NCBI RefSeq assembly: GCF_021021555.1
Contig: NZ_JAINWA010000001.1
Coordinates: 434,001 to 498,000, forward strand
DNA length: 64,000 nucleotides
From: Teretinema zuelzerae
Lineage (GTDB): Bacteria > Spirochaetota > Spirochaetia > Treponematales > Treponemataceae
Reading direction: 5' to 3'
Shown here: positions 1-64,000 of the stretch, piece after piece
Layout: every line of letters starts with the position of its first letter
How positions within the stretch are numbered: the stretch's first letter is position 1
Notes under the pieces: generated by a model
Database searches by the model: none
The model's input: only the letters and a program-made list of their open reading frames with translations
Told to the model about the DNA's origin: nothing
Position numbers and translations under genes: made by a program

Positions 1-79
1 CAGGAGACTGGAAAAGGCGTTCATGGCGGGGCGATGCGAGGCGGAGCATGATTTCGCCGAAGGCGACTGTTTTGGACAT
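1..79 (-). CDS. kdgK: PfkB-family sugar kinase, likely 2-keto-3-deoxygluconate kinase (5' end only)
   Basis: Only the first 26 codons are in the window; the gene continues past the left edge. The N-terminus, MSKTVAFGEIMLRLASP, has the opening beta-strand motif (FGEIMLRL) typical of PfkB/ribokinase-family 2-keto-3-deoxygluconate kinases. A GGGAGG ribosome binding site sits just upstream on the minus strand. It is divergent from a KDPG aldolase gene, and kinase plus aldolase together convert KDG to KDPG and then to pyruvate and glyceraldehyde 3-phosphate. The family call rests on a short N-terminus plus context; another PfkB sugar kinase is possible. Confidence 0.7.
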   Translation of the reverse strand, partial: MSKTVAFGEIMLRLASPRHERLFQSP

Positions 80-102
80 ACGAGCGGTTCCTCCCGAAGG
101 GA

Positions 103-132
103 ATAGTAGACTATACCCGCCGCTCGGGTCAA
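103..132 (-). promoter_or_regulatory. Sigma-70-type promoter for the sugar kinase gene
   Basis: On the minus strand a -35 TTGACC (127-132) is separated by 18 nt from a -10 TACTAT (103-108). The divergent aldolase gene has a good -10, TATAAT, at 160-165 on the plus strand, but no clear -35. Confidence 0.5.
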
Positions 133-201
133 CGATATTCTCGGGGCCGCCTCCTGTGGTATAATGCTGCAGCCCCGCATGCATTCGGGAGGAGGTTGGT
201 A

Positions 202-1161
202 ATGGATTCTACATTGGAAAAGATAGCTGCGTCAGGTTTGATTCCCGTCGTAAAAATAGATGATCCCGAACAGGCAGTTCCGCTCGCCCGCGCTCTCGCG
301 AAGGGCGGACTGCGCTGCATAGAAATAACGTTCCGGACGACGGCCGCCGCCGCCGCGATCGAAGCGATTCGCCGCGAAGTTCCGGAAATGCTCGTTGGAG
401 CCGGAACCGTTATCAATACGGAGCTTGCCCGCATAGCCTCCGATGCCGGAGCTTCCTTCATCGTCGCGCCGGGATTTAATCCTGCGGTCGTCGAGTGGTG
501 CCTGGAACGCGAAATCCCGGTGATTCCGGGGGTGAGCGGTACGGCGGGAATAGAACAGGCGCTCGAGATGGGAATCAAGACGCTCAAGTTCTTCCCTGCC
601 GAGGTTTCAGGGGGAACGGCAATGCTCGACGCCCTCGCAGGCCCCTACCCCCAGCTGACCTTCATCCCTACCGGCGGAATAGACCTTGCGAACATGCCTT
701 CCTACCTTGCGAAGAAGAACGTTCTCGCGGTAGGCGGAAGCTGGCTATCTCCGAAGAACCTCCTCGAATCGGGCGGCTGGGACGCGATCGAAGCGCTCGC
801 CCGCGAAGCGGTTGCGGCGGTCCACGGCTTCGAGCTAGCCCACATCGGGATCAACCAGGACAATCCGGAGGCGGCATCCGCGACGGCGAATCTGTTTTCA
901 TCGTTCGGCTTCTCTCCGAAGGAGGGAAACTCGTCCATTTTCTGCGGAACCTCGATAGAAGTGATGAAACAACCCTTCAGGGGTGAAATGGGGCACATCG
1001 CGTTCCGCTGCAGAAGCATCGAACGTGCACTCGCATACCTCGAAACAAAAGGTTTCACGGGGGTTCAGGAAACGGCGAAATCAGATAACGGAACCCTCTC
1101 GGTCATCTACCTGGACCCTGAAATCGGAGGCTTTGCGGTTCATCTGCTGCGTTCGCGGTGA
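202..1161 (+). CDS. eda: KDPG/KHG aldolase with C-terminal VOC-like domain
   Basis: Predicted 2-dehydro-3-deoxy-phosphogluconate aldolase, cleaving KDPG to pyruvate and glyceraldehyde 3-phosphate by a Schiff-base mechanism. Residues 1 to about 205 are the aldolase domain: EITFRT holds the catalytic Glu, GVSGTAGIEQALEMG follows, and LKFFPAE holds the Schiff-base Lys. The last ~110 residues (from about HIGINQDNPEAA) are a vicinal-oxygen-chelate/glyoxalase-like domain, so the protein is about 100 residues longer than a stand-alone Eda. The ATG at 202 is preferred because GGAGGAGG lies 6 nt upstream; a TTG at 196 is in frame but overlaps that site. It is divergent from the sugar kinase, which supports a KDG/KDPG pathway role. 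The function of the VOC domain is unknown. Confidence 0.9.
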   Translation: MDSTLEKIAASGLIPVVKIDDPEQAVPLARALAKGGLRCIEITFRTTAAAAAIEAIRREVPEMLVGAGTVINTELARIASDAGASFIVAPGFNPAVVEWCLEREIPVIPGVSGTAGIEQALEMGIKTLKFFPAEVSGGTAMLDALAGPYPQLTFIPTGGIDLANMPSYLAKKNVLAVGGSWLSPKNLLESGGWDAIEALAREAVAAVHGFELAHIGINQDNPEAASATANLFSSFGFSPKEGNSSIFCGTSIEVMKQPFRGEMGHIAFRCRSIERALAYLETKGFTGVQETAKSDNGTLSVIYLDPEIGGFAVHLLRSR

Positions 1162-1228
1162 GCTCTGCCGTCGGGGCATTTTATTTCCCTAGCCAGAAAC
1201 GGTTTTTTTAAGATATACTTATAAAGTT

Positions 1229-2281
1229 ATGGATATAGATCAGTTTTTAAACGAATCCGGGGTCAAGCCTTCCACGCCCGCGGGGCAAGACCAGGTTTCT
1301 ACAGATATAGTAGTTCTCAATCCCCAGGAACGGATGCTGGTTAACCGGGTATTCGAAAATCTCAGGGTTATTTCTCCGGAAACGATGGTGGGAGTCGCCA
1401 CGCGCATCATGGATCTCGAGCGGCTTTCGGTTTCCATTTCGCGCTATCCTTCGATGCATCAGGGGGGATTCACCGTCGGAGCGCCGAGAAACACAGAAAC
1501 CCTCGTCGAAACCCTGTGCACCTTCGGCGACCACGAACGGCTTCTCACCCTGCCGACGAAGGCTATTCTGGGAAAGGGCTTTCTGGTAGCCAAATTCCAT
1601 GCCTTCGCCGCGATCACCAAGGTCGCCCTCAATTCCAACTTTTCCGACCGCGACATACAGGAGCTCCGCCAGGCCACGCTGAACATCATGTTTACGCTCA
1701 TGGCGGAAGAAGTGTACATGTCGATTCTCGACGATCCGAACCTTAATACAGACGTCCGCAGGGACGTCGCCGAAGCACTGGCGGAACTATGGGAGCACCG
1801 GCTCGACCAGCACGCCATTAGCGTCGCCCCCGTTCTCGACGCCGTCTGGTCGGTGCGGGACCAGATCGCCCCCAATTTCGGCACGATGATCGGCACCAGC
1901 GAGCTGCTCCTGATCACCATCGCCCTCGACGAAACCTGGCAGAGCTTCATTTCCCAGCGCCTTTCGAATTCCGACGTGGGGGCGGCCCTGGAAGAATTCC
2001 TGTTCGGACTTTCCCACGAAGACATATCGTTCATCCGCAACGAGTTGAAAACGCGCGGAATATCGGCGGTCGGGCGGGACGAAATCCCCCAGATCCTCGG
2101 ACACCGGGCGGCTCTTTCCAACGAGGACCCCCGCATTTTCTACCGCGCATACACGCAGCGGCGCAACAACGCGGACGCCCGCAAGAGGCTCAACGCGGCC
2201 GGTCCGCGAAAAACGCTGGAGGATCACTACATGCAGTACATATTCGAACAAAACCGGGAGAGACAAAAAAATGGCAAGTAA
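1229..2281 (+). CDS. Conserved hypothetical protein, 350 aa
   Basis: I do not recognise a named family. The protein looks soluble: no signal peptide or membrane segment is visible, and it is mostly predicted helical with a charged Lys/Arg-rich C-terminus. Its stop overlaps the start of the next gene (an XRE-cupin regulator) by 11 nt, so the two are translationally coupled. There is no clear ribosome binding site before the ATG at 1229, but TATACT (1214-1219) and TATAAA (1220-1225) lie just upstream, so the transcript may be leaderless or nearly so. A spirochaete-restricted gene is my guess. Confidence 0.7.
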   Translation: MDIDQFLNESGVKPSTPAGQDQVSTDIVVLNPQERMLVNRVFENLRVISPETMVGVATRIMDLERLSVSISRYPSMHQGGFTVGAPRNTETLVETLCTFGDHERLLTLPTKAILGKGFLVAKFHAFAAITKVALNSNFSDRDIQELRQATLNIMFTLMAEEVYMSILDDPNLNTDVRRDVAEALAELWEHRLDQHAISVAPVLDAVWSVRDQIAPNFGTMIGTSELLLITIALDETWQSFISQRLSNSDVGAALEEFLFGLSHEDISFIRNELKTRGISAVGRDEIPQILGHRAALSNEDPRIFYRAYTQRRNNADARKRLNAAGPRKTLEDHYMQYIFEQNRERQKNGK

Positions 2282-2849
2282 CAGGACTCCCTTCCGCTTC
2301 GGAGAAAAACTGAGAACGGTGCGCGAACGAAAGGGCTACACCCTGAAGGTGGTCGCTCTGGCCGCCGGAGTGAGCGAAAGCTTGGTGTCGCAAATCGAAC
2401 GGAACCGCGTTTCCCCCGCGATAGACACCCTGCTCGCCCTCGCGGACGCGCTCGAAATCGATCTTGAATACCTCTTCGAGGAATACCGCAGGGAGCGGCC
2501 CGTAAAGCTCATCAAGGCAGACGAGCGCAGGCAGCTCGACGAAAACGGGATCAAGTACGAAGAAGTCGCCCGTCCGATCGAAGGCGACGGAGCGCATGCG
2601 ATCGAAGCCTACTACATCACCCTTCCGCCGGGAGCCGAAACGCGCAGGGGATCGTACGGCCATCTCGGCAGGGAATTCGGCATCGTTACGGAAGGAAGCG
2701 CCGAACTGCATTACGAGACGAAGGTGTATAAATTGGAAAAAGGCGACAGCATATCCTATTCCGCTACCGCTCCGCACACCCTCGTAAACTCAGGCAGCGA
2801 ACAGCTCCGCGCGTTGTGGGTCGTCACTCCGCCTCAGCGCTTCAGCTGA
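2271..2849 (+). CDS. XRE-family regulator with C-terminal cupin domain
   Basis: A 192-residue transcription factor. Residues ~10-70 are a Cro/C1-type helix-turn-helix (GEKLRTVRERKGYTLKVVAL, then SESLVSQIERNRVSPAIDTL). Residues ~115-190 are a cupin (ITLPPGAETRR, GIVTEGSAELHY, KLEKGDSISYSATAPHTLVN). This architecture is usual for regulators of amino-acid, polyamine or redox metabolism that bind a small ligand in the cupin barrel. It overlaps the preceding gene by 11 nt, so they share an operon. The regulated genes and ligand cannot be told from the sequence. Confidence 0.9.
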   Translation: MASNRTPFRFGEKLRTVRERKGYTLKVVALAAGVSESLVSQIERNRVSPAIDTLLALADALEIDLEYLFEEYRRERPVKLIKADERRQLDENGIKYEEVARPIEGDGAHAIEAYYITLPPGAETRRGSYGHLGREFGIVTEGSAELHYETKVYKLEKGDSISYSATAPHTLVNSGSEQLRALWVVTPPQRFS

Positions 2850-2944
2850 ACCGCCCCGCGTTACTTTTTCAGGAAAAGCGAAAATCCCCGTGCTACACTT
2901 CCTCCAGGCGTATAAAAAGACCAATAACGCCAGGAGGAAGAAAA

Positions 2945-3655
2945 ATGTGTAAAATCAGATCGACCCTGTTGTGTGTTTCCGGAGCGCTTCTCGTCGCGCT
3001 TATCGGATGCGCGAGCCAACCCGCCCAGCCTGAACCGGCCGCCGCGGCCGAATCAGTCAGCCTCGCCGAGTTCGCCGCTTCCGGCCAGTATCAGAAGCCG
3101 ATGGCATGGAAGGCCGGACAGTATGTGGAACTTGAGAACCTGAACAAGGGAAAGCGCGAATCAGTGTCGAAGACCGTCCTTGTCGGGCAGGAAAAAGGCG
3201 GATGGATCATCGAAACGGTGAACATCGATAAAAAAGGCAAGAAAAGCGTCTCCCAGACTCTCTTTTTAGGGATGGACGAAGCGATCCAGAACGGAAAGGC
3301 CGGCGGAGTAACCATCGGGTGGATGAAGATGACCGGCGACGACGGAACCGTTCAAACGATCGAAGGCGAACAGCTGATGTTCTACAATATTTTCGCGAAG
3401 TCTACCCTCGACAACCTCGTGGCGGACATTCTGACCTTCACGGACGGAGGAACAGTTTCCGTTCCGGCCGGAAAATTCGCGGGAACCAATCAGGTGAACG
3501 CCTCGATGAAAATCATGGGAATGAAGGTGGAGACCGAATCATGGTATCACCCCGCCGTTCCCGTGAACGGAATGGTCAAATCCCGGTCCAAGGACGGCAA
3601 AAGCGAAAGCCGCCTCGTGTCCTTCGGCTTCGACGCGAAGCCGGAAATGAAATAA
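2945..3655 (+). CDS. Putative lipoprotein, 236 aa
   Basis: N-terminal hydrophobic segment followed by a lipobox-like LIGC (MCKIRSTLLCVSGALLVALI then GCAS), with the lipidated Cys near residue 23. The mature part is soluble and predicted beta-rich. The ATG at 2945 has an AGGAGG site about 8 nt upstream; an in-frame upstream extension to 2816 overlaps the regulator and lacks a signal sequence at its start. No named family recognised. A strong bidirectional terminator follows. Confidence 0.8.
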   Translation: MCKIRSTLLCVSGALLVALIGCASQPAQPEPAAAAESVSLAEFAASGQYQKPMAWKAGQYVELENLNKGKRESVSKTVLVGQEKGGWIIETVNIDKKGKKSVSQTLFLGMDEAIQNGKAGGVTIGWMKMTGDDGTVQTIEGEQLMFYNIFAKSTLDNLVADILTFTDGGTVSVPAGKFAGTNQVNASMKIMGMKVETESWYHPAVPVNGMVKSRSKDGKSESRLVSFGFDAKPEMK

Positions 3656-3677
3656 CGACTGGAACGAAGTAAAAAAA

Positions 3678-3709
3678 AGGGCTGCCCGGATTGCGTTCCG
3701 GACAGCCCT
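3678..3709. terminator. Bidirectional rho-independent terminator
   Basis: 13-bp stem (AGGGCTGcCCGGA with TCCGGACAGCCCT, one mismatch), with a T-run on the right and an A-run on the left. It lies between the lipoprotein gene (plus) and glyA (minus), so it can serve both. Confidence 0.85.
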
Positions 3710-3738
3710 TTTTTATTGCACGCGTTTACTCTGCGCGA

Positions 3739-5241
3739 TTATTGAAAGTGTTTTTTGAGGAAGTCCAGATCAAGTTCGGGATACAGGACGAACTTTCCGA
3801 GCAGGGCATTGACCGCGGACTGGGCTTCGGCGATCGCGGAAGGAGCTACGACGACCTTTCCCTTGCTGACCGCGCCCTTATCGGTAAGGCCGGGTTTCGC
3901 GTTTTTCAGGACAAGCGCGATGATTCGGGCGATTTCCTTCATTTCCGCTTCGCCCATGCCCAGGGTGGTGACTGCGGGGGTTCCGATGCGAAGTCCGCTC
4001 GTCCACCACGCTCCGTTCGGATCGAAGGGAAGGGAGTTGCGGTTGAGCGTAATGCCGCATTCGCTCATCGCCGCTTCCGCCTGCCGTCCGGTGAGACCGA
4101 AGCCGGCTACGTTGATAAGCATGAGATGGTTGTCCGTTCCGCCGGTTTGGAGCGTCATTCCCAGCTTCACCAGTTCCGCCGCGAGAGCGCGAGCGTTCGA
4201 GCGGACCTTCGCCGCGTACTCCTGGTAGGAAGCGGTGCGAGCTTCCTTGAAGGCGATCGCCTTCGCGGCCATCATGTGGGGAAGAGGTCCGCCCAACACG
4301 AGCGGGCATCCCTTGTTCACGTAGTCGGCGAAGGGAGCCTTGCAGAGAACGAGGGCTCCGCGGGGGCCGCGAAGTGTCTTGTGGGTGGTGGTAGTAACTA
4401 CGTCCGCCCACTTGACGGGATCTTCGTCTCCGGTGAAGACCTTTCCCGCGACGAGACCGGCGAAGTGAGCCATGTCCACCATCAGAACGGCGCCGCACTT
4501 GTCGGCGATTTCCTTGAAGCGGCGGAAATTGATGGCTCGGGGATAGGCTGAATAACCGGCCAGCAAAATCAGGGGCTTGAGCTCCATCGCCTGCTTTTCG
4601 ATTGCGTCGTAGTCGAGAAGCCCCGTTTCCTTCGAAACAGTATAGGAGTGCGCTTCGAACATGCGCGCCGAAACATTCTGGCGGTAGCCGTGGGTCAGGT
4701 GGCCGCCCGAATAGTAATCGAGGCCGAGGAGGCGCTGATTTCCGAGCTTGATCCGGAGATCGGCCCATTGGGCGTCTGTCAGATTGGAAAGATTGGTTTC
4801 GCCGAGGCTTTCGAGCACGGGGGCTTCGATCTTCGCAGACAGGATAGCCCAGTAAGCTACCATGTTCGCGTCGGCTCCGGAATGAGGCTGCACGTAGGCA
4901 TGTTCCGCGCCGAAGAGAGCTTTTGCCTCTTCGCAGGCGACGGTTTCGATGTCGTCGATATTATCGCAGCCGCCGTAATAGCGGTGGGCGGGATATCCTT
5001 CCGCGTACTTATCGGTCAGGAGGTTGCCCATCGCGGCCTGTGTAGGCAGGGAGCAATAGTTTTCGCTCGCGATGAGTTTGAGGTGGCTCCGCTGGGCTTC
5101 GAGCTCTTTCACCACGGAGGCGGCGATCTCGGGACCGACGGAAGCTACCTGCTGAAGGTTGGCGATGTAAGACACGAAGGCAGGATTTACCTTGTCGGCC
5201 GGAACGGCAGAAAGATAGGCGTTAAGAGGCGATTGATTCAT
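3739..5241 (-). CDS. glyA: Serine hydroxymethyltransferase
   Basis: PLP enzyme that converts serine and tetrahydrofolate to glycine and 5,10-methylene-THF. Visible family motifs are LIASENYCS, NLLTDKYAEGYP, HRYYGGCDNID, VQPHSGADAN, VDMAHFAGLVA and TTTTHKTLRGPRG; the PLP-binding Lys is near residue 288. At 500 aa it is longer than the usual ~420, with an insertion after the SGADAN motif (about residues 130-190), as in some spirochaete and eukaryote-like forms. The start MNQSPLNAY at 5241 is chosen for its GGGAG site; the frame is open further upstream, but that part is the leader RNA. A ZTP-type riboswitch precedes it, which fits one-carbon control. Confidence 0.96.
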   Translation of the reverse strand: MNQSPLNAYLSAVPADKVNPAFVSYIANLQQVASVGPEIAASVVKELEAQRSHLKLIASENYCSLPTQAAMGNLLTDKYAEGYPAHRYYGGCDNIDDIETVACEEAKALFGAEHAYVQPHSGADANMVAYWAILSAKIEAPVLESLGETNLSNLTDAQWADLRIKLGNQRLLGLDYYSGGHLTHGYRQNVSARMFEAHSYTVSKETGLLDYDAIEKQAMELKPLILLAGYSAYPRAINFRRFKEIADKCGAVLMVDMAHFAGLVAGKVFTGDEDPVKWADVVTTTTHKTLRGPRGALVLCKAPFADYVNKGCPLVLGGPLPHMMAAKAIAFKEARTASYQEYAAKVRSNARALAAELVKLGMTLQTGGTDNHLMLINVAGFGLTGRQAEAAMSECGITLNRNSLPFDPNGAWWTSGLRIGTPAVTTLGMGEAEMKEIARIIALVLKNAKPGLTDKGAVSKGKVVVAPSAIAEAQSAVNALLGKFVLYPELDLDFLKKHFQ

Positions 5242-5278
5242 CTGATGAATTCTCCCTTTGCATTGATTTCCGCAAGTA

Positions 5279-5345
5279 CAGCCCAGGCGCGCGGCTGAAA
5301 GCGGGAGCTTCCCGGTGGTTATATCCACCTTGATGCGCCAGAATT
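5279..5345 (-). promoter_or_regulatory. ZTP (pfl-type) riboswitch upstream of glyA
   Basis: Read on the minus strand, the leader has CTGGCGC near the 5' end, then a GGTGG/CCACC hairpin with loop ATATAA, then GGGAAGC, and closes with GCGCCTGGGC. These are the conserved elements of the ZTP riboswitch as I remember the consensus (CUGGCG, GGUGG...ACCACCGGGGAGC, CCGCCUGGGC). ZTP/ZMP signals folate shortage, and glyA is a known target class. Only about 40 nt separate the aptamer from the start codon, with no U-tract, so control of translation start is more likely than termination. Confidence 0.85.
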
Positions 5346-5351
5346 GAATTC

Positions 5352-5380
5352 ATCCTACCCCTTTCGCAACGCCTTGGCAA
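5352..5380 (-). promoter_or_regulatory. glyA promoter
   Basis: Minus-strand -35 TTGCCA (5375-5380), 17-nt spacer, -10 TAGGAT (5352-5357). The predicted transcription start near 5345 falls right at the 5' edge of the riboswitch aptamer. Confidence 0.6.
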
Positions 5381-5405
5381 GTAGCGCGAAATAGTGCGAA
5401 AAACC

Positions 5406-5434
5406 TTGATTCCGCGCCGGAGCGGTAGTACACT
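5406..5434 (+). promoter_or_regulatory. Promoter for the small Lys-rich protein
   Basis: -35 TTGATT (5406-5411), 17-nt spacer, -10 TACACT (5429-5434). It gives a ~65-nt leader before the start at 5507. Confidence 0.6.
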
Positions 5435-5506
5435 TGCGGGTATAGGGACGCGCGTACGACGCGGCCTGTAAGTCCACGTAGCGCCTGAAAATCAAGGAGG
5501 TTGCAT

Positions 5507-5614
5507 ATGCCGAAAGGAAAGGACAAGGGCGGAGCTGAGGCCAAAAAAAAGCCCCAGCATACGCTCAAGGAAAAAAGACAGTTGAAACAAGACAAGAAGT
5601 CCGCCAAAGAATAA
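5507..5614 (+). CDS. Small lysine-rich basic protein, 35 aa
   Basis: Short gene beginning MPKGKDKGG, very rich in Lys, with the C-terminal part likely helical (LKEKRQLKQDKKSAKE). An AAGGAGG site lies 8 nt upstream of the ATG, a promoter is at 5406-5434 and a strong terminator follows at 5650, so it is a complete monocistronic unit despite its size. The charge suggests contact with nucleic acid, but no family is recognised. Confidence 0.7.
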   Translation: MPKGKDKGGAEAKKKPQHTLKEKRQLKQDKKSAKE

Positions 5615-5649
5615 AGCGATATAGTTTTATTCTACGGCTGAACGCCGCC

Positions 5650-5681
5650 GGCGAACCGTTGCATCGGTTCGCCTTTTTTTT
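5650..5681 (+). terminator. Rho-independent terminator
   Basis: Perfect 9-bp stem GGCGAACCG/CGGTTCGCC with loop TTGCAT, followed by eight T. It ends the small Lys-rich gene. Confidence 0.9.
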
Positions 5682-5692
5682 GTTTTCATCTG

Positions 5693-5721
5693 TTGACATT
5701 ATGGGCATATGCTCATAATAT
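5693..5721 (+). promoter_or_regulatory. Promoter with embedded palindromic operator, leaderless start
   Basis: -35 TTGACA (5693-5698), 17-nt spacer, -10 TAATAT (5716-5721). Between and over them lies a near-perfect 22-bp palindrome (5698-5719): ATTATG, then GCATATGC at the centre, then CATAAT, with one mismatched pair. The downstream ATG is at 5728, exactly where transcription should begin. A repressor bound here would block the promoter; the DUF134 protein it drives is the obvious candidate. Confidence 0.7.
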
Positions 5722-5727
5722 GCCGTC

Positions 5728-6396
5728 ATGGCCAGACCCTGTTCTACCAGAATTATCAGCCGCTTCAAAAACTCCGTCGGACAAAAAGACGGACGGCTTC
5801 GGCCGCCCGGAAGCGTTATACCCATGACGCTGGACGAGCTTGAAGCGTTGAAGCTTGCGGATATCGAAGGACTGTATCAGGAAGCCGCCGCCCGTAAAAT
5901 GGGAGTATCCAGACAAACGTTCGGAAGGATCATTGCTTCCGCGCGCAAAAAAAACGCTCAGGCCCTGGTAACGGGAGCCGGCATTCGCATCGAAGGCGGC
6001 GCCGTCCGCGTACGATCGCAAGGAGAAACGCTTATGAAAATCGCAGTACCGCTGGCCGGATCAGCCGTGGACAATCACTTCGGACATTGCGCCGAATACG
6101 CCGTCTACACAGTGGAAGATTCGAAAATCGTGCAGGAAGAACGGCTTCCCTCGCTGCAGGGGTGCGGATGCAAATCCGGGATCGCGCCGATTCTCGCGCA
6201 GAACGGAATATCGGTGATGATAGCGGGGAACATCGGCAACGGAGCCATCAATGTGCTGGCTTCCAACGGAATCAAGACCATCAAGGGCGCTTCGGGGGAG
6301 GCGCGCGCGGCCGCCGAAGCATGGCTTTCCGGCAACCTCGACGACTCCGGCTCAACCTGCTCGGGCCACGGCGAAGACCACGTCTGCTCGCACTAG
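5728..6396 (+). CDS. DUF134 DNA-binding domain fused to a NifX/NifB-type cofactor-binding domain
   Basis: Residues ~1-95 are a DUF134 helix-turn-helix domain ([50 protein letters not shown]). Residues ~102-205 are a dinitrogenase iron-molybdenum-cofactor-binding domain ([20 protein letters not shown], then [12 protein letters not shown]). The tail is Cys/His-rich ([12 protein letters not shown]). Such fusions are thought to sense metal clusters and regulate their own genes. The palindrome over the promoter fits autorepression. There is no ribosome binding site and the predicted transcription start coincides with the ATG. No nitrogenase genes are near, so a nitrogen-fixation role is not implied. 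Confidence 0.88.
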
Positions 6397-6420
6397 GGCC
6401 GCAGTTACCAGTCGGCGGCA

Positions 6421-6447
6421 AAAAAAACCCGGCGATTAATCGCCGGG
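6421..6447 (-). terminator. hslO terminator
   Basis: Perfect 8-bp stem CCCGGCGA/TCGCCGGG with loop TTAA, followed on the minus strand by a run of T. It lies just after the stop of hslO. Confidence 0.8.
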
Positions 6448-6469
6448 CGTATGATGAAAAACAAAGCGA

Positions 6470-7393
6470 TCAGCCGAGAAACGAGCGAACCTCGGTCTTG
6501 GAAAACTGATACACGCTGCCGCAGTTATGGCACACGATCTCGAGCGGATCAGGACCGTTTTCGGCCATATCCTCCAATTCCTCTCTGTCGAGATGGCTCA
6601 GATGATTGGCGAAATTCTCGCGGGAACACGGGCAATCGAACACGATCTGCCGCTCAAGAGCGACGAGGGGCGCGCAATTTCTGAAAAGGCCGTGAATCAC
6701 GTCGTCGCGGTCGCCGCCTTCTGCGAACCAGGCGCCGAGAGACGGAGCCGATGAAAAGGCGTGTTCGGCGGCTTCCACAAGCTCGGGATCGGCGCCCGGC
6801 ATTGTTTGCAGGAACATCGCGCCCGCGCCGATAACGCGTCCTTCGCGGTCGAACTGGATGCCGGTATTGAAGGCGGTCGGGGTCTGCTCGGAAACGCCGA
6901 AATACTCGGCCAGATCAAGGGCGATATTACGGTGCTTGATTTCGATCGTGCCGGTCACCGGCTCGGCGAAGCCTTCCGGAAAACGGGTCATCGTGACGGT
7001 GCCGGGCCCGAAAAAGGGAGAAAGATCCCAGGAATCCAGCGGCTTCTCGATCGGAATGGGATCCTGCAGCAGAAAGCCCCTCACCCAGCCTTCGCTATTC
7101 GCCTCTATGCTGAAACCCGCCGCAGGGCCCCTCGTGTCGTAGCGGAAAACCGCCCGGTCCCGGCCCTTCATAGTCGGTATGAGAAGCGCGCCGCAAAGAG
7201 CTGCCTGGCCGAGAACCAGCGTTTCAAGAATGCCCAGATCATGCTGGGCGCGCAGCTGGTTGACGAATCTCGTGCCATGAAAAAAAGCTCCTCTCATGGC
7301 CCCGTTGTTTAAAAGAAAAATCGACATCCCGTCGGGCGTCAAACCCTGGAGATGCGTGTTTAAAACCGTATCTGTCAGCGGAACTCGTATCAT
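6470..7393 (-). CDS. hslO: Hsp33 redox-regulated chaperone
   Basis: A 307-residue cytosolic holdase activated by oxidative stress. The C-terminal zinc-binding redox switch is complete: FDCPCS (C-x-C), then IVCHNCGS (C-x2-C). The N-terminal substrate-binding domain shows LNNGAMRGAFFHGT and LGQAALCGALL. In the family, oxidation forms disulfides within these Cys pairs, releases zinc and exposes client-binding surfaces. It is monocistronic, with its own terminator, and divergent from the MATE gene. Confidence 0.95.
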   Translation of the reverse strand: MIRVPLTDTVLNTHLQGLTPDGMSIFLLNNGAMRGAFFHGTRFVNQLRAQHDLGILETLVLGQAALCGALLIPTMKGRDRAVFRYDTRGPAAGFSIEANSEGWVRGFLLQDPIPIEKPLDSWDLSPFFGPGTVTMTRFPEGFAEPVTGTIEIKHRNIALDLAEYFGVSEQTPTAFNTGIQFDREGRVIGAGAMFLQTMPGADPELVEAAEHAFSSAPSLGAWFAEGGDRDDVIHGLFRNCAPLVALERQIVFDCPCSRENFANHLSHLDREELEDMAENGPDPLEIVCHNCGSVYQFSKTEVRSFLG

Positions 7394-7462
7394 AAATCAG
7401 AAGTATATAGAGAAGATACGCTGGACGCAATATGCAAAAAGGAATACACTCGGCTGAATATT

Positions 7463-8842
7463 ATGACAACCGAAACAAATAAAAGAACCCTCGCGAAAAC
7501 CGGATCGACGATGGACCGGGCCGCCCTTCCGCTGGTAACGCTTGCTATACCGATCGTATTCGAATCATTTTTCCGCATTCTGGTGTCTTCAATAGATACC
7601 ATCATGTTAAGCTCCTATTCCCAGCATGCTGTTGCGGGAGTGGGTCTGGTATCGCAGTACATCTTCTTCCTGCAAATTCTGTTCAATATGATCTGCATCG
7701 GAACCAGCATCGTGCTCGCCCAGTATCTGGGAGGAAAACGCATCGACGAATGCAAACAGGTAGCCCAGGCAAGCGCCGTCATGGTGACGGGCGTCGGACT
7801 CTTCCTCACCACCGCCGTCATACTCGGCACCCCCACCCTTCTGTCGTTCTATGAAATCGAACCGCAGGTGCGATCCTTCGCCGCGACGTATTTCGTCATT
7901 TTCGGCGGATTCGGAGCCCTGTTCACTGCCTTCAACATGCTGCAGGGAACAATTCTCAGATCCTACGGCTATACCCGGGAGGCGATGTACGTCTCCTTCG
8001 CCGCGAATATCATTAACGTCGTTGGTAATTCCATCTCGTTGTACGGCTTTTTCGGCCTTCCCGTTTTCGGGGTCACCGGCGTCGCGATCTCGTCGCTGAT
8101 TTCTCAGATCGCGGCATGCGGAATTCTCGCCGCCATCATCGCGAAGAAGAAGGACGTCCAGTTTCCGCTGAAGGGATGGAGCAAGGTTCCGCAGACGATT
8201 TACCGTAAAATACTCTCCATCGGAGTTCCGACCGCGGGAGAAAACCTGGCCTACAACGTCGCTCAAATAGTCATCATGGCGATGATTTCCACGCTGGGAA
8301 CCTGGGCAATGTCCGCCCAGGTGTATACGCAAACCATCGTCCGCTTCGTCTTCGTCGCGGCAATGTCCATTGGAAACGCAGTCCAGATAAAAACCGGTTA
8401 TTTCGTGGGAGCGAAGGAACCGGAAAAAGCCTACAGACGGCTGTACCGATACGTCGGCTTCGGAATACTCGTATCCCTTGCCATGATCACCGTCATCAAT
8501 CTGTTTAAAATACAGATCATCGGACTTTTTACAGACGAGCCGGAAATCATCCGCATTACCGCCCAGGTGCTTCTTGTCGCGGTGTATGTAGAGTTCGGCC
8601 GAGCGATCAATCTGATCACCATACCCGGGCTCAAAGGAGCCGGAGACGTCAAGTTCCCGGTTTTCATCGGCATGCTGTGCATGTGGGGAATCGGAGTTCT
8701 GTGGGCGTGGATTCTGGGAATCCGATTGGGAATGGGCCTGCCCGGAATATGGATTGCCGTCGGTTCGGATGAGACGATCAGAGGCTTTATCATGCTGGCG
8801 AGATGGAAAAGCAAGCGGTGGATGACGAAGGCCATTTCCTGA
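7463..8842 (+). CDS. MATE-family multidrug/cation efflux transporter
   Basis: 459 residues with about 12 predicted transmembrane helices. The MATE features include DRAALPLVTLAIPIVFESFF at the start, MLSSYSQHAVAGVGL in helix 2 and a second-half repeat beginning GVPTAGENLAYN. MATE proteins export cationic drugs or toxins in exchange for Na+ or H+. Substrate cannot be inferred. No clear ribosome binding site precedes the ATG at 7463. Confidence 0.93.
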   Translation: MTTETNKRTLAKTGSTMDRAALPLVTLAIPIVFESFFRILVSSIDTIMLSSYSQHAVAGVGLVSQYIFFLQILFNMICIGTSIVLAQYLGGKRIDECKQVAQASAVMVTGVGLFLTTAVILGTPTLLSFYEIEPQVRSFAATYFVIFGGFGALFTAFNMLQGTILRSYGYTREAMYVSFAANIINVVGNSISLYGFFGLPVFGVTGVAISSLISQIAACGILAAIIAKKKDVQFPLKGWSKVPQTIYRKILSIGVPTAGENLAYNVAQIVIMAMISTLGTWAMSAQVYTQTIVRFVFVAAMSIGNAVQIKTGYFVGAKEPEKAYRRLYRYVGFGILVSLAMITVINLFKIQIIGLFTDEPEIIRITAQVLLVAVYVEFGRAINLITIPGLKGAGDVKFPVFIGMLCMWGIGVLWAWILGIRLGMGLPGIWIAVGSDETIRGFIMLARWKSKRWMTKAIS

Positions 8843-8861
8843 CAAAAAAGATTCATTTCCC

Positions 8862-8890
8862 TTGACGCTTGACAGTGCGCGTGCTACAGT
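8862..8890 (+). promoter_or_regulatory. Promoter with long structured leader for the RRM gene
   Basis: -35 TTGACG (8862-8867), 17-nt spacer, -10 TACAGT (8885-8890), giving a leader of about 200 nt. Two small hairpins lie just before the ribosome binding site: TACCGC/GCGGTA (9041-9061) and TACCG/CGGTA (9074-9090). The AAGGA site follows at once. Such a leader could provide temperature- or self-regulated translation. Confidence 0.6.
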
Positions 8891-9100
8891 TATCGCATCG
8901 AACGAGATCTTACTTATTTTTGTGTAATGTACCGACTGCTTGCTGTCTGCTTCTGTATCCTGCCTGTCCTGTGCTTGATTCAGCATACCTTGCGATCCCG
9001 GCCTTCATTATATAAAAAATGTGAAGCAAGACCGTTGATGTACCGCTTTTATATGGCGGTAGGACTACAGAATTACCGGAAATATCGGTAAAGGATTTTT

Positions 9101-9409
9101 ATGTCTCAGAAGATTTATGTCGGAAACATGAACTACGCGACCACAGAGGCCGCCCTCACCAACCTCTTCGGCCAGTACGGCGAGGTTATCTCCTCCAGCA
9201 TCATCAAGGATCGCTATACCCAGCAGTCCAAGGGATTCGGTTTCGTCGAGATGGCTGACGAGCAGGCCGCGGAAGCCGCGATCGCTACGCTCAACAACCA
9301 GGAGTTCGAAGGACGCCGCCTCCGCGTCAACGTTGCTGAAAACAAACCCCGCGAATCACGCCCCCGCTACAACAACAACGACCGCGGCGGATACGGAGAT
9401 CGCTACTAA
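9101..9409 (+). CDS. RRM-domain RNA-binding protein
   Basis: A 102-residue protein with a single RNA-recognition motif. RNP2 is IYVGNMNY (residues 4-11) and RNP1 is KGFGFVEM (about 46-53). The tail is Arg/Gly/Tyr-rich (NNNDRGGYGDRY), as in glycine-rich RRM proteins of cyanobacteria and spirochaetes that act in cold or stress responses. It binds single-stranded RNA in the cytoplasm. The leader hairpins just before the start may be its own target. Terminator follows. Confidence 0.95.
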   Translation: MSQKIYVGNMNYATTEAALTNLFGQYGEVISSSIIKDRYTQQSKGFGFVEMADEQAAEAAIATLNNQEFEGRRLRVNVAENKPRESRPRYNNNDRGGYGDRY

Positions 9410-9447
9410 TCAAACAGTCGGGCATGCATCTTGCATGACTGAGAAAA

Positions 9448-9475
9448 ACCGGATCCTCGAAGGTCCGGTTTTTTT
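9448..9475 (+). terminator. Rho-independent terminator
   Basis: ACCGGA...TCCGGT stem with an inner AGG/CCT-like extension and a seven-T tail, 40 nt after the RRM gene. Confidence 0.8.
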
Positions 9476-9489
9476 ATTTTAAAGACTCA

Positions 9490-9517
9490 TCGACGGGGAA
9501 TCCCGCCATGCTATACT
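9490..9517 (+). promoter_or_regulatory. Promoter, leaderless start
   Basis: -35 TCGACG (weak, 9490-9495), 16-nt spacer, -10 TATACT (9512-9517). The ATG at 9524 sits at the expected transcription start; there is no Shine-Dalgarno sequence. Confidence 0.5.
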
Positions 9518-9523
9518 TACGAA

Positions 9524-10453
9524 ATGAGCACAGAAGACACGTTAATGAATGAAAAGTTTTCCTCTGTTTTTACCGCCTTTCTCGATCCGGCCGTCGACAG
9601 GCCCTCCTTCATCGGTTCATGGCTACGCGCAAAGAGCATTCCCTACTCGGTAGTCGAAATAAAAGGTAAAAAGCATATTTTCATCAAATTCGGATCAGAG
9701 GCCTACGATCCGAGATTCAAGATGAAAACCCTCGTTGCCCACCACGACCGGGTAAACGATACCGAAGGAGCGAACGACAACAGCGCCGCGTGCTTCCAGC
9801 TGCTGAAACTTGCCGAAACCCTTTCGCAGGCGGCTGAAAGCGCCGGACCGAGGGTTCACAACACCCGGATTATTCTGACCGACGGAGAGGAAGCCGCCGG
9901 AACCCGGGGAATACTCGCTCAGGGTTCATTCGCGCTCGGTTCGGGCTTCAGGAAACTCGGGTTTTCGCAGGACGAGGTATTCGTTCTGGACGCCTGCGGA
10001 CGGGGCGACACCCTCATCGTATCAACAGCGGGACTCGACAGGAAAATGGGCAAGGCGCTTGCGGACAAAATGATGAATCTCCACGCCTACGCCAAATCGA
10101 TCGCGAGAAGCGCGGCGCCCGAGTCCTGGCTCGCGCTGCCGACGCCTTACAGCGACAATGCCGGCTTCCTGGCTGCTGGAATCGCGGCCCAGACGATCAC
10201 GGTTCTCCCCTCCCGGGAGGCCACGGCCCTCCTTGCGGCGACGAGGGACTTCGCGTTGCAGGGAGCCGTCCTCGAGGCAGTCAGCCGAAACCGCTACGGC
10301 GAACTGAGCGCCGAGGCCGCTGCCGCGGTGCCGCAGACCTGGAAGCTAATGCACACGGCAGAGGATACCGCATCGACGCTCAACGCAGGGGCATTCTCCT
10401 TGATAGAGAGATTTCTCGCCCGATTGACCGAAACGCTTGAACCTGCGCTCTAA
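9524..10453 (+). CDS. M28/M42-like zinc aminopeptidase-fold protein
   Basis: 309 residues resembling a cut-down M28 peptidase: LVAHHDRVNDTEGANDNSA carries the first His and bridging Asp, IILTDGEEAAGTRG the Glu pair, VFVLDACGRGDT a further Asp, and TPYSDNAGF a late ligand region. No signal peptide, so it is cytosolic. The HHD and DGEE motifs suggest an intact two-metal site. The substrate is unknown. Two starts are possible (9524 and 9545); 9524 fits the promoter. Confidence 0.75.
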   Translation: MSTEDTLMNEKFSSVFTAFLDPAVDRPSFIGSWLRAKSIPYSVVEIKGKKHIFIKFGSEAYDPRFKMKTLVAHHDRVNDTEGANDNSAACFQLLKLAETLSQAAESAGPRVHNTRIILTDGEEAAGTRGILAQGSFALGSGFRKLGFSQDEVFVLDACGRGDTLIVSTAGLDRKMGKALADKMMNLHAYAKSIARSAAPESWLALPTPYSDNAGFLAAGIAAQTITVLPSREATALLAATRDFALQGAVLEAVSRNRYGELSAEAAAAVPQTWKLMHTAEDTASTLNAGAFSLIERFLARLTETLEPAL

Positions 10454-10484
10454 GCTGAGCAAACGCCTATTTCGCAGATAAAAA

Positions 10485-10512
10485 AAGAGCCGGTCTCGTC
10501 GACCGGCTCTTT
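10485..10512. terminator. Bidirectional terminator
   Basis: Perfect 10-bp stem AAGAGCCGGT/ACCGGCTCTT with T-runs on both strands, between the peptidase gene and pgi, which converge here. Confidence 0.88.
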
Positions 10513-10551
10513 TCAGTTATTCCGAATATCCTGTATCAGTTTCCGCGCGAT

Positions 10552-12123
10552 TTACAGGCCGAAAATCTCCGCGTAGGCTTTAAGAGCCGGGTCCATATCG
10601 CCGGAAAGGACTTTCTTGGTCAGAACCTTGCCGAGCTGTACGCCTTCCTGGTCGAAGCTGTTCAGATTCCATACGAAGCCCTGGAACATGATCTTGTTCT
10701 CGAAGTGTGCAAGAAGGGCTCCGAGCGCTTCGGGAGTGAGCTTCTTTCCCCAGATGAGGCTGGAAGGCCGTCCGCCGGGGAAGTTCTTGTTCGGATTTGT
10801 GTCTTGTTTTCCGCAGGCGAACGCGACGATCTGGGCCGACAAGTTCGCGCAAAGCTTCTTCTGGCTCGTTGAGCCTTCTACGACGACGTCCGCGCCGGCC
10901 TGGGATTCCTGGAATCCGATGAACTGCAGCGGAACGATGTCCGTTCCCTGATGGAGGAGCTGGAAGAATGAATGCTGGCCGTTCGTGCCGGGCTCGCCGA
11001 AAATCACCGGACCGGTTGCGTAGCGTACAGCTTCGCCGCGGCGGTTCACCTGCTTGCCGTTCGATTCCATGTCAGCCTGCTGGAGGTGCGCGGGGAAGCG
11101 GGAAAGGGCCTGGCTGTAGGGAAGAATGGCGGTCGAGGGATAGCCGAGAACGTTCCGCTCGTACACGCCGATGAGGGCGTCGAGAAGGGCGGGGTTTTTG
11201 CGGATATCTGATTCCAGCGCGGATTTGTCGGCCGCATGGGCTCCGTCGAGGAAGGCGGCGAAGGTTTCGGGACCGAAGGCGAGCGAGAGGACGGCGCCGC
11301 CGACGGCGGAGCAGGAAGAGTAGCGGCCGCCGATGAAGTCGTCCATATAGAACGAAGCGAGATAGCCGGGATTGTTCGCGAGGGGGCTGGTTTCGCTGGT
11401 GACGGCGATCATGTGCTTTGACGGGTCGAGGCCGGCCTTTTTAAGGAGATCCTTTACGAACAGTTCGTTCGCGAGGGTTTCCTGGGTGGTTCCGCTCTTG
11501 GACACGAGAATAAAGAGCGTTTTCGCAAGCTCTACGGAAGAAGCCACCGCGACGGCGTCGTCCGGATCGACGTTGGAAATAAAGCGCGCTTCCATCTTTT
11601 TCTTGCCGGAAGCCTGCGCCCACTGCTCGAGCGCGAGATACATCGCGCGGGGACCGAGATCGGAACCGCCGATGCCGATCTGGACGACGGATGCGAAGCG
11701 GTCTCCCTTGGAGCCGACGATCTTTCCTGAATGAACGGAAGCGGCGAAATCAGCGATCTTTTTCTGCTCGCCTGCGTAAAAATCGCGGAGATTCTTCCCC
11801 TGGAAGAAGACATCCTTTCCGGCCTGGCCACGGGAGAGCTGGTGAAGAACCTTGCGGTTTTCTCCCGTATTGATCACCTCTCCGTCCAGCAGGGCCTGGT
11901 ATTTTTCGATGAGCTGCTGTTCGGCGCTGAGCTCGGCAAGCACGGACAGAATCTGTTCGTTCACCTCTTTCGCTGCATAATTATACGCAAGGCCGGCGGC
12001 CATCGGGGTCTGGTATTCTTTCACGCGGGAAGCGGAAAGCGCCTGGGACAGATTCACCTGTCCCTTGAGGGATAAAAGCTTTTTGTACGCGTTGAGCGTA
12101 TCAAGATTGTTCCAATTGATCAT
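10552..12123 (-). CDS. pgi: Glucose-6-phosphate isomerase
   Basis: 523 residues, normal for the family. It interconverts glucose 6-phosphate and fructose 6-phosphate. Visible motifs are QIGIGGSDLGPRAMYLAL, FISNVDPDD, LVSKSGTTQETLANE, FGEPGTNGQHSFFQLLHQGT and LGKVLTKKV. A GGAGT ribosome binding site precedes the ATG at 12123. argR lies 62 nt upstream on the same strand, so the two may be co-transcribed. Confidence 0.96.
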   Translation of the reverse strand: MINWNNLDTLNAYKKLLSLKGQVNLSQALSASRVKEYQTPMAAGLAYNYAAKEVNEQILSVLAELSAEQQLIEKYQALLDGEVINTGENRKVLHQLSRGQAGKDVFFQGKNLRDFYAGEQKKIADFAASVHSGKIVGSKGDRFASVVQIGIGGSDLGPRAMYLALEQWAQASGKKKMEARFISNVDPDDAVAVASSVELAKTLFILVSKSGTTQETLANELFVKDLLKKAGLDPSKHMIAVTSETSPLANNPGYLASFYMDDFIGGRYSSCSAVGGAVLSLAFGPETFAAFLDGAHAADKSALESDIRKNPALLDALIGVYERNVLGYPSTAILPYSQALSRFPAHLQQADMESNGKQVNRRGEAVRYATGPVIFGEPGTNGQHSFFQLLHQGTDIVPLQFIGFQESQAGADVVVEGSTSQKKLCANLSAQIVAFACGKQDTNPNKNFPGGRPSSLIWGKKLTPEALGALLAHFENKIMFQGFVWNLNSFDQEGVQLGKVLTKKVLSGDMDPALKAYAEIFGL

Positions 12124-12185
12124 ATTCTGACTCCTTCAGTATGTGATGATTGCGCAGAAATGGAACTTTAAGGACGCGAACGGCC

Positions 12186-12659
12186 CTATTCGTCCAATTC
12201 AGGGATTTTCAATTTAAGGGTATCGAGGAAGTCTTCGCCGGAGACGCCCTGGCGGAGGCAGATGAAAACGCAGTTGTCCCGGCCGGAAATTGTCCCGAGC
12301 ACTTCCTCGAGATTCATGCTGTCTATCGCTCCGGCGACCACGTCGGAATGGCCGGAATAGGTTTTCACGACCACCATGTTGCCGGAATATTCGATGGAGA
12401 TATAGCCCCGGAGGAAATCCTGAACGACGGACTGTTCCGATTCCTGCCGTTCCTCGTCGCCGGGGAGTGTATAGACGTAGCCGTTATGTCCGTCTGAAAT
12501 TTTGCCGACTTTCAGCAGCTTCAAATCGCGGGAGAGCGTCGCCTGGGTAACCGCGAAGCCTTCTCGCGACAAATAGCCGAGAAGGGCTTCCTGCGATTCT
12601 ATCCGGTAGGTTTTTATGAGTTTTCTGATCGTTTTAAGCCGGGTTAATCGTTCTTTCAC
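12186..12659 (-). CDS. argR: Arginine repressor ArgR
   Basis: 157 residues. The N-terminal winged helix shows IESQEALLGYLSREGFAVTQ and ATLSRDLKLL; the C-terminal hexamerisation/arginine-binding domain shows LGTISGRDNCVFICL, matching the GT-(I/L)-AG-D-D/N motif of the family. The start is GTG at 12659 with AGGGAA upstream, and a TATAAT lies before that. No arginine genes are in the window. It is upstream of pgi on the same strand. Confidence 0.93.
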   Translation of the reverse strand: MKERLTRLKTIRKLIKTYRIESQEALLGYLSREGFAVTQATLSRDLKLLKVGKISDGHNGYVYTLPGDEERQESEQSVVQDFLRGYISIEYSGNMVVVKTYSGHSDVVAGAIDSMNLEEVLGTISGRDNCVFICLRQGVSGEDFLDTLKLKIPELDE

Positions 12660-12763
12660 TAGTTCCCTACCCTGGAAAATCGAATATTTATACCATTATA
12701 ATGAATAAAGACAGCGGTAATGTCAAGCGAAGAGGATGCCGATACACATAGTGGAGCCCCATA

Positions 12764-14182
12764 GTGGAAGACGAAACACGAGCCGAACATACTGAAACCG
12801 ACATCCTCTACATTCGTCAGGGCGACCAGAAAGACGGCTATGCCGAAGTGCGCGTGCAAACAGACAAGGCCGCAGCTTACGCAACCCTCTACCCCCCGAC
12901 CCCGGGAGGAGCCTTTCTTACCTGGGGTACCGTTTCCCAGCGGATAGCGGATTTCGGAATCGTCCGAGGGGTACTCGAAGACAATATCCAGGAAGCCATA
13001 TTCAAGGCGAACTCGACTCATCAACCGGTCAAAGACGTTCTCATCGCCCGGGGTGAGGATCCCGTTACGGAAATCCCCGAACATTTCGTGATACGGAAGG
13101 ACCTTCTGGAGCGAAAGCCGGAAATCGATCCGGACTTGGCCCGCGTGGATTGGCATTCGATCAGCGCTTTTTCCATTGTAAACGCGAAAGATCCCATCGC
13201 CCGGCGCATTCCGAAGGTCGACGGAAAGAACGGCTGGAACATTTTCGGAGAAGAACGGGATTTTCCGGTCAAAAACATGTCTGCATTCTCCGCGGGCGGC
13301 GGAGTCATCGATCACCCCCAGGGCTTGTTCGCGGGAAAAAGCGGACGGCTTTCGATCGATTCGTCGGGATCGATCTCCATCGAAGAAGTGCTGGTGCTGA
13401 AAAAGGGCGTAGACTTTTCGACGGGAAACATCACCTTCCCCGGAGACGTGATATTGCAGGGAAAGGTCGCGGACGGATTCAAGATTTATACAGGCGGCTC
13501 GCTGATCGCGGCGGACGTGGTCGACGTGACGGAAGTGGTGACGAGAAAGGACTTTATCGTACAGGGCGGGATCGAGGGAAAATCGACGGGAGCCGCCCGA
13601 GTGGGAAGAAACCTGAAAGCAAAGTATATTCAGAACTGCCGGGTCGCGGTGCGCGGGGATATCGAGGTCTCGGGGAGCATCGTGCAGTCGAAGGTGTTCG
13701 CCATGGGCTCGATCCGCATGGGCGACGCGGGAAAGATAATCGGCTGCGAATGCATCGCCATCGGTTCGGTCAGCGCTCTGGACATCGGAAATCCGCGGGG
13801 AGCCCGGACATGGATACGATGCGGAACCGACTTCACCGTGCAGCAGGAGCTGGACATTGCCAACGAGCAGCTCAAGGTGATAGCCGTCAAACTCCAGAAA
13901 GCCGAAGAGATTTATCGGGACGAGCCGCTGGAGGACATCAAGAAATACATCGACGAGCTGAAGGCCCGAAAATCCGATATCATCAACCGCATCCCCACCT
14001 ATCTGCCCCGGATCGACAAAAACGACGAAGCCGCGGTGATCGTAAAGGGAACCGCGTATCCCGGGGCCGAAATCGAAATATGCCACGTTCCCTACAAGGT
14101 GACGAAGGCCGTGAAGCAGACGGTGTTCAAACTCGACAAGCTTCGCGGAACCATCGTCACCGAACCGTACAAAAAATCCTGA
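12764..14182 (+). CDS. FapA-family (DUF342) protein
   Basis: 472 residues of the flagellar assembly protein A/DUF342 family. The central part is a right-handed beta-helix (GNITFPGDVILQGKVADGFK, IYTGGSLIAADVVDVTEVVT, NLKAKYIQNCRVAVRGDIEV) of the polymer-forming type seen in bactofilins and MinC; a coiled coil (about residues 365-410) and a small C-terminal beta-domain follow. Family members act in cell-surface or polarity roles. The start is GTG at 12764 with GGAG about 8 nt upstream. Confidence 0.85.
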   Translation: MEDETRAEHTETDILYIRQGDQKDGYAEVRVQTDKAAAYATLYPPTPGGAFLTWGTVSQRIADFGIVRGVLEDNIQEAIFKANSTHQPVKDVLIARGEDPVTEIPEHFVIRKDLLERKPEIDPDLARVDWHSISAFSIVNAKDPIARRIPKVDGKNGWNIFGEERDFPVKNMSAFSAGGGVIDHPQGLFAGKSGRLSIDSSGSISIEEVLVLKKGVDFSTGNITFPGDVILQGKVADGFKIYTGGSLIAADVVDVTEVVTRKDFIVQGGIEGKSTGAARVGRNLKAKYIQNCRVAVRGDIEVSGSIVQSKVFAMGSIRMGDAGKIIGCECIAIGSVSALDIGNPRGARTWIRCGTDFTVQQELDIANEQLKVIAVKLQKAEEIYRDEPLEDIKKYIDELKARKSDIINRIPTYLPRIDKNDEAAVIVKGTAYPGAEIEICHVPYKVTKAVKQTVFKLDKLRGTIVTEPYKKS

Positions 14183-14193
14183 CGCCTTTTTTT

Positions 14194-16782
14194 TTAGCCC
14201 AAGGTAACCCAGGTTTTTCCGGTTCCGCCCTCCTCTGGACGGGCAAAATGGAATTCCTGCACCACGGGACTGGCGGCGAGAGCCTCGTGAACGGCAGTCT
14301 GAAGAACGCCGTGGCCTTTTCCATGCACCACCGAAAATCCCTGCAACCCCTTCATCGCGGCAAGATCGAGCTGTTTCTCGAGCGCTTTCATGGCCTCGTC
14401 ATGCCTCATGCCTAAAAGCCGCAATTCGAAAGCCGGGGATTCCTCTCCGCCGAGCTCCGTATGCACCTCTACGACCGGAGCGCGGCCGGGGGAGCTGACG
14501 GGAACGGCGGTCAGCTCGTCCTCGGAAACGGTGAGGCGTATGGTTCCCGCGGAAACGATCCAGGAACCTTTTTTCGCTTCGCGAACTAATGTCGCGCGGG
14601 TTTTCCGCTCGCCGACGTAGACTTCCACTCCGGGCGCGAATTCGGGAATGGCTCCGCCTGGTCCCTGCCGGGATCCCTGGGGAAAAGCGGAATCCGCTTC
14701 GCGGAGTCTGCGGGTTTCGCGGCGTCCCGGCTTGCCCTTGCGGCCGCCGACCGTAGCGCCGGCGGAGGCGGAAGCGCTTTCTTCGCGAGCTTCGAGGCCG
14801 TGGCGCTCCGAGGTTTCCCTGCGCGCGTCCTTCACGGCGTTTTTTTCTTCCGCAAATGAATCGCGCTCGGCTGAAACGAGGGAATCGAGCTCCTTCATCC
14901 AGGATTTAACCTGCACGGTTTTCTCCCTCGTAAGCTCCCCTTCCCTGATTTCGCGGACAAGGTTTTCCAGCTGGCTCCTGCTTTCCGCAAGAAGCTTTTC
15001 CAGCCGGCCGCAGCCCTGTTCGCGAAGCTCGACCTCTTTTTGGCGGAGCTGCAGCTCGCGCAAATCGTTCTTGCGCCGTTTTTCTCGGAGCTGCTGTTCT
15101 TCTTTTTTACGGTTCTGCTCGAACCGGTCGAGCTCTTCGTGCTTCGCGGTCAAGCCGCGGATCAGAGCGGAAACGTCGGCGCGCTCTTCAAGGATATAGG
15201 TACGGGCCTGTTCGATTATGCGGGAGTCGAGACCGTTCCGGGAAGCGATGTCGAGGGCGTGGCTTTCTCCCGGCACGCCCATGAGGATGCGGTACGTAGG
15301 GCTTAACGTATTCTGGTCGAAATCCACGGAGGCGTTGACGCAGGCGGGATGGGTGTATCCGTAGTTTTTCAGGACGCCGTGGTGGGTGGTGACCAGAACG
15401 ACGGACCGCGCGACTAAAAGCGCGTCCAGCACCGCCATGGCGATCGCCCCGCCTTCCTGCGGGTCGGTTCCGCTTCCCAGTTCGTCCAGAAGGACGAGGC
15501 TGCGCGGAGTCGCCGAGCGGAGGATTTCCGAGATGTTCTTCATGTGGCCGGAAAAAGTCGACAAAGACTGGTCCAGGGACTGTTCGTCGCCGATGTCGCA
15601 TCCGATGTAGTCGAATACAGGCAGAACAGAAGGCTCGGCGGCGGGAAGCGGCCAGCCCGACTGGTTCAAAAGGGCGAAGAGGGCCGCAGTCTTGAGCGTT
15701 ACGGTCTTTCCGCCGGTGTTAGGCCCCGTCACGATGAGCATGCGGCTGCCGGGCGACAGAACGAGATCGATCGGAACGGCGCGGGGGCGGAGAAGCGGAT
15801 GGCGGGCCTGCTTCAGGCGGATGACGGGAACGTCGTCCGCCGAACCGGTGCCGTCCTGAGGCTCCTCGGCGTAGGCGCAGAGATTCGCGTTTCCCCATCG
15901 GGCCCCGGCTCCGACGCAGTCGAGAAAAATCGCGCGGTCGAGGGCGTCTGAAAAATCGCCGGCGAAGGGAGAAAGACGGGAGGCGAGTTCGCGAAGAATG
16001 CGGGCTACCTCGCGGGAGAGCCGATATTCTTCGGTGACCAGATCGTTGTTGCGGTCGACCACGTCCTCGGGCTCGAGATAGAGAGTCTGTCCGGATTGGG
16101 ACACCTCGTGCACGATGCCCTTGATGCGTCCCTTGAAATTCGCGCGGAGGGCGAGCACCTGGCGGCCGTCGCGGAGGGTCGGAAGGGACGACTGCAGCAT
16201 GGGCTTGAGATTGTCGTCGGCAAGGTAGCGGTGCACCAGTCGCTCGATGTCCTGCCTGATCCGCAGTATGCCCTGGCGGATCGCGCGGAGCTCCGGTAAA
16301 TCCCGCAGTTCCCCGGACTTGTCGATGATGCGGAGAATTTCGGCGAGCGGAACGGATAAATCGGGAAGGGAGGCGGCCTCGTCCGACAGCAGAGCGTCGG
16401 AGAACGAAAGAGACGCGAGCGCGTCCCGCTGATGCGAGGAGGCGGTCTCCTTCCGCCGAGCCGCCCACGAGCGCAGGGATTCTACCGTCTCGCAAAACCT
16501 GAGCAGGGCGTAGAATTCCTGTACGTCGAAAGACGCGCCTTCAAGGCCGAGCCGCGGCAGGAGCGGCCGCACCGGAGGCCAGGCTGCCAGAGAGGGAGCG
16601 GAATCGGACCTGATGCCCGACAGCCAGACGCGCCCCAGAGCCTTCAGGGTGCGGACTTCCTCCGGATCGGCCGAAGGTACGCGCGCGAGCAGCGAGGATT
16701 TTCCTTCTTCGCTCATGCAAAATCCGGCGATCTCTTCGCGGAGCCGCGGATATTCGAGTATATCCAATGTTCGTTGATTCAT
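14194..16782 (-). CDS. mutS2: MutS2 endonuclease with Smr domain
   Basis: 862 residues. The ATPase has Walker A VTGPNTGGKTVTLK, Walker B LVLLDELGSGTDPQEGGAIA, and the TTHHGVLKNYGYTHP switch. A long charged coiled coil follows (~510-620), then a C-terminal Smr domain (about 785-862, HGKGHGVLQTAVHEAL). MutS2 lacks mismatch-binding domain I and acts on branched DNA or collided ribosomes rather than mismatches. The Smr signature LDLHG-like strand reads LRLLGMR here. rsgA lies 28 nt upstream on the same strand, and murI and a zinc-ribbon gene precede it, forming a four-gene cluster. Confidence 0.95.
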   Translation of the reverse strand: MNQRTLDILEYPRLREEIAGFCMSEEGKSSLLARVPSADPEEVRTLKALGRVWLSGIRSDSAPSLAAWPPVRPLLPRLGLEGASFDVQEFYALLRFCETVESLRSWAARRKETASSHQRDALASLSFSDALLSDEAASLPDLSVPLAEILRIIDKSGELRDLPELRAIRQGILRIRQDIERLVHRYLADDNLKPMLQSSLPTLRDGRQVLALRANFKGRIKGIVHEVSQSGQTLYLEPEDVVDRNNDLVTEEYRLSREVARILRELASRLSPFAGDFSDALDRAIFLDCVGAGARWGNANLCAYAEEPQDGTGSADDVPVIRLKQARHPLLRPRAVPIDLVLSPGSRMLIVTGPNTGGKTVTLKTAALFALLNQSGWPLPAAEPSVLPVFDYIGCDIGDEQSLDQSLSTFSGHMKNISEILRSATPRSLVLLDELGSGTDPQEGGAIAMAVLDALLVARSVVLVTTHHGVLKNYGYTHPACVNASVDFDQNTLSPTYRILMGVPGESHALDIASRNGLDSRIIEQARTYILEERADVSALIRGLTAKHEELDRFEQNRKKEEQQLREKRRKNDLRELQLRQKEVELREQGCGRLEKLLAESRSQLENLVREIREGELTREKTVQVKSWMKELDSLVSAERDSFAEEKNAVKDARRETSERHGLEAREESASASAGATVGGRKGKPGRRETRRLREADSAFPQGSRQGPGGAIPEFAPGVEVYVGERKTRATLVREAKKGSWIVSAGTIRLTVSEDELTAVPVSSPGRAPVVEVHTELGGEESPAFELRLLGMRHDEAMKALEKQLDLAAMKGLQGFSVVHGKGHGVLQTAVHEALAASPVVQEFHFARPEEGGTGKTWVTLG

Positions 16783-16810
16783 TGTTCAATGCCTTCCGCC
16801 CCGAGGGCGG

Positions 16811-17767
16811 TTAATCGGTCCAGCGTCCGGTTTCCAGTTCGTCCCGGATGCGCTGCCAGCTCTCATATCGCTGTTCGTGAATGACTCCGGCGTAGACCGC
16901 TTCAAGGATCTTGCAGCCGGGCTCGTGTTCGTGGGTGCACGAATGCCCCCAGGAGCAGGTTCCCACCAGCGCTTCCATCTCCCGGAAATACAGTGCCAGA
17001 TCGCGGGCTTCGATGCCGTGGAGGACGAAGCGCCTGACGCCGGGCGTATCGATGATCGAGGCGGATTTCCCGGACTCTCCCGGCGGAAGATGGAACAGCA
17101 TGCCGCGGGTGGTGGTATGCGTGCCCCTGCCGTATTTCGCCGAAAGGCCCGCCGTTCTCAGGGACAGGCGGGTGTCCAGCGCGTTCAGAAGGCTGGACTT
17201 GCCGACTCCCGATTGTCCGACGAAGGCGGAAAGCCGCCCTTCGAGACGGGCGGCCAGAACATCAAGGCCGTCTCCGGTATGCGCGGAAACGCGGATGATT
17301 TCATACCCCAGGCGCTTCCAGTCCTCCATGCGTTCTTCCAGATCAGGATCCTGGGGAAGATCGCTCTTGTTTAATAGTATCAGCGGCTCGATTCTCTCCG
17401 CGTCCGCCTGGATCAGGGCTCTGTCAACGAAGCGGGGACGGAAAGGAGGCTCGGCGGGAGTGGTCACGACGACCGCGAGATCGAGATTCGACGCCAGCAG
17501 CTGGGGCGATTTCCCCTTCTGGTTCCAGCGCACAAAATGATTTTTTCGGGGAAGCAGATTGATGATCTGGCCTCGCTTCGGATCGTGTTCGTCGACCTCT
17601 ACGGAAACACGGTCTCCCGGAGCGAGAGGATTATAATACCCTTCCGACTCGCGGAGAATCTTTCCCTTGATCGAACACAGGCGAACCATTCCGTCTTGAG
17701 ACTCGACCTCGAAGGTGTTATTCGTGCCGCCGAGAACCATAGCTTCGATCACAGGACGCCTCCCCAT
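16811..17767 (-). CDS. rsgA: Ribosome small-subunit GTPase RsgA
   Basis: 318 residues, circularly permuted GTPase that matures 30S subunits. An OB-fold comes first, then G4 LLNKSDLP, then G1 GQSGVGKSSLLN and G3 DTPGVRRF; the zinc site is CSWGHSCTHEHEPGC. Its start overlaps the murI stop by 19 nt, implying translational coupling. Confidence 0.95.
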   Translation of the reverse strand: MGRRPVIEAMVLGGTNNTFEVESQDGMVRLCSIKGKILRESEGYYNPLAPGDRVSVEVDEHDPKRGQIINLLPRKNHFVRWNQKGKSPQLLASNLDLAVVVTTPAEPPFRPRFVDRALIQADAERIEPLILLNKSDLPQDPDLEERMEDWKRLGYEIIRVSAHTGDGLDVLAARLEGRLSAFVGQSGVGKSSLLNALDTRLSLRTAGLSAKYGRGTHTTTRGMLFHLPPGESGKSASIIDTPGVRRFVLHGIEARDLALYFREMEALVGTCSWGHSCTHEHEPGCKILEAVYAGVIHEQRYESWQRIRDELETGRWTD

Positions 17768-18543
17768 TCGATATTGAAGAGCCGCGAGAAAGTGCGATAG
17801 CGGTCTTCGATCGCGGAGGAGACGCCTCCGGTGATGTAGCAGGCGACCTCGCCGTGGTCTTCAGCGCGCGGCGGAACGAGGCGCAGGGCCTGTTGAACGA
17901 CGCCTTCCCGGGAATCGATGATTTCTATGCCCGGCCCCGCGGCTTCGCGGATTTCATCGTCGACATGCAGAAAGTGGGTGCAGGCGAGAATGATGGTGTC
18001 CACGCCTTCCCTCTTGAAGCGCTCGATCGAAGGAAGTACGGCGGCCAGCCTCTCCTCCCGGCTCGCGGTGATAAGCTCGGTTTCGATGCGCGCTATCAGT
18101 TTGGAATCTCCGATTCTGACGAAATCGCAGTCGCCGGCGAATTTGCGGATGAGCTCGTCGGTATACGGATCGACGACGGTGCGGTCGGTCGCGAGAAGTC
18201 CGATTTTCCGGTTTTTCGAACGGGCGGCGGCGAGCTTGACGGCGGGAACCGTGCCGACGAAGGGTATCGGAAACCGGGAACGGAGCGTTTCGAGGGCGGC
18301 GACGGACATCGTGTTGCACGCCACGACGACGACAGAAGGACTAAAGCGGCGAAGGAGATGCTCAACGGATTCTGAGGCGAATTCGATCACTTCGGCGCGG
18401 GTTTTCTCTCCGTAGGGAAAGTGGAGAGTGTCGGCGAGGTACACGCAGGAAGCCCTGTGCGCGTGGGAACGGAGCTGAGCGAGGTACGGAAGTCCGCCCG
18501 AGCCGGAGTCGAGAAAGGCATATTGGTACGATGAGTCGGTCAT
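17749..18543 (-). CDS. murI: Glutamate racemase
   Basis: Makes D-glutamate for peptidoglycan. The two catalytic Cys are in VVACNTMSV and LACTHFLH; DSGSGGLPYL and YLADTLHFPYGEK are the N-terminal substrate motifs. About 264 residues, a usual length. The ATG at 18543 lies one base after the stop of the zinc-ribbon gene; a TTG at 18555 is in frame. It overlaps rsgA downstream. Confidence 0.93.
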   Translation of the reverse strand: MTDSSYQYAFLDSGSGGLPYLAQLRSHAHRASCVYLADTLHFPYGEKTRAEVIEFASESVEHLLRRFSPSVVVVACNTMSVAALETLRSRFPIPFVGTVPAVKLAAARSKNRKIGLLATDRTVVDPYTDELIRKFAGDCDFVRIGDSKLIARIETELITASREERLAAVLPSIERFKREGVDTIILACTHFLHVDDEIREAAGPGIEIIDSREGVVQQALRLVPPRAEDHGEVACYITGGVSSAIEDRYRTFSRLFNIEWGGVL

Positions 18544-18544
18544 A

Positions 18545-18862
18545 TCAGGATCCAAAAAGGGAATCGAAGGCGTCGCGCGCCTTTTCGGCTTTTTCGCCCG
18601 TCCCTTTTACGAGCGGAACATGAGGCTTTTTAAACGCGGGATTCAGGGAAAAGGAATCGCAAAAGTTCGCCCGTTCTTTATCGACGATTCCGTCCTCCGC
18701 GCGCTCGGCGCAGTCGTGAAAAGAACCGGGAGAATAGAACGCGCAATTGCGGCACGATCTGACATCTGATTCGCAGGCGGAACACCGCATCGAACGAGAA
18801 ATCACTCCATCGGCGACTATAGCCGCTCCGCATTTCCAGCACATTGTTTCATAATAACCCAT
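18545..18862 (-). CDS. Small zinc-ribbon-like protein
   Basis: 105 residues, or 99 if the ATG at 18844 is used. It is Cys-rich at the N-terminus (CWKCG, CSACESDVRSCRNC, DCAERAED, NFCDSF), giving at least four Cys pairs likely to bind zinc. The tail is basic and coiled. It is the first gene of a murI-rsgA-mutS2 cluster. I cannot name the family. Confidence 0.7.
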   Translation of the reverse strand: MGYYETMCWKCGAAIVADGVISRSMRCSACESDVRSCRNCAFYSPGSFHDCAERAEDGIVDKERANFCDSFSLNPAFKKPHVPLVKGTGEKAEKARDAFDSLFGS

Positions 18863-18891
18863 TTGACCAAAAACACGCAATGACCTACAGT
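18863..18891 (+). promoter_or_regulatory. Promoter, leaderless start
   Basis: -35 TTGACC (18863-18868), 17-nt spacer, -10 TACAGT (18886-18891). The ATG at 18899 is 7 nt after the -10 and has no Shine-Dalgarno sequence. Confidence 0.7.
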
Positions 18892-18898
18892 GTAGAAC

Positions 18899-19426
18899 AT
18901 GTTCAGCACGCATCAGGTGATTCCGACCGCAAGCCTGTTCGAAATTCTCGCGTCCCAAAACGATATCCACAGCGTCGACTTCGGGAGCCTGTCCTTCGAA
19001 GGAACCGATCTTTCCGGGAAACGTTTTACCGGGTGCCGCTTTTCCAGATCGGCCTTCATCAATTCCCGCATGGACGGCTGCCGCATCCGCATGTGCTTTT
19101 TCGATTTTTCGCGCATCGAGGGGAGCACCTTCAAAAACTGCGACATCCAGTTTTCGAGTTTCGCCGGAGTCCGCCTGGACCATGCAGATTTCTCGGGATC
19201 GGACCTCCTCCACGACAATTTCAACGGGATTCTCTGCGCCGACAGCACGTTCAACGATTCGGACCTCTACAATTCGCGTTTCGTGCTCGCCACCCTCAAG
19301 AACTCGACCTTCCAAAACTGCAATCTGAAAAAAACGATGTTCTACCAGACGATACGCGAACAGGTTTCGTTCAAATCCTCCAATACGAGAGAAGCGCTTT
19401 TCATGAAAGGAGACAGCCCCGAATGA
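18899..19426 (+). CDS. Pentapeptide-repeat protein
   Basis: 175 residues. Residues ~28-150 carry about 20 tandem A(D/N)LxF-type repeats (for example VDFGSLSFEGTDLSGKRF and LDHADFSGSDLLHDNF), which form a right-handed quadrilateral beta-helix. Some members mimic DNA and protect gyrase, but nothing here points to that. It overlaps the next gene by 4 nt (ATGA). Confidence 0.92.
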   Translation: MFSTHQVIPTASLFEILASQNDIHSVDFGSLSFEGTDLSGKRFTGCRFSRSAFINSRMDGCRIRMCFFDFSRIEGSTFKNCDIQFSSFAGVRLDHADFSGSDLLHDNFNGILCADSTFNDSDLYNSRFVLATLKNSTFQNCNLKKTMFYQTIREQVSFKSSNTREALFMKGDSPE

Positions 19427-20052
19427 AAATCTATTTCCACTATTCGCTGGAAGGATTCTCGAACGGCTACCTCGTCGGAAACGAACGCTCGAAAGAAGCG
19501 CTGATCGTCGACCCGGGGGTCATGAACAGAGAGCTTCTGGATCATATCGAGGAAAACCGTTTCCAGGTCGCGGCGATTCTGGTGACGCACAGCCATGAAA
19601 GCCACTGGAAGGGGCTGGATACGCTGATGAAAATTTACGCTCCCAAAATATTCGCGGCGGACGCGGAATTGGGCGGCTGCAGAACCGAGCTCTTGCAGGG
19701 GGACGGAGTATTCACGGCGGCGGGCTTCGCTGTCCGGTATTTCGCCGCCCCCGGCCACTCGCCCGATTCGCTCATGTATCAGATTGAAAACGTGCTGTTC
19801 ACCGGAGACGCCCTTTCGGCCGGACGGTTGGGCACGACGAACAACGATTACGGAAAACGGAACCTCTTGAACCACTTGAAAGGAAAGCTGCTGAATCAAA
19901 ACGACGAAGTCATTCTGATGCCCGGCCACGGCCCCCCCACGACGGTCGGAGCCGAGCGGCTCTACAATATCGAACTGACTAGGGAATCCACCATCGAGTC
20001 GCTGCCCCTCAAGGATTTTACCACCGACCGGGAACCGTTCAGATACATGTAA
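19423..20052 (+). CDS. Metallo-beta-lactamase-fold hydrolase (glyoxalase II-like)
   Basis: 209 residues. The motif THSHESHWKG stands in place of the usual HxHxDH: the Asp-His pair is replaced by Ser-His, so one metal site may be altered. Later ligand motifs AAPGHSPDSL, FTGDALSAG and PGHGPPTT are present. Overlap with the pentapeptide gene suggests co-translation. Confidence 0.85.
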   Translation: MKIYFHYSLEGFSNGYLVGNERSKEALIVDPGVMNRELLDHIEENRFQVAAILVTHSHESHWKGLDTLMKIYAPKIFAADAELGGCRTELLQGDGVFTAAGFAVRYFAAPGHSPDSLMYQIENVLFTGDALSAGRLGTTNNDYGKRNLLNHLKGKLLNQNDEVILMPGHGPPTTVGAERLYNIELTRESTIESLPLKDFTTDREPFRYM

Positions 20053-20057
20053 TCCCC

Positions 20058-20076
20058 GGCCGCGTTTCGGCCTTTT
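20058..20076 (+). terminator. Rho-independent terminator
   Basis: GGCCG/CGGCC stem with loop CGTTT, then TTTT. Ends the pentapeptide/MBL operon. Confidence 0.65.
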
Positions 20077-20078
20077 GT

Positions 20079-21779
20079 TCAGTCCGGGATCGGGGTAGAA
20101 ACGAAAAGGCTCACCCGTCCGCCCTCTACTCCCCATCGCCTGAACACATACTCGTTAAGCTGTTCCGCCGCCTTCACGAAGCCTGACGCCTTCGTGCTTT
20201 CAATCCATTCGGCGGACTCACGGCTTCCCTTGTAGCGGAGGAACCTCTCCCTGAGATTGGAGACGAAGTACGGCTCCACCTGGGCAAGGGGTTGTTGAAG
20301 CAGATAGGCCATAAACTCGTTTTCCATCAGATAGCCGTCCGCGGGATCGTAGCCGAGGCTGTCGATCGCGGTGAAGTATTCATGGAGAAAGGCGATATCC
20401 CGCTCGTCCATCGCGGCGTAAACAGACGACACGAAGGATCGAAAATCGGGATCGATGAAGTACAATCCGTGGAAGCTCTCGTGCGTCATGAACAGAGTCC
20501 GCAGATAGCCTTTCGATTGGCGGGACAGGGAAAGCACCGCGCCCGAGCCGGCAGCCCATCCGTCCCCGGAGGGAAGAATAACGCCGTTCGCCTCCAGAAT
20601 ATCGCGAAGCAGCTCTTCTTCGGGATTAAGATTGAAGTTCTCGGCCTTTGAGCGGGTAAAAAATTCCGCAAGGCTTTCGGCACGATAATCGTGGGCGTTG
20701 AAGGCATGAAGGGAGCCGATCTCGTCGTTTGTCCACAGATGTCCCCGGTATCCTTTTTTCTCCACAAAAAACGCGAGCCGTTTGAAGAACCGGTCCTGAA
20801 TGTAATAGTCGGCGGTATCGAAGATCAGAATTGAAGGGAAGCGGTCCCAGGAGAACGCCTCGTAGGCGGACTGCCTCCAGCGGTTTTGCGGCCACAGAAG
20901 AATCTGGCGGGGATCGGCCGGTACGGGCTGGAGCGCGGACTCGGGGAACAACACGGCTGTTCCGGGAACGAGGCGGACGCTTTCAATAAACGGAGACGCG
21001 GGGGTTGCCGGTTCGAATACAGACGGTTGCGCAAACGGGCCGCGGGTCAGCAGGAAGGAGGGAATCAGGGAGCGTCCGGGACGGGCGGTCCTGCGAAACG
21101 CGAAGACGGATTCGCCGAAGAGAAACGACTCGCGCTCCTGCCTCAGGCGCGATCCGATCGAATCCGCGGAGGGAGCGAAATCGACGACGACGGTGCTTTC
21201 GCCCTGAACCTGCAAAGCGGGATAAATCGAGCGGGATGGATCGAAGGATCCCCCCTGAGAAGAGAAGGACGCGCTCAGAACCGACGGTTTTTTCGACCAG
21301 CCGTACTCAGGCGCGGTTTCTGTTATCGAAACGACGCGGACTGCCGCTGAATCCTGAAAATCGGCCTGGATGACGACGGCGGATACAGGGGATGAGGGAG
21401 CTTCCATGCGCACGACGAAGCGTGACGCAGAACCGCTGACGCGGGCAACGGCGCGCGGAGAATCGATTGAACGCGGCTTTCCTGCGGAGTCGAAATCCTC
21501 CGGACCCGCGAAGGCGAGAAAAACGGAAGCTTCCTGCGGAGGAGAGATCTCGATTTCAGCCACTACGGCGCGGGGAGAAAAGCCTTCAGGGAAGCCGAAC
21601 CAGGCCGCCGATCCCGAGGAGGCGAGCACTCCTTTTTTAGCCGAAGCGGTGATGGCCGCTAAAGGCAGAGTCTCTCCGCCGGAAAGGGACAGAGGCACGG
21701 CGGACGAGGGAAAACCGCAGGAGGCGGCGAGAAACGCCGTCATGCAGAGGGTGAGAAAAAAAAGGCGGAGGCGGATCAT
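20079..21779 (-). CDS. Lipoprotein with gluzincin-like HExxH motif
   Basis: 566 residues with a lipoprotein signal (LTLCMTAFLAASC, Cys near residue 21). The N-terminal ~250 residues are beta-rich. The C-terminal part has MTHESFHGLYF (an HExxH motif) and, ~65 residues later, MENEFMAYLLQQ, whose Glu could be the third zinc ligand, as in gluzincin peptidases. It is probably outer-surface or periplasmic. It overlaps the stop-start of the next upstream gene by 4 nt. Protease activity is inference from the motif spacing. Confidence 0.7.
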   Translation of the reverse strand: MIRLRLFFLTLCMTAFLAASCGFPSSAVPLSLSGGETLPLAAITASAKKGVLASSGSAAWFGFPEGFSPRAVVAEIEISPPQEASVFLAFAGPEDFDSAGKPRSIDSPRAVARVSGSASRFVVRMEAPSSPVSAVVIQADFQDSAAVRVVSITETAPEYGWSKKPSVLSASFSSQGGSFDPSRSIYPALQVQGESTVVVDFAPSADSIGSRLRQERESFLFGESVFAFRRTARPGRSLIPSFLLTRGPFAQPSVFEPATPASPFIESVRLVPGTAVLFPESALQPVPADPRQILLWPQNRWRQSAYEAFSWDRFPSILIFDTADYYIQDRFFKRLAFFVEKKGYRGHLWTNDEIGSLHAFNAHDYRAESLAEFFTRSKAENFNLNPEEELLRDILEANGVILPSGDGWAAGSGAVLSLSRQSKGYLRTLFMTHESFHGLYFIDPDFRSFVSSVYAAMDERDIAFLHEYFTAIDSLGYDPADGYLMENEFMAYLLQQPLAQVEPYFVSNLRERFLRYKGSRESAEWIESTKASGFVKAAEQLNEYVFRRWGVEGGRVSLFVSTPIPD

Positions 21780-22633
21780 AGGCCCATGATGCTTTTGGCC
21801 ATCAGCTTGGCTATCTCGTATTTCCGTTCGGGGGATAGCTCGGAATCCGGCCGGAGAAAGCTTTCAAAGCGGCCGGGGAAATCGTCCGGCACGGTTTTCA
21901 GCCGGTTCACCAGATTGAGATAGCCCCTGTGGGACGGCTCGAACTCGCCGTTTTCCATAAAAAGCGCCGCGCAGGCGAATTTGATGAAATTAGCCGCGGA
22001 AATCATGTTATGGAAGGAATCTTCCTGCATGAGGGAGGCTCCAAGGTCGGAAAGATAATGCTCCATGCTGGACCGGTAAAACGAGCCCATGCGCGTCCAG
22101 AACGAATCGGGCAGGTCCGCCAGGCGGACGGTGACCGTAGAAAGCCAGTCGGAACGCTGAAACAGGGGATGACAATGCGCAAGGCGGTAAAATACATAGG
22201 TTCCGCTGTCGCGGATCTTCCAGAGATCGGAGCCTGAGCGCAGGGCGATCGAGGCAAGCTCTTCGATGCGCTCCAGAGATTTATATTCGATCCGCACCGG
22301 AAGTTCGCCGACCAGGAAACGATCCTTCGTGCCGGTCGGCGAAGTCTCGAACACCGTGTGCTCGGGATAGGAATCCCGGCGGGTTTGGGGATTGGGAATA
22401 TCTCCCCGCGTATACACATCCAATATGAGCGCAAAATAAGGATCGAGGGTGTCCGCGGTTGCGGCCTCGTTGAGGCAGATGCATTCGACGGACGTCCAGG
22501 CTGAAAGCGACGAGGCAAGAGTCTCCGCAAGTTCGCGTACCTTCGGTTTCATGGTATACTTCATGCCGTATTTTACCATATCAGCCGTCGGATGTGAATC
22601 GAAATGATGAAAAATCAATCTCCCGGAGATCAA
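21776..22633 (-). CDS. Conserved hypothetical protein, ~260-285 aa
   Basis: No named family recognised with confidence; the region FALILDVYTRGDIP followed by FLVGELPVRIEYKSLERIEE resembles nucleotidyltransferase-fold proteins such as DUF4037, but this is weak. Start is uncertain: TTG at 22633 overlaps the upstream repressor stop codon (TTGA), while ATGs at 22579, 22564 and 22552 are internal options without strong ribosome binding sites. It is likely in an operon with the LexA-like repressor upstream and the lipoprotein downstream. Confidence 0.6.
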   Translation of the reverse strand: MISGRLIFHHFDSHPTADMVKYGMKYTMKPKVRELAETLASSLSAWTSVECICLNEAATADTLDPYFALILDVYTRGDIPNPQTRRDSYPEHTVFETSPTGTKDRFLVGELPVRIEYKSLERIEELASIALRSGSDLWKIRDSGTYVFYRLAHCHPLFQRSDWLSTVTVRLADLPDSFWTRMGSFYRSSMEHYLSDLGASLMQEDSFHNMISAANFIKFACAALFMENGEFEPSHRGYLNLVNRLKTVPDDFPGRFESFLRPDSELSPERKYEIAKLMAKSIMGL

Positions 22634-23274
22634 GCCCGATGCATCCAGGCGATGACGCGCCCTTCCACCCTGAAGTCCTCAAGATCCGGACCGGTCAGAA
22701 TGCGCACGGGATACGAGGGATTTTCGCTAATCAGATGAACCGCGGTTCCCGCCGGATCGAAATGCACCCGTTTGACCAAAAGGCGGGTATTTATCGAGAC
22801 GACGAAGACTCCGTCTCCGCCCTCCTCGCCGGGGGCGAACAGGACGATGTCCCCGTCTCCGAGGCCGATTCCGGTCATCGAGTCTCCGCGGACTTCGACG
22901 GCGCGGACACGGTCGCTCCTGCGCGATCCGATCAGGGAGCGGGGAACCGGGAGGCGCTGGATTTCTGCGGCCTCGCTTATCTCGACTCCGCGACCCGCCG
23001 CGGCCTCCTGCCGTATAAAGGAAACTGAAACGGAAAAATCGCTGTCGTCTTCCGGGGTTTCGCCGGTTAAGAGCCAGGTAAGATCGACGCCGTACGCGCG
23101 GGCGAGGCGGACCAGCACGTCGCGGGAGGGCTCCCGCTTGCCGAGTTCTATATCTCCGGACACCACCGGATGAATTCCCAGAGATTCGGCGAAGGCCTTT
23201 TTCGTCAGCCCTGCCCGGCTTCTGATGCTCGCGTAGCGGCCGGAAATATCGTCCCTGAAAGATGGAGTTTTCAT
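22630..23274 (-). CDS. LexA/CI-like self-cleaving repressor (XRE HTH + S24 peptidase)
   Basis: 214 residues. Residues ~8-65 are an XRE helix-turn-helix (IRSRAGLTKKAFAESLGIHP). The C-terminal S24 domain keeps a full catalytic dyad: Ser in EVRGDSMTG and Lys in RLLVKRVHF. An Ala-Gly cleavage-type site is present in RQEAAAGRGVE. It is therefore expected to be inactivated by RecA-stimulated self-cleavage. It is divergent from umuD-umuC and shares the operator region at 23284-23318. Start 23274 is chosen for its AGAGGAA site. Confidence 0.9.
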   Translation of the reverse strand: MKTPSFRDDISGRYASIRSRAGLTKKAFAESLGIHPVVSGDIELGKREPSRDVLVRLARAYGVDLTWLLTGETPEDDSDFSVSVSFIRQEAAAGRGVEISEAAEIQRLPVPRSLIGSRRSDRVRAVEVRGDSMTGIGLGDGDIVLFAPGEEGGDGVFVVSINTRLLVKRVHFDPAGTAVHLISENPSYPVRILTGPDLEDFRVEGRVIAWMHRA

Positions 23275-23283
23275 GTATTCCTC

Positions 23284-23318
23284 TTGACGGATAAGCATTA
23301 TGCTTATATTATTAAGCA
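23284..23318 (+). promoter_or_regulatory. umuDC promoter with triple TAAGCA operator
   Basis: -35 TTGACG (23284-23289), 17-nt spacer, -10 TATTAT (23307-23312). Three alternating half-sites fill it: ATAAGCA, then TGCTTAT (palindrome 23291-23307, 3-nt centre), then TAAGCA (23313-23318), which forms a second inverted pair with the middle one. A dimeric repressor bound here would cover both the spacer and the start site. The LexA-like protein encoded divergently is the likely binder. Confidence 0.75.
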
Positions 23319-23363
23319 CGACAGGAAGAATAATACTCTTTCTGCGTAGAAAAGGCAAGAAAT

Positions 23364-23714
23364 ATGGCGAATGAAACGGGATTTCCTTCTCCCGCCCGGG
23401 GATACGAGGCAAATACGATCGACCTGAATACTCTCATGGTCCACAACGCTCCCGCCACCTTTTTCATGCGGATGCAGGGCGGTCAGCTCATATACCGGGG
23501 CATTCTGTCGGGAGACATGCTGGTGATAGACCGCTCCCGGCCGCCCATGCCAGGGTGCCTGGTAGTATTCCGCCGCGAAGGCGAATTCGCCTGCAGGGAA
23601 CTCAGAAGAGAGGGAGAACGACTCCTCCTCGCCGACGGCTGCGGAGAAGGAATCAAAATCGACGAGGAAACCGAAATTTTCGGCGTAGTGACGGGAGTGG
23701 TGCGAAACTTATGA
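23364..23714 (+). CDS. umuD: UmuD'-like polymerase V accessory subunit lacking the peptidase dyad
   Basis: 116 residues, about 24 shorter at the N-terminus than E. coli UmuD. The protein starts MANETGFPSP, so it begins at the position corresponding to the UmuD Cys24-Gly25 cleavage site. The catalytic Ser region GDSM reads GGQL, and the Lys of TVKKL reads ACREL. It therefore looks like a pre-processed, inactive-as-protease UmuD'. The fold-defining strands are kept (IDLNTLMVHNAPATFFM, GILSGDMLVIDRS). It overlaps umuC by 4 nt and its promoter is under the divergent repressor. Confidence 0.85.
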   Translation: MANETGFPSPARGYEANTIDLNTLMVHNAPATFFMRMQGGQLIYRGILSGDMLVIDRSRPPMPGCLVVFRREGEFACRELRREGERLLLADGCGEGIKIDEETEIFGVVTGVVRNL

Positions 23715-24970
23715 TTTTTCATGTGGACGCGAACAGTTTTTATGCCTCTTGCGAACGGATATTCAGGCCAGATCTGGAGGGAAAGCCGATAGTCGTTCTC
23801 TCGAATAACGACGGAATCATCATCGCCCTCAATGACGAAGCAAAGGGGGCGGGATTGCGGCGCGGAGACCCGTGGTTCAAGACGGCGGCCGAATGCGCGC
23901 GCAAGGGAGTCTCCGTTTTCAGCTCCAACTACACCCTCTACGCGGACATGAGCTCCCGGATCGTCTCCGTTTACAACCGCCTCTGCCCCGAAGTGGAAGT
24001 GTATTCCATAGACGAATGCTTTCTCTACTTTCCCGACTGGAAATGCCCCGACTATCCGGGAATCGCACATCGCATCCGCAATACGGTATACCGGGAAACG
24101 GGGATGCCGGTATCGGTAGGCATCGCCCCGACGCGCACGCTCGCCAAGATGTGCAACAAGCTGGCGAAAAAGAGCGGAGGGGTGTTCAGCTGGGAGGACT
24201 GCGACAAGGAGGGGGTTCTGGAAGCCTATCCGGTCGAAGACGTCTGGGGTATCGGCTGGTCGAAGACCAAAATGCTGCGCCGATACGGCATACGGACAGC
24301 AAAGGACCTGCGGGATTTTCCGCTGGAGCACGCGAAAAAACACCTTACCATTACGGGAATGCGGACAGTTCAGGAATTGCGCGAAATTCCCGCCCAGGAT
24401 AAAGAGGAACGGGAAAAAAGGCAGAATATATGCTCCTCGAAATCCTTCGGAGAGCCGGTCAGTTCGCTTGCCGACCTCGAAGAAGCCCTGTCGGCCTATA
24501 CCCATGAAGCCGTTTCGCGCCTGCGCGAACAGAAAAGCAAGGTGAAATACGTTTCCGTCTTTCTCATGACGAACCCCTGGGACGAGTCGGGGCCCCAATA
24601 CACGAACCAGGCGTCGGCCGCCCTGGAAACGCCTACCTCCTGGCTGCCGGAAATTCAGGGCGCGGCCCTGGAGCTGCTCCGCGGCATGTATAGAAGCGGA
24701 TACCGGTACAGAAAGGTGATGGTAAATCTTTTGGGTCTGGAGGACGACACGGTCCCGCAGGGCGAACTCTTCGACAGTCCCGAGCGCTCGCAGACCCTGA
24801 AGAACAATCAGTCCCTTATGGAATGCCTCGACGAACTCAATTCCCGGTACGGACGGGGAACGCTCAGGCTGGGAAGCAGCGCCCGCGCTCCGGGCGGATG
24901 GGGAATGCAGCGGCGCTTTCTGTCTCCCGCATATACGACCGACATACGGGCACTTCCCGAGGTTCACTGA
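23711..24970 (+). CDS. umuC: Y-family DNA polymerase UmuC
   Basis: 419 residues, translesion polymerase V catalytic subunit. The fingers-palm motifs are MIFHVDANSFYASCERIF, VVLSNNDG, YSIDECFLYF (catalytic Asp-Glu) and VSVGIAPTRTLAKMCNKLAKK. A little-finger domain and a C-terminal UmuC-type extension (RGTLRLGSSARAPGG) follow. Start ATG at 23711 overlaps umuD's stop. Together with the UmuD'-like subunit it would make an SOS mutagenic polymerase. Confidence 0.95.
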   Translation: MIFHVDANSFYASCERIFRPDLEGKPIVVLSNNDGIIIALNDEAKGAGLRRGDPWFKTAAECARKGVSVFSSNYTLYADMSSRIVSVYNRLCPEVEVYSIDECFLYFPDWKCPDYPGIAHRIRNTVYRETGMPVSVGIAPTRTLAKMCNKLAKKSGGVFSWEDCDKEGVLEAYPVEDVWGIGWSKTKMLRRYGIRTAKDLRDFPLEHAKKHLTITGMRTVQELREIPAQDKEEREKRQNICSSKSFGEPVSSLADLEEALSAYTHEAVSRLREQKSKVKYVSVFLMTNPWDESGPQYTNQASAALETPTSWLPEIQGAALELLRGMYRSGYRYRKVMVNLLGLEDDTVPQGELFDSPERSQTLKNNQSLMECLDELNSRYGRGTLRLGSSARAPGGWGMQRRFLSPAYTTDIRALPEVH

Positions 24971-24971
24971 C

Positions 24972-25760
24972 ATGGCGGAGATTCTGGTCGGAACCTCCGG
25001 ATACGACTATCCGGAATGGCGGGGCGTTTTTTATCCCCAGGACTTGCCGAGAGATGAATTTCTCGCCTTCTATTCCGGTTATTTCAACGCGCTGGAAATC
25101 AATTACACCTATTACGGCATGCCCGAGGAACGCCAGATAGCCTCGATGGTGACCCGTTCCATGGGGCGCCTGCAATTTTCGGTAAAGGCGCATCAAAGCA
25201 TGACGCACAACGTTACCGTATCGGGATGGCGGGATTCTTCGCGCGCGTTCCGGGAAGCGCTTCTTCCCATGACGAACCGGGGCCTCCTGAAATCGGTCCT
25301 TCTCCAGTTTCCGCAGAGTTTTCACTACGCGCCCGACGAACGCCGGTACTTGGATAATCTGGTGGGCGAACTGCAGGGACTTCCGCTTGTTGCGGAGTTC
25401 AGGCATCGCTCATGGCAGAATAAGCGGGTTTGGGAAGGACTCGAAAAACGGGGAGTCGGCTGGTGCATCTGCGATATGCCCGAACTCAAAAACCTCCCCT
25501 CTTCCCTGCAGATAGTGACCGGAGGCGCGGCCTATCTGCGCTTCCATGGACGAAACGCAGGCTCCTGGTACGGGACGAACGCGCGGGACCGCTATGAATA
25601 CGACTATACGCAAAGCCAGTTGGAAACCTTTCTTCCTCTCGTCAACTCCGTAGCCGCGTCCTCCCGCCTCGTCCAGATATATTTTAACAATCACGCGAAG
25701 GGCCATGCGGTCGTGAACGCGCAAAAAATGAAAATTCTGACCCAGCAGAGTCCGGGTTGA
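24972..25760 (+). CDS. DUF72 family protein
   Basis: 262 residues, TIM-barrel-like DUF72 (YecE) family: ILVGTSGYDYPEWRGVFYP at the start, FSVKAHQSMTH, VLLQFPQSF, PLVAEFRHRSW and YLRFHGRN. Molecular function is unknown. The start codon lies 1 nt after the umuC stop, so it belongs to the SOS operon here. Confidence 0.9.
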   Translation: MAEILVGTSGYDYPEWRGVFYPQDLPRDEFLAFYSGYFNALEINYTYYGMPEERQIASMVTRSMGRLQFSVKAHQSMTHNVTVSGWRDSSRAFREALLPMTNRGLLKSVLLQFPQSFHYAPDERRYLDNLVGELQGLPLVAEFRHRSWQNKRVWEGLEKRGVGWCICDMPELKNLPSSLQIVTGGAAYLRFHGRNAGSWYGTNARDRYEYDYTQSQLETFLPLVNSVAASSRLVQIYFNNHAKGHAVVNAQKMKILTQQSPG

Positions 25761-25799
25761 ATCGCATAGAGGGCGATCAGAGACACAAGTTCACAATTC

Positions 25800-25876
25800 T
25801 TGACAGATAGCCTTGTGTGCATTATATTTGCCATTAGCAACTTTTGTTATTAGCAAATATTGTCAACAGCAAATAT
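25800..25876 (+). promoter_or_regulatory. Promoter with repeated ATTTGC/GCAAAT half-sites
   Basis: -35 TTGACA (25800-25805), 17-nt spacer, -10 TATATT (25823-25828). From the -10 onward TTGC/GCAA half-sites recur (TATATTTGC, TTAGCAA, TTAGCAAATATT, ACAGCAAATATA) within 55 bp. This is a likely operator for the MarR-family protein encoded just downstream. Confidence 0.6.
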
Positions 25877-25925
25877 AAACCAGTAACGAGAATCGCCGCA
25901 CAAGGCGGGAGGCATCGGAGGCTCA

Positions 25926-26315
25926 ATGATTGATCTTTGTTCCGTACGCAAAATACAGACGGCCCGCCGCCGCTTTGAAGTTCAACTTAAAACGACAACC
26001 GGACTCACCCTGAACGACGCCCTCTGCCTGTGTTCGATTTCTAAAGGAATCAGGGAGCCGGGAGCCCTTTCAAGGGAGCTCGAATTGTCGCCGTCCCGCC
26101 TTACGCGGATTCTGGACGCTCTGGAAGGCAGAGGAATGATCGAGAGGAAAACCTCTGACGAGGACCGGAGAAACGTAACGGTCGAACTGACGCCTGAAGG
26201 AACCAGACTGATTCAAAGCTATCAGTGCTCCGAGCTGGAACTGCCGCCCGAACTTGTATTTACGCAGGAGAAGGCGATACTTGAATTTAATGGGACGGAG
26301 TCCCGGGAGGAATAA
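25926..26315 (+). CDS. MarR-family transcriptional regulator
   Basis: 129 residues, winged helix-turn-helix: GALSRELELSPSRLTRILDA is the recognition region and MIERKTSDEDRRNVTVELT the wing, the hallmark of MarR. It ends one base before the CoA-disulfide reductase gene, so the two are an operon. Family members sense oxidants, phenolics or sulfur species. An AGGC/GGAGG-like site lies upstream of ATG 25926. Confidence 0.9.
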   Translation: MIDLCSVRKIQTARRRFEVQLKTTTGLTLNDALCLCSISKGIREPGALSRELELSPSRLTRILDALEGRGMIERKTSDEDRRNVTVELTPEGTRLIQSYQCSELELPPELVFTQEKAILEFNGTESREE

Positions 26316-28823
26316 ATGGCAACCTATGTAATAGTCGGAGGAGTAGCCGGAGGAGCGGGAACCGCCGCCCGGCTGAGAAGGCTCGATGAAAAGGCCGAGA
26401 TCATCATGTTCGAGCGGGGAGAACACATCAGCTTCGCGAACTGCGGACTCCCCTACTATGCCGGAGGCGTTATTACCGACCGTTCGCGTCTTTTCGTAAT
26501 GACCCCGGAGAAATTCAAGGAAGCGCTTAATGTGGAAGCCAAGGTTCGCCACGAAGTAGTTTCGATCAACAGGAACGAAAAAACCGTCAAGGTGAAAAAC
26601 CTCGCGACCGGAAGCGAATACGAACAGGCCTACGACGCGCTCATTCTCAGCCCCGGAGCCTCTCCCGTCAAACCGCCCATTCCGGGCATCGACGATCCCG
26701 ACATCATGAGCCTCAGATCAGTGTCGGACATCGACCGCATCAAGACCCGCATCGACCGCGAGGACACAAAAAGCGCGGTAGTCGTCGGAGCCGGCTTCAT
26801 CGGCCTTGAAATGGCGGAAAACCTTAAGGAACGCGGCCTGGACGTCACTGTCGTCGAAGCTCTCGATCAGGTGATGAACGTGATCGATTACGATATGGCG
26901 GCGATCGTGCAGCAGCATCTGCGGGATAAAGACATACGACTGAAACTAAAGGACGGAGTATCCTCGTTCGCCCGCAAAGGATCGATTCTGGAAATCACCC
27001 TGTCCTCGGGAACAGTCCTGAAAACCGACATGGTGATTCTTTCCATCGGAGTGCGGCCCGACACCGCTCTCGCCCGCGAAGCCGGCCTCGAAGTCGCTCA
27101 AAACGGAGCCATCAAGGTCGACGAGTTCTTCGCCACGTCGGATCCTTCGATTCGGGCGGTCGGCGACGCGATCGAGTTTAGAAGCCCGCTCACCGGACTG
27201 CCCGTCACCGTGCCCCTCGCCGGACCCGCGAACAAGCAGGCCCGCCTGTGCGCGGACAACATCGTGAAAGGAAACACGCGCCCCTACGGCGGAACCATCG
27301 CGACAAGCATCGCGAAAATATTCGACATCACCGTCGCTTCCACAGGACTCACCGGCAAAAATCTCGAGCGCGCGGGACTTCCCTGGGCCGAGGCGGTAAC
27401 CCACTCGGGAAGCCATGCAGGCTACTACCCGAACTCCTTGCAGATCGCGGTGAAGATTCTCTACCATCCTGAAACAGGAAAGCTCTGGGGAGCCCAGGCG
27501 GTCGGTTTCGACGGAGCGGACAAGCGGATAGACGTGCTTGCGGCATACATCAAAAAAGAAGGCACGGTGCACGACCTTGCTGAATTCGAGCAGGCGTACG
27601 CGCCCCCGTTCTCGAGCGCGAAGGATCCGATCAACATGGTCGGCTTTATTGCGGAAAACGCTCTCGATAAGCTCACCCGGACGATAACCTGGAAGGAAGC
27701 GGAAGCGCTCAGGAAGAACGGAGCCTTCATGCTTGATGTGCGGACTAAGGAGGAATTCGACCTCGGTTCGATTCCCGGAGCCGTGCTCATACCGAATACA
27801 GAACTGAGAAACCGGCTTGCTGAAGTTCCGAAGGACAGGGAAATCGTCGTGAACTGCGGAATGGGCTTGCGCGGATATCTTGCAGAGCGGATTCTGCGGG
27901 AGAACGGGTACGCGCGCGTATCCAACCTTACCGGAGGATACAAGACATGGAAGGCTGCGACTCTTGAAGTCGAGTATCTGACGAATCCTCCCGCTCAGAC
28001 AGAGGCCGCTCATGCACAGCCGGCCCTCTTCGATAAAAACGCACAAGTTATAGAGGAAGACGGAAGCCCGCGACGGCACGGCAACGAAAAGGCGATCGTG
28101 ATCGACGCGTGCGGCCTTCAGTGTCCCGGCCCCATCATCAGGCTCAAACAGGAAGCGGGAAACATGGAAAGCGGCGACCGCATCCGCATCCAGGCCACCG
28201 ATCCGGGATTCGCCCGGGACGTGAAAGCATGGTGCTCGCTCACCGGAAACGAGCTCATCTCTCTGACGTCCGAATCCGGAAAGATCGACGCCGTCATCGA
28301 AAAGGGCGGACCGAAACCGGTTCTTTCCGGACGTTCGGCCGCGGCCGCGCCGCTTTCCGGCGCGACCCTCATCGTATTCTCCAACGACTTCGACAAGGCT
28401 CTCGCTTCCTTCGTTCTGGCGAACGGAGCGGCGGCAACCGGAAAGGACGTCACCATGTTCTTCACCTTCTGGGGTCTTTCCGTCTTACGGAAGAAGCATC
28501 CCGGCCGGGTTAAAAAGGATGTGATGGGAAAAATGTTCGGCGCGATGCTTCCGGCCCACATGGGCAAGCTATCCCTTTCGTCGATGAACTTCGCCGGCAT
28601 GGGGCCGGTCATGATGAAAACGCGGATGAAGCAAAAGCATGTCGACCAGCTTGAATCGATGGTGTCCCAGGCCCGCATGGCCGGCATCCGCATGGTCGCC
28701 TGCCAAATGTCGATGGACATCATGGGAATAACGAAGGAAGAGCTGATCGACGGCGTGGAAATCGGCGGAGTCGCAACCTACATGGAAGCGGCGTCCGCCA
28801 GCGGCGTGAATCTGTTCGTATAA
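26316..28823 (+). CDS. CoA-disulfide reductase-rhodanese-TusA-DsrE fusion
   Basis: 835 residues with four domains. Residues 1-445 are an FAD/NAD(P)H CoA-disulfide reductase/NADH oxidase, with the active Cys43 in SFANCGLPYY and two dinucleotide folds (IVGGVAGGAGTAARLRRL, VVGAGFIGLEMAENL). Residues ~455-555 are a rhodanese with the catalytic Cys in VNCGMGLRG. Residues ~590-665 are TusA/SirA (IDACGLQCPGPIIRLK), and residues ~685-835 are a DsrE/F-like domain (MFFTFWGLSVLRKK). Together they should handle persulfide or CoA-persulfide reduction and sulfur relay in the cytosol. It is controlled with the upstream MarR gene. Confidence 0.93.
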   Translation: MATYVIVGGVAGGAGTAARLRRLDEKAEIIMFERGEHISFANCGLPYYAGGVITDRSRLFVMTPEKFKEALNVEAKVRHEVVSINRNEKTVKVKNLATGSEYEQAYDALILSPGASPVKPPIPGIDDPDIMSLRSVSDIDRIKTRIDREDTKSAVVVGAGFIGLEMAENLKERGLDVTVVEALDQVMNVIDYDMAAIVQQHLRDKDIRLKLKDGVSSFARKGSILEITLSSGTVLKTDMVILSIGVRPDTALAREAGLEVAQNGAIKVDEFFATSDPSIRAVGDAIEFRSPLTGLPVTVPLAGPANKQARLCADNIVKGNTRPYGGTIATSIAKIFDITVASTGLTGKNLERAGLPWAEAVTHSGSHAGYYPNSLQIAVKILYHPETGKLWGAQAVGFDGADKRIDVLAAYIKKEGTVHDLAEFEQAYAPPFSSAKDPINMVGFIAENALDKLTRTITWKEAEALRKNGAFMLDVRTKEEFDLGSIPGAVLIPNTELRNRLAEVPKDREIVVNCGMGLRGYLAERILRENGYARVSNLTGGYKTWKAATLEVEYLTNPPAQTEAAHAQPALFDKNAQVIEEDGSPRRHGNEKAIVIDACGLQCPGPIIRLKQEAGNMESGDRIRIQATDPGFARDVKAWCSLTGNELISLTSESGKIDAVIEKGGPKPVLSGRSAAAAPLSGATLIVFSNDFDKALASFVLANGAAATGKDVTMFFTFWGLSVLRKKHPGRVKKDVMGKMFGAMLPAHMGKLSLSSMNFAGMGPVMMKTRMKQKHVDQLESMVSQARMAGIRMVACQMSMDIMGITKEELIDGVEIGGVATYMEAASASGVNLFV

Positions 28824-28833
28824 AGGGGCGGCC

Positions 28834-31800
28834 CTACATTCTGTAGCGTTCCGCGCGTTCTTTCAGGACGCGCGAACGCTCGGGATCGCCCTGTTTCTCG
28901 GCAATGAGTGACGCCAGCTGAAACACGTCGTACCCGATTTCCGGCTCTATAGTCGCCGGATCGAATCCGTCGAGTATCTCTGAAGATTCCCCGTGCCGGC
29001 CCTCGTCGAAAAGTTTCAGGGCCCGCGACCACCGCGAGAGCGCCGTGGCGTTGTCGAAACCGCAGGCTCCGCGGCGGCATACGTACCAGCTGGGCATCAT
29101 ACCCTTTCCCTTCACGGCTCTTCCCGGCCGTTCCAGCACCGAGAACGATCCTTCAATCTGCTTCGCGATCTTTTCCGAAACAGTGAGCCCCATCGGTACG
29201 GAGAGGGCTTCCAGACGGAAGGCGGTATTCACCGTATCGCCGAAAATATCGAATATATATTTCTTCACTCCGACTACGCCGCCGACCACCGGGCCGATAT
29301 CGATTCCGATGCGGACCTCCAGGGGATTCCGTGAGCCTTTGTTCCGCGCTTCAAGATAATCGAGCATGTCCAGAGCGGCGTTCACGATTTTCACCGAACA
29401 CTCGTCGTCCTGGGTCATCATGCCGCAGCAGGCGAGGTACCCGTCTCCGATCGTCTTTATCCGCTCGCAGTTCCTTTTTTCCATGATTTCGTCGAAGGCG
29501 GTGAACAAATCGTTCAGCTCGCAGATCACTTCGTCCGGAGTGCGGCTTTCGGCCCAGGGAGTAAATCCGACGATGTCGGCGAAAAGGACGGCGGTTTTTC
29601 CGTACACATGGGGAGTTGCGCTGCCGGTATTTTTGAGCTCTCTCACAACGGCTGGAGGGAGTATGTTGTGCAGAAGCGACTCGTTTTTTTTCTGCTCCTG
29701 ATCGAGCTCTGCAGTCCGTTCCTGCACGAGCCGGTTCAATTCCCGGGCGCGACGGTTCAATCTGCGCACGCGGAGAAGGGCTCCGAGAAAGCCGACCGCG
29801 ATCAGAAAGGCGGCCAACAAAAGATAAAAGGGGACGGTTTGCCAGAAGAAGGGAAGCTTGCGGAAACGCATCTCGGCTCCCGCCTCGTTTACCACTCCGT
29901 CGTTGTTTTTCGCCTTTACCCGGAACCGATAATCGCCCGGGGGAAGGTTCGTATAGCCGATCTCCCTGGCGACGTCCGCGGAAATCCAGTCCTTGTCGTA
30001 CCCTTCCAGCATATAGTCGAAGCGGACGCGCTGGGGAACCACGAAACTCAGAGCCGTGTAGTGGAAGGTCACGCGCCTGGACGAGGCGGGAAGAATCAGA
30101 GCGAACGTATCGTCGCGCCCCGGAGCCCAGTCGGCCGTATCCGCCGGTATAAAGGTTTCGCCGTCGAGGAGAACCTTTTCAATGCGGACGGGGGGAGGCA
30201 GCATATTGTGGGCCACCGACTGGGGGTTATAGATGGAAAGGCCCTTGAGGGTCGGGAAATAGGCGATGCCGAATTCGTTTATATAGGACCAGGCGTTTGC
30301 CGAAAGCTGTCCGGCGAGGCCGTCGAGGCGGTCGAAGCTCCGCGCCCCCGCGATGACGAAGCCCCGCTGAGCGGCTTCCGCGAGCTCTTCGGCGGAGACG
30401 AGGAACACCTTCCGCCCGGTAACGATCCAAAGCATGCCGCGCTTATCCTCGAGAATCTCGAAGACGCTTTCGGAGGAAAGGCCGAGGGCCGAATCCGCCG
30501 GGATGAAGGACTCGCCGGTATACAGGCTTAAACCGTCAGAGGTGCAGGCCCACACATTGCCGAGGCTGTCCTCGAGAACGCGGAACACGACATTGCCGGC
30601 CAGCCCGTTCCCGGTATTGAAGGTCGTAAAACGGCCGTTCTCCAGAACGGAGACGCCGCCGCCGTCGGTTCCCAGCCACATCCTGCCGGAAGAATCCTCC
30701 AGCGCGCAGAGAATGAACAGATTCGGAAGGCCGGAATCGGTTCCGTAGGGAAACACCAGTCCGTCCGCAACGACGACGGGACCGGCGGTCGTTCCTATCC
30801 ACAGGCTTCCCGAACGGGTGCGCGCGGAAAACCTGACGCGGTTCGTCGGAAGGCCGTCTTTTACCGTCAGCGTCTCCACGCCTCCGTCGGGCCTGAAAAA
30901 GAGGAGGCCCTTATCGGAATAGGTGGCGAAAACCAGCGACGAATCGACGTCCATACGCACCTGGCGGATCCGGATGCCCTTGAGGCTCTTCACCAGATCG
31001 TCGACGGCCCGGCGGCGCGCCGGATCGCTGTGGTAGGGATCGGTCGACGAAGGAAAGAACGAAACGCCCTCGTCCGTGGCTATCCACAAGCTTCTCCATT
31101 TATCCTCGGTAACGCCGTTGACCGCGTCGCTGACCAGGCCGTCGACGCGCGAGATATTCATGAATTTGCCCTGGCTGAATTTTACCAAACCGCCGCGTTC
31201 GGTTCCCACCCAGACGTTCCCCTCGCGGTCGCGGCACAGGGACGACACGACATTGCTGGGCAGCCCGTCGGCTTCGGAAAAGGAGCTCACGGCGTCGCCC
31301 GAGAGGGTGAGAATGCCGCGGTCGGTCGCTATCCACACCGTTCCGCCGGATTCCGCGAAAAACGCGTTAATGCTCGAACCGCGGAGGAAATCGGGCTCGA
31401 TGATCTTGCGCACCTCGTTGCGGGAAACGAGCACAATCTGGCCGGAGCTCGTGCCGAGCCACAGCTGTCCGCTTACGTCCATCCAGGCGGCGGAAAAAGA
31501 CCACTTGCCGAGCCCCTGCTCGTCAAGATAGGGAACTGCGGCCTTCGGCGTGATGAGCCTGAGGCCGGGAATATTCGAACCGACGATGACAGTGCCGTCG
31601 TGGAGGGGAAGTATGAAATTCGCGATGCCGAAGGAGCGGTCTCCGGTTCCGGGAGCGGGCACGAAACGCCCGTCCTTCAAGCTCGAAACCCCGTTCGCGG
31701 TTCCCACCCACACTGTGCCGTCGTTTGCGAAGGCAATCGAACGAACCGAAAGATCGGGCAGACCCTCTTCAAGCCCGTAGCGGACGAAAACGCCGTTTCT

Positions 31801-32145
31801 GCGCTCGTAGAGGCCCGCGGTGTTCGTGCCTACCCAAAGCGCCCCGTCGGGAGCGACTTTCAGCACGCGCGCGGAGCGGCCGGTGAAGCCGCCTTCCTGC
31901 GGAGTCATCACCGTGAAGGTTTCGCCGTCGAATCGGACGAGCCCGTCGTATGAAGCGAGCCAGACATAGCCGAAACTGTCCTGGGCGACATCGAGGATCG
32001 TATCGGAGGGCAGTCCCTCGCGGTCGGTCCATACGGTCATGACATGACGGGAAAGGCCTGATTCCTGCTCGGCCGCTGAAAGCGGCGCAAGAACGGCAAA
32101 AAAGAGAACGCCGAGGATAACGGAAAAATGAAGGGCTTTTTTCAT
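28834..32145 (-). CDS. Beta-propeller sensor adenylate cyclase
   Basis: 1103 residues. A signal peptide (1-24, SVILGVLFFAVLAPLSA) is followed by ~14 two-component-regulator propeller repeats (LWVGTNTAGLYERR type, residues ~45-640), a Y_Y_Y domain (~680-745), one membrane segment (~755-780), a short coiled coil, and a class III cyclase (~840-1010: VLFADIVGFTPWAESRT, IKTIGDGYLACCG, VRIGIDIGPVVGG, FDIFGDTVN). The Lys in IKTIGD and Asp in FGDTVN favour ATP over GTP. Propeller plus Y_Y_Y usually feeds histidine kinases; here the output is cAMP. The C-terminal ~90 residues look TPR-like. Extracytoplasmic sensing of sugars is a guess from the propeller family. Confidence 0.9.
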   Translation of the reverse strand: MKKALHFSVILGVLFFAVLAPLSAAEQESGLSRHVMTVWTDREGLPSDTILDVAQDSFGYVWLASYDGLVRFDGETFTVMTPQEGGFTGRSARVLKVAPDGALWVGTNTAGLYERRNGVFVRYGLEEGLPDLSVRSIAFANDGTVWVGTANGVSSLKDGRFVPAPGTGDRSFGIANFILPLHDGTVIVGSNIPGLRLITPKAAVPYLDEQGLGKWSFSAAWMDVSGQLWLGTSSGQIVLVSRNEVRKIIEPDFLRGSSINAFFAESGGTVWIATDRGILTLSGDAVSSFSEADGLPSNVVSSLCRDREGNVWVGTERGGLVKFSQGKFMNISRVDGLVSDAVNGVTEDKWRSLWIATDEGVSFFPSSTDPYHSDPARRRAVDDLVKSLKGIRIRQVRMDVDSSLVFATYSDKGLLFFRPDGGVETLTVKDGLPTNRVRFSARTRSGSLWIGTTAGPVVVADGLVFPYGTDSGLPNLFILCALEDSSGRMWLGTDGGGVSVLENGRFTTFNTGNGLAGNVVFRVLEDSLGNVWACTSDGLSLYTGESFIPADSALGLSSESVFEILEDKRGMLWIVTGRKVFLVSAEELAEAAQRGFVIAGARSFDRLDGLAGQLSANAWSYINEFGIAYFPTLKGLSIYNPQSVAHNMLPPPVRIEKVLLDGETFIPADTADWAPGRDDTFALILPASSRRVTFHYTALSFVVPQRVRFDYMLEGYDKDWISADVAREIGYTNLPPGDYRFRVKAKNNDGVVNEAGAEMRFRKLPFFWQTVPFYLLLAAFLIAVGFLGALLRVRRLNRRARELNRLVQERTAELDQEQKKNESLLHNILPPAVVRELKNTGSATPHVYGKTAVLFADIVGFTPWAESRTPDEVICELNDLFTAFDEIMEKRNCERIKTIGDGYLACCGMMTQDDECSVKIVNAALDMLDYLEARNKGSRNPLEVRIGIDIGPVVGGVVGVKKYIFDIFGDTVNTAFRLEALSVPMGLTVSEKIAKQIEGSFSVLERPGRAVKGKGMMPSWYVCRRGACGFDNATALSRWSRALKLFDEGRHGESSEILDGFDPATIEPEIGYDVFQLASLIAEKQGDPERSRVLKERAERYRM

Positions 32146-32151
32146 GCCCTC

Positions 32152-32180
32152 AGTATAGGACCTGCCCTTCGTTTGGACAA
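32152..32180 (-). promoter_or_regulatory. Promoter, near-leaderless start
   Basis: Minus-strand -35 TTGTCC (32175-32180), 17-nt spacer, -10 TATACT (32152-32157), and the ATG at 32145, only 6 nt after the -10. Confidence 0.65.
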
Positions 32181-32181
32181 C

Positions 32182-34122
32182 CTATTTTCTCGAACTTCCC
32201 CGCCGGCCGTCCTTCAATCTGATGTTTCGGGCCTTCTCCGCGTGGAGGGTTTCCATCTCGGGAACGCCTAGAATCCGGTACATCGAAGCGACCTCGTCCC
32301 AGCCCCGGGGATCTTTCGGCCACTTGTCGACCACGATCCTGAATACCTCCAGGGCTCCCTTCGCGTCGCCTTTTTTAGCCTGGAGCCGTCCTTCGATCAG
32401 GAGGCTTTCAACGTCGGGAGCAAAGGCCTGATTGGCCTGATGAGCGAGGGTGAAGGCGTTCGCAGTTTCCCCCATGCGGTCGAGGCACCACAACAGGCAG
32501 GACAGAAGAGCCCTGTCGTCGGGACGGGCGCGCAGGAGATTGCGGTAGATGATCGCGGCCTTGCCGTACTGGCCGGCCCTCCTGCGATACAGGGCGATTG
32601 CGCGGGAAGACTCCGCGGACGGCTCATGGGAAGCGACCAGCTCAAGCTGATCGGCCGCGTCGGCCCATTTCCCGGCCGAAGCGAGCGCGTCGGCATGCTC
32701 CCGGCGGATCGCGGAATTATCGGGCCAGGTTTCAAGATAGGCGCGCTGAGATTCAAGAAGGTCGTCGATCGAATCAAGCTCTTCGCAGCAGGCTATCAAG
32801 CCCAGGAAGGCTTCCTCGTTCCCGGGATCTCCGTCCAGCACCTTGCGGTACCAGCCGATCGCGAGCTCGGGAAGGGAAAGGCGGAAATACACCCGCGCGA
32901 GGGCGGAAATCAATTCGGGAAGCGGACCTTGCTCGAGCACCAGTTTTTGCAGACCGGGAAGGACGGTTTCAGGATTTTCGTCGAGGTTTGCGTCGCAGAG
33001 GGCCTGATAGTAGGCGATGAACTGAGGGTCGCAGCCCGCGCGCGCGGCTCCGGGAAGCTCAGCCTTCAGATCGGTCCACGCGCCCTGTTCGGCGAAGAGC
33101 ATTAAAACGCCGTAGCGGGCGGAAGGGTTTTCCTTGTCGAGGGAGACAGCCTTGCGGAAATGGTTGAGGGCGCCGTCGAAATTCCCGAGATTCCGCTGGG
33201 CCTCGCCCATGAGCGCGTGGATCAACGGATCGCTCCCCCATTTCTTGATGTGAAGCCGGCCCGCGCGCGCGGCAGGAGCCCATTCGCCCCGGTCCACGTG
33301 GTTGCGCACTATCCTGAGGCTGATATCCTTTCCGGTCGGCTCGTCGCTTCCCGGGAAGCCTCCCAGACTCTCGATCAGCGGATAGGCGGCCTCCGCGTTT
33401 CCGGACTCGAAAAGGGCCGCGACAATATACCACTGCAGGGTCGGGTCGTCCGGAGAGAACTCGCCGGCCGCCTCGTACTGGCCGATCGCTTCCGCGTAGT
33501 AGCCCAGATCGCGCAGGCAGTGGGCAAGGTAGACTCGCGGCAAAACGCCGTCTATATCGTTGTTGATCAGATAGGTGAACATCTGGCGGGCCAAATCCGC
33601 CTCTCCCTTGCGGAGCAGGCGCACGGCTTCCACGAACAAAGCGTTGCGGTATCCCTGATTGAGCCGCTCGTCGTCCGGCGCGAGGGAAAGCGCCTCCTCG
33701 AAGACCGAACGCGCGAGCGAAGGGCGCTTGGCGCGCAGGCATGCGCTTCCAAGAAGGGCGCGCGCGTCGACGGAGTCGGGATTGAGCGATATGCTTTTGC
33801 GGAGCGCCCGTATCGCGCGCTCGGAATCTCCGGCGGCGAGGCAGGACCTTCCGTAAAAAAACCAGCCTGCAGGATCTTCGGGAACAAGGCCCAGATACGA
33901 GCGGAAATTTGCCATGGCCCGGTCCGGCAGGCCCTGGGCGTGAAGGGAGCGCGCGAGGTAGAGATACACCTCAGGATGAGCTTCGGATTCTTTAGACGGA
34001 AAGCCCTCCGCTACGCCGCAGGCCGCGAGTTTTTCAAGTATCGTCGTAGCTTTCGAATAATCGCGGTTTTGTCCGGCTTTCAGGGCAAGGGAGAATTGTT
34101 TTTTGAAGCTGTTATTATCCAT
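32182..34122 (-). CDS. TPR-repeat protein
   Basis: 646 residues, nearly all tetratricopeptide repeats, for example AWFFYGRSCLAAGDSERAIR and SVDARALLGSACLRAKRPSL. No signal peptide or membrane segment, so probably a cytoplasmic scaffold. A -10 TATACT lies 12 nt before the start and no strong ribosome binding site is visible. It lies 36 nt upstream of the cyclase gene on the same strand. Confidence 0.85.
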   Translation of the reverse strand: MDNNSFKKQFSLALKAGQNRDYSKATTILEKLAACGVAEGFPSKESEAHPEVYLYLARSLHAQGLPDRAMANFRSYLGLVPEDPAGWFFYGRSCLAAGDSERAIRALRKSISLNPDSVDARALLGSACLRAKRPSLARSVFEEALSLAPDDERLNQGYRNALFVEAVRLLRKGEADLARQMFTYLINNDIDGVLPRVYLAHCLRDLGYYAEAIGQYEAAGEFSPDDPTLQWYIVAALFESGNAEAAYPLIESLGGFPGSDEPTGKDISLRIVRNHVDRGEWAPAARAGRLHIKKWGSDPLIHALMGEAQRNLGNFDGALNHFRKAVSLDKENPSARYGVLMLFAEQGAWTDLKAELPGAARAGCDPQFIAYYQALCDANLDENPETVLPGLQKLVLEQGPLPELISALARVYFRLSLPELAIGWYRKVLDGDPGNEEAFLGLIACCEELDSIDDLLESQRAYLETWPDNSAIRREHADALASAGKWADAADQLELVASHEPSAESSRAIALYRRRAGQYGKAAIIYRNLLRARPDDRALLSCLLWCLDRMGETANAFTLAHQANQAFAPDVESLLIEGRLQAKKGDAKGALEVFRIVVDKWPKDPRGWDEVASMYRILGVPEMETLHAEKARNIRLKDGRRGSSRK

Positions 34123-34153
34123 ACGCGTTGAGGGAGTATACCATAGATGAGTG

Positions 34154-34193
34154 CAAAAAAAAGGGCCGGGTCTCCGTTTAAGAGAGCCGGCCC
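34154..34193 (-). terminator. pta terminator
   Basis: GGGCCGG/CCGGCCC stem with an inner TCTC/GAGA pairing, and T-run on the minus strand (34154-34162). It follows pta. Confidence 0.8.
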
Positions 34194-34233
34194 CTGAAGA
34201 TTCGGCGTTTTTTAGGCCGAACGATTCAGCTTG

Positions 34234-35241
34234 TCAGCTTTTTTTGCCGGCTTGCACCAGGGTGACCGCGGCGGTGACCACGATATCATCGACCGAGCAG
34301 CCGCGGGAAAGGTCGGAAATGGGCTTCGCAAAGCCCTGGAGGAAGGGGCCGTAGGCCTCGGCTCCCGCAAGGCGCTGAACCAGCTTATAGCCGATGTTTC
34401 CCGCGCCGAGATCCGGGAACACCAGGGTGTTCACCTTTCCGGTCACCGGGCTTCCCGGCGCCTTTTTCTGCGTAACCGAGGGGACGAGGGCCGCGTCGGC
34501 CTGAAGCTCGCCGTCGAACACGAAGTCGACCGAACGGCCGGAAAGAAGCTTCGCTGCTTCCTGAACGCGCAGGACGTTCTCGTCCTTGCCGCCCGAGCCT
34601 TTCGTGGAGAAGGAAAGAAGGGCGACCACCGGATCGGTTCCGATGAATCCGCGGCAGCTCTCTGCTGCGGAACAGGCGATGTCCGCCAGCTGCTCGGAAG
34701 ACGGGGTCGGGATAACGGCGCAGTCCGAGAAAATCATCAGTCCGTCGTTGCCCCACGAGCGGTCCTTCATTTCCATGACGAAGCAGGAGGAAGCGGTCTT
34801 CGATCCGGGAGCGGTGCCGATGACGGTGAGTCCCGCGCGCAGCACGTCGCCGGTGGTGTTTTCGGCTCCGGCGACCATGGAGTCGGCAAGGCCCTTCGCG
34901 ACCATCATCGCGCCGAACCGGAGAACGCCGGCCATATCGATGCGGGCCTGTTCGTGAGTCATGCCCTTCGCCTTGCGCTTTTCATAATAGGCGTCTGCGA
35001 ACCCCGCCAGAAGCTCGGAGGAAGCAGGGTCTACGACGGAGATGCCGGAAAGGGAAACGCCTGCTTCGGAGGCGACCGCCGCGACTGCGGACTGGGACCC
35101 GAGAAGGGTCACCTGGGAAGCGATCTTGTCGTCGATGATTTTACGGGCGGCTTTTACGGTGCGCGGCTCCGTGCCCTCGGGGAGAACGAGGCGGTTGCCG
35201 TAACTGATCGCTTTCTGTTTCATGGACTCGATAAAACTCAT
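34234..35241 (-). CDS. pta: Phosphate acetyltransferase
   Basis: 335 residues, short-form Pta. It interconverts acetyl-CoA and acetyl phosphate in acetate fermentation. Visible motifs are RLVLPEGTEPRTVKAARKII, GVLRFGAMMVAKGLADSMVA, AENTTGDVLRAGLTVIG, FSDCAVIPTPSSEQLADIA, and FPDLGAGNIGYKLVQRLAG. The start 35241 has an AAGGAGT site. No ackA is next to it. Confidence 0.95.
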   Translation of the reverse strand: MSFIESMKQKAISYGNRLVLPEGTEPRTVKAARKIIDDKIASQVTLLGSQSAVAAVASEAGVSLSGISVVDPASSELLAGFADAYYEKRKAKGMTHEQARIDMAGVLRFGAMMVAKGLADSMVAGAENTTGDVLRAGLTVIGTAPGSKTASSCFVMEMKDRSWGNDGLMIFSDCAVIPTPSSEQLADIACSAAESCRGFIGTDPVVALLSFSTKGSGGKDENVLRVQEAAKLLSGRSVDFVFDGELQADAALVPSVTQKKAPGSPVTGKVNTLVFPDLGAGNIGYKLVQRLAGAEAYGPFLQGFAKPISDLSRGCSVDDIVVTAAVTLVQAGKKS

Positions 35242-35335
35242 GGAAAAACTCCTTGGAATAAAAAAAGAATTGGAAAACAAATGCTCAGACAACAATACTC
35301 CCCTGAAACGGTTTGGGCAAGGGAGGCCGTCCGTA

Positions 35336-35364
35336 TTGACTAAGGAAGAAAACCTCTTTACGGT
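35336..35364 (+). promoter_or_regulatory. Promoter, leaderless start
   Basis: -35 TTGACT (35336-35341), 17-nt spacer, -10 TACGGT (35359-35364), with the ATG of the dehydrogenase at 35371 and no Shine-Dalgarno sequence. Confidence 0.5.
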
Positions 35365-35370
35365 ACGATT

Positions 35371-36105
35371 ATGAGCAAAGCAGGCATTATCGGTTTCGGA
35401 CGGTTCGGCTCGTTTTGGGCGACTGTTCTTTCGCACGGATACGAAGTGTACGGATACAACAGGAGCGCGCCGCAGAATCCGCCCTGCCCGATGGTGAGTC
35501 TGGAAGAACTGTGCGCGCTTCCGGTAATCTTTCTGTGCGTCCCGATGCGGACGGTTCCGGAAATCCTCGCTAAAATCGCCCCCATGCTTAAGCCCGGCAC
35601 GCTCGTCGTCGACACCTGCTCGGTAAAAATGGAGCCGGTCCGCTGGATGCAGGAAGCCCTCCCGGAAACCGTCGACATTCTGGCGACCCACCCCATGTTC
35701 GGCCCGGAGTCAGCAAAGGAAGGCTTGTCCGGCCTCCCCCTCATGATGCACCCGGTCCGCATGAACCATGATCAATACGCCGAATGGAGCCATTTCTTTT
35801 CGTCTCTGGGAATCATGGTCGTGGAAATGACTCCGGAGGAGCACGACCGCCAGGCGGCGATGAGCCAGGCCCTCACCCACATGATCGGCAGAACGCTCAA
35901 CGCGATGGGAGTCGAGGAAACGCCCATCGGAACCCTGTGGTACCGCAAGCTCCTCGCCATCTGCAAACAGGTCGCCCGCGACTCTCCCGAACTCTTCCTC
36001 GACATGCAAACCCTCAATCCGCACGCGCAGTCGATGCGCGATTCGTTCTCCCGCGCCTGGGACGACGTATGCCGGAGCTTGACCGACCCCGATAATCGGG
36101 GCTAA
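35371..36105 (+). CDS. tyrA: Prephenate/arogenate dehydrogenase (TyrA-like)
   Basis: 244 residues, an NAD(P)-binding dehydrogenase of tyrosine biosynthesis: GIIGFGRFGSFWATVL is the Rossmann loop, VDTCSVKMEPVRWM and ILATHPMFGPESAKEG are the prephenate dehydrogenase signatures. It is near the minimum size for the family and has no chorismate mutase or ACT domain. The bactofilin gene follows 10 nt later with its own promoter. Confidence 0.9.
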   Translation: MSKAGIIGFGRFGSFWATVLSHGYEVYGYNRSAPQNPPCPMVSLEELCALPVIFLCVPMRTVPEILAKIAPMLKPGTLVVDTCSVKMEPVRWMQEALPETVDILATHPMFGPESAKEGLSGLPLMMHPVRMNHDQYAEWSHFFSSLGIMVVEMTPEEHDRQAAMSQALTHMIGRTLNAMGVEETPIGTLWYRKLLAICKQVARDSPELFLDMQTLNPHAQSMRDSFSRAWDDVCRSLTDPDNRG

Positions 36106-36108
36106 ATT
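36079..36108 (+). promoter_or_regulatory. Bactofilin promoter inside the tyrA end, leaderless start
   Basis: -35 TTGACC (36079-36084), 18-nt spacer, -10 TAAATT (36103-36108), ATG at 36116. An inverted repeat CCCCGAT/ATCGGGG (36087-36101) lies in the spacer. Confidence 0.5.
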
Positions 36109-36115
36109 ATCTCTT

Positions 36116-36484
36116 ATGGTAGATAATTCCGACAACGACCTTCTCGACCTCGACGAAGAGGATTACGATACGGTTCTCGCACCGGACATAGAGTTTTCCG
36201 GAAAGATACATTTTGAAGAACCCTTCATGATCAAGGGAACGGTTTCAGGCCTCATCGACGCTTCAAGCGACCTTCTCATCGACGAAGGCGCGACGGTGAA
36301 CGCGGACATCCACGCCTCCCGCATCATCATCAAGGGCGCGGTCGTCGGAAACGTAACGGCAGACAAAATGGTCCACGTTTTCAGCTCGGGCAAACTGACC
36401 GGAGACGTCACCGCCCCGGAAGTGGTGCTGGAAAGCGGCTGCTATTTTACCGGAATCTGCACCATGAACAGGCCGGGTTCATGA
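36116..36484 (+). CDS. Bactofilin (polymer-forming cytoskeletal protein)
   Basis: 122 residues. An acidic N-terminal tail (~25 residues) leads into a short beta-helix (IEFSGKIHFEEPFMIKGTVS, IDEGATVNADIHASRIIIKG, VVGNVTADKMVHVFSSGKLT). Bactofilins polymerise without nucleotide and scaffold cell-wall or shape functions in spirochaetes. It overlaps the TPR gene by 4 nt. Confidence 0.93.
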   Translation: MVDNSDNDLLDLDEEDYDTVLAPDIEFSGKIHFEEPFMIKGTVSGLIDASSDLLIDEGATVNADIHASRIIIKGAVVGNVTADKMVHVFSSGKLTGDVTAPEVVLESGCYFTGICTMNRPGS

Positions 36485-37101
36485 TACAAAGACTGATATC
36501 CGTTCTGGCCGCCCTCCTGCTCTGCGGCGCTCTCGCCGCCCAGGACGCAAAGCCCGACGCCTTGGCGATGTACCGGAGCGGCAGCTTCGAACAGGCGATA
36601 GAAATCTGTCTCGCGGAAATTTCCGCCTCCCCGGCGAATCTGGAAAGCCACGTCGTCCTCTGCTGGGCCCTCGTCCAGGCAGGCCGCTACGAAGAAGCCC
36701 GCTCGTGGGCCGAAAAAGGCCGCAAAATTTCCTGGTACGATCCCCGCCTCATCGAAATCCAGGGAGAAGCCTACTATTATCTGGGCCGGAACGATCAGTC
36801 CATCCGCCTGTTCCAGGAATACCTGTCCTACGCGCCCAACGGCTCGAGAATATCGATCGTCTACTGGTTCATGGGCGAAATCTACCTCCGCCAATCCCGC
36901 TTCCGCCACGCCGACATGGCCTTCTCTACTGCCGTTCATCTGGAGCCCCTCAACTCCCGCTGGTGGGTTCGCCTCGGCTACGCCCGCGAAATGGCGCGCG
37001 AATGGAGATGGGCGCTCGAAGCCTACAACAAGGCGATCGAGCTCGATTCATCCCTTTCAGACGCAGTCAGGGGACGCGAGCGCGTCCTGAAGCAGCTCTA
37101 G
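36481..37101 (+). CDS. Exported TPR protein
   Basis: 206 residues with a cleavable signal (MIQRLISVLAALLLCGALAA) and four or so TPR units (ALAMYRSGSFEQAIEICLAE, PRLIEIQGEAYYYLGRNDQS, HADMAFSTAVHLEPLNSRWW). Probably periplasmic. Co-translated with the bactofilin, so a shared envelope role is plausible. Confidence 0.85.
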   Translation: MIQRLISVLAALLLCGALAAQDAKPDALAMYRSGSFEQAIEICLAEISASPANLESHVVLCWALVQAGRYEEARSWAEKGRKISWYDPRLIEIQGEAYYYLGRNDQSIRLFQEYLSYAPNGSRISIVYWFMGEIYLRQSRFRHADMAFSTAVHLEPLNSRWWVRLGYAREMAREWRWALEAYNKAIELDSSLSDAVRGRERVLKQL

Positions 37102-37110
37102 GCCGTTCAG

Positions 37111-38451
37111 ATGGATATCGTACATTTCGAAACCCTCGGGTGCAAACTCAACCAGATAGAAACAGAATCTCTCGCCCATGCCTTTAAAGAAGCAGGCTTC
37201 CGCGTCACGCTCTCGCATGAAACCGCAGAAACAGCCTTCAAACCGATCGAACCGATTCTCCTATCCGTGGTGAACACCTGCACAGTCACCGGCAAAGCCG
37301 AACAAAAGGCCCGCAGGCTCATCCGCCTGCTCCTGAAAAACCACCCCGAAGCCGCCGTCCTCGTAACCGGCTGCTACGCCGAAGTGGAAGCCGACGCCCT
37401 CGCCGAAATAGACCCCCGCGTCGTGGTGATTCCGGGAACCCGCAAGGGCGAACTCGCGGAGCTTCCCGCCTGTCTCGCCGCCGAGCTCGTCGTGCATCCG
37501 GAACTTTCCGTACCGAACGCCGTACGCCGGTTCTTCCTCAAGCCGGCCGAAGGCCCCGAATCCTCCTTCAAACTTTCGACCGACGCCTTCCTTCTCCACT
37601 CCCGCGCCTCGATCAAAATACAGGACGGCTGCGCGAACCGCTGCTCCTACTGCCGCATCCGCCTCGCGCGCGGAAAATCGGTGTCCCTCGCCGCGGACGA
37701 AGCCGTCGCCCGGGTAATCGCCATAGAAGAAGCCGGCTGGGGCGAAGTCGTCCTCACCGGCGTGAACCTCTCCCAATACAAAAGCGGCGGCGAAGACTTC
37801 GCTCGCCTGCTCGAACGCATACTCGCGAACACCAAACGCATCACCGTCAGAATCTCGAGCCTCTACCCCGAGCGCGTCGACGAAGGCCTTTTGCCCATCC
37901 TCAAAGATCCCCGGGTCCGCCCGCACTTCCACCTCTCCGTCCAATCCGGCAGCGACCGCATCCTCAGCCTCATGCGCCGCCCCTACATGGCGGAAACCGT
38001 CTACCGCGCCGCCGAAGGCCTGCGAAGCGTCAAAAAAGATCCCTTCCTTGCCTGCGACATCATCGCCGGCTTCCCTGGAGAAACAGAAGAAGACTTCGCC
38101 CTCACCGAAAAACTATGCCGGGACATCGGCTTTTCCTGGATTCACGCCTTCCCCTTCTCCGCCCGCCCGGGAACCGAAGCCTGGTCAATGAAACCCAAAA
38201 TTCCTGAACGGATCGCCGGCGAACGGGTGGCGATTCTGACCGCGATGGCCGAACAAAACCGGGAAAAATACATACAGAGATGGATGGGTGAAAAACTGGA
38301 TGCGATAGTTGAAGGCTCCGAACGCGATTCGAAATTGTCCGTATTGACCGAAAACTATATTTCAGCGCCTCTCGCTTCCGCTTCCGCGGAAAAGGGCCAG
38401 CGGATCACGATCGTCCTGCGCCCAGGCCCTATAGCCGAGCCCGCCGACTGA
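37111..38451 (+). CDS. mtaB: tRNA t6A37 methylthiotransferase MtaB
   Basis: 446 residues, radical SAM enzyme that adds a methylthio group to t6A at tRNA position 37. Cluster ligands of the N-terminal UPF0004 domain are in TLGCKLNQIE, VVNTCTVTGKAE and VTGCYAE; the radical SAM cluster is CANRCSYCRI. A TRAM-like RNA-binding domain ends the protein. It follows the TPR gene by 9 nt. Confidence 0.95.
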   Translation: MDIVHFETLGCKLNQIETESLAHAFKEAGFRVTLSHETAETAFKPIEPILLSVVNTCTVTGKAEQKARRLIRLLLKNHPEAAVLVTGCYAEVEADALAEIDPRVVVIPGTRKGELAELPACLAAELVVHPELSVPNAVRRFFLKPAEGPESSFKLSTDAFLLHSRASIKIQDGCANRCSYCRIRLARGKSVSLAADEAVARVIAIEEAGWGEVVLTGVNLSQYKSGGEDFARLLERILANTKRITVRISSLYPERVDEGLLPILKDPRVRPHFHLSVQSGSDRILSLMRRPYMAETVYRAAEGLRSVKKDPFLACDIIAGFPGETEEDFALTEKLCRDIGFSWIHAFPFSARPGTEAWSMKPKIPERIAGERVAILTAMAEQNREKYIQRWMGEKLDAIVEGSERDSKLSVLTENYISAPLASASAEKGQRITIVLRPGPIAEPAD

Positions 38452-38477
38452 CCGCGCCCGATAGCTGAACAAATCGG

Positions 38478-38506
38478 TTGAGCTTTCCATCCCGATGGAT
38501 TACACT
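38478..38506 (+). promoter_or_regulatory. Promoter for the lipoprotein/OMP pair
   Basis: -35 TTGAGC (38478-38483), 17-nt spacer, -10 TACACT (38501-38506). It gives a ~25-nt leader with GGGAGGA before the ATG at 38536, a normal leadered gene. Confidence 0.7.
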
Positions 38507-38535
38507 AATAGATACCTACAAAGGGAGGACAACCG

Positions 38536-39258
38536 ATGAACCGCCGAATCTTCCTTAACGGCTCTGCCGCGGCGATAGCGCTGACCGCAGCCGTATTCTC
38601 AGTCTCCTGCAGACAGATGTTTACGACCTCGCTCGCCGCGCCGCTGGCGAGAGACTCAATTACCATATCGTCTTCGGCCTCCACCAGCGACATCCTCGAA
38701 ATCGCCGAGACCCAAGGCCTTTCGGACGCCTCCTCCGCCCAGGCCGTCCTTTCAGCCCTCGGCGGCAAAACCGAAACGGAGATAACCGCGCTTTCCGCGG
38801 AAGACCGGGAAACAGTGCTTAATCTCGCGTCCGCCGCGACCATCAGCATGGAAACGCTCACGAATCTCGCGTCCGCCGCCACCGCCGATGAGGCAGACCC
38901 CGACGCGCTCATAGAAGACTTTTTCGCGGGTTTCGACTCCTCCGCCGATCTCCGCGCGGTCGAGACCATCCTCGCGGACACTGAAAACCTCTCCAACCTC
39001 GCGCCGGACGCCCTCATCACGGCCTCTGCCGTCGTCGTTGCCGACCTCGCCAGCGAGGTTCCCGCCGCGGATCTGATGACCCTCCTATCAGGCGGCACCC
39101 CGGAAACGGAGCTGACAGAAGCCCAGCAGGCCCGTTTCGATCTGGTTCTCGGCGTAAAAACGAATATCGAAAGCCGCAGCGACGAAGAACTTTCGTCGAT
39201 AGAAGTGGGCGGCTTCAATCTCGCTGATCTGCTGGCCGGTTCCGGGGGAGATGAATAA
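38536..39258 (+). CDS. Putative lipoprotein, 240 aa
   Basis: Signal segment (SAAAIALTAAVFSVSC) with a lipobox-like SVSC, Cys near residue 26. The mature part is Ala/Ser/Asp/Glu-rich and helical with repeated phrases (NLASAATISME, NLASAATADE). No known family recognised. The stop overlaps the next gene's ATG (TAATG), so it is co-translated with the outer-membrane protein. Confidence 0.75.
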   Translation: MNRRIFLNGSAAAIALTAAVFSVSCRQMFTTSLAAPLARDSITISSSASTSDILEIAETQGLSDASSAQAVLSALGGKTETEITALSAEDRETVLNLASAATISMETLTNLASAATADEADPDALIEDFFAGFDSSADLRAVETILADTENLSNLAPDALITASAVVVADLASEVPAADLMTLLSGGTPETELTEAQQARFDLVLGVKTNIESRSDEELSSIEVGGFNLADLLAGSGGDE

Positions 39259-40388
39259 TGGACAAACGAACGCTCTGCGCCGCTGCCGTGCTGGCCGCCG
39301 CTTTTTCCTTCGCCTACGGCCAGTCGCCGGTGCGCCCAAAGATTGTCTCAGCCCGCCTCGCAGGCTTCGCCGGCCCCTTCGCGGCCCAGGAAGCCGGGAT
39401 AGACACGCTTTCAACTAATCCCGCGATGCTCGCTTTCTCTGACAGCGTCTGGTCGCTCGGTCGGCTCGCAGCCCATGTGTCGGGCCCGCTTTTCGATCTC
39501 CCCGCCGTTTTCCAGGAAGACGACATTTCAGGCGCCATTCTCGACCTGGTCGGCGAAAACAACGGAATCTATATCGGAACCGAAATAACCGGCCCTCTTT
39601 CCATCGCGCACGTCGAACGCAATTTCGGCTTCGGCATTTTCAACAGAACCCTTATCGAAGCCGACATACCGAATCTATCCTACGGCAGCCTGATCGCCGG
39701 CGAAGAAGTCCTCATCGCCGGGGGATACGGATTAACGCTGTTCCGAAAAGACCTACATTCTCTATCCGCCGGCCTTCAGCTCAAAGGCTTTTTCCAAACC
39801 TACGCGACCCAAGGCGGTACGGCCCTGGGCATTCTCGATACCGCGGAAAGCATGGATCTCGCTTCGATCCCCACGCTTCTCGCCACAGGCTTCGGCCTCG
39901 ACGCGGGGCTTTTATACAAGCTGGGCGACGGTTTTTCCGCCGGCCTCGTCTGCCGGGATCTGTATACGCCGGTGTTCACCACCGAATACGCCTCCCTGGA
40001 CGATTATCTTGCCGGCAGCGCGGGCGACACGACCTACGCGCGAATCGAACCCGAACTCACAATCGGCGCAAGTTATAACCTGCAGCTCCCCGAAGACTGG
40101 ATCACCATATCGCAATGGGGGTTCTATCTGGACTATCGCGATATATTGGGATTGCTCGACATAATTCCGGCGAATCCCGTACTCAACGTCGCGCTGGGAA
40201 CGGAGATGATCCTCCTCGACGTAGTCAGTCTCCGCGCCGGAATCAACCAGACATACGCGGCTTTAGGCCTCGGACTGGACCTTTCTCTCTTCGCCCTGGA
40301 CGTAGCCATGTACGGCAGCGAACTCGGCATCGACCCCGGCGCCCGTCCCCTTTTGAACATGGAAGTCTCGCTGGCTTTTGAATATTAA
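39258..40388 (+). CDS. Outer-membrane beta-barrel protein
   Basis: 376 residues with a signal peptide (LCAAAVLAAAFSFAYG). The body alternates short polar and hydrophobic strands and ends LNMEVSLAFEY, a C-terminal aromatic barrel strand recognised by the Bam system. The N-terminal segment STNPAMLAF is like that of the FadL/DUF5723-type barrel proteins. Likely partner of the lipoprotein before it. Transported substrate unknown. Confidence 0.75.
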   Translation: MDKRTLCAAAVLAAAFSFAYGQSPVRPKIVSARLAGFAGPFAAQEAGIDTLSTNPAMLAFSDSVWSLGRLAAHVSGPLFDLPAVFQEDDISGAILDLVGENNGIYIGTEITGPLSIAHVERNFGFGIFNRTLIEADIPNLSYGSLIAGEEVLIAGGYGLTLFRKDLHSLSAGLQLKGFFQTYATQGGTALGILDTAESMDLASIPTLLATGFGLDAGLLYKLGDGFSAGLVCRDLYTPVFTTEYASLDDYLAGSAGDTTYARIEPELTIGASYNLQLPEDWITISQWGFYLDYRDILGLLDIIPANPVLNVALGTEMILLDVVSLRAGINQTYAALGLGLDLSLFALDVAMYGSELGIDPGARPLLNMEVSLAFEY

Positions 40389-40400
40389 TTCGCCTGTCGC

Positions 40401-40429
40401 TTGACACTTTACGGGAATTCCTGTAATCT
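40401..40429 (+). promoter_or_regulatory. tRNA-Lys promoter
   Basis: -35 TTGACA (40401-40406), 17-nt spacer, -10 TAATCT (40424-40429), 20 nt before the tRNA. Confidence 0.75.
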
Positions 40430-40448
40430 CCTTTACATCAAATGATTT

Positions 40449-40521
40449 GGGCCACTAGCTCAGTAGGTAGAGCAACGCCCTTTTAAGGCGTGGGTCGATG
40501 GTTCGAATCCATCGTGGCTCA
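40449..40521 (+). tRNA. tRNA-Lys (anticodon TTT)
   Basis: 73-nt cloverleaf: acceptor stem GGGCCAC/GTGGCTC, D-arm AGCTCAGTAGGTAGAGC, anticodon loop CTTTTAA (anticodon TTT) on an ACGCC/GGCGT stem, and T-arm GATGGTTCGAATCCATC. CCA is not encoded. The AT-rich island and a tyrosine recombinase begin just after it, so its 3' end is the likely attachment site. I saw no second copy of the 3' end within the window. Confidence 0.97.
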
Positions 40522-40677
40522 AACACTTTAATCCTTATGTTATAAGGATTTATTACCACCCGCAAACCGGGCGTAATACTGATAATTCTTCTTATGTGCA
40601 ATGAATGTGCAATAAGCGCGTTCCAGAGCAACGCCCCACTAGGGTGCTGTTCACACATAACAAAAGTGATTGGTATT

Positions 40678-41955
40678 ATGTCCGGTTTTATTTTAACCAA
40701 ACGTGGTGATCTTCCTAACTATTATGTCAGCTTCAAAAACCCTCTAACTGGCAAATATGGTACAAAAAGATGTACTGGGACTTCTGATCGAAAACAAGCT
40801 GAAAAAATAGCCTATCAATGGCTTGTATCTGATTCTGATAATGATAATAAAAAACTTTCCACCAAGAACCTCCTTGATGCAATCAAATTCTCTGAATTAA
40901 CAATTGATGACACAAAGCAAATTGTTGAACTCCTACAAATTAAGGGCTTAGTTGTTTCTGCTGTTTTAAAAGAAGACAAAAGCGATATACCATTGATCGC
41001 TTTTCTTGAGAATTTTTGGACAGCTGAGACATCACCGTATATTAAAGAAAAACTCAGAAAACAACATGGAATCCACAAACGATATATCACGAAACAATAT
41101 GGAGCTATAAAGAACTATTGGAAGCCTTTCTTTAAGGATGTTAAACTTGGATCCTTAACCCGAGATGATATAAATAAGTTTATAGACTGGATGGGACTCT
41201 CCCCTACCCCTTCAACATCGCCAGGAAAGAATGCAATGATTAAGGCCGGAACATTAGCATTACGATGGGCAGCAAGAAACGGATATCTACCACATGATAT
41301 TACACAGGGATTGATGTTTTTTAGTGGAGAAAATAATAAGAGAGAAATTCTAACACCAGAACTAGCAGCTGCTGTATTCCAACGTCCATGGAAAAATCCA
41401 ACATCAAAACTTGCCAATCTCCTTGCGATGTGCACAGGAATGCGAGCAGGAGAGATTCAAGGGCTTAGAAAACAGGATTTAGGAAAATCATGTTTATACA
41501 TACGCCACTCATGGAATTTTGATGATGGTTTGAAAACAACAAAGAATAATGAAAACAGAATTGCGGAAATTGTTTTCCCAGAGCTTATGGGTGCAATTAT
41601 TGACCAAGCCAATTCAAATCCTTATGAGGAAGGCCTCGAGGGGTATGTGTTTTGGGCTTCTATCCCTAATAAACCATGTGAATCAAAAATATGGCTTGCA
41701 GACCTTCGAGAAGTTTGTAAAGAAATAGGCATTAATGACCCCTCATGGGTTACTTTCCATGCCTGGAGACACTTTTTTGCTACATATATGCATGGCAAAG
41801 TACAGGATAAAGTACTCCAAATGGCCACAGGCCATAAGACTAACGCAATGCTTCAACATTATGCAAATCACACTCGTTTGGAAGATATTAATGAGTTAAA
41901 GGAGGCTCAAAAGAGTGTTTTTGAACCAATATTAGGTAAAATTATCGATTTATAG
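40678..41955 (+). CDS. int: Phage-type tyrosine recombinase/integrase
   Basis: About 425 residues. Catalytic residues are visible: Arg in CTGMRAGEIQGL, His-x-x-Arg in HAWRHFFATYM, His in ATGHKTNAMLQHY and the nucleophile Tyr in that same segment. An N-terminal arm-binding and SAM-like core domain (RDDINKFIDWMGL) precede it. I prefer the ATG at 40678 (MSGFILTKRG); the frame is open to 40594. It lacks the extra helix that marks IntI integrases, so it is an island integrase, not an integron integrase. Position after tRNA-Lys is typical of integrating elements. Confidence 0.9.
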   Translation: MSGFILTKRGDLPNYYVSFKNPLTGKYGTKRCTGTSDRKQAEKIAYQWLVSDSDNDNKKLSTKNLLDAIKFSELTIDDTKQIVELLQIKGLVVSAVLKEDKSDIPLIAFLENFWTAETSPYIKEKLRKQHGIHKRYITKQYGAIKNYWKPFFKDVKLGSLTRDDINKFIDWMGLSPTPSTSPGKNAMIKAGTLALRWAARNGYLPHDITQGLMFFSGENNKREILTPELAAAVFQRPWKNPTSKLANLLAMCTGMRAGEIQGLRKQDLGKSCLYIRHSWNFDDGLKTTKNNENRIAEIVFPELMGAIIDQANSNPYEEGLEGYVFWASIPNKPCESKIWLADLREVCKEIGINDPSWVTFHAWRHFFATYMHGKVQDKVLQMATGHKTNAMLQHYANHTRLEDINELKEAQKSVFEPILGKIIDL

Positions 41956-41960
41956 TTATT

Positions 41961-42003
41961 TAGCTCCCTGATGTTGTCGACAAAGGAAACAATCAGGAGG
42001 CTA
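41961..42003 (+). promoter_or_regulatory. Hairpin that can cover the ribosome binding site
   Basis: TAGCTCCCTGAT (41961-41972) can pair with ATCAGGAGGCTA (41992-42003) with two mismatches. The second arm holds the AGGAGG site of the next gene, so translation could be gated. Confidence 0.4.
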
Positions 42004-42004
42004 A

Positions 42005-42193
42005 ATGAATTATTCCCAAGGTCAATTTATGCTCCAAGCATGCAAACAAGAAATGCGCTGTCCTAAATGTAAAAGAGGAACACTTACCTCAGCAGAGGAT
42101 ATAGACAAACACTTGATCTGTGATCAGTGTGATTATGTAGTCTGGAGCGGGTATGATGAGGTAATGCGAGAGTATCGTGAAACAAAAGCTTGA
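42005..42193 (+). CDS. Small zinc-ribbon protein, 62 aa
   Basis: Two Cys pairs, CPKC and CDQC, ~20 residues apart, form a zinc ribbon. AGGAGG site 6 nt upstream. It lies between the integrase and the cassette array. It may be an island regulator (an excisionase-like role is possible but unsupported). Confidence 0.7.
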   Translation: MNYSQGQFMLQACKQEMRCPKCKRGTLTSAEDIDKHLICDQCDYVVWSGYDEVMREYRETKA

Positions 42194-42308
42194 TAATGAA
42201 GTATAAGTGGTGAAAATTAAGAAATTGAATAATATCTCCACTGGATGTAAAATACTTAAGTTGTTCAGTATAAACTAATGTTAGATTGACCCTTCGGGCG
42301 GAGGAAAG

Positions 42309-43841
42309 ATGAATATAAACTATTCTGAAATATGGTATACATATTCAACATACTTTTCCGGTAATCAACTTGTCCCATTAAGTATTATTTCTGAAATATT
42401 ACTACGAACTAACATTACAGATTGTATATACACAAACGAAGGAAATTACAGAATATTATCTGGTGATAAAGTCATAGAAAAAGAGATTGATACAGAATAC
42501 AACCCAGAAATGACACGAGGTTCATTTTCAATAAAAGATTGGCCAGAAAATGATTTTACAAAGGAAGTTTTATATCAAAACTGTATAAACTCATTTTTCG
42601 AACGGAAATTATTAAATTACGATGGTAAATATGTAGATAATAGTTATATTCGGTTTTCAGTAGGAGAAGCTGTTTTATTATTTGAACACGATGATAAAAT
42701 ATTGTATCCATTTATCACAGTATATCCTACAGGAATTTTGATTCTTGAATTTAGAGGTATTTATAATAAGAGTTATGGTATAGATGACTATATAGACAAT
42801 TGCGTTGATTTTTCTCGAAAAGTTTATTCGAAATGTTATACAAGCAAACAACTATCAAAATTATCACGAAATATAATTAATTGGACTGGAGAATGTTCGG
42901 AGATAATTGAAGATAGTGGTGAATTTAAGTTTGAACTTTTTGAGTTTATTGTTGGAGAAAAACATCGTACACTAACCACTATTGCCACAACAATGTTTGA
43001 AATAATAATAACATTGATGAATCATGTATTAAAGAAAAGTAGTCTTGAAATTGGAAATATATGGATTCATAAGCCACACATTCATTTATTGAAATACACA
43101 AATCAAAAAAAGTTAGCGAGCGAATGTGTTGAAATGAATTCAAAGGAACTAAAAAAAATATTACTAGATATTAGTAGATCATATGAAGATTATATTGAAA
43201 CTTATGAATTGAAGAACTTAAGAAAATTCAATGATTTTGCTAGGTTTTATGCATCAAATTTAACTCTGACTGTTTGGAGTAAGGATGGCATAAAGAATGA
43301 GACAACTTCATTTGATCCAAATTTTAATCATTGTGTATACCATTCTGAAGTAACAGATCGTTTTTTGGATTATATCAATATGCTGTATGAACAGTCATTT
43401 AATTATATAAATAATTGCATGAGTTATGATCAGTTGCTTTATCATCAAACAAGTCATTATTTATTAGAAAATGATTTAATGCATATTTCAAAATATGGTG
43501 AGATTGAAGATATGATTTCATATGCAAAAAGCGTTTTACGTATAGAGGAAAAAGCAAATAATGCTTTAAACTTACTTGAGCTTAAAAAAAGCGAAATTGA
43601 TTTTGCCAAAAACAAACAAATCACTGTCTTTAGTTATGTAATTACTTTCATTTTTGGAATAATTTCAACAGGAGCTCTTTCAAATGACCTAATAACACCA
43701 TTGTATAAATATTTAGGTTTACCAGCAATTAATAATTGCTATCTGGAGAACTTGTTAATGTGGGGAATTAGTTTTTCTGCAATCTTAGTGAGTGTTTTTA
43801 TTGCTTATCATTTGATAATACGGAACAAGAAAAAAATCTAA
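42309..43841 (+). CDS. Cassette gene: unknown 510-aa protein with two C-terminal membrane segments
   Basis: No family recognised. Most of the protein (residues 1 to ~430) is soluble and AT-rich-coded; two hydrophobic helices follow near residues 437-460 (SYVITFIFGIISTGALS) and 480-503 (LLMWGISFSAILVSVFIAYH), with a basic end. This tail-anchored build is common in defence effectors, but there is no other evidence. GGAGG site 5 nt upstream. Its stop codon is in attC1. Confidence 0.75.
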   Translation: MNINYSEIWYTYSTYFSGNQLVPLSIISEILLRTNITDCIYTNEGNYRILSGDKVIEKEIDTEYNPEMTRGSFSIKDWPENDFTKEVLYQNCINSFFERKLLNYDGKYVDNSYIRFSVGEAVLLFEHDDKILYPFITVYPTGILILEFRGIYNKSYGIDDYIDNCVDFSRKVYSKCYTSKQLSKLSRNIINWTGECSEIIEDSGEFKFELFEFIVGEKHRTLTTIATTMFEIIITLMNHVLKKSSLEIGNIWIHKPHIHLLKYTNQKKLASECVEMNSKELKKILLDISRSYEDYIETYELKNLRKFNDFARFYASNLTLTVWSKDGIKNETTSFDPNFNHCVYHSEVTDRFLDYINMLYEQSFNYINNCMSYDQLLYHQTSHYLLENDLMHISKYGEIEDMISYAKSVLRIEEKANNALNLLELKKSEIDFAKNKQITVFSYVITFIFGIISTGALSNDLITPLYKYLGLPAINNCYLENLLMWGISFSAILVSVFIAYHLIIRNKKKI

Positions 43842-43954
43842 CAACTGCTTCAACCTGATAATTCCTTTTGTCATGAAAATTGCAAGTCGCTTCGCTCGGC
43901 AATTTTCACGCCAATCCCTTCGGGCCGGAATTACAGGTTAAGCAAATGTTAGGC
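43836..43954 (+). other. attC site 1
   Basis: Begins ATCTAAC (RYYYAAC-type, holding the stop of the upstream gene) and ends GTTAGGC. The outer arms pair (CTAACA/TGTTAG, AACCTG/CAGGTT), then AATTCC/GGAATT, then TGAAAATTGC/GCAATTTTCA, capped by a small TCGCTTCGCTC region. This is the expected imperfect hairpin of a folded attC with an inner CCCTTCGGG arm. Confidence 0.88.
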
Positions 43955-43990
43955 AGACCCTGCGGGCGCAGATAAGAATAGGAGATTTTC

Positions 43991-44725
43991 TTGGTAAAGT
44001 ATCATGTTTTAACGCTTGTAAAAGATCTTGGTCATACTAAATCAGTTATTAACCCAATATTGTTTGAAACAGGTATTGGCTTAGTTTTATTTGATGCTGG
44101 TTATCCAAACCAAATAAAAGACTTTGAATCTGAATTCTCAAGATTAGGGTTTTCTATAAAAGATTTAGCTGTGATAGTAATATCACATCATGATCATGAC
44201 CATATTGGTTCATTAAATGATTTAATATCTATTAATAAAAATATTCAAATATGGGCTAATGAAATTGAGGCAAGTTATATTTGTGGAAAGAATAAATCAT
44301 TGCGATTGCTTCAAGCAGAAGAATATAATAAAACGTTAAATGATAATGAAAAAATATTTGGAGAACAGTTTGTTGCTTATTTGAAAACAATTGATACTGT
44401 ACCAGTGGATAAGGTAATAAATGATAATGAAAGTATTTGTACTGGCTTAAAAGTAATAAATACATTTGGGCATACTCCCGGTCATATATCGCTATATTTA
44501 GAAGAAGAAAAAATTCTCTTTGTAGGGGATGCCTTAGCAATCGAAGATAATAAATTGATAATTGCAAATCGACAATTTACTCTTGATATGAATGAGACTG
44601 TAAAAAGTATCATGAAAATAATCAATATAAATGTTAGTAAAGTAATTTGTTATCACGGTAATCAATTCATTGGAAATGTGACAAATAGCTTAAATGAATT
44701 ATTGAAGAATTTGCCTAACAACTAG
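43991..44725 (+). CDS. Cassette gene: metallo-beta-lactamase-fold hydrolase
   Basis: 244 residues. The zinc motif SHHDHDHIGS (HxHxDH) is complete; HTPGHIS and LFVGDALAI supply further ligands, and YHGNQF a possible last His. The cleanest relatives are glyoxalase II/N-acyl homoserine lactonase-like hydrolases. Start is TTG at 43991 with TAGGAG 6-7 nt upstream. Substrate unknown. It ends in attC2 (PNN then stop). Confidence 0.85.
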   Translation: MVKYHVLTLVKDLGHTKSVINPILFETGIGLVLFDAGYPNQIKDFESEFSRLGFSIKDLAVIVISHHDHDHIGSLNDLISINKNIQIWANEIEASYICGKNKSLRLLQAEEYNKTLNDNEKIFGEQFVAYLKTIDTVPVDKVINDNESICTGLKVINTFGHTPGHISLYLEEEKILFVGDALAIEDNKLIIANRQFTLDMNETVKSIMKIININVSKVICYHGNQFIGNVTNSLNELLKNLPNN

Positions 44726-44831
44726 TTCAACCTGACAATTCCTTTTGTCATGAAACTTGCTGGTCGCTACGCTCGGCAAGTTTCACGCCAATCCCTACGG
44801 GCCGGAATTGCAGGTTAACTAAATGTTAGAG
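44713..44831 (+). other. attC site 2
   Basis: GCCTAAC start, GTTAGAG end, same arm order as attC1, with AACTTGC/GCAAGTT as inner stem and a TCGCTACGCTC tip. The upstream stop codon TAG lies inside it. Confidence 0.87.
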
Positions 44832-44865
44832 CGACGCCTTCGGCGCGGCGAGAAAAGGAATAAAT

Positions 44866-45714
44866 ATGAACGGCGTTATTGAGTATTTACAAGACGAACA
44901 TACAAAGCTTAATATTATTAAACTGATTAAAAATAATTTATATTTATATCATCAAATTAATACAAATGAGAAAATACAAAGTTTTTCTGGTTCAATATAT
45001 AATTATTTTGTTTCTGAGTGTATTCAAAACAATCAATACATATCTCTCTCAAATGAAACAATAAACCGAATTAATGATATTTATATAAACCTTGTTAAAA
45101 AGTTAAAACAAATAAGTACAGACAACTACGATAATGAATTAATTGAATCAATAGTGATTAACCATAGAGAACAGTTATTAAAAGCATTATCTGAAAATGA
45201 GTATCACAAATGCGATAACCAACTGTATATTCCTTGTTCCGAATATTCCGGTTCTTTTCAATATACTTTATTAAGGCTAAACCAATTCAGATTGCTGGAA
45301 CCAGTTATGGATATTGGTTGTGGAAAAGATTATGAATTATTAAAGTATTTAGAACATGCTGGTTATAAAGATATATTTGGTATTGATCAATATATTTCTG
45401 ATAATAATTATATTGCATGCACCAATTGGTTTGATTATAAATTTGAACCAAATAAATGGGGTACAGTTATAGCTCACATGTCTTTTTCTAATCATTTTCG
45501 CCGTAGTTTAATAAATGAAGATATAAATCTAGAAAAGTATAAAGACAAATATGCAGAGATATTAAGATCACTTCAAATAAATGGATTATTTATATATACA
45601 CCATCAATAAAGCAAATAGAAAATAGCATTAATAAAAGCTATTATTCAGTAGCATATTATGAAAATATGAATGATAGAAATCTAGATACTGTTGTTATAA
45701 AAAGAAATCTCTAA
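44866..45714 (+). CDS. Cassette gene: class I methyltransferase-like protein
   Basis: 282 residues. The motif EPVMDIGCGKDYELLKYLEH is the SAM-binding motif I (GxGxG-like), and the acidic end of strand 2 is FGIDQYI. A helical N-terminal half (~130 residues) is of unknown type. Post-motif NGLFIYTPS fits motif III. Substrate unknown. AAAGGA site before ATG 44866; the stop lies inside broken attC3. Confidence 0.7.
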   Translation: MNGVIEYLQDEHTKLNIIKLIKNNLYLYHQINTNEKIQSFSGSIYNYFVSECIQNNQYISLSNETINRINDIYINLVKKLKQISTDNYDNELIESIVINHREQLLKALSENEYHKCDNQLYIPCSEYSGSFQYTLLRLNQFRLLEPVMDIGCGKDYELLKYLEHAGYKDIFGIDQYISDNNYIACTNWFDYKFEPNKWGTVIAHMSFSNHFRRSLINEDINLEKYKDKYAEILRSLQINGLFIYTPSIKQIENSINKSYYSVAYYENMNDRNLDTVVIKRNL

Positions 45715-45781
45715 CAACTGCTTCAACCTGTCAATTCCTGTTGTCATGGTTTGTGCTGGTCACTTCGCTCGGCACAAACCC
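45709..45781 (+). other. Truncated attC site 3
   Basis: The left half of an attC (CTAACAACTGCTTCAACCTG, then GTTTGTGC...GCACAAAC inner stem) stops abruptly after CACAAACC; the right arm and the GTTAG core are absent. A perfect inverted repeat begins at the next base. This is the point at which the cassette array is interrupted. Confidence 0.85.
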
Positions 45782-45838
45782 ATTATCAGTCAAGATAGTT
45801 TACGCCACTAGGAGGCGTAAACTATCTTGACTGATAAT
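45782..45838. repeat. Perfect 25-bp inverted repeat with 7-nt loop
   Basis: Arms 45782-45806 and 45814-45838 (ATTATCAGTCAAGATAG... with its exact complement), loop ACTAGGA. No T-run follows, so it is not a simple terminator. It lies at the junction with the broken attC. It could be two abutting transposon ends, a hairpin resolution product or a recombination site. Confidence 0.9.
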
Positions 45839-45952
45839 GCCCCTGCGTCAGTAAAAGTACATACTAAACTTGAGCGACTAGTTGAAAAAATATATGGTAG
45901 GTTTTTTACTGATGATTATGAGCAAGTAGCATTTCTATTTGAAGAGTATTGA
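45827..45952 (+). CDS. Possible small protein, 41 aa
   Basis: TTG start in the right arm of the inverted repeat with AGGAGG 12 nt upstream, ending LFEEY. The amino-acid make-up (KLERLVEKIYGRFF) is gene-like. It may be a fragment of a larger deleted gene. Unrecognised. Confidence 0.3.
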   Translation: MTDNAPASVKVHTKLERLVEKIYGRFFTDDYEQVAFLFEEY

Positions 45953-46164
45953 AAATTAGCTGAAGAAACACACTGAATATTTAGTTTATATCTAACTTGG
46001 AATAGCAACAGGTGTTTAAAACACCTGTTGCCCTGCTGCTTATCAAATCTATTTTAAAAGCAATCGCGACACGATACTATCCATAATCGTCCAGCTCTTT
46101 AATGGCCTCCCTCATGTGGATAGTATCGAAAGAACAAGAAGCGAGCTAATAACGAAGGATAAAC

Positions 46165-46244
46165 AATTAGCTTCACATGAAGCTTATTCCGCAAGAGCAT
46201 ACTATTTCATCACAGTTTTTAATTAGCTTCACATGAAGCTAATT
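46165..46244. repeat. 24-bp palindrome family, copies 1 and 2
   Basis: Each copy has 11-bp arms AATTAGCTTCA/TGAAGCTAATT around a 2-nt centre. Copy 1 (46165-46188) has one mismatch; copy 2 (46221-46244) is perfect. They are 56 bp apart, with more copies at 46514, 46551 and 48713. Confidence 0.9.
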
Positions 46245-46314
46245 CTCTACAAAGAGGAAGAGTTGTAATTGACACTGATATCCTACTGGCCCGCATACAG
46301 GGCAAGATAAAGGG

Positions 46315-46431
46315 TGTATTACAGAGTGGTTTATTTCGTTATAGAACATACATTTATTTGTATTACATTTCTTATCCTGTATTACAGAAGATATATAACT
46401 CTATACCATATATAAATTTAAGTGTATTACA
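46315..46431 (+). repeat. Four iteron-like TGTATTACA repeats
   Basis: Exact 9-mers at 46315, 46359, 46378 and 46423, all in the same orientation, spaced 44, 19 and 45 bp. A fifth copy lies reversed at 47553-47561. This arrangement resembles replication iterons or a repressor array. Confidence 0.7.
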
Positions 46432-46463
46432 AGCAGAAAACCAGACAGAATAATGCTAAATCA

Positions 46464-46499
46464 ACAAAAAAAAGCCCTGAACCAGAGTGTTCAGGGCTT
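46464..46499 (-). terminator. Terminator of the minus-strand operon
   Basis: Perfect 11-bp stem AAGCCCTGAAC/GTTCAGGGCTT with loop CAGAGT; on the minus strand it is followed by a run of T. It ends the PilZ-like transcript. Confidence 0.85.
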
Positions 46500-46513
46500 A
46501 ATCGGTATCAGCT

Positions 46514-46574
46514 AATTAGCTTCATGTGAAGCTAATTTATGGCTTGAGAGAATTAGCTTCATGTAAAGCTAATT
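46514..46574. repeat. 24-bp palindrome family, copies 3 and 4
   Basis: Copy 3 at 46514-46537 (perfect arms, centre TG) and copy 4 at 46551-46574 (one mismatch), 37 bp apart. The stop codon of the PilZ-like gene lies inside copy 4. Confidence 0.88.
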
Positions 46575-47276
46575 TATGATAGATTGTTTTTGGAAGTAAT
46601 CGGTAAGACGTGAACGCAGGACTAAATCAACTGGCTCAAGAAAACGAACTGCAATATCATTACAAGGAATTCCTGTAATATCGAGTACTTGCTTTCTTAA
46701 TACGACAGCTCGGAGAGAAGCAATTTCACTGGGAGACGAAAACTGAATTTTTATAACCAGCTTATCGTCTCCATCAATCAGCTCATTATCAAGGCATAAT
46801 AATCGTGCACCTGAGAAAGAAATATTTTGAATAGAGCAATCTATTTTTTCTCCATGAAGCCACACTTCGTTATCCATCGGCTTTATGCGTAGCGCATCAA
46901 TATTTTCTTTAGACGCACTAATACGTACATCAGCTCGCAGCTGTTGTACCTGTGAAATATCAAGAAGGGCTACCCAAAGTTCATGTAACGGAGTCGGTAA
47001 TTTTTCTGGGGAATATAAAAATGTTAGTATTCAATGTTTTGTTTTGGTTTGCATTATTGACTCATACGATATTGGAATTAAAAACGAATCGTAACGAGTT
47101 CTAATTTTCAGATATATTGGATTGATGAACTGAACATTTTTTTCATTTGAAATAAACGAAATGTGTTTTTTCGAGAAAGCAAATAGAACCGAGGGCAATA
47201 TCATATTCGCAGTATGTATTGATGAACTGGTGATACCAAGATGGGAGATGACATCAGGTGTTAGTAGAACATCCAT
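46569..47276 (-). pseudogene. PilZ-domain-like protein, interrupted by an in-frame TGA
   Basis: Read from ATG 47276 (AGGAGT site) the frame runs 81 codons to TGA at 47031-47033, then stays open in the same frame for another ~154 codons to the stop at 46569. The second part carries IDCSIQNISFSGARLLCLDN, a PilZ c-di-GMP-binding-type motif (lacking the classic RxxxR), and EIASLRAVVLRKQV. Without the TGA it would be one ~235-residue protein. No ATG, GTG or TTG lies between the TGA and 46877, where a short second product could start. A nonsense mutation is the simplest reading. Confidence 0.65.
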
Positions 47277-47700
47277 GTGAAAGACTCCTTTGAAGTAATG
47301 AATCAACCGCTTCATACGAGATCTTGCCTTTTGCGAGCAAGAGTATTCCAAGCCGTGTATAAAATAAATCAGATAATGAATATGTATAATCAGGATAGTG
47401 TTCCCGAAGATATGAGACTGCGCGTTTTGTTTTATCAACCCGAGAGGCGAACTGCTTAAATAGAATTGTTACAGGTAAGGACAAGCCAGGTAATGAGCTT
47501 ATCCCAGTTTCAGTATTTCTTACACAATATACTCTTCGATGGGCAGGGAAAGTGTAATACAGGAATAACACAGCATGAGGGGGATAGAGTAATTCAACAC
47601 CGTTTGGTTTTTCAATCATGGTGTCCTCATGACCATCAGCATAGAGAGTATAAAAATGAGGTGTATTCAATATCTCAACACTCAGAATTCTATTCTTCAT
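47254..47700 (-). CDS. Hypothetical protein, 148 aa
   Basis: Starts at MKNRILSVEIL and ends by overlapping the PilZ-like gene by 23 nt, so they form an operon. It contains no recognised motif. It has a mixed hydrophobic centre (PHAVLFLYYTFP) and a helical C-terminus. Ribosome binding site weak; the start could be further upstream. Confidence 0.5.
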   Translation of the reverse strand: MKNRILSVEILNTPHFYTLYADGHEDTMIEKPNGVELLYPPHAVLFLYYTFPAHRRVYCVRNTETGISSLPGLSLPVTILFKQFASRVDKTKRAVSYLREHYPDYTYSLSDLFYTRLGILLLAKGKISYEAVDSLLQRSLSHGCSTNT

Positions 47701-47745
47701 ATAAATCACTATACAGCGAATAAGAAAAAGTGCAATACAATGACA

Positions 47746-47775
47746 TTGACGCATACAAGAGGTTGTTGTTATACT
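47746..47775 (+). promoter_or_regulatory. Promoter for the ArdC-like gene
   Basis: -35 TTGACG (47746-47751), 18-nt spacer, -10 TATACT (47770-47775). The ~90-nt leader has an ACGAAT/ATTCGT dyad (47823-47838). Confidence 0.6.
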
Positions 47776-47873
47776 AACTACAAGCTGAACTCAACGACAG
47801 AATCAATCACTCGATTTTTCTTACGAATCATTATTCGTGAGCATTGATTGATTTCCTCATCAGAGAGGTGTCT

Positions 47874-48692
47874 ATGAGTATCAGAGAACGGCAGATCACT
47901 GACGAACTTTTTTATAAAAAGTTTGAACGAACTTATCAAAACCTTACATTAACCGGAAAAGCACCATGGCTCAAAGAAGGAAAGATTGAACGTGATATAG
48001 CGTACAATCCAACTTCCGGAGTTATATTTAAAGGCGTTAATGCACTCATGCTTGAAATGAGTGCTGCTGAGCAAGGATTCAAAGAATCCAGATGGTTATC
48101 AGAAAGCGAAGTAAATAATTTCAGATTACGAGTTCGCCCAGGAATGGAACCAACTCCCATTGCCTATGTGAACCGCTATGCTCATATAACCGACGTACAT
48201 CCATCAACTGGAAAAGCATTCGACGAAAAGCATCCGAAGCAGAAATACTACTACATGTACAATATTGAACAACTGAAAGAGTGTTCGATGCTACGAGAAT
48301 CAGGCTTAACACTTGATCGAGCACTGGTTCAAGAAAAGATTAAAACAGTTGTAGAGAATACCAAGACAAATCGGTTTCCCGAAATACTTGATAAAGTAAG
48401 TAGTACAGCAGAACAGAAAACAACGGATGATAAGTCACGGCTTATCGCTCAAGAACTTTCACGTTATCGCATGACTCAAGAATTCAAAGGCAATTTTATT
48501 CCACAGGCTCCACTACTTGCCATGAAAGATGCTTCAATTAAAACACACGGAGCTACACTTCTTACAACCTTATATCACGCAGAGGTTGCAAAAGATCGTT
48601 TTATCTCCCGAGGAATGAATCTTGAAAATGATAAAGTGCGAACAGTCGCACGAACTAGACAACAAGAACATCAACAAGGGCTTTCACTGTAA
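47874..48692 (+). CDS. ArdC N-terminal-domain-like protein
   Basis: 272 residues. Residues ~25-130 match the ArdC-like ssDNA-binding domain: APWLKEGKIERDIAYNPTSG, VIFKGVNALMLEM, RWLSESEV and a conserved aromatic/positive YMYN end. ArdC-type proteins protect incoming DNA during conjugation by anti-restriction. The start at 47874 has AGAGAGG 6 nt upstream. The 24-bp palindrome at 48713 follows its stop and could serve as a terminator. Confidence 0.8.
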   Translation: MSIRERQITDELFYKKFERTYQNLTLTGKAPWLKEGKIERDIAYNPTSGVIFKGVNALMLEMSAAEQGFKESRWLSESEVNNFRLRVRPGMEPTPIAYVNRYAHITDVHPSTGKAFDEKHPKQKYYYMYNIEQLKECSMLRESGLTLDRALVQEKIKTVVENTKTNRFPEILDKVSSTAEQKTTDDKSRLIAQELSRYRMTQEFKGNFIPQAPLLAMKDASIKTHGATLLTTLYHAEVAKDRFISRGMNLENDKVRTVARTRQQEHQQGLSL

Positions 48693-48712
48693 GAAATGTC
48701 ACAATTTAAATA

Positions 48713-48736
48713 ATTAGCTTCACATGAAGCTAATTA
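48713..48736. repeat. 24-bp palindrome family, copy 5
   Basis: Perfect AATTAGCTTCA/TGAAGCTAATT arms, 20 nt after the ArdC-like stop, followed by a T-rich stretch. It may act as a terminator here. Confidence 0.88.
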
Positions 48737-48795
48737 TTTTTTATCTCACCTGAGCAAGCATTCTTTTAACAACTGTTCGATGGAGCAAAAATACA

Positions 48796-51700
48796 ATGAG
48801 CGATTCTGACTTTAGAGAAGCAACCCGCGATACCTATACCTTCACCCCTTCAGTCGGAGCTGATGGTTTTATTGATTACACGGGAGTAGAACCGGATAAA
48901 GTTTACCTTGCAAACCGGAAAACAATACTGGAAGAAGAATACCCTTCCTATCTTCCACCAGTACACATACGAAGAAATACCAACTATGACATTCCTGCGT
49001 ACAAGGTACGTGATAATGTGTATTTACTTCGTGAATCCGATGAATTACGGCGTGATGAGAATGGGAAACTCCAAAATCCACGTATCTATAAAGTCTCGCT
49101 TGATGTATATGCCGCCTTGGTAAATTATCATCTTGAGTTTGACCGTGCCGCCTTTTTAGCAGTCGCAAAGCAAAACGAAGAGTCACGTGTAAAAGCATTA
49201 AAAGAAGGAATAAATGAATACCCTGCAATAAGAGAAAAAGATATACCAATAATCCCTGGTAGATTTGATGTACGTTCAATAAGCAACACGTACACCCATA
49301 GATACCCGCATATAGAACATAAACCATCCAGGGTTTCCTTAAAAAGCACTAAAAGCGGACGAATGGGGGTAGAAGCCTTTTATTTCATTCAAGACATGAA
49401 TAACGCGTATGGAGGAACGTTAAATCGGGGCGGCATATTTAGAATGCACCGTGAATGCCTTGATGATGTTAACCAGAAAATACTCGATATGGAGCTACAG
49501 AAGGCCGACTGGGAATCGACCTGGACTAAGGGTCGGGAAACCTCGTATGGGGATACAAATCTTGATGATTCCCTGCTGCAAACGTATGGCATACGGGTTA
49601 AACGACAGAACGGTGAGAATATATACAAAAAGGAGATTGAGGAGCTAAAAATAGCTCTTGATCGAGTTCATTCAGTATTTGGAAATATCTCTGATGTTTC
49701 ACAAGCATGGGGGCTAAAAGTAAGCCATGCAGGAAACACAAAGATGCACGCTTCAAAGTATATCGGTCTTTTTACCCCGTACTATCGGGCAATCGGTATT
49801 TCCTTTGCTGGAGGTGAAGCCGAAGCAAGCCTGACGGCAATTCACGAATATGCGCACTTTATGGATCATTTGTCCGGCAAAGAACTAAATGCATGGCACG
49901 CTTCCGATATTCCAGGAACTCTTGAAAACCAAATTGCGGTGGAATTCCGTGGACAGATGATAGATGTAAAAGGCGCATATTGGAGCAGAACGTGTGAGTG
50001 TTTTGCCCGTGCGATAGAAGAGTATGCACAGATCACGCATATTCGGGACCAAGAGGTGGTTGACAACTTTTCGCTCGACTCTATAAACAAAATCAATGCA
50101 AAAATAGCGAAGCCCGGTAGTGTGAAATATCTTCCTTTCAAAGAAAATATAGAACCTTTGGTTACTAGGCTTTTAGAGCAGTATAGAGAGCGTTATACAA
50201 GTAAACAGCAAGAGGTGAGTAAGTCCGGTCTTGTTCTGGAAAATACTACGAGCAAAGCTATTCCTGCTATTCCTCAGGAAACAACTATTGAAGAGCTTGA
50301 AAAAGAGGTCTATAACCTGGCCGTAGAAAAAAACAGACTCGACACAGAAGCAAGAAGTATAACTGAAAAAATAAATGAAGAACGCAGAATTCTTTTCGAG
50401 CAGGAATTGAAAAGAATCAGTACAGAAATAGGAGCCATTGATAGGAAGCTATTATTGCAAAGTGAATCAGGCGGTGCTGAAGAACTGGCACGCAACCTCG
50501 AAGGACAGAAAAAGGAACTTACTGAAAGATACAATGCCGTTCGTTATGAGTTTACCCCTGAAAGCGAAAAACTTAGTGCGTATCGTGAAAAAGATTCTCA
50601 ACTAAACTCTCGCTTACAAGATATAGAAAAAGAAGGTATGCGACTCACCCTCAAGTTGATGGAACTTGAGAAGAAGGAAGAGACGAGAAAAAAAGACAAA
50701 AGGGAACATTCGCTACTGACAGGGACTTTTACTCAGCTAGAATTATTTGAAAAGGCAGCAGAATATAGTGCGCAAAAGCGGGAAGAAGGGGGAAGTGTAA
50801 CCGAAATAATCGAAGGAGATCCTACGGTAACGCGGGAGCACATAAGAGAAGCAAAAGCGGCACAAAGAAAATATACCAAGGGGATTCTCAAGGGAACAAA
50901 AAGCGGATTATGGACAGCCTTGAGGGATTTCAAAAAGCATGGTGTCTTTGATATTCAAGGCGCTCAGGTGGCAACCGGTCAAGACGGAAAAATTACCCGT
51001 GAAGGATGGGAGCAGCTTCACCAGGCATTGCATATTTACCGAGATAAACGATTTGAAACATTCCGGGTGCTTTTCGTCACCCCTGATGGGGTTATCACTG
51101 ACCAGTTAGCGATTTCTAGCCATTTACCCACAAGAGTAGCTCTTACATCACTCAATGGTGAACTGGGAGATTACGTTAGAGACTATGCAGTACGAACAAA
51201 TACCAAGATTGTATTTATCCATAATCATCCTTCAGGGAATGTATCGCCATCGTTGCAAGATGAAACAATGACCAAAGACCTTGAAGCAATATTGGTTGGT
51301 GCAGATGGACGGCCTCTTTTACTCGGACATATTATTCTTGACCATGACTCTTTTGGATTATACCAAGCGAATACCTGGGAAACAATGCGTTCTGTCACTC
51401 AAGGACATGATCCTCTACTGAAGACACGCTTGCCGGAATTTACACAAGAAAGAATCAACAATCCGGTGGTATTACGTGATATAGCTGAAGAAATAAATGA
51501 AAGTGACAGATGGAATAGTACTGACTGGGTTCCTGTAGCGTTTACCGGTGCCGATGCTCGTATCAGTGGTATTCGGTACTATTCTAAAGAATGGTTTGAA
51601 ACCGTTTCTTCCAATGATATGGCGCGACAATTTCAGTCTGTGAGCGTTCAAACAGGTGCAATATGGGCATTTCCCATTATTTCGGATGAACTTGCTCAGG

Positions 51701-54033
51701 ATACCCAATTATGTACAGCGGTTAAGGAGCACATGAAAGACGGGTGCTTCATGGATTTCTATATTGCAGGGGCAACGTCAGAAGATTTTGACCTGTATCA
51801 TTACAGAAGCTCTTTTTTCTCATTTCCATTTATGACGAAATCGGAGATGAAAGAGCGAACGACGACTGAAGCAACATTCGCTCTTGAAGAGCAGAATGTC
51901 ATCATAGATACAACGGATATGTCTGTGGCATCGAATGAACAGGAAGAACATGGAGGCCATGAACATGCTGAGAAACTCTTCCAAACGGACATTTCCCCAG
52001 GGCTTTCGACGGCGATTGCGAATATCTCAAAAGCGGATATTGGGAAACCGAATGAACGTATTGTAATCACCGAACAAACACCTTTTGTTTTTACGAAACT
52101 GGGACTTCCAAACAAGAGCATTGAGATGTACCAGGATAAAATTGCACGGAGTATAATGCTGCCCGTAACCGAACGACATGGGCATAATAACAGTATTACA
52201 AAAGAAAACGTATTAGAAGTATTTTCTCAGATTGCTAATCCACGGGCAATATTCCGATCCAAAGATTCGATATCGTTAATCGCCGTATATGATCTGTTAG
52301 ATGTGAAAAACGAACCTATTATGATCTCACTAAAAAATGAAAACAGAACGATAGAGGCGAACCTTGTTACCTCTGTTTACGGAAAACCTACACGGGATAT
52401 AGAATTTTGGATTGAAGGGGGACAACTTCTGTATGTCAATGACATGGAAAAAGAAAAAGCATTCATGCTGCCTTCGCGTCAATTGCGTATGAGCAACATA
52501 AATGCTTCTATCGATTTAAATATACTTTGCAAATCGGTGATTGTCAACAGTGGTTTTGTACAGGAATCAAAACAAGAATATACAAGAGGAAATGGAGGAA
52601 GAACGATGGAAGATAACAGAAAAGAAGCAAATTCATTGGAATCTTTTGTGTTAAGTAATGAGCAGGACAGAAAGCGTTTTTATGCAAGCATCGGTATTGA
52701 CCCTGCTGAACCCTTGTTTCCCGATGGGAAATCATTACAAGACATTACTTCGGTTGTGGCGGGGCCGCAAGAATATGATGAATCTGGCTTTATCACCAGA
52801 AAAGAATATGTGCTATCAGCAGATGATGTGTTATATGCAGCATTTGTTTCTGATAAAGACCATGAACAGGGTACGCCACTTTCGTCTATACACGGACTTG
52901 ACAGTTTTCTAGTCAAAAAGAACTTCAATCTCGATGGTATAGAACAAGGAAATTACTTATTCAATAAAGCACTCGCAGAAAGAGAGAGATTTCTCGAAAC
53001 ACAGGAAGACCTGAGAAACCATCAACAGTCTGAAGCCAAAGAAGCAATAGAAGAACCTAAAAAGTCGTATATTCAGCTACACACAGAACGGATTCTTGAT
53101 TCTCTTAAGTCAAGTTCCGCCCCGTTCCTTGGTCAACCGGCTAAGAATGCTTCCATTACACTTGTACCACAAGCAATCCGTTCTGCAGAAACAGGAAGAG
53201 CGTTTCGTGGAATGAATCAAATCATTGCGCAAATTATGACACAGGAAGCAGGTGGAAAAGACTACGAGCTTATTACCTACGAACAGGCAAAACGGCATGG
53301 GGCAGGTATTAAGAAAGGTTCTGTAGGGATAAATCTTACTACATTTGATGCTGCAACCAAACATCAGAATGTCTATCGCTATTATCCTAAATCCTCTGTA
53401 TATAATCAGGAAAAACTTCCAAAATTACCAGAACAGAACAAGAATCCTGAAATTATAGTCGAGTGTAATGATACAACACCAGATAAATATCTTGGTAAGT
53501 ATCTAGCGGCAACATCTCTCGGCGCTCGATTCGAAACTACGAAAGATACGATGGAGGCATTTCAGAAAAACCTTGAGGAAGATCTCAAGCGATCTTACGA
53601 TGAGAAGTGTTATACCAGAATTTTCGAGCTTGGGAATAAAGCGAGCGTGATTTGTCAAAATACCATGAGTGAAATTGGACAACAAGCACGTGACGCAGAA
53701 AAAATCAGGCAAAAGGTGAGTGAAAGCAGATCTAGATATGAGCCATATAACCCGGTTACAGGGGAGAAGTTTGTTGGTTTGGCCGCAAAAAAAGCTCAGC
53801 ATGTTATGGGGATGAGCAATTCTCATGATCCACGATTCTTAGAGCTTTCCGATATATTGAAGGCCGGATTAAAACTAAAAGAGGCTGTAAAAGAGCCCTT
53901 GGTTATCTCTGATAATGGTAAGTCACGATTCTTCTATAATGCAAAAGATGTTGAAGGGGTACCACCTATCAAGATTAAGACAATCAGTCTGAATCAACAA
54001 CGAAGTAAAACTGATGCGGAGCTGCAATTATGA
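48796..54033 (+). CDS. Large polyvalent protein with zincin, RadC/JAB and ArdC-like domains
   Basis: 1745 residues. A zincin centred on residue ~350 has AIHEYAHFMDH (HExxH) and a distant ECFARAIEEY (third ligand). A coiled-coil block spans ~500-640. A RadC/JAB-type domain has FIHNHPSGNVSPSLQDE (near residue 809) and LGHIILDHDSFG. An ArdC-N-like domain lies at ~1425-1530 (NASITLVPQAI, GRAFRGMNQIIAQI). Fused domains in one long chain mark polyvalent proteins of phages and conjugative elements, which enter or act early in the new host. GGAG site upstream of ATG. It lies inside the interrupting element. Confidence 0.85.
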   Translation: MSDSDFREATRDTYTFTPSVGADGFIDYTGVEPDKVYLANRKTILEEEYPSYLPPVHIRRNTNYDIPAYKVRDNVYLLRESDELRRDENGKLQNPRIYKVSLDVYAALVNYHLEFDRAAFLAVAKQNEESRVKALKEGINEYPAIREKDIPIIPGRFDVRSISNTYTHRYPHIEHKPSRVSLKSTKSGRMGVEAFYFIQDMNNAYGGTLNRGGIFRMHRECLDDVNQKILDMELQKADWESTWTKGRETSYGDTNLDDSLLQTYGIRVKRQNGENIYKKEIEELKIALDRVHSVFGNISDVSQAWGLKVSHAGNTKMHASKYIGLFTPYYRAIGISFAGGEAEASLTAIHEYAHFMDHLSGKELNAWHASDIPGTLENQIAVEFRGQMIDVKGAYWSRTCECFARAIEEYAQITHIRDQEVVDNFSLDSINKINAKIAKPGSVKYLPFKENIEPLVTRLLEQYRERYTSKQQEVSKSGLVLENTTSKAIPAIPQETTIEELEKEVYNLAVEKNRLDTEARSITEKINEERRILFEQELKRISTEIGAIDRKLLLQSESGGAEELARNLEGQKKELTERYNAVRYEFTPESEKLSAYREKDSQLNSRLQDIEKEGMRLTLKLMELEKKEETRKKDKREHSLLTGTFTQLELFEKAAEYSAQKREEGGSVTEIIEGDPTVTREHIREAKAAQRKYTKGILKGTKSGLWTALRDFKKHGVFDIQGAQVATGQDGKITREGWEQLHQALHIYRDKRFETFRVLFVTPDGVITDQLAISSHLPTRVALTSLNGELGDYVRDYAVRTNTKIVFIHNHPSGNVSPSLQDETMTKDLEAILVGADGRPLLLGHIILDHDSFGLYQANTWETMRSVTQGHDPLLKTRLPEFTQERINNPVVLRDIAEEINESDRWNSTDWVPVAFTGADARISGIRYYSKEWFETVSSNDMARQFQSVSVQTGAIWAFPIISDELAQDTQLCTAVKEHMKDGCFMDFYIAGATSEDFDLYHYRSSFFSFPFMTKSEMKERTTTEATFALEEQNVIIDTTDMSVASNEQEEHGGHEHAEKLFQTDISPGLSTAIANISKADIGKPNERIVITEQTPFVFTKLGLPNKSIEMYQDKIARSIMLPVTERHGHNNSITKENVLEVFSQIANPRAIFRSKDSISLIAVYDLLDVKNEPIMISLKNENRTIEANLVTSVYGKPTRDIEFWIEGGQLLYVNDMEKEKAFMLPSRQLRMSNINASIDLNILCKSVIVNSGFVQESKQEYTRGNGGRTMEDNRKEANSLESFVLSNEQDRKRFYASIGIDPAEPLFPDGKSLQDITSVVAGPQEYDESGFITRKEYVLSADDVLYAAFVSDKDHEQGTPLSSIHGLDSFLVKKNFNLDGIEQGNYLFNKALAERERFLETQEDLRNHQQSEAKEAIEEPKKSYIQLHTERILDSLKSSSAPFLGQPAKNASITLVPQAIRSAETGRAFRGMNQIIAQIMTQEAGGKDYELITYEQAKRHGAGIKKGSVGINLTTFDAATKHQNVYRYYPKSSVYNQEKLPKLPEQNKNPEIIVECNDTTPDKYLGKYLAATSLGARFETTKDTMEAFQKNLEEDLKRSYDEKCYTRIFELGNKASVICQNTMSEIGQQARDAEKIRQKVSESRSRYEPYNPVTGEKFVGLAAKKAQHVMGMSNSHDPRFLELSDILKAGLKLKEAVKEPLVISDNGKSRFFYNAKDVEGVPPIKIKTISLNQQRSKTDAELQL

Positions 54034-54521
54034 GAAACGGACTTCTTATACTATTACTCATATGTCTTTCACTCTTAATCATTGGGTGTAAGAAATTTCA
54101 AAGTCGCTCTTCACAAGAAAATCCGTATGTTGGAACATGGATGAGCACATATGTATATAAATCTGGATATACAAACTCATATTTTATGCCAGTCGCAATT
54201 AAACTTGTAGAGCACGTGATGACTGTAAACGAGGACGAAACCTTTGAACAAAGTGTTAATCTACAATATGTCGATGATACAGTCTCCATATCTTCATATT
54301 CTGGTACATACACATTTTCAGATACTGAAATTACTCTTCATATGACAAGAGGATTCTCAGATAATGAGATTATTCTAGAAGACAGACTGCCTGGTAATGA
54401 ATCATATCTAAGGCAGAAAAATAGCATAACAGCAAAGGAGGTGTACTTCTCAGAATCACCAGAAAGAGATGAGTATAATCAGTTAAAATATCCAATTCTT
54501 CTTACTTATACTAAAAAATAG
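54030..54521 (+). CDS. Lipoprotein, 163 aa
   Basis: Signal with lipobox LIIGC (ICLSLLIIGCKKF). The mature part is a small beta-barrel-like domain (NPYVGTWMSTYV, GTYTFSDTEITL) of lipocalin-like appearance. It overlaps the polyvalent gene by 4 nt (ATGA), so it is co-expressed with it. An entry-exclusion-like role is a speculation from context. Confidence 0.8.
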   Translation: MRNGLLILLLICLSLLIIGCKKFQSRSSQENPYVGTWMSTYVYKSGYTNSYFMPVAIKLVEHVMTVNEDETFEQSVNLQYVDDTVSISSYSGTYTFSDTEITLHMTRGFSDNEIILEDRLPGNESYLRQKNSITAKEVYFSESPERDEYNQLKYPILLTYTKK

Positions 54522-54580
54522 CGTATAAACATCAAATTGGTGAATCTTAGAGCCCCCAACTTTAATTTTGGTACTATCAT

Positions 54581-54614
54581 AAGAAAGGCCAGTTCAGAGG
54601 GACTGGCCTTTCTT
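54581..54614 (+). terminator. Strong hairpin terminator
   Basis: 13-bp perfect stem AAGAAAGGCCAGT/ACTGGCCTTTCTT, 60 nt after the lipoprotein stop; the arms themselves supply A- and T-rich ends, so it can act in both directions. Confidence 0.75.
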
Positions 54615-55384
54615 GTTGATAACACTTACGAACCACCGGAATATCACTCAAATACCTATTACAGAAGTAAGAATTACAATAATACCCACAATGTGTCAAA
54701 ATACGATACCCTTGTTGTTCATGTAATAGAATTCGCTCAATCAACAAGGATGAAAACATTCTGGTTTTTCAAAAGCAGTGTTTAATTAAACCCTACTTTT
54801 CTTATAGGAAGTAAGAATTTTAAAAAAGTACACTTGTTAACTAGGTCATACTCTGATTAGTTGAACAAATAAAGACCGTATCTTCTGAATATCAGTAAAA
54901 AGACTAATAAGATATTAGAAATATTCAAAATAGTGCAAATTCAAAGATCAAAATGTAAGAACATAGGTATAAGTCAACACAAAGAATGACCTATAAAAAA
55001 ATTAGTGTCATTTTTTTATATCATGTTATACTGGTCAGTAGAAAAACCTTTGAAATATATGAATTCATCAAGAAAAATTATCTAAGGATATTATATGGTA
55101 TAACTATTTATTAACTACTGATATATTGTGGTTCTTTACTAGTTCTTTTTACATATTAATGAAAACCATATTAACGTCCTAAAACAAGATAATATTGATT
55201 CTTGTCACGTACACAAGAAGTTTCTATATCGACAAGTAACTGTGAATCTATCACTCCTGACAAGCTACATACGAGAATTGATAGATTCGTAGTTTCTATC
55301 AATCTTGTTATATAAATTTATATTTATCATATTATCTTGTTGTTTTACATAAATGCATAATTTATAGCGAACAGCCAAACAGAT
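54615..55384. other. AT-rich stretch without a convincing gene
   Basis: About 770 bp of very AT-rich DNA with no gene I can support. Weak dyads (TATCA/TGATA near 55250-55310) are present, but nothing clear. It is the right end of the interrupting element, next to the cassette core site at 55385. Confidence 0.5.
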
Positions 55385-55391
55385 GTTAGAT
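55385..55391 (+). other. Lone cassette core site GTTAGAT
   Basis: GTTAGAT marks the left boundary of the RiPP cassette. It is followed by the leader hairpin with CGCCTTCGGCG; the outer arm upstream (CAAACAGATGTTAG) resembles the end of an attC but the rest is absent. Confidence 0.7.
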
Positions 55392-55466
55392 TCACGCCTT
55401 CGGCGGGCGAAGAAATAGAAATTAATGTTTTTTAACATTAAATACTCAATTAAAGGAGGTGAAAAA

Positions 55467-55583
55467 ATGGCATATCAGAAACCTGTTATTGTTGCACAGA
55501 GCACTGTGCAAATGGCCGAGTGTAGACCTAACTCTAAGCCGGCCGGACGACCTTGCAATCCGCCTGGACCTGGCGGTCGTTAA
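55467..55583 (+). CDS. RiPP precursor peptide, 38 aa
   Basis: Strong AAAGGAGG site 8 nt before the ATG. The leader begins MAYQKPVIVAQ; the rest is a core with two Cys 10 residues apart (Cys19, Cys29), rich in Pro, Gly, Arg, and ending NPPGPGGR. The next gene is a radical SAM/SPASM maturase, 63 nt downstream. This is the classic small precursor plus maturase layout of a RiPP cluster. The cores may be crosslinked by thioether or C-C bonds at the Cys; which one cannot be told. Too short to be found by length-based gene calls. Confidence 0.85.
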   Translation: MAYQKPVIVAQSTVQMAECRPNSKPAGRPCNPPGPGGR

Positions 55584-55590
55584 AATTGGT

Positions 55591-55626
55591 AATAGTGATG
55601 ATGCAAGCAGTTGCATCATCACTATT
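55591..55626 (+). promoter_or_regulatory. Perfect 16-bp hairpin between precursor and maturase
   Basis: Arms 55591-55606 and 55611-55626 (AATAGTGATGATGCAA with its exact complement), loop GCAG. There is no long T-run, so partial termination or mRNA protection is likely. Such hairpins raise the precursor-to-enzyme ratio in many RiPP operons. Confidence 0.75.
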
Positions 55627-55646
55627 CTATTCGGGAGGACAGTGTA

Positions 55647-57113
55647 ATGTACTATCAAATAAAATCTAATATAATGTTCAGAAATTATGATAAATTCGGT
55701 TATATAACCGATAACAGAAATTATTGTTATAAAAAGAAATCTGGTAATAATTTTGTTGTCGGTGATAAAATTCTTTCAGAATCAGGAGCTTTATTTGTTA
55801 GCGTCTTGTCATTGCAGCCAAAAGAGATGTCAGAATTGGTAACCCAAATAATGAAATGTATAGCTGATGTTGAATATGATGTGATAAATAAAGATGCAAA
55901 AGAGTTTTACAGTTTACTTGAAGGTGAGGGCTTTATAGTCTCAGGTGAAACATTTGATGAGTGCAAAAAAAATAATACTAATGCGTTTAAAACAGTAATT
56001 TCAGAAAAAAATAAAACCAGTATAGATTGTATAAACAATAATATTCAGTTAGATACACAAGACTTTTTTAATAAATATTATGGTAGTAGTCCATTATTGA
56101 GAAGTATTCATATAGAGATAACTAGTGTATGTAATGAAAGGTGTATACACTGTTATATCCCAAATGAATTCAAAAATCATCATATGGATTTAGCTTTGTT
56201 TAATAGGATAGTTGAAGAAAGTACAGAAATGAAGGTGTTAAATTTTACTTTAACAGGTGGCGAGCCTATGCTTCACCCCAATTTCCTAGAAATTATCAGT
56301 ACCTGTAAAAAAAGAAATATATCAATGAATATATTATCTAATTTAACAGTTCTTAGTGAGGAAATATTGGATGAAATAAAGTCAAATCCTCTCATAAGTA
56401 TTCAAGCTTCATTATATTCAATTGATCCAGACGTTCATGATGAAATAACAACAGTAAAAGGGAGTTGCAGTTTAACTAAAAATGCAATTAAAAAGCTTGT
56501 TGATAATAATGTAAATATTCAAATAAGTTGTCCAATTCTTAAGCAAAATGTTCACTGCTATTTAGATGTAATAAATTGGGCGAGAGAAATGAATATTAAT
56601 GTTTCTAGCGACCATAATTTGCTTGGAAAATATGATTCGAATACAGATAATTTAGATTGTCGTCTTGATTATGAAGATATCCGTAATATTCAAAAAAATA
56701 TCAGTTATACTGATAGAAGTGATTTAGAAAAAGATATTGAGGAGAAGAAAGCGTTGTCTATGGATGATGCAATTTGTAGCGTTTGTCGCTATTCTTTCTG
56801 TGTTTCAGAAAAAGGAACTGTGTATCCTTGTGCCGGTTGGCAAAATTGTGTCATAGGTGATTTAAATAAATCAACATTAAGTCAAATTTGGTATGAATCT
56901 AAGGAAATAAGTTATCTGAGGAATTTGAAGATTAAGGATTTTAAAAAATGTTTAGGTTGTGAGGATAGAATTTATTGCTCTATTTGCATGGCACGAAATG
57001 CAAATGAGAACAAATCGCATGATCCAATGCAAGTCAGTAAATACCATTGTGATTTAGCGCGTTTAAAAAAAGAAATGTTAATGGAAAATAATCTAACAAC
57101 TGCTTCAACCTGA
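55647..57113 (+). CDS. Radical SAM/SPASM RiPP maturase
   Basis: 488 residues. An N-terminal PqqD-like leader-recognition domain (about residues 1-100) comes first. The radical SAM cluster is CNERCIHCY (CxxxCxxC), with the second motif TGGEPMLHP. The SPASM region has CSVCRYSFCVSEKG, YPCAGWQNC and CLGCEDRIYCSIC, giving two auxiliary [4Fe-4S] clusters. It should modify the small peptide upstream. GGGAGGA site before ATG 55647. Its last seven codons and TGA stop lie within attC4, so the C-terminus is written by the attC. No transporter or protease gene is in the cassette. Confidence 0.92.
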   Translation: MYYQIKSNIMFRNYDKFGYITDNRNYCYKKKSGNNFVVGDKILSESGALFVSVLSLQPKEMSELVTQIMKCIADVEYDVINKDAKEFYSLLEGEGFIVSGETFDECKKNNTNAFKTVISEKNKTSIDCINNNIQLDTQDFFNKYYGSSPLLRSIHIEITSVCNERCIHCYIPNEFKNHHMDLALFNRIVEESTEMKVLNFTLTGGEPMLHPNFLEIISTCKKRNISMNILSNLTVLSEEILDEIKSNPLISIQASLYSIDPDVHDEITTVKGSCSLTKNAIKKLVDNNVNIQISCPILKQNVHCYLDVINWAREMNINVSSDHNLLGKYDSNTDNLDCRLDYEDIRNIQKNISYTDRSDLEKDIEEKKALSMDDAICSVCRYSFCVSEKGTVYPCAGWQNCVIGDLNKSTLSQIWYESKEISYLRNLKIKDFKKCLGCEDRIYCSICMARNANENKSHDPMQVSKYHCDLARLKKEMLMENNLTTAST

Positions 57114-57208
57114 TAATTCCTTTTGTCATGCTTTTTGCAGTCGCTACGCTCGGTAAAAAGCACGCCAATCCCTTCGGGCCGGAATTACAGGTTAAGCAAA
57201 TGTTAGTT
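57091..57208 (+). other. attC site 4
   Basis: ATCTAAC start, GTTAGTT end, nearly identical in its outer arms to attC1 (AACCTGATAATTCC...GGAATTACAGGTT). Inner stem CTTTTTGC/GTAAAAAG and TCGCTACGCTC tip. It contains the end of the maturase reading frame. Confidence 0.88.
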
Positions 57209-57238
57209 GGACGCCTTCGGCGCGCGAGGAGGAAATAG

Positions 57239-57706
57239 TTGATTAGTCAAAATGAAGCAAATTATCAATTAAATATTGATAAGCAGAGGGTTGATGAAAA
57301 CATTGTGCAATTTCCACTTAAGGGATCAAAAGTATCAGTAAAAATAGAATCTTTTGATAAGAAATTGTATTTCAATTTAGATGTTAATAATACCCCAAGT
57401 ACTAATTCAAAAATTACCTATCAAACAAGAAATTTAGAATCCGTCATTCTTGTTCGTCTTGATATTAATAGTGCACATCGTAATCCAATAGTTGATAATC
57501 CACCTCTTCCACAATTTTTACCGTATAACGGGATGTTAATTAAAGGAACACACATTCACTTTTATGTAGAAAACTTTTTTGATAGTTGGGCTATACCGAT
57601 AGAAGATATGCGGTTTAGTAATGGTGATTATGAATTATTGAATTATTTTTATAAAATAAGTTCAATAATAAAACCTCCAATATTTGAATATGGATTTGCA
57701 ATATGA
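57239..57706 (+). CDS. Cassette gene: hypothetical protein, 155 aa
   Basis: No named family recognised with confidence; beta-rich (YQTRNLESVILVRLDINSAH, GTHIHFYVENFF) and reminiscent of small partner proteins of DUF1828/1829 genes. Start is TTG 57239 with GAGGAGG upstream. It overlaps the next gene by 4 nt, so the two form a translationally coupled pair in one cassette. Confidence 0.7.
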   Translation: MISQNEANYQLNIDKQRVDENIVQFPLKGSKVSVKIESFDKKLYFNLDVNNTPSTNSKITYQTRNLESVILVRLDINSAHRNPIVDNPPLPQFLPYNGMLIKGTHIHFYVENFFDSWAIPIEDMRFSNGDYELLNYFYKISSIIKPPIFEYGFAI

Positions 57707-58440
57707 TTAATAATCTTTTAGATAATTATCAAATATGGTTAAAAGATAACTTTATTGTTAATGACAATGAAATTATCACACCGTTTACAGATTCTCATAA
57801 TGATTTGATTCATTTTAGAATTGATACGAGCGCAGATACAATGGTGATTACTGATGACGGTTATACTGTGAGTAATTTAAATATTTCTGGCTTTAATTTT
57901 ACTGAATCACGTCAGTATTTATTTGAATCAATTTTAAAAATAAATGGGTTGTTTGTAGATGATCATGATGCTCTTAAAATGATTTTACGGAATGAAAGTG
58001 TTGGAATTCAAATGCATAATTACATTAATGCATTAAAAGAAATTGGTAATCTCTTAGTTCTTTCGCAACAGAACATTCGAAATTATTTTAGAGAAGATGT
58101 TGAACATTTTTTTCAAGAAAAAAACATACCGTTCTCTAAGAATGTGAGGCGAAAGGGGAAAAGTGGTTTAGATCATTATTTTGATTTTCAACTAGATAAA
58201 ACTCCAATGAAACCTGAAAGAATAATCAGAGTTATTGGCTCAACAGATACAAAAAGCGTTCAATCACTACTTTTTAGTTGGAATGATATTAATATCAGAA
58301 ATGATTTACAGTTAGTTACTTTCATAAATGATAAACTTAGACCTTTAAGCGATAAAATGGAAAAAGCGTTCAATCAATATAATGTTATTCCCGTTGAATG
58401 GAAAAAACGAGAATTGGCGCTAAATATTTTATCGGCTTAA
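57703..58440 (+). CDS. Cassette gene: DUF1828/DUF1829-type protein
   Basis: 245 residues. The N-terminal half shows MVITDDGYTVSNLNISGF, the signature-like strand-turn of DUF1828; the C-terminal half (HYFDFQLDKTPMKPERIIRV) fits DUF1829. The pair with the preceding small protein resembles toxin-antitoxin-like or anti-phage units seen in phages and integrons. I can only name the domains by resemblance. The function is unknown. Confidence 0.65.
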   Translation: MINNLLDNYQIWLKDNFIVNDNEIITPFTDSHNDLIHFRIDTSADTMVITDDGYTVSNLNISGFNFTESRQYLFESILKINGLFVDDHDALKMILRNESVGIQMHNYINALKEIGNLLVLSQQNIRNYFREDVEHFFQEKNIPFSKNVRRKGKSGLDHYFDFQLDKTPMKPERIIRVIGSTDTKSVQSLLFSWNDINIRNDLQLVTFINDKLRPLSDKMEKAFNQYNVIPVEWKKRELALNILSA

Positions 58441-58448
58441 AAAAAATC

Positions 58449-58557
58449 AACTAACAACTGCTTCAACCTGACTTATTTGCTTGTCACGGATTTTTGCACT
58501 TCGCTACGCTCGGCAAAAACCGCGCCAAGCAAAACGCAGGTTAAGCAAATGTTAGAT
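58449..58557 (+). other. attC site 5
   Basis: AACTAAC start, GTTAGAT end, the same outer arms CTAACAACTGCTTCAACCTG and CAGGTTAAGCAAATGTTAG, but shorter inner stem (CTTATTTGCTTG) and TTCGCTACGCTC tip. It separates the DUF1828/1829 cassette from the GHKL cassette. Confidence 0.87.
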
Positions 58558-58577
58558 AGATAAGAAATGAGGAAAAT

Positions 58578-60158
58578 ATGAAAGAGTTAGTAAGTAATGT
58601 TGATGCAACACCTTCAAAGCGATTGTATTTATCAATTATTGCTGATTATGATATCAATAAAGCTCTTTCAGAGTTAATTGATAATTCTCTGGATATTTGG
58701 AAGTTAAGTGGAAAGGATAAGGTTTTAAATGTTTTAATTGATCTTGATAAAACGCAACAAAGAATTCTTGTTAAGGATAATGCAGGTGGAATTAGTGAAA
58801 ATGATTTATCCTTTATTGTATCACCAGGTCAGTCAAAAAATAATGATATTGATAATACTATCGGTGTATTTGGTGTAGGTTCAAAGAGATCGGTAGTTGC
58901 ATTGGCACAAGAAGTGCGGATTAAAACTAGAAAGAGTAGTGATTGTTGGCAAATTGAATTTGATGATACTTGGATAAAAGAAAGCGATGATTGGACGCTA
59001 CCAGTATATAAAATAGAAGGAGTTGAAAAGGGTTCAACCGAAATAGAACTACTTAAATTACGAAAATATATTAGTGATGAAGTTATTGTTAATTTTATTA
59101 AGCATGTATCAGAGACGTATGCCATTTTCTTGAAAAATCAGAATTTGTCAATTGTAGTAAATGGAAAGAAAATAAATCCAATTTTATTTGAGAATTGGGC
59201 TTTTCCTCCAGACTATCCTCCGCATAATTATGTTGGAGAATTACCGTTATCAAATGGAAGAAGAGTTGATGTTTTAGTCACCGCTGGTTTGACTTTAGAA
59301 TCAAATCAAGCATCAGGTGAATATGGAGTATATTTATATTGTAATGATAGGTTGATTGTAAAAGGATTGAAGAATCATGAAGTCGGATTTCAGAAGGGTA
59401 TTGCTGGATTACCACACGCAGATTTATCTCTCGCTCGGGTTATAATTCAATTAAGTGGAATACCTAGTGTTATGCCTTGGAATAGTAGTAAATCTGATAT
59501 AAATACTTCTTCAGAAGTATTTATTTCTTTACGAGAATGGTTGACAACACTAATAAAAGATTTCACGTCTCTATCCAGAAGATTTAGTAAAGTCGAAGGC
59601 GGTTGGCCTGTAAATGTTTTTCAATATAATAATGGTAGCTTTATTGATAAAGATGTTACCAATTTAGCTCTAGCAGATATATCATACTTACCACCGTTGC
59701 CAGAAGTATCACCTAGATATGCAAATATTGTGCAAAAGAAAAATAAAACAATAAGTGAAGAAAAGCCTTGGGTTGTAGGTTTGTATGAATCAGTAATAGC
59801 AGTAGATTGGATTCTAAAACAACACTTCGCTCAAAAGAATCGTATTGCTTTGATCTTACTAGATAGTACCATCGAGATTGCTTTTAAAGAATATATTCTC
59901 AATGAATCTGGACAACAGTATAGTGAAAAAAAAATACTTGAGATATTCAGTAATCGCAGTGAGGTTGAAAGAATCATCTCTGAATCAATAAAACTAACAA
60001 ATCCACAATGGACTAAGGTTAAGCATTATTATCAAAAACGTTGCGATTTAATACACCGTAAAGCTACTACTTCTATTTCTGATTTTGAAATATCTGATTT
60101 TAGAAAAACTGTTGAATCAATATTAAAAAAAATGTTTAAGCTTCAGTTTGAGAACTAA
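58578..60158 (+). CDS. Cassette gene: GHKL ATPase with C-terminal HEPN-like domain
   Basis: 526 residues. The Bergerat ATP site is visible: N-box LSELIDNSLDIW, G1 VKDNAGGISE, G2 IGVFGVGSKRSVV. A middle domain (~200-400) follows as in HSP90/MORC-like ATPases. The C-terminal ~120 residues are helical and end in YYQKRCDLIHRKAT, which holds Arg-x4-His, the catalytic RNase motif of HEPN domains. ATPase plus RNase is an abortive-infection-type design. GAGGAAA site before ATG. No full attC follows. Confidence 0.75.
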   Translation: MKELVSNVDATPSKRLYLSIIADYDINKALSELIDNSLDIWKLSGKDKVLNVLIDLDKTQQRILVKDNAGGISENDLSFIVSPGQSKNNDIDNTIGVFGVGSKRSVVALAQEVRIKTRKSSDCWQIEFDDTWIKESDDWTLPVYKIEGVEKGSTEIELLKLRKYISDEVIVNFIKHVSETYAIFLKNQNLSIVVNGKKINPILFENWAFPPDYPPHNYVGELPLSNGRRVDVLVTAGLTLESNQASGEYGVYLYCNDRLIVKGLKNHEVGFQKGIAGLPHADLSLARVIIQLSGIPSVMPWNSSKSDINTSSEVFISLREWLTTLIKDFTSLSRRFSKVEGGWPVNVFQYNNGSFIDKDVTNLALADISYLPPLPEVSPRYANIVQKKNKTISEEKPWVVGLYESVIAVDWILKQHFAQKNRIALILLDSTIEIAFKEYILNESGQQYSEKKILEIFSNRSEVERIISESIKLTNPQWTKVKHYYQKRCDLIHRKATTSISDFEISDFRKTVESILKKMFKLQFEN

Positions 60159-60204
60159 CTACCTAGGTTCAAGCAGCAAGTGCAACGCTGAGTCTCTGCC
60201 TTAA

Positions 60205-60489
60205 TATAGTTCTTCGGATGCATCAAAAATGAAAGGTTTTTATAATCGAAGTTTGACTGGTAAATCAATAGAAACCTTTTTTGAAACGCTTATTAGGTTT
60301 CTTCATTGGTACTGCAACTAGAAAAATAAGATGTCACTAGGTGGTATGAGTCCGATTCAGTATCGCTATATCCTGGGATGGGGGTATAGTTATCCAAGAG
60401 AACGTCCGTTCCCCCAAAAGAGAAAAACCCAAACCGGCGTTGAAAACCTGAATCAGTGTCGTTTAATACTGTACTTTGTTTTAAAATAA
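60205..60489 (+). pseudogene. IS3-family transposase fossil
   Basis: The frame reads the C-terminal part of an IS3 OrfB: FFETLIRFLHWYCN, a TAG, then KNKMSLGGMSPIQYRYI, where the family has (W)YNxxR...L(K/G)xxSPxxYR. Upstream catalytic regions are absent, and a stop interrupts the fragment, so it is a dead remnant at the right end of the cassette array. Confidence 0.7.
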
Positions 60490-60492
60490 AAG

Positions 60493-60526
60493 ACCCCCTG
60501 ATGTTTAACTATCAGGGGGTTCTTTT
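60493..60526. terminator. Bidirectional terminator
   Basis: Perfect 10-bp stem ACCCCCTGAT/ATCAGGGGGT with T-runs on both strands. It ends the large minus-strand surface protein gene. Confidence 0.85.
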
Positions 60527-60549
60527 ATTGATACAGAGTCAAGAACTAA

Positions 60550-63500
60550 TTATTTTGCTGCACATCTTCTGGTTTCAGACATAACTTGTATTGATATTGA
60601 TTGAGTTCCATTAGGTCTTGTTATGGTCCCGTTAATAAACCCAAGAGTTATTATACTCGTAACCGATTCATCTATAGAGTTTACTAATTGTGCATCATTT
60701 AAGAAATAAGCAGTGGTGTTCCCTTCGTGATAGGTTGTATATTTCCATTCAAAGCCAGACTGATACCCAGGTCTATCCACGACTTTATATGAAAGTGATG
60801 GAATATAATTATTTGTATCTGCCTTGAAAGAAGACTGACTCATCCGTATTGGTGTTGACCGCTGAACCTTATTAAATTTAAGGCGACTAGATGCATCAAT
60901 AACAAAACCAAATTCATCCTCTCGTGATTTTGGATCATAGACTGCCTTAAATGGGAAGGTTGTATCAAACAACGATAAATATATATCCATATCTATTGAA
61001 GTGGTAACGTTATTAACCGTTATAGGTACAGCCATTAGACCTAATTTTGCTAAATGGACATATTCACCTCCATCCGAATATTTTTGCCAATCGAGAATTA
61101 CTCTACTACCATTCCATGTATAGTAAGTATCATGGGTAACCAAGTACTCCTTTACTATGTAATCCATTGGATGTGTAATATTCCATGAAGTAGATGAAGA
61201 TTGTGTTAATGCTACAGGTATATTTGCATTTGAGGAGGTGAAATGAAGATTTGAAATTGTATATGTTGCATTAGTTTCAGTAACTCCTAAAGCAAAATTG
61301 ACACTCTCGCCATCTCCCAAAATTAACATACCACTGGGTTCATCATATCTTGAAAACTTTCCTTGTTTTGAGATAACAGAAGGCTTAACTGTAAGATTTG
61401 AATAACCAAGATTTAAACTACAAATCTGAGTTCCAAATCTGTAATTATTATATGGATTTGTAGCACTTACAGTGAATACAGCCGAGCCCTCTTTTAGTGG
61501 TTTCAAGTAGATTTCCTTCTTGTTTTTATCAATTGTATATGATGCGATATCATTATCAATTAATAGTCCAATAGTAGCATTCGGAGGATTTACATCATAT
61601 GAGATAGTATACAAAAGAGGATTCGTTGAATCATATCTTGGTTCTGCTTTGATAAGAGACTTATTTAATGTGAGCTTATAATCCCAGGCACAAGTAATAT
61701 TTATACTTGCACTCATGCTGTTTGCTGTTCCTGAAAGCTTTGTAACTCCTTCGGTAAGGCCTGTAACGGTCACCGTTTTGGAACTTGTGTCAACAGCATA
61801 CGTTACAAATTCATTGGAATTGGTCATCCAATTTATCGCAGCATCCTCAGGTATCAAGACATATTTGAAAGTCTTCTTTTGACCAGGTTGTAGACGCATG
61901 GACTGAGTATCAAAACTGAATTGTCTTGATGCAGCTATCAACACATCACATTTTGCTGTTTTCCCCTTGAACTCGGCCGTAACCGTAGTTTTTCCGGTAG
62001 ACAGGGAATAAAGGGCAACCGTCTTCCCGCTTCCGAGAATTGAGACAATCTCAGCACCACCGACCTTATCAGCGCTCCATGTAATAGCTTTATAGTCCTC
62101 GCTTGTACCAAGATCTATATTTGCAGATATTTCAACCGTTTTTCCGGTCTCTGTCGATATATAGTTCTTGTTTAGCGAGATTCCAGCATTTGATCCTTCT
62201 ACCTGTACATGTATGGTATAGATAGTTGATGTTTTTGGATGAGAAATACGTATTGACGTTTCACCTGCTTTTAACGGTTTTACGATGATATTTGATCCAG
62301 AGGTGCCTATAAGACTCGCAATAGATGGATCTGTAATTTTCCATTGTAGATTATACTGGTCTGGAGTCGAGATTCCTTCTCCGACAATCGAAGCACTCAC
62401 AGATCTCTGAGAATCAGTAATTTTCATCGCAAGGACATTGGTTTGAGACGTAATATAAGGAGCTGTCATCTCAGTAGCTTTCTTAACATAAATCATTAAG
62501 TCGCTTTTAGCTCCGGAAGGGCTTGTAGCAGTAACAATCGCTGTTCCAGTTGCAAGAGCAGTTACCTGAGCGACCTTATTAGTGCCAGTGATTGTTACAA
62601 TCTTTGAGTTGTCAGTAGCATAGGTAACTCTACCGGAATACTCTCCTTCGATGGCCGGAACCTGCATTGCAACAAATTGAGTCGTACCTTCAGCGATCGT
62701 CATTGATGACTGAGAAAAAGCAAATTGAGAATATTCTGTAACCCTGACAATTATCTTCCCATCATACGGAGATTTTGGATGCGTGATAGTTATTTCAGCT
62801 TTTCCTTCTTGTCGGGGCGTTATGACCGCTGTATTTGCAGAATAGGTAAGATCAATCACATTATAGTTATCTGCACTCCATACAAAGCCATATTTATCTT
62901 CAGCGGTACCGCCAACTAATGTAGCTGTGACAGTTTGTGCAGAATCTGCGGGTTTCATTGAAACGATTGGAAGAGAAGGGTTAATATAAAGGTTTGAAGA
63001 TGGAGCCGGTTCATCAACAATTACCACCAATGGGAATGGATAGGATGCCTTTGGATGCGTGACGGTTAGTCGACACTCTCCAGGAGAAATACCTTTCACA
63101 ACTGCATTTTGACCATTTGCGGTAAGTTGAATTAGGTCTCCACGATCAACTGTCCATACAAAATGTTGATTATCGACTTCTTGACCTCCCGCAAGTGTAA
63201 CGGATAAGTTTTTAGAAGCGCCATCTTTAGTTACAGTAAGAATATTCTGGCCTGATGTGATATATGGATTTGAAGATGCGTCTTGGAGAGTATTCGATAT
63301 AATTACTGTAATATCAAGCGAATAGACACAGGAGGCATGCTTCACTGTAACACGGGCGACGCCCGCAGTAATTCCTGATAATACCGCAGTTGTACCATTA
63401 TCAACGATTTGCAAGACTGAAGGGTTGTCAGAAGTCCAAGCATAATCCGCAGCACTTGTTTCAGAAGTACCTGATAAACGAACACTGACCGTTTGTTGAG

Positions 63501-64000
63501 TACCAGTCACCATCCGAACAACGTTTTGTGTTGTAGTAAGATATGAAAGTCCATCAATATCTGCTTGAGTGTTCCCCACCAATACAAGAACATTTTTATC
63601 ATAGGTTGAGTCTGCATGACGAACGATAAGACGTGCTTGGCCGGGGACTTTTGGAACAATGTAGCACTTATCTCCAAGTGGGCTTATCGCAGCAATAGAA
63701 GGATCATCGATATCCCAGGTGAATAGAGTTGACTCAACACCGTTTTCAAGTTTTGCAGTAATTTGTTCACCCTGAGCACCAGCAATTAGTCCAACTACGT
63801 CTTTACTTGTACTGATAAAGGGTTCTTTTTGATTGACTATGATATATTCATCACCAATTCGTACAGTAATCTTTAAGGTGTTTTCTGATTTAGGGTGTGA
63901 AACAGTTATCACTGCTTCACCATTACTTTTTGAAGTAATGGTTGCTGTTTTTCCATTTGGTATCACATCCATAATCGATGAATCACTTGATACCCATGAA
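60550..64000 (-). CDS. Large Ig-like (Big2) repeat surface protein, 5' end missing
   Basis: Over 1140 residues are visible and the frame is open to the right edge, so the N-terminus is outside the window. At least seven ~85-residue bacterial Ig-like repeats are clear from the phrases YITSGQNILTV, LTVTHPKASYPF and ITITHPKSPYDG. A different ~400-residue C-terminal part (GYQSGFEWKYTTYHEG) ends the protein. It is probably exported, serving adhesion or surface contact. Base composition is less extreme than the cassettes. Confidence 0.88.
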   Translation of the reverse strand, partial: SWVSSDSSIMDVIPNGKTATITSKSNGEAVITVSHPKSENTLKITVRIGDEYIIVNQKEPFISTSKDVVGLIAGAQGEQITAKLENGVESTLFTWDIDDPSIAAISPLGDKCYIVPKVPGQARLIVRHADSTYDKNVLVLVGNTQADIDGLSYLTTTQNVVRMVTGTQQTVSVRLSGTSETSAADYAWTSDNPSVLQIVDNGTTAVLSGITAGVARVTVKHASCVYSLDITVIISNTLQDASSNPYITSGQNILTVTKDGASKNLSVTLAGGQEVDNQHFVWTVDRGDLIQLTANGQNAVVKGISPGECRLTVTHPKASYPFPLVVIVDEPAPSSNLYINPSLPIVSMKPADSAQTVTATLVGGTAEDKYGFVWSADNYNVIDLTYSANTAVITPRQEGKAEITITHPKSPYDGKIIVRVTEYSQFAFSQSSMTIAEGTTQFVAMQVPAIEGEYSGRVTYATDNSKIVTITGTNKVAQVTALATGTAIVTATSPSGAKSDLMIYVKKATEMTAPYITSQTNVLAMKITDSQRSVSASIVGEGISTPDQYNLQWKITDPSIASLIGTSGSNIIVKPLKAGETSIRISHPKTSTIYTIHVQVEGSNAGISLNKNYISTETGKTVEISANIDLGTSEDYKAITWSADKVGGAEIVSILGSGKTVALYSLSTGKTTVTAEFKGKTAKCDVLIAASRQFSFDTQSMRLQPGQKKTFKYVLIPEDAAINWMTNSNEFVTYAVDTSSKTVTVTGLTEGVTKLSGTANSMSASINITCAWDYKLTLNKSLIKAEPRYDSTNPLLYTISYDVNPPNATIGLLIDNDIASYTIDKNKKEIYLKPLKEGSAVFTVSATNPYNNYRFGTQICSLNLGYSNLTVKPSVISKQGKFSRYDEPSGMLILGDGESVNFALGVTETNATYTISNLHFTSSNANIPVALTQSSSTSWNITHPMDYIVKEYLVTHDTYYTWNGSRVILDWQKYSDGGEYVHLAKLGLMAVPITVNNVTTSIDMDIYLSLFDTTFPFKAVYDPKSREDEFGFVIDASSRLKFNKVQRSTPIRMSQSSFKADTNNYIPSLSYKVVDRPGYQSGFEWKYTTYHEGNTTAYFLNDAQLVNSIDESVTSIITLGFINGTITRPNGTQSISIQVMSETRRCAAK

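Follow-up and report, generated by a model that had tools for sequence, protein, structure and literature searches.

A predicted radical SAM RiPP module on an integron cassette and other mobile DNA, with a possible role in phage defence

A small peptide gene and a radical SAM/SPASM enzyme gene, packed together into one integron cassette of Teretinema zuelzerae, form what sequence comparison indicates is a real two-gene module, beyond chance; the pair and its peptide recur at about 40 other loci. The predicted features of both genes support well their assignment as a RiPP precursor and its maturase, and the pair is best read as a horizontally spread, self-contained module. Whether this horizontally mobile module would yield a peptide with a cross-linked core, remain in the cytoplasm as a finished product and protect its host against phage is, in our judgement, evenly balanced. 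We give slightly less than even weight to a bolder proposal, that this is an undescribed form of immunity to phage: a minimal radical SAM RiPP of two genes and no exporter, with a near-invariant core peptide that would be made intracellularly in many phyla, and moved from host to host by many vehicles.

The window, by which we mean the whole stretch of DNA analysed, comprises 64,000 nt of T. zuelzerae contig NZ_JAINWA010000001.1 (434,001–498,000, forward strand), and the following features (in window coordinates) delimit the cassette and its genes:

55386–57202, + strand: cassette (precursor, maturase and attC), 1,817 bp, with bounds set by two core sites
55385–55391, + strand: GTTAGAT core site at the left cassette boundary, attI-type, from the sequence and the leader comparison
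55467–55583, + strand: putative RiPP precursor, 38 aa, MAYQKPVIVAQSTVQMAECRPNSKPAGRPCNPPGPGGR (ATG 55467, TAA 55583)
55647–57113, + strand: predicted RRE–radical SAM–SPASM maturase, 488 aa, from domain profiles, fold and Cys pattern
57093–57206, + strand: cassette attC (R″ CTAACAA, L″ TTCAACCTG, L′ CAGGTTAAG, R′ GTTAG), from its copies and its folding

The precursor gene has a strong ribosome-binding site (AAAGGAGG), and its product divides into a leader (residues ~1–18) and a core that begins at Cys19 (CRPNSKPAGRPCNPPGPGGR), the two cysteines being Cys19 and Cys30; 63 nt separate its stop codon from the maturase ATG (55647). An initial sequence-only reading of this DNA had placed a 38-residue peptide 63 nt 5′ of a radical SAM/SPASM gene and had seen no transporter, protease or immunity gene. 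The arrangement was recovered at the same coordinates, and the cassette (55386–57202) indeed contains none of these three kinds of gene.

Homologous precursors stand beside the maturase at 38 of 40 loci (at one of the 40, L125, the sequence starts at the maturase and has nothing upstream), which makes the precursor–maturase pairing a conserved one, usually with the precursor ~70 nt 5′ of the maturase and farther away in L113 and L134. The precursor consensus, CRPNSKPSGRPCNPPGPGGR, is near-invariant and includes a conserved leader of the form MxYxKPxILAQSTVQMAE; residues K5, P6, A17, C19, P25, G27, R28, P29, C30 and P35 are invariant across 36 precursors, and the maturases of these relatives are 39–47% identical to the window maturase. 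Across the 20-codon core, the window and E. coli plasmid copies differ by 13 synonymous and 2 nonsynonymous changes, and across all 38 codons the E. coli copy (precursor MSYSKPTVLAKSSTYMAQCRPNSKPSGRPCNPPGPSGR; maturase at CP099011 86303–87931) differs from that of Photobacterium by 17 synonymous changes and 0 nonsynonymous ones. Judged by these codon counts, the peptide is under strong purifying selection and is a real, selected protein-coding gene. The notion that the ORF is incidental and that the maturase acts on another substrate has nothing beyond the small size of the ORF in its favour, and we rejected it as extremely improbable on the codon test and on the homologous peptides at those 38 maturases. 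Within a Bacteroidales subgroup (L120, L124, L126, L127, L129, L133 and L135) a third Cys replaces Ser26 (RPCGRPCNPP), a natural variant that would be useful in mapping cross-links.

The maturase matches the Pfam domains Radical_SAM (PF04055, E = 1.2e-21) and SPASM (PF13186, E = 3.2e-7), with a CxxxCxxC motif at C162/C166/C169 and nine cysteines, invariant or nearly so, in residues 377–468. Its AlphaFold model (mean pLDDT 81) aligns with SuiB over residues 2–470 (Z 24.7) and also with CteB, ChlB, SkfB and TigE, these structural relatives sharing ~15–21% identity over the aligned structures, and a sequence-profile search of the PDB returned SkfB first (E 4e-18), then PqqE and SuiB. When modelled separately (pLDDT 88), the N-terminal 112 residues match RRE domains, namely those of the lasso B1 protein TbiB1 with bound leader (Z 9.8), TruD, TigE and PqqD (Z 7.5), and the PqqD-like N-terminus of the sequence-only reading was therefore correctly named. 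The Foldseek E-values for this segment are weak (best 0.002), with RRE proteins in the top-ranked rows, and a methyltransferase domain scores equally high (Z 10.1); fold alone being insufficient, we make the RRE call because the segment is fused to a SPASM enzyme that has a peptide partner. The enzyme thereby combines RRE, radical SAM domain and SPASM cysteines, as a maturase of radical-SAM-modified RiPPs should. Its best 25 NCBIfam matches, taken as a check for known sactipeptide or ranthipeptide maturase families, all fall far under the curated cut-offs (best 82 vs 400 bits; SkfB 51/300; PapB 58/340; AlbA 68/850), and neither NCBIfam nor Pfam holds a model for the precursor.

The claim that core sites bound both genes stands for GTTAGAT at 55385, which is real, and for the attC on the right, which is genuine; the left site, however, is an attI-like core and not an attC. 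The R″/L″ half of the right-hand attC matches four other sites in the window and none in shuffles (five copies of this attC family in the window in all), and its bottom strand folds (z = −5.85), giving core-site-bounded genes with a foldable attC as expected of an integron cassette. On the left, the core site closes a longer element:

54995–55429, + strand: diverged copy of an attI/promoter leader, without intI, recognised by similarity to the leader on contig C3
55005–55032, + strand: promoter-like GTGTCA-N16-TATACT with extended −10, candidate cassette promoter, from conservation in the leader copies

This leader copy is 59% identical over 445 columns (E = 2e-17) to the intI–attI leader of the main integron (contig C3), with a score of 81 bits against at most 27 bits in 40 shuffles, and on the strength of this match we abandoned an attC-remnant origin for the left GTTAGAT. 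A second intI-less leader copy (66%) lies at C1:532,294–532,721, and both copies sit inside the tRNA island described below, each 5′ of a small cassette array. GTGWCA-N16-TATACT is the most conserved block across the three leader copies, and it is because of this conservation that we name a candidate promoter, promoter-like sites per se showing no enrichment over shuffles. Since GTTAGAT is the end of the leader copy, the RiPP cassette occupies the first position behind the predicted promoter, by which it may be served, in an attI-bearing array without an integrase of its own. The next cassette (window 57204–58553), which is followed by a cassette for a HATPase protein, carries both genes of the PADLOC candidate system PDC-M24:

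57239–57706, + strand: first gene, DUF6978, PADLOC candidate PDC-M24A
57703–58440, + strand: second gene, DUF1828–DUF1829, PADLOC candidate PDC-M24B (E = 4.8e-62)
58451–58555, + strand: attC of the PDC-M24 cassette

Several cassettes (window 42272, 44817, 55377 and 57194) also have a GC-rich hairpin (GACGCCTTCGGCG-like) at their 5′ end, 3′ of the R′ core.

The integron integrase of the genome is encoded at C3:1880840 (TIGR02249, 457 bits; cut-off 265) and is transcribed toward attI, like those of other Treponema integrons. A pattern for the attC family of the RiPP cassette matches the genome 198 times, of which 188 fall on one strand, vs 0 for the reversed control pattern, and among the matches listed the C3 sites begin at ~C3:1,697,000 and run toward intI. 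This very large chromosomal integron (C3:1697000–1880840; L068, L074 and L075) comprises IntI and ~188–190 attC-like sites, a count comparable to those of Vibrio superintegrons; the first cassette of its main array seems to encode a transposase-like protein, and two 54-bp attC sites in that array (L068 1578–1631 and 3000–3053) consist of little more than R and L boxes and a small hairpin. The array that begins with the RiPP cassette lies elsewhere, within a 67.6-kb tRNA-Lys island that extends from window position 40448 to C1 ~542,096:

40448–40522, + strand: tRNA-Lys(ttt), the insertion site of the island
40594–41955, + strand: tyrosine integrase of phage type, belonging to the island and distinct from integron integrases (PF00589, E = 7e-16)

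The 3′ 40 bp of the tRNA gene (40483–40522) are repeated at C1 ~542,096, and the island additionally encodes a 1745-aa protein with ArdC N-terminal, MuF-C, RadC and LPD1 domains. Copies of an attI leader without intI on an integrative island are possible docking sites, and suggest a route by which cassettes could pass from a chromosomal integron to a mobile element.

Relatives of the maturase were found at 1e-20 in 21 of 393 genomes of the phylum, the majority of those inspected falling in a sister group whose precursors read MxYxKPxVxAQNxxxGSYAAGCP; treponeme loci of this sister RiPP group include L040, L041, L043, L045 and L046, and L045 and L053 have two precursor-like ORFs each. The family proper, which we define by the core CRPNSKPSGRPC, occurs in two other Treponema-family genomes and on seven conjugative plasmids of E. 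coli, Salmonella and Photobacterium. In all seven plasmid records the precursor is unannotated, and it has therefore probably been overlooked elsewhere. A five-sequence maturase profile recovered 38 loci in GTDB genomes (including one Treponema copy already found in the phylum search) and two IMG/VR contigs, both of which carry precursor variants with slightly different cores. As a lone query, the window maturase returned no relatives from the genome contigs and viral contigs, a degenerate core pattern had no match in IMG/VR, and phage records gave one weak match, confined to the radical SAM part. A search of 20 genomes found one copy in each. A quick maturase tree, with many weak branches, intermixes Bacteroidota, Bacillota, Thermodesulfobacteriota, Pseudomonadota and Spirochaetota and places the window maturase on a long branch.

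The vehicles are correspondingly diverse. On the E. coli plasmid RCS57TR364_p (NZ_LT985265.1; L067 3897–10035) the pair is the passenger of a 6.1-kb Tn3-family transposon, with tnpA, resolvase, precursor and maturase between 49-bp inverted repeats, and a 3.05-kb part of this transposon recurs on a Salmonella plasmid and a further E. coli plasmid; a Tn3-type transposon carries the pair on IncF plasmids of E. coli, and probably in Salmonella too. Complete E. coli genomes in RefSeq contain nothing close to the E. coli plasmid unit, which is therefore rare there. The Photobacterium plasmid copy is diverged (78% DNA identity) and adjoins a resolvase, and phage-type integrases lie near several Bacteroidota loci. 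The sequence-only reading had proposed a RiPP carried in integrons and had named, as the result that would speak against it, the pair occurring widely outside cassettes. That is what the GTDB loci, the conjugative plasmids and the IMG/VR contigs represent, the window being the only cassette case recognised among the loci found. The packing of precursor and maturase as one cassette is upheld, but the family is not defined by integron carriage, and the reading that survives is of a pair that travels on many kinds of mobile DNA, an integron cassette being one. Carriage on plasmids, transposons, islands and a cassette would also suit an addiction element, in which a toxin-like, poisonous modified peptide aids the persistence of its vehicle, and toxin–antitoxin cassettes are common in integrons; however, the unit has just two genes, one of them the maturase, and no conserved antidote gene, and we regard this explanation as very unlikely.

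We compared the neighbourhoods of 20 loci (the seven closest genes of each, 140 in all) with control regions of seven genes lying far away on the same contig (136 in all). At E ≤ 1e-30, 57 PADLOC families were matched near the pair vs 0 in the controls, and at 1e-5, 365 vs 31, figures that count families and not proteins (several families may match one protein) and that come from controls unmatched for mobile DNA. By name, the strict list amounts to about a dozen proteins, and on that count Fisher's p is ~4e-4; among them are type I and type IIG restriction enzymes, a CBASS cyclase with TIR effector, PrrC, HamA, a CARF protein and a defence reverse transcriptase. Neighbours checked directly include a CBASS cyclase and TIR effector (L099), SngB/SngC (L110), a type I methyltransferase (L101) and LmuB with TIR (L111). 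Read by eye, the unit of genome G200 lies between hsdS-like and AAA-ATPase/hsdR-like ORFs, among hsdM/hsdS/hsdR-like ORFs, and that of G505 adjoins a helicase. Location among known defence genes is thus recurrent, in very different bacteria, and the pair may be an overlooked peptide-based phage defence. The enrichment is no proof of such a function, because islands carry other cargo and the controls were unmatched for mobile DNA.

Across 39 loci there is no third gene in common, and no exporter, protease or immunity gene recurs. This bears on the possibility that the product is a narrow-spectrum antibacterial, a bacteriocin like the sactipeptides or ranthipeptides that would leave through host exporters and have its immunity encoded elsewhere. 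The closest solved structures do include maturases of thioether and other RiPPs (SkfB, CteB and SuiB), and at one locus (L106) an apparent peptidase-ABC exporter lies upstream (read by eye), but the missing genes, the enrichment beside intracellular defence genes and a core that hardly varies between phyla, where bacteriocins usually diversify, make a bacteriocin unlikely. Arms-race molecules do not usually keep so constant a core, which would be compatible with a cofactor or signal too. On that account the product would be cofactor-, metallophore- or signal-like, with a fixed chemical structure that some enzyme or receptor of the host uses; in its favour one may cite the near-invariance of the core in distant phyla, PqqE among both sequence and fold relatives, and a TPR protein directly after the maturase at five Bacteroidota loci. 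Yet the distribution is patchy and mobile, no partner enzyme is conserved, and the neighbourhoods are mobile and defence-rich, which leaves this account quite improbable. The TPR-repeat gene, directly 3′ of the maturase in 5 of 39 loci, all Bacteroidota (L097, L102, L105, L111 and L118), is a possible partner or target of the module.

We favour an intracellular defence RiPP, at about an even chance, because of the defence neighbourhoods, the lack of export genes and the precedent of anti-phage lanthipeptides. In such a mechanism, the RRE of the maturase would bind the conserved leader, and the radical SAM/SPASM core would cross-link the core peptide at least once by radical chemistry, thioethers from Cys19 and/or Cys30 being the likeliest result. 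The finished peptide would remain in the cytoplasm and protect against phage, either by striking a process of the phage or the host in the course of infection or by acting within a broader defence island, and integron cassettes, Tn3 transposons, conjugative plasmids and integrative islands would spread the module. If the defence reading is true, the near-constancy of the core should indicate a target that is itself conserved. With the E. coli plasmid copy, the module can be tested in a laboratory strain at once.

The architecture is of a known kind, and the family appears undescribed in the searchable literature (supplements and subscription papers aside), in which queries with the core sequence and with radical SAM, SPASM and phage defense returned no describing paper; the core is likewise absent from the main text of a survey of Bacteroidales RiPPs. 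Like SkfB, CteB, SuiB and TigE, the window maturase joins RRE, radical SAM and SPASM to a small precursor; unlike those systems, it has its own precursor family, with a KP leader and the CRPNSKPSGRPC core. The two invariant Cys of the family precursors are candidate sites for a thioether of the sactipeptide or ranthipeptide kind. PADLOC-DB has no model for the family, its sole models that match the radical SAM core being those of prokaryotic viperins (pVip; E = 2.6e-18); the curated NCBIfam viperin cut-off is not reached (50.7 vs 180 bits). Viperins make modified nucleotides and are not known to have an RRE, a SPASM domain or a peptide partner.

Lanthiphages, as summarised in PMC12360287 and PMC12715929 (Shomar et al.), are anti-phage class I lanthipeptides of Actinomycetota that are active intracellularly and, in those accounts, without obvious antibiotic activity. 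Their RiPP genes, like the present pair, are situated in defence islands; as there described, however, they use LanB/LanC chemistry and are confined to Actinomycetota, whereas the window family has a radical SAM/SPASM enzyme, an unrelated precursor, two genes, a distribution over many phyla and a putative anti-phage role. In place of LanB/LanC synthetases the window unit has a radical SAM enzyme alone, with no further gene recurring across loci. Integron cassettes are themselves a source of phage defence, in sedentary chromosomal integrons as well as mobile ones (Darracq 2025, Getz 2025 and Kieffer 2025, as presented in PMC12444791). Like the defence cassettes presented there, ours belongs to a genome with a very large integron and has a neighbouring cassette with candidate defence genes; unlike them, it encodes a peptide and its maturase and not a protein effector, and it lies in a tRNA-island array behind an ectopic, intI-less attI copy. 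Were the defence reading true, radical SAM RiPPs would join bacterial immunity beside viperins, with their modified nucleotides, and lanthiphages, with their lanthipeptides.
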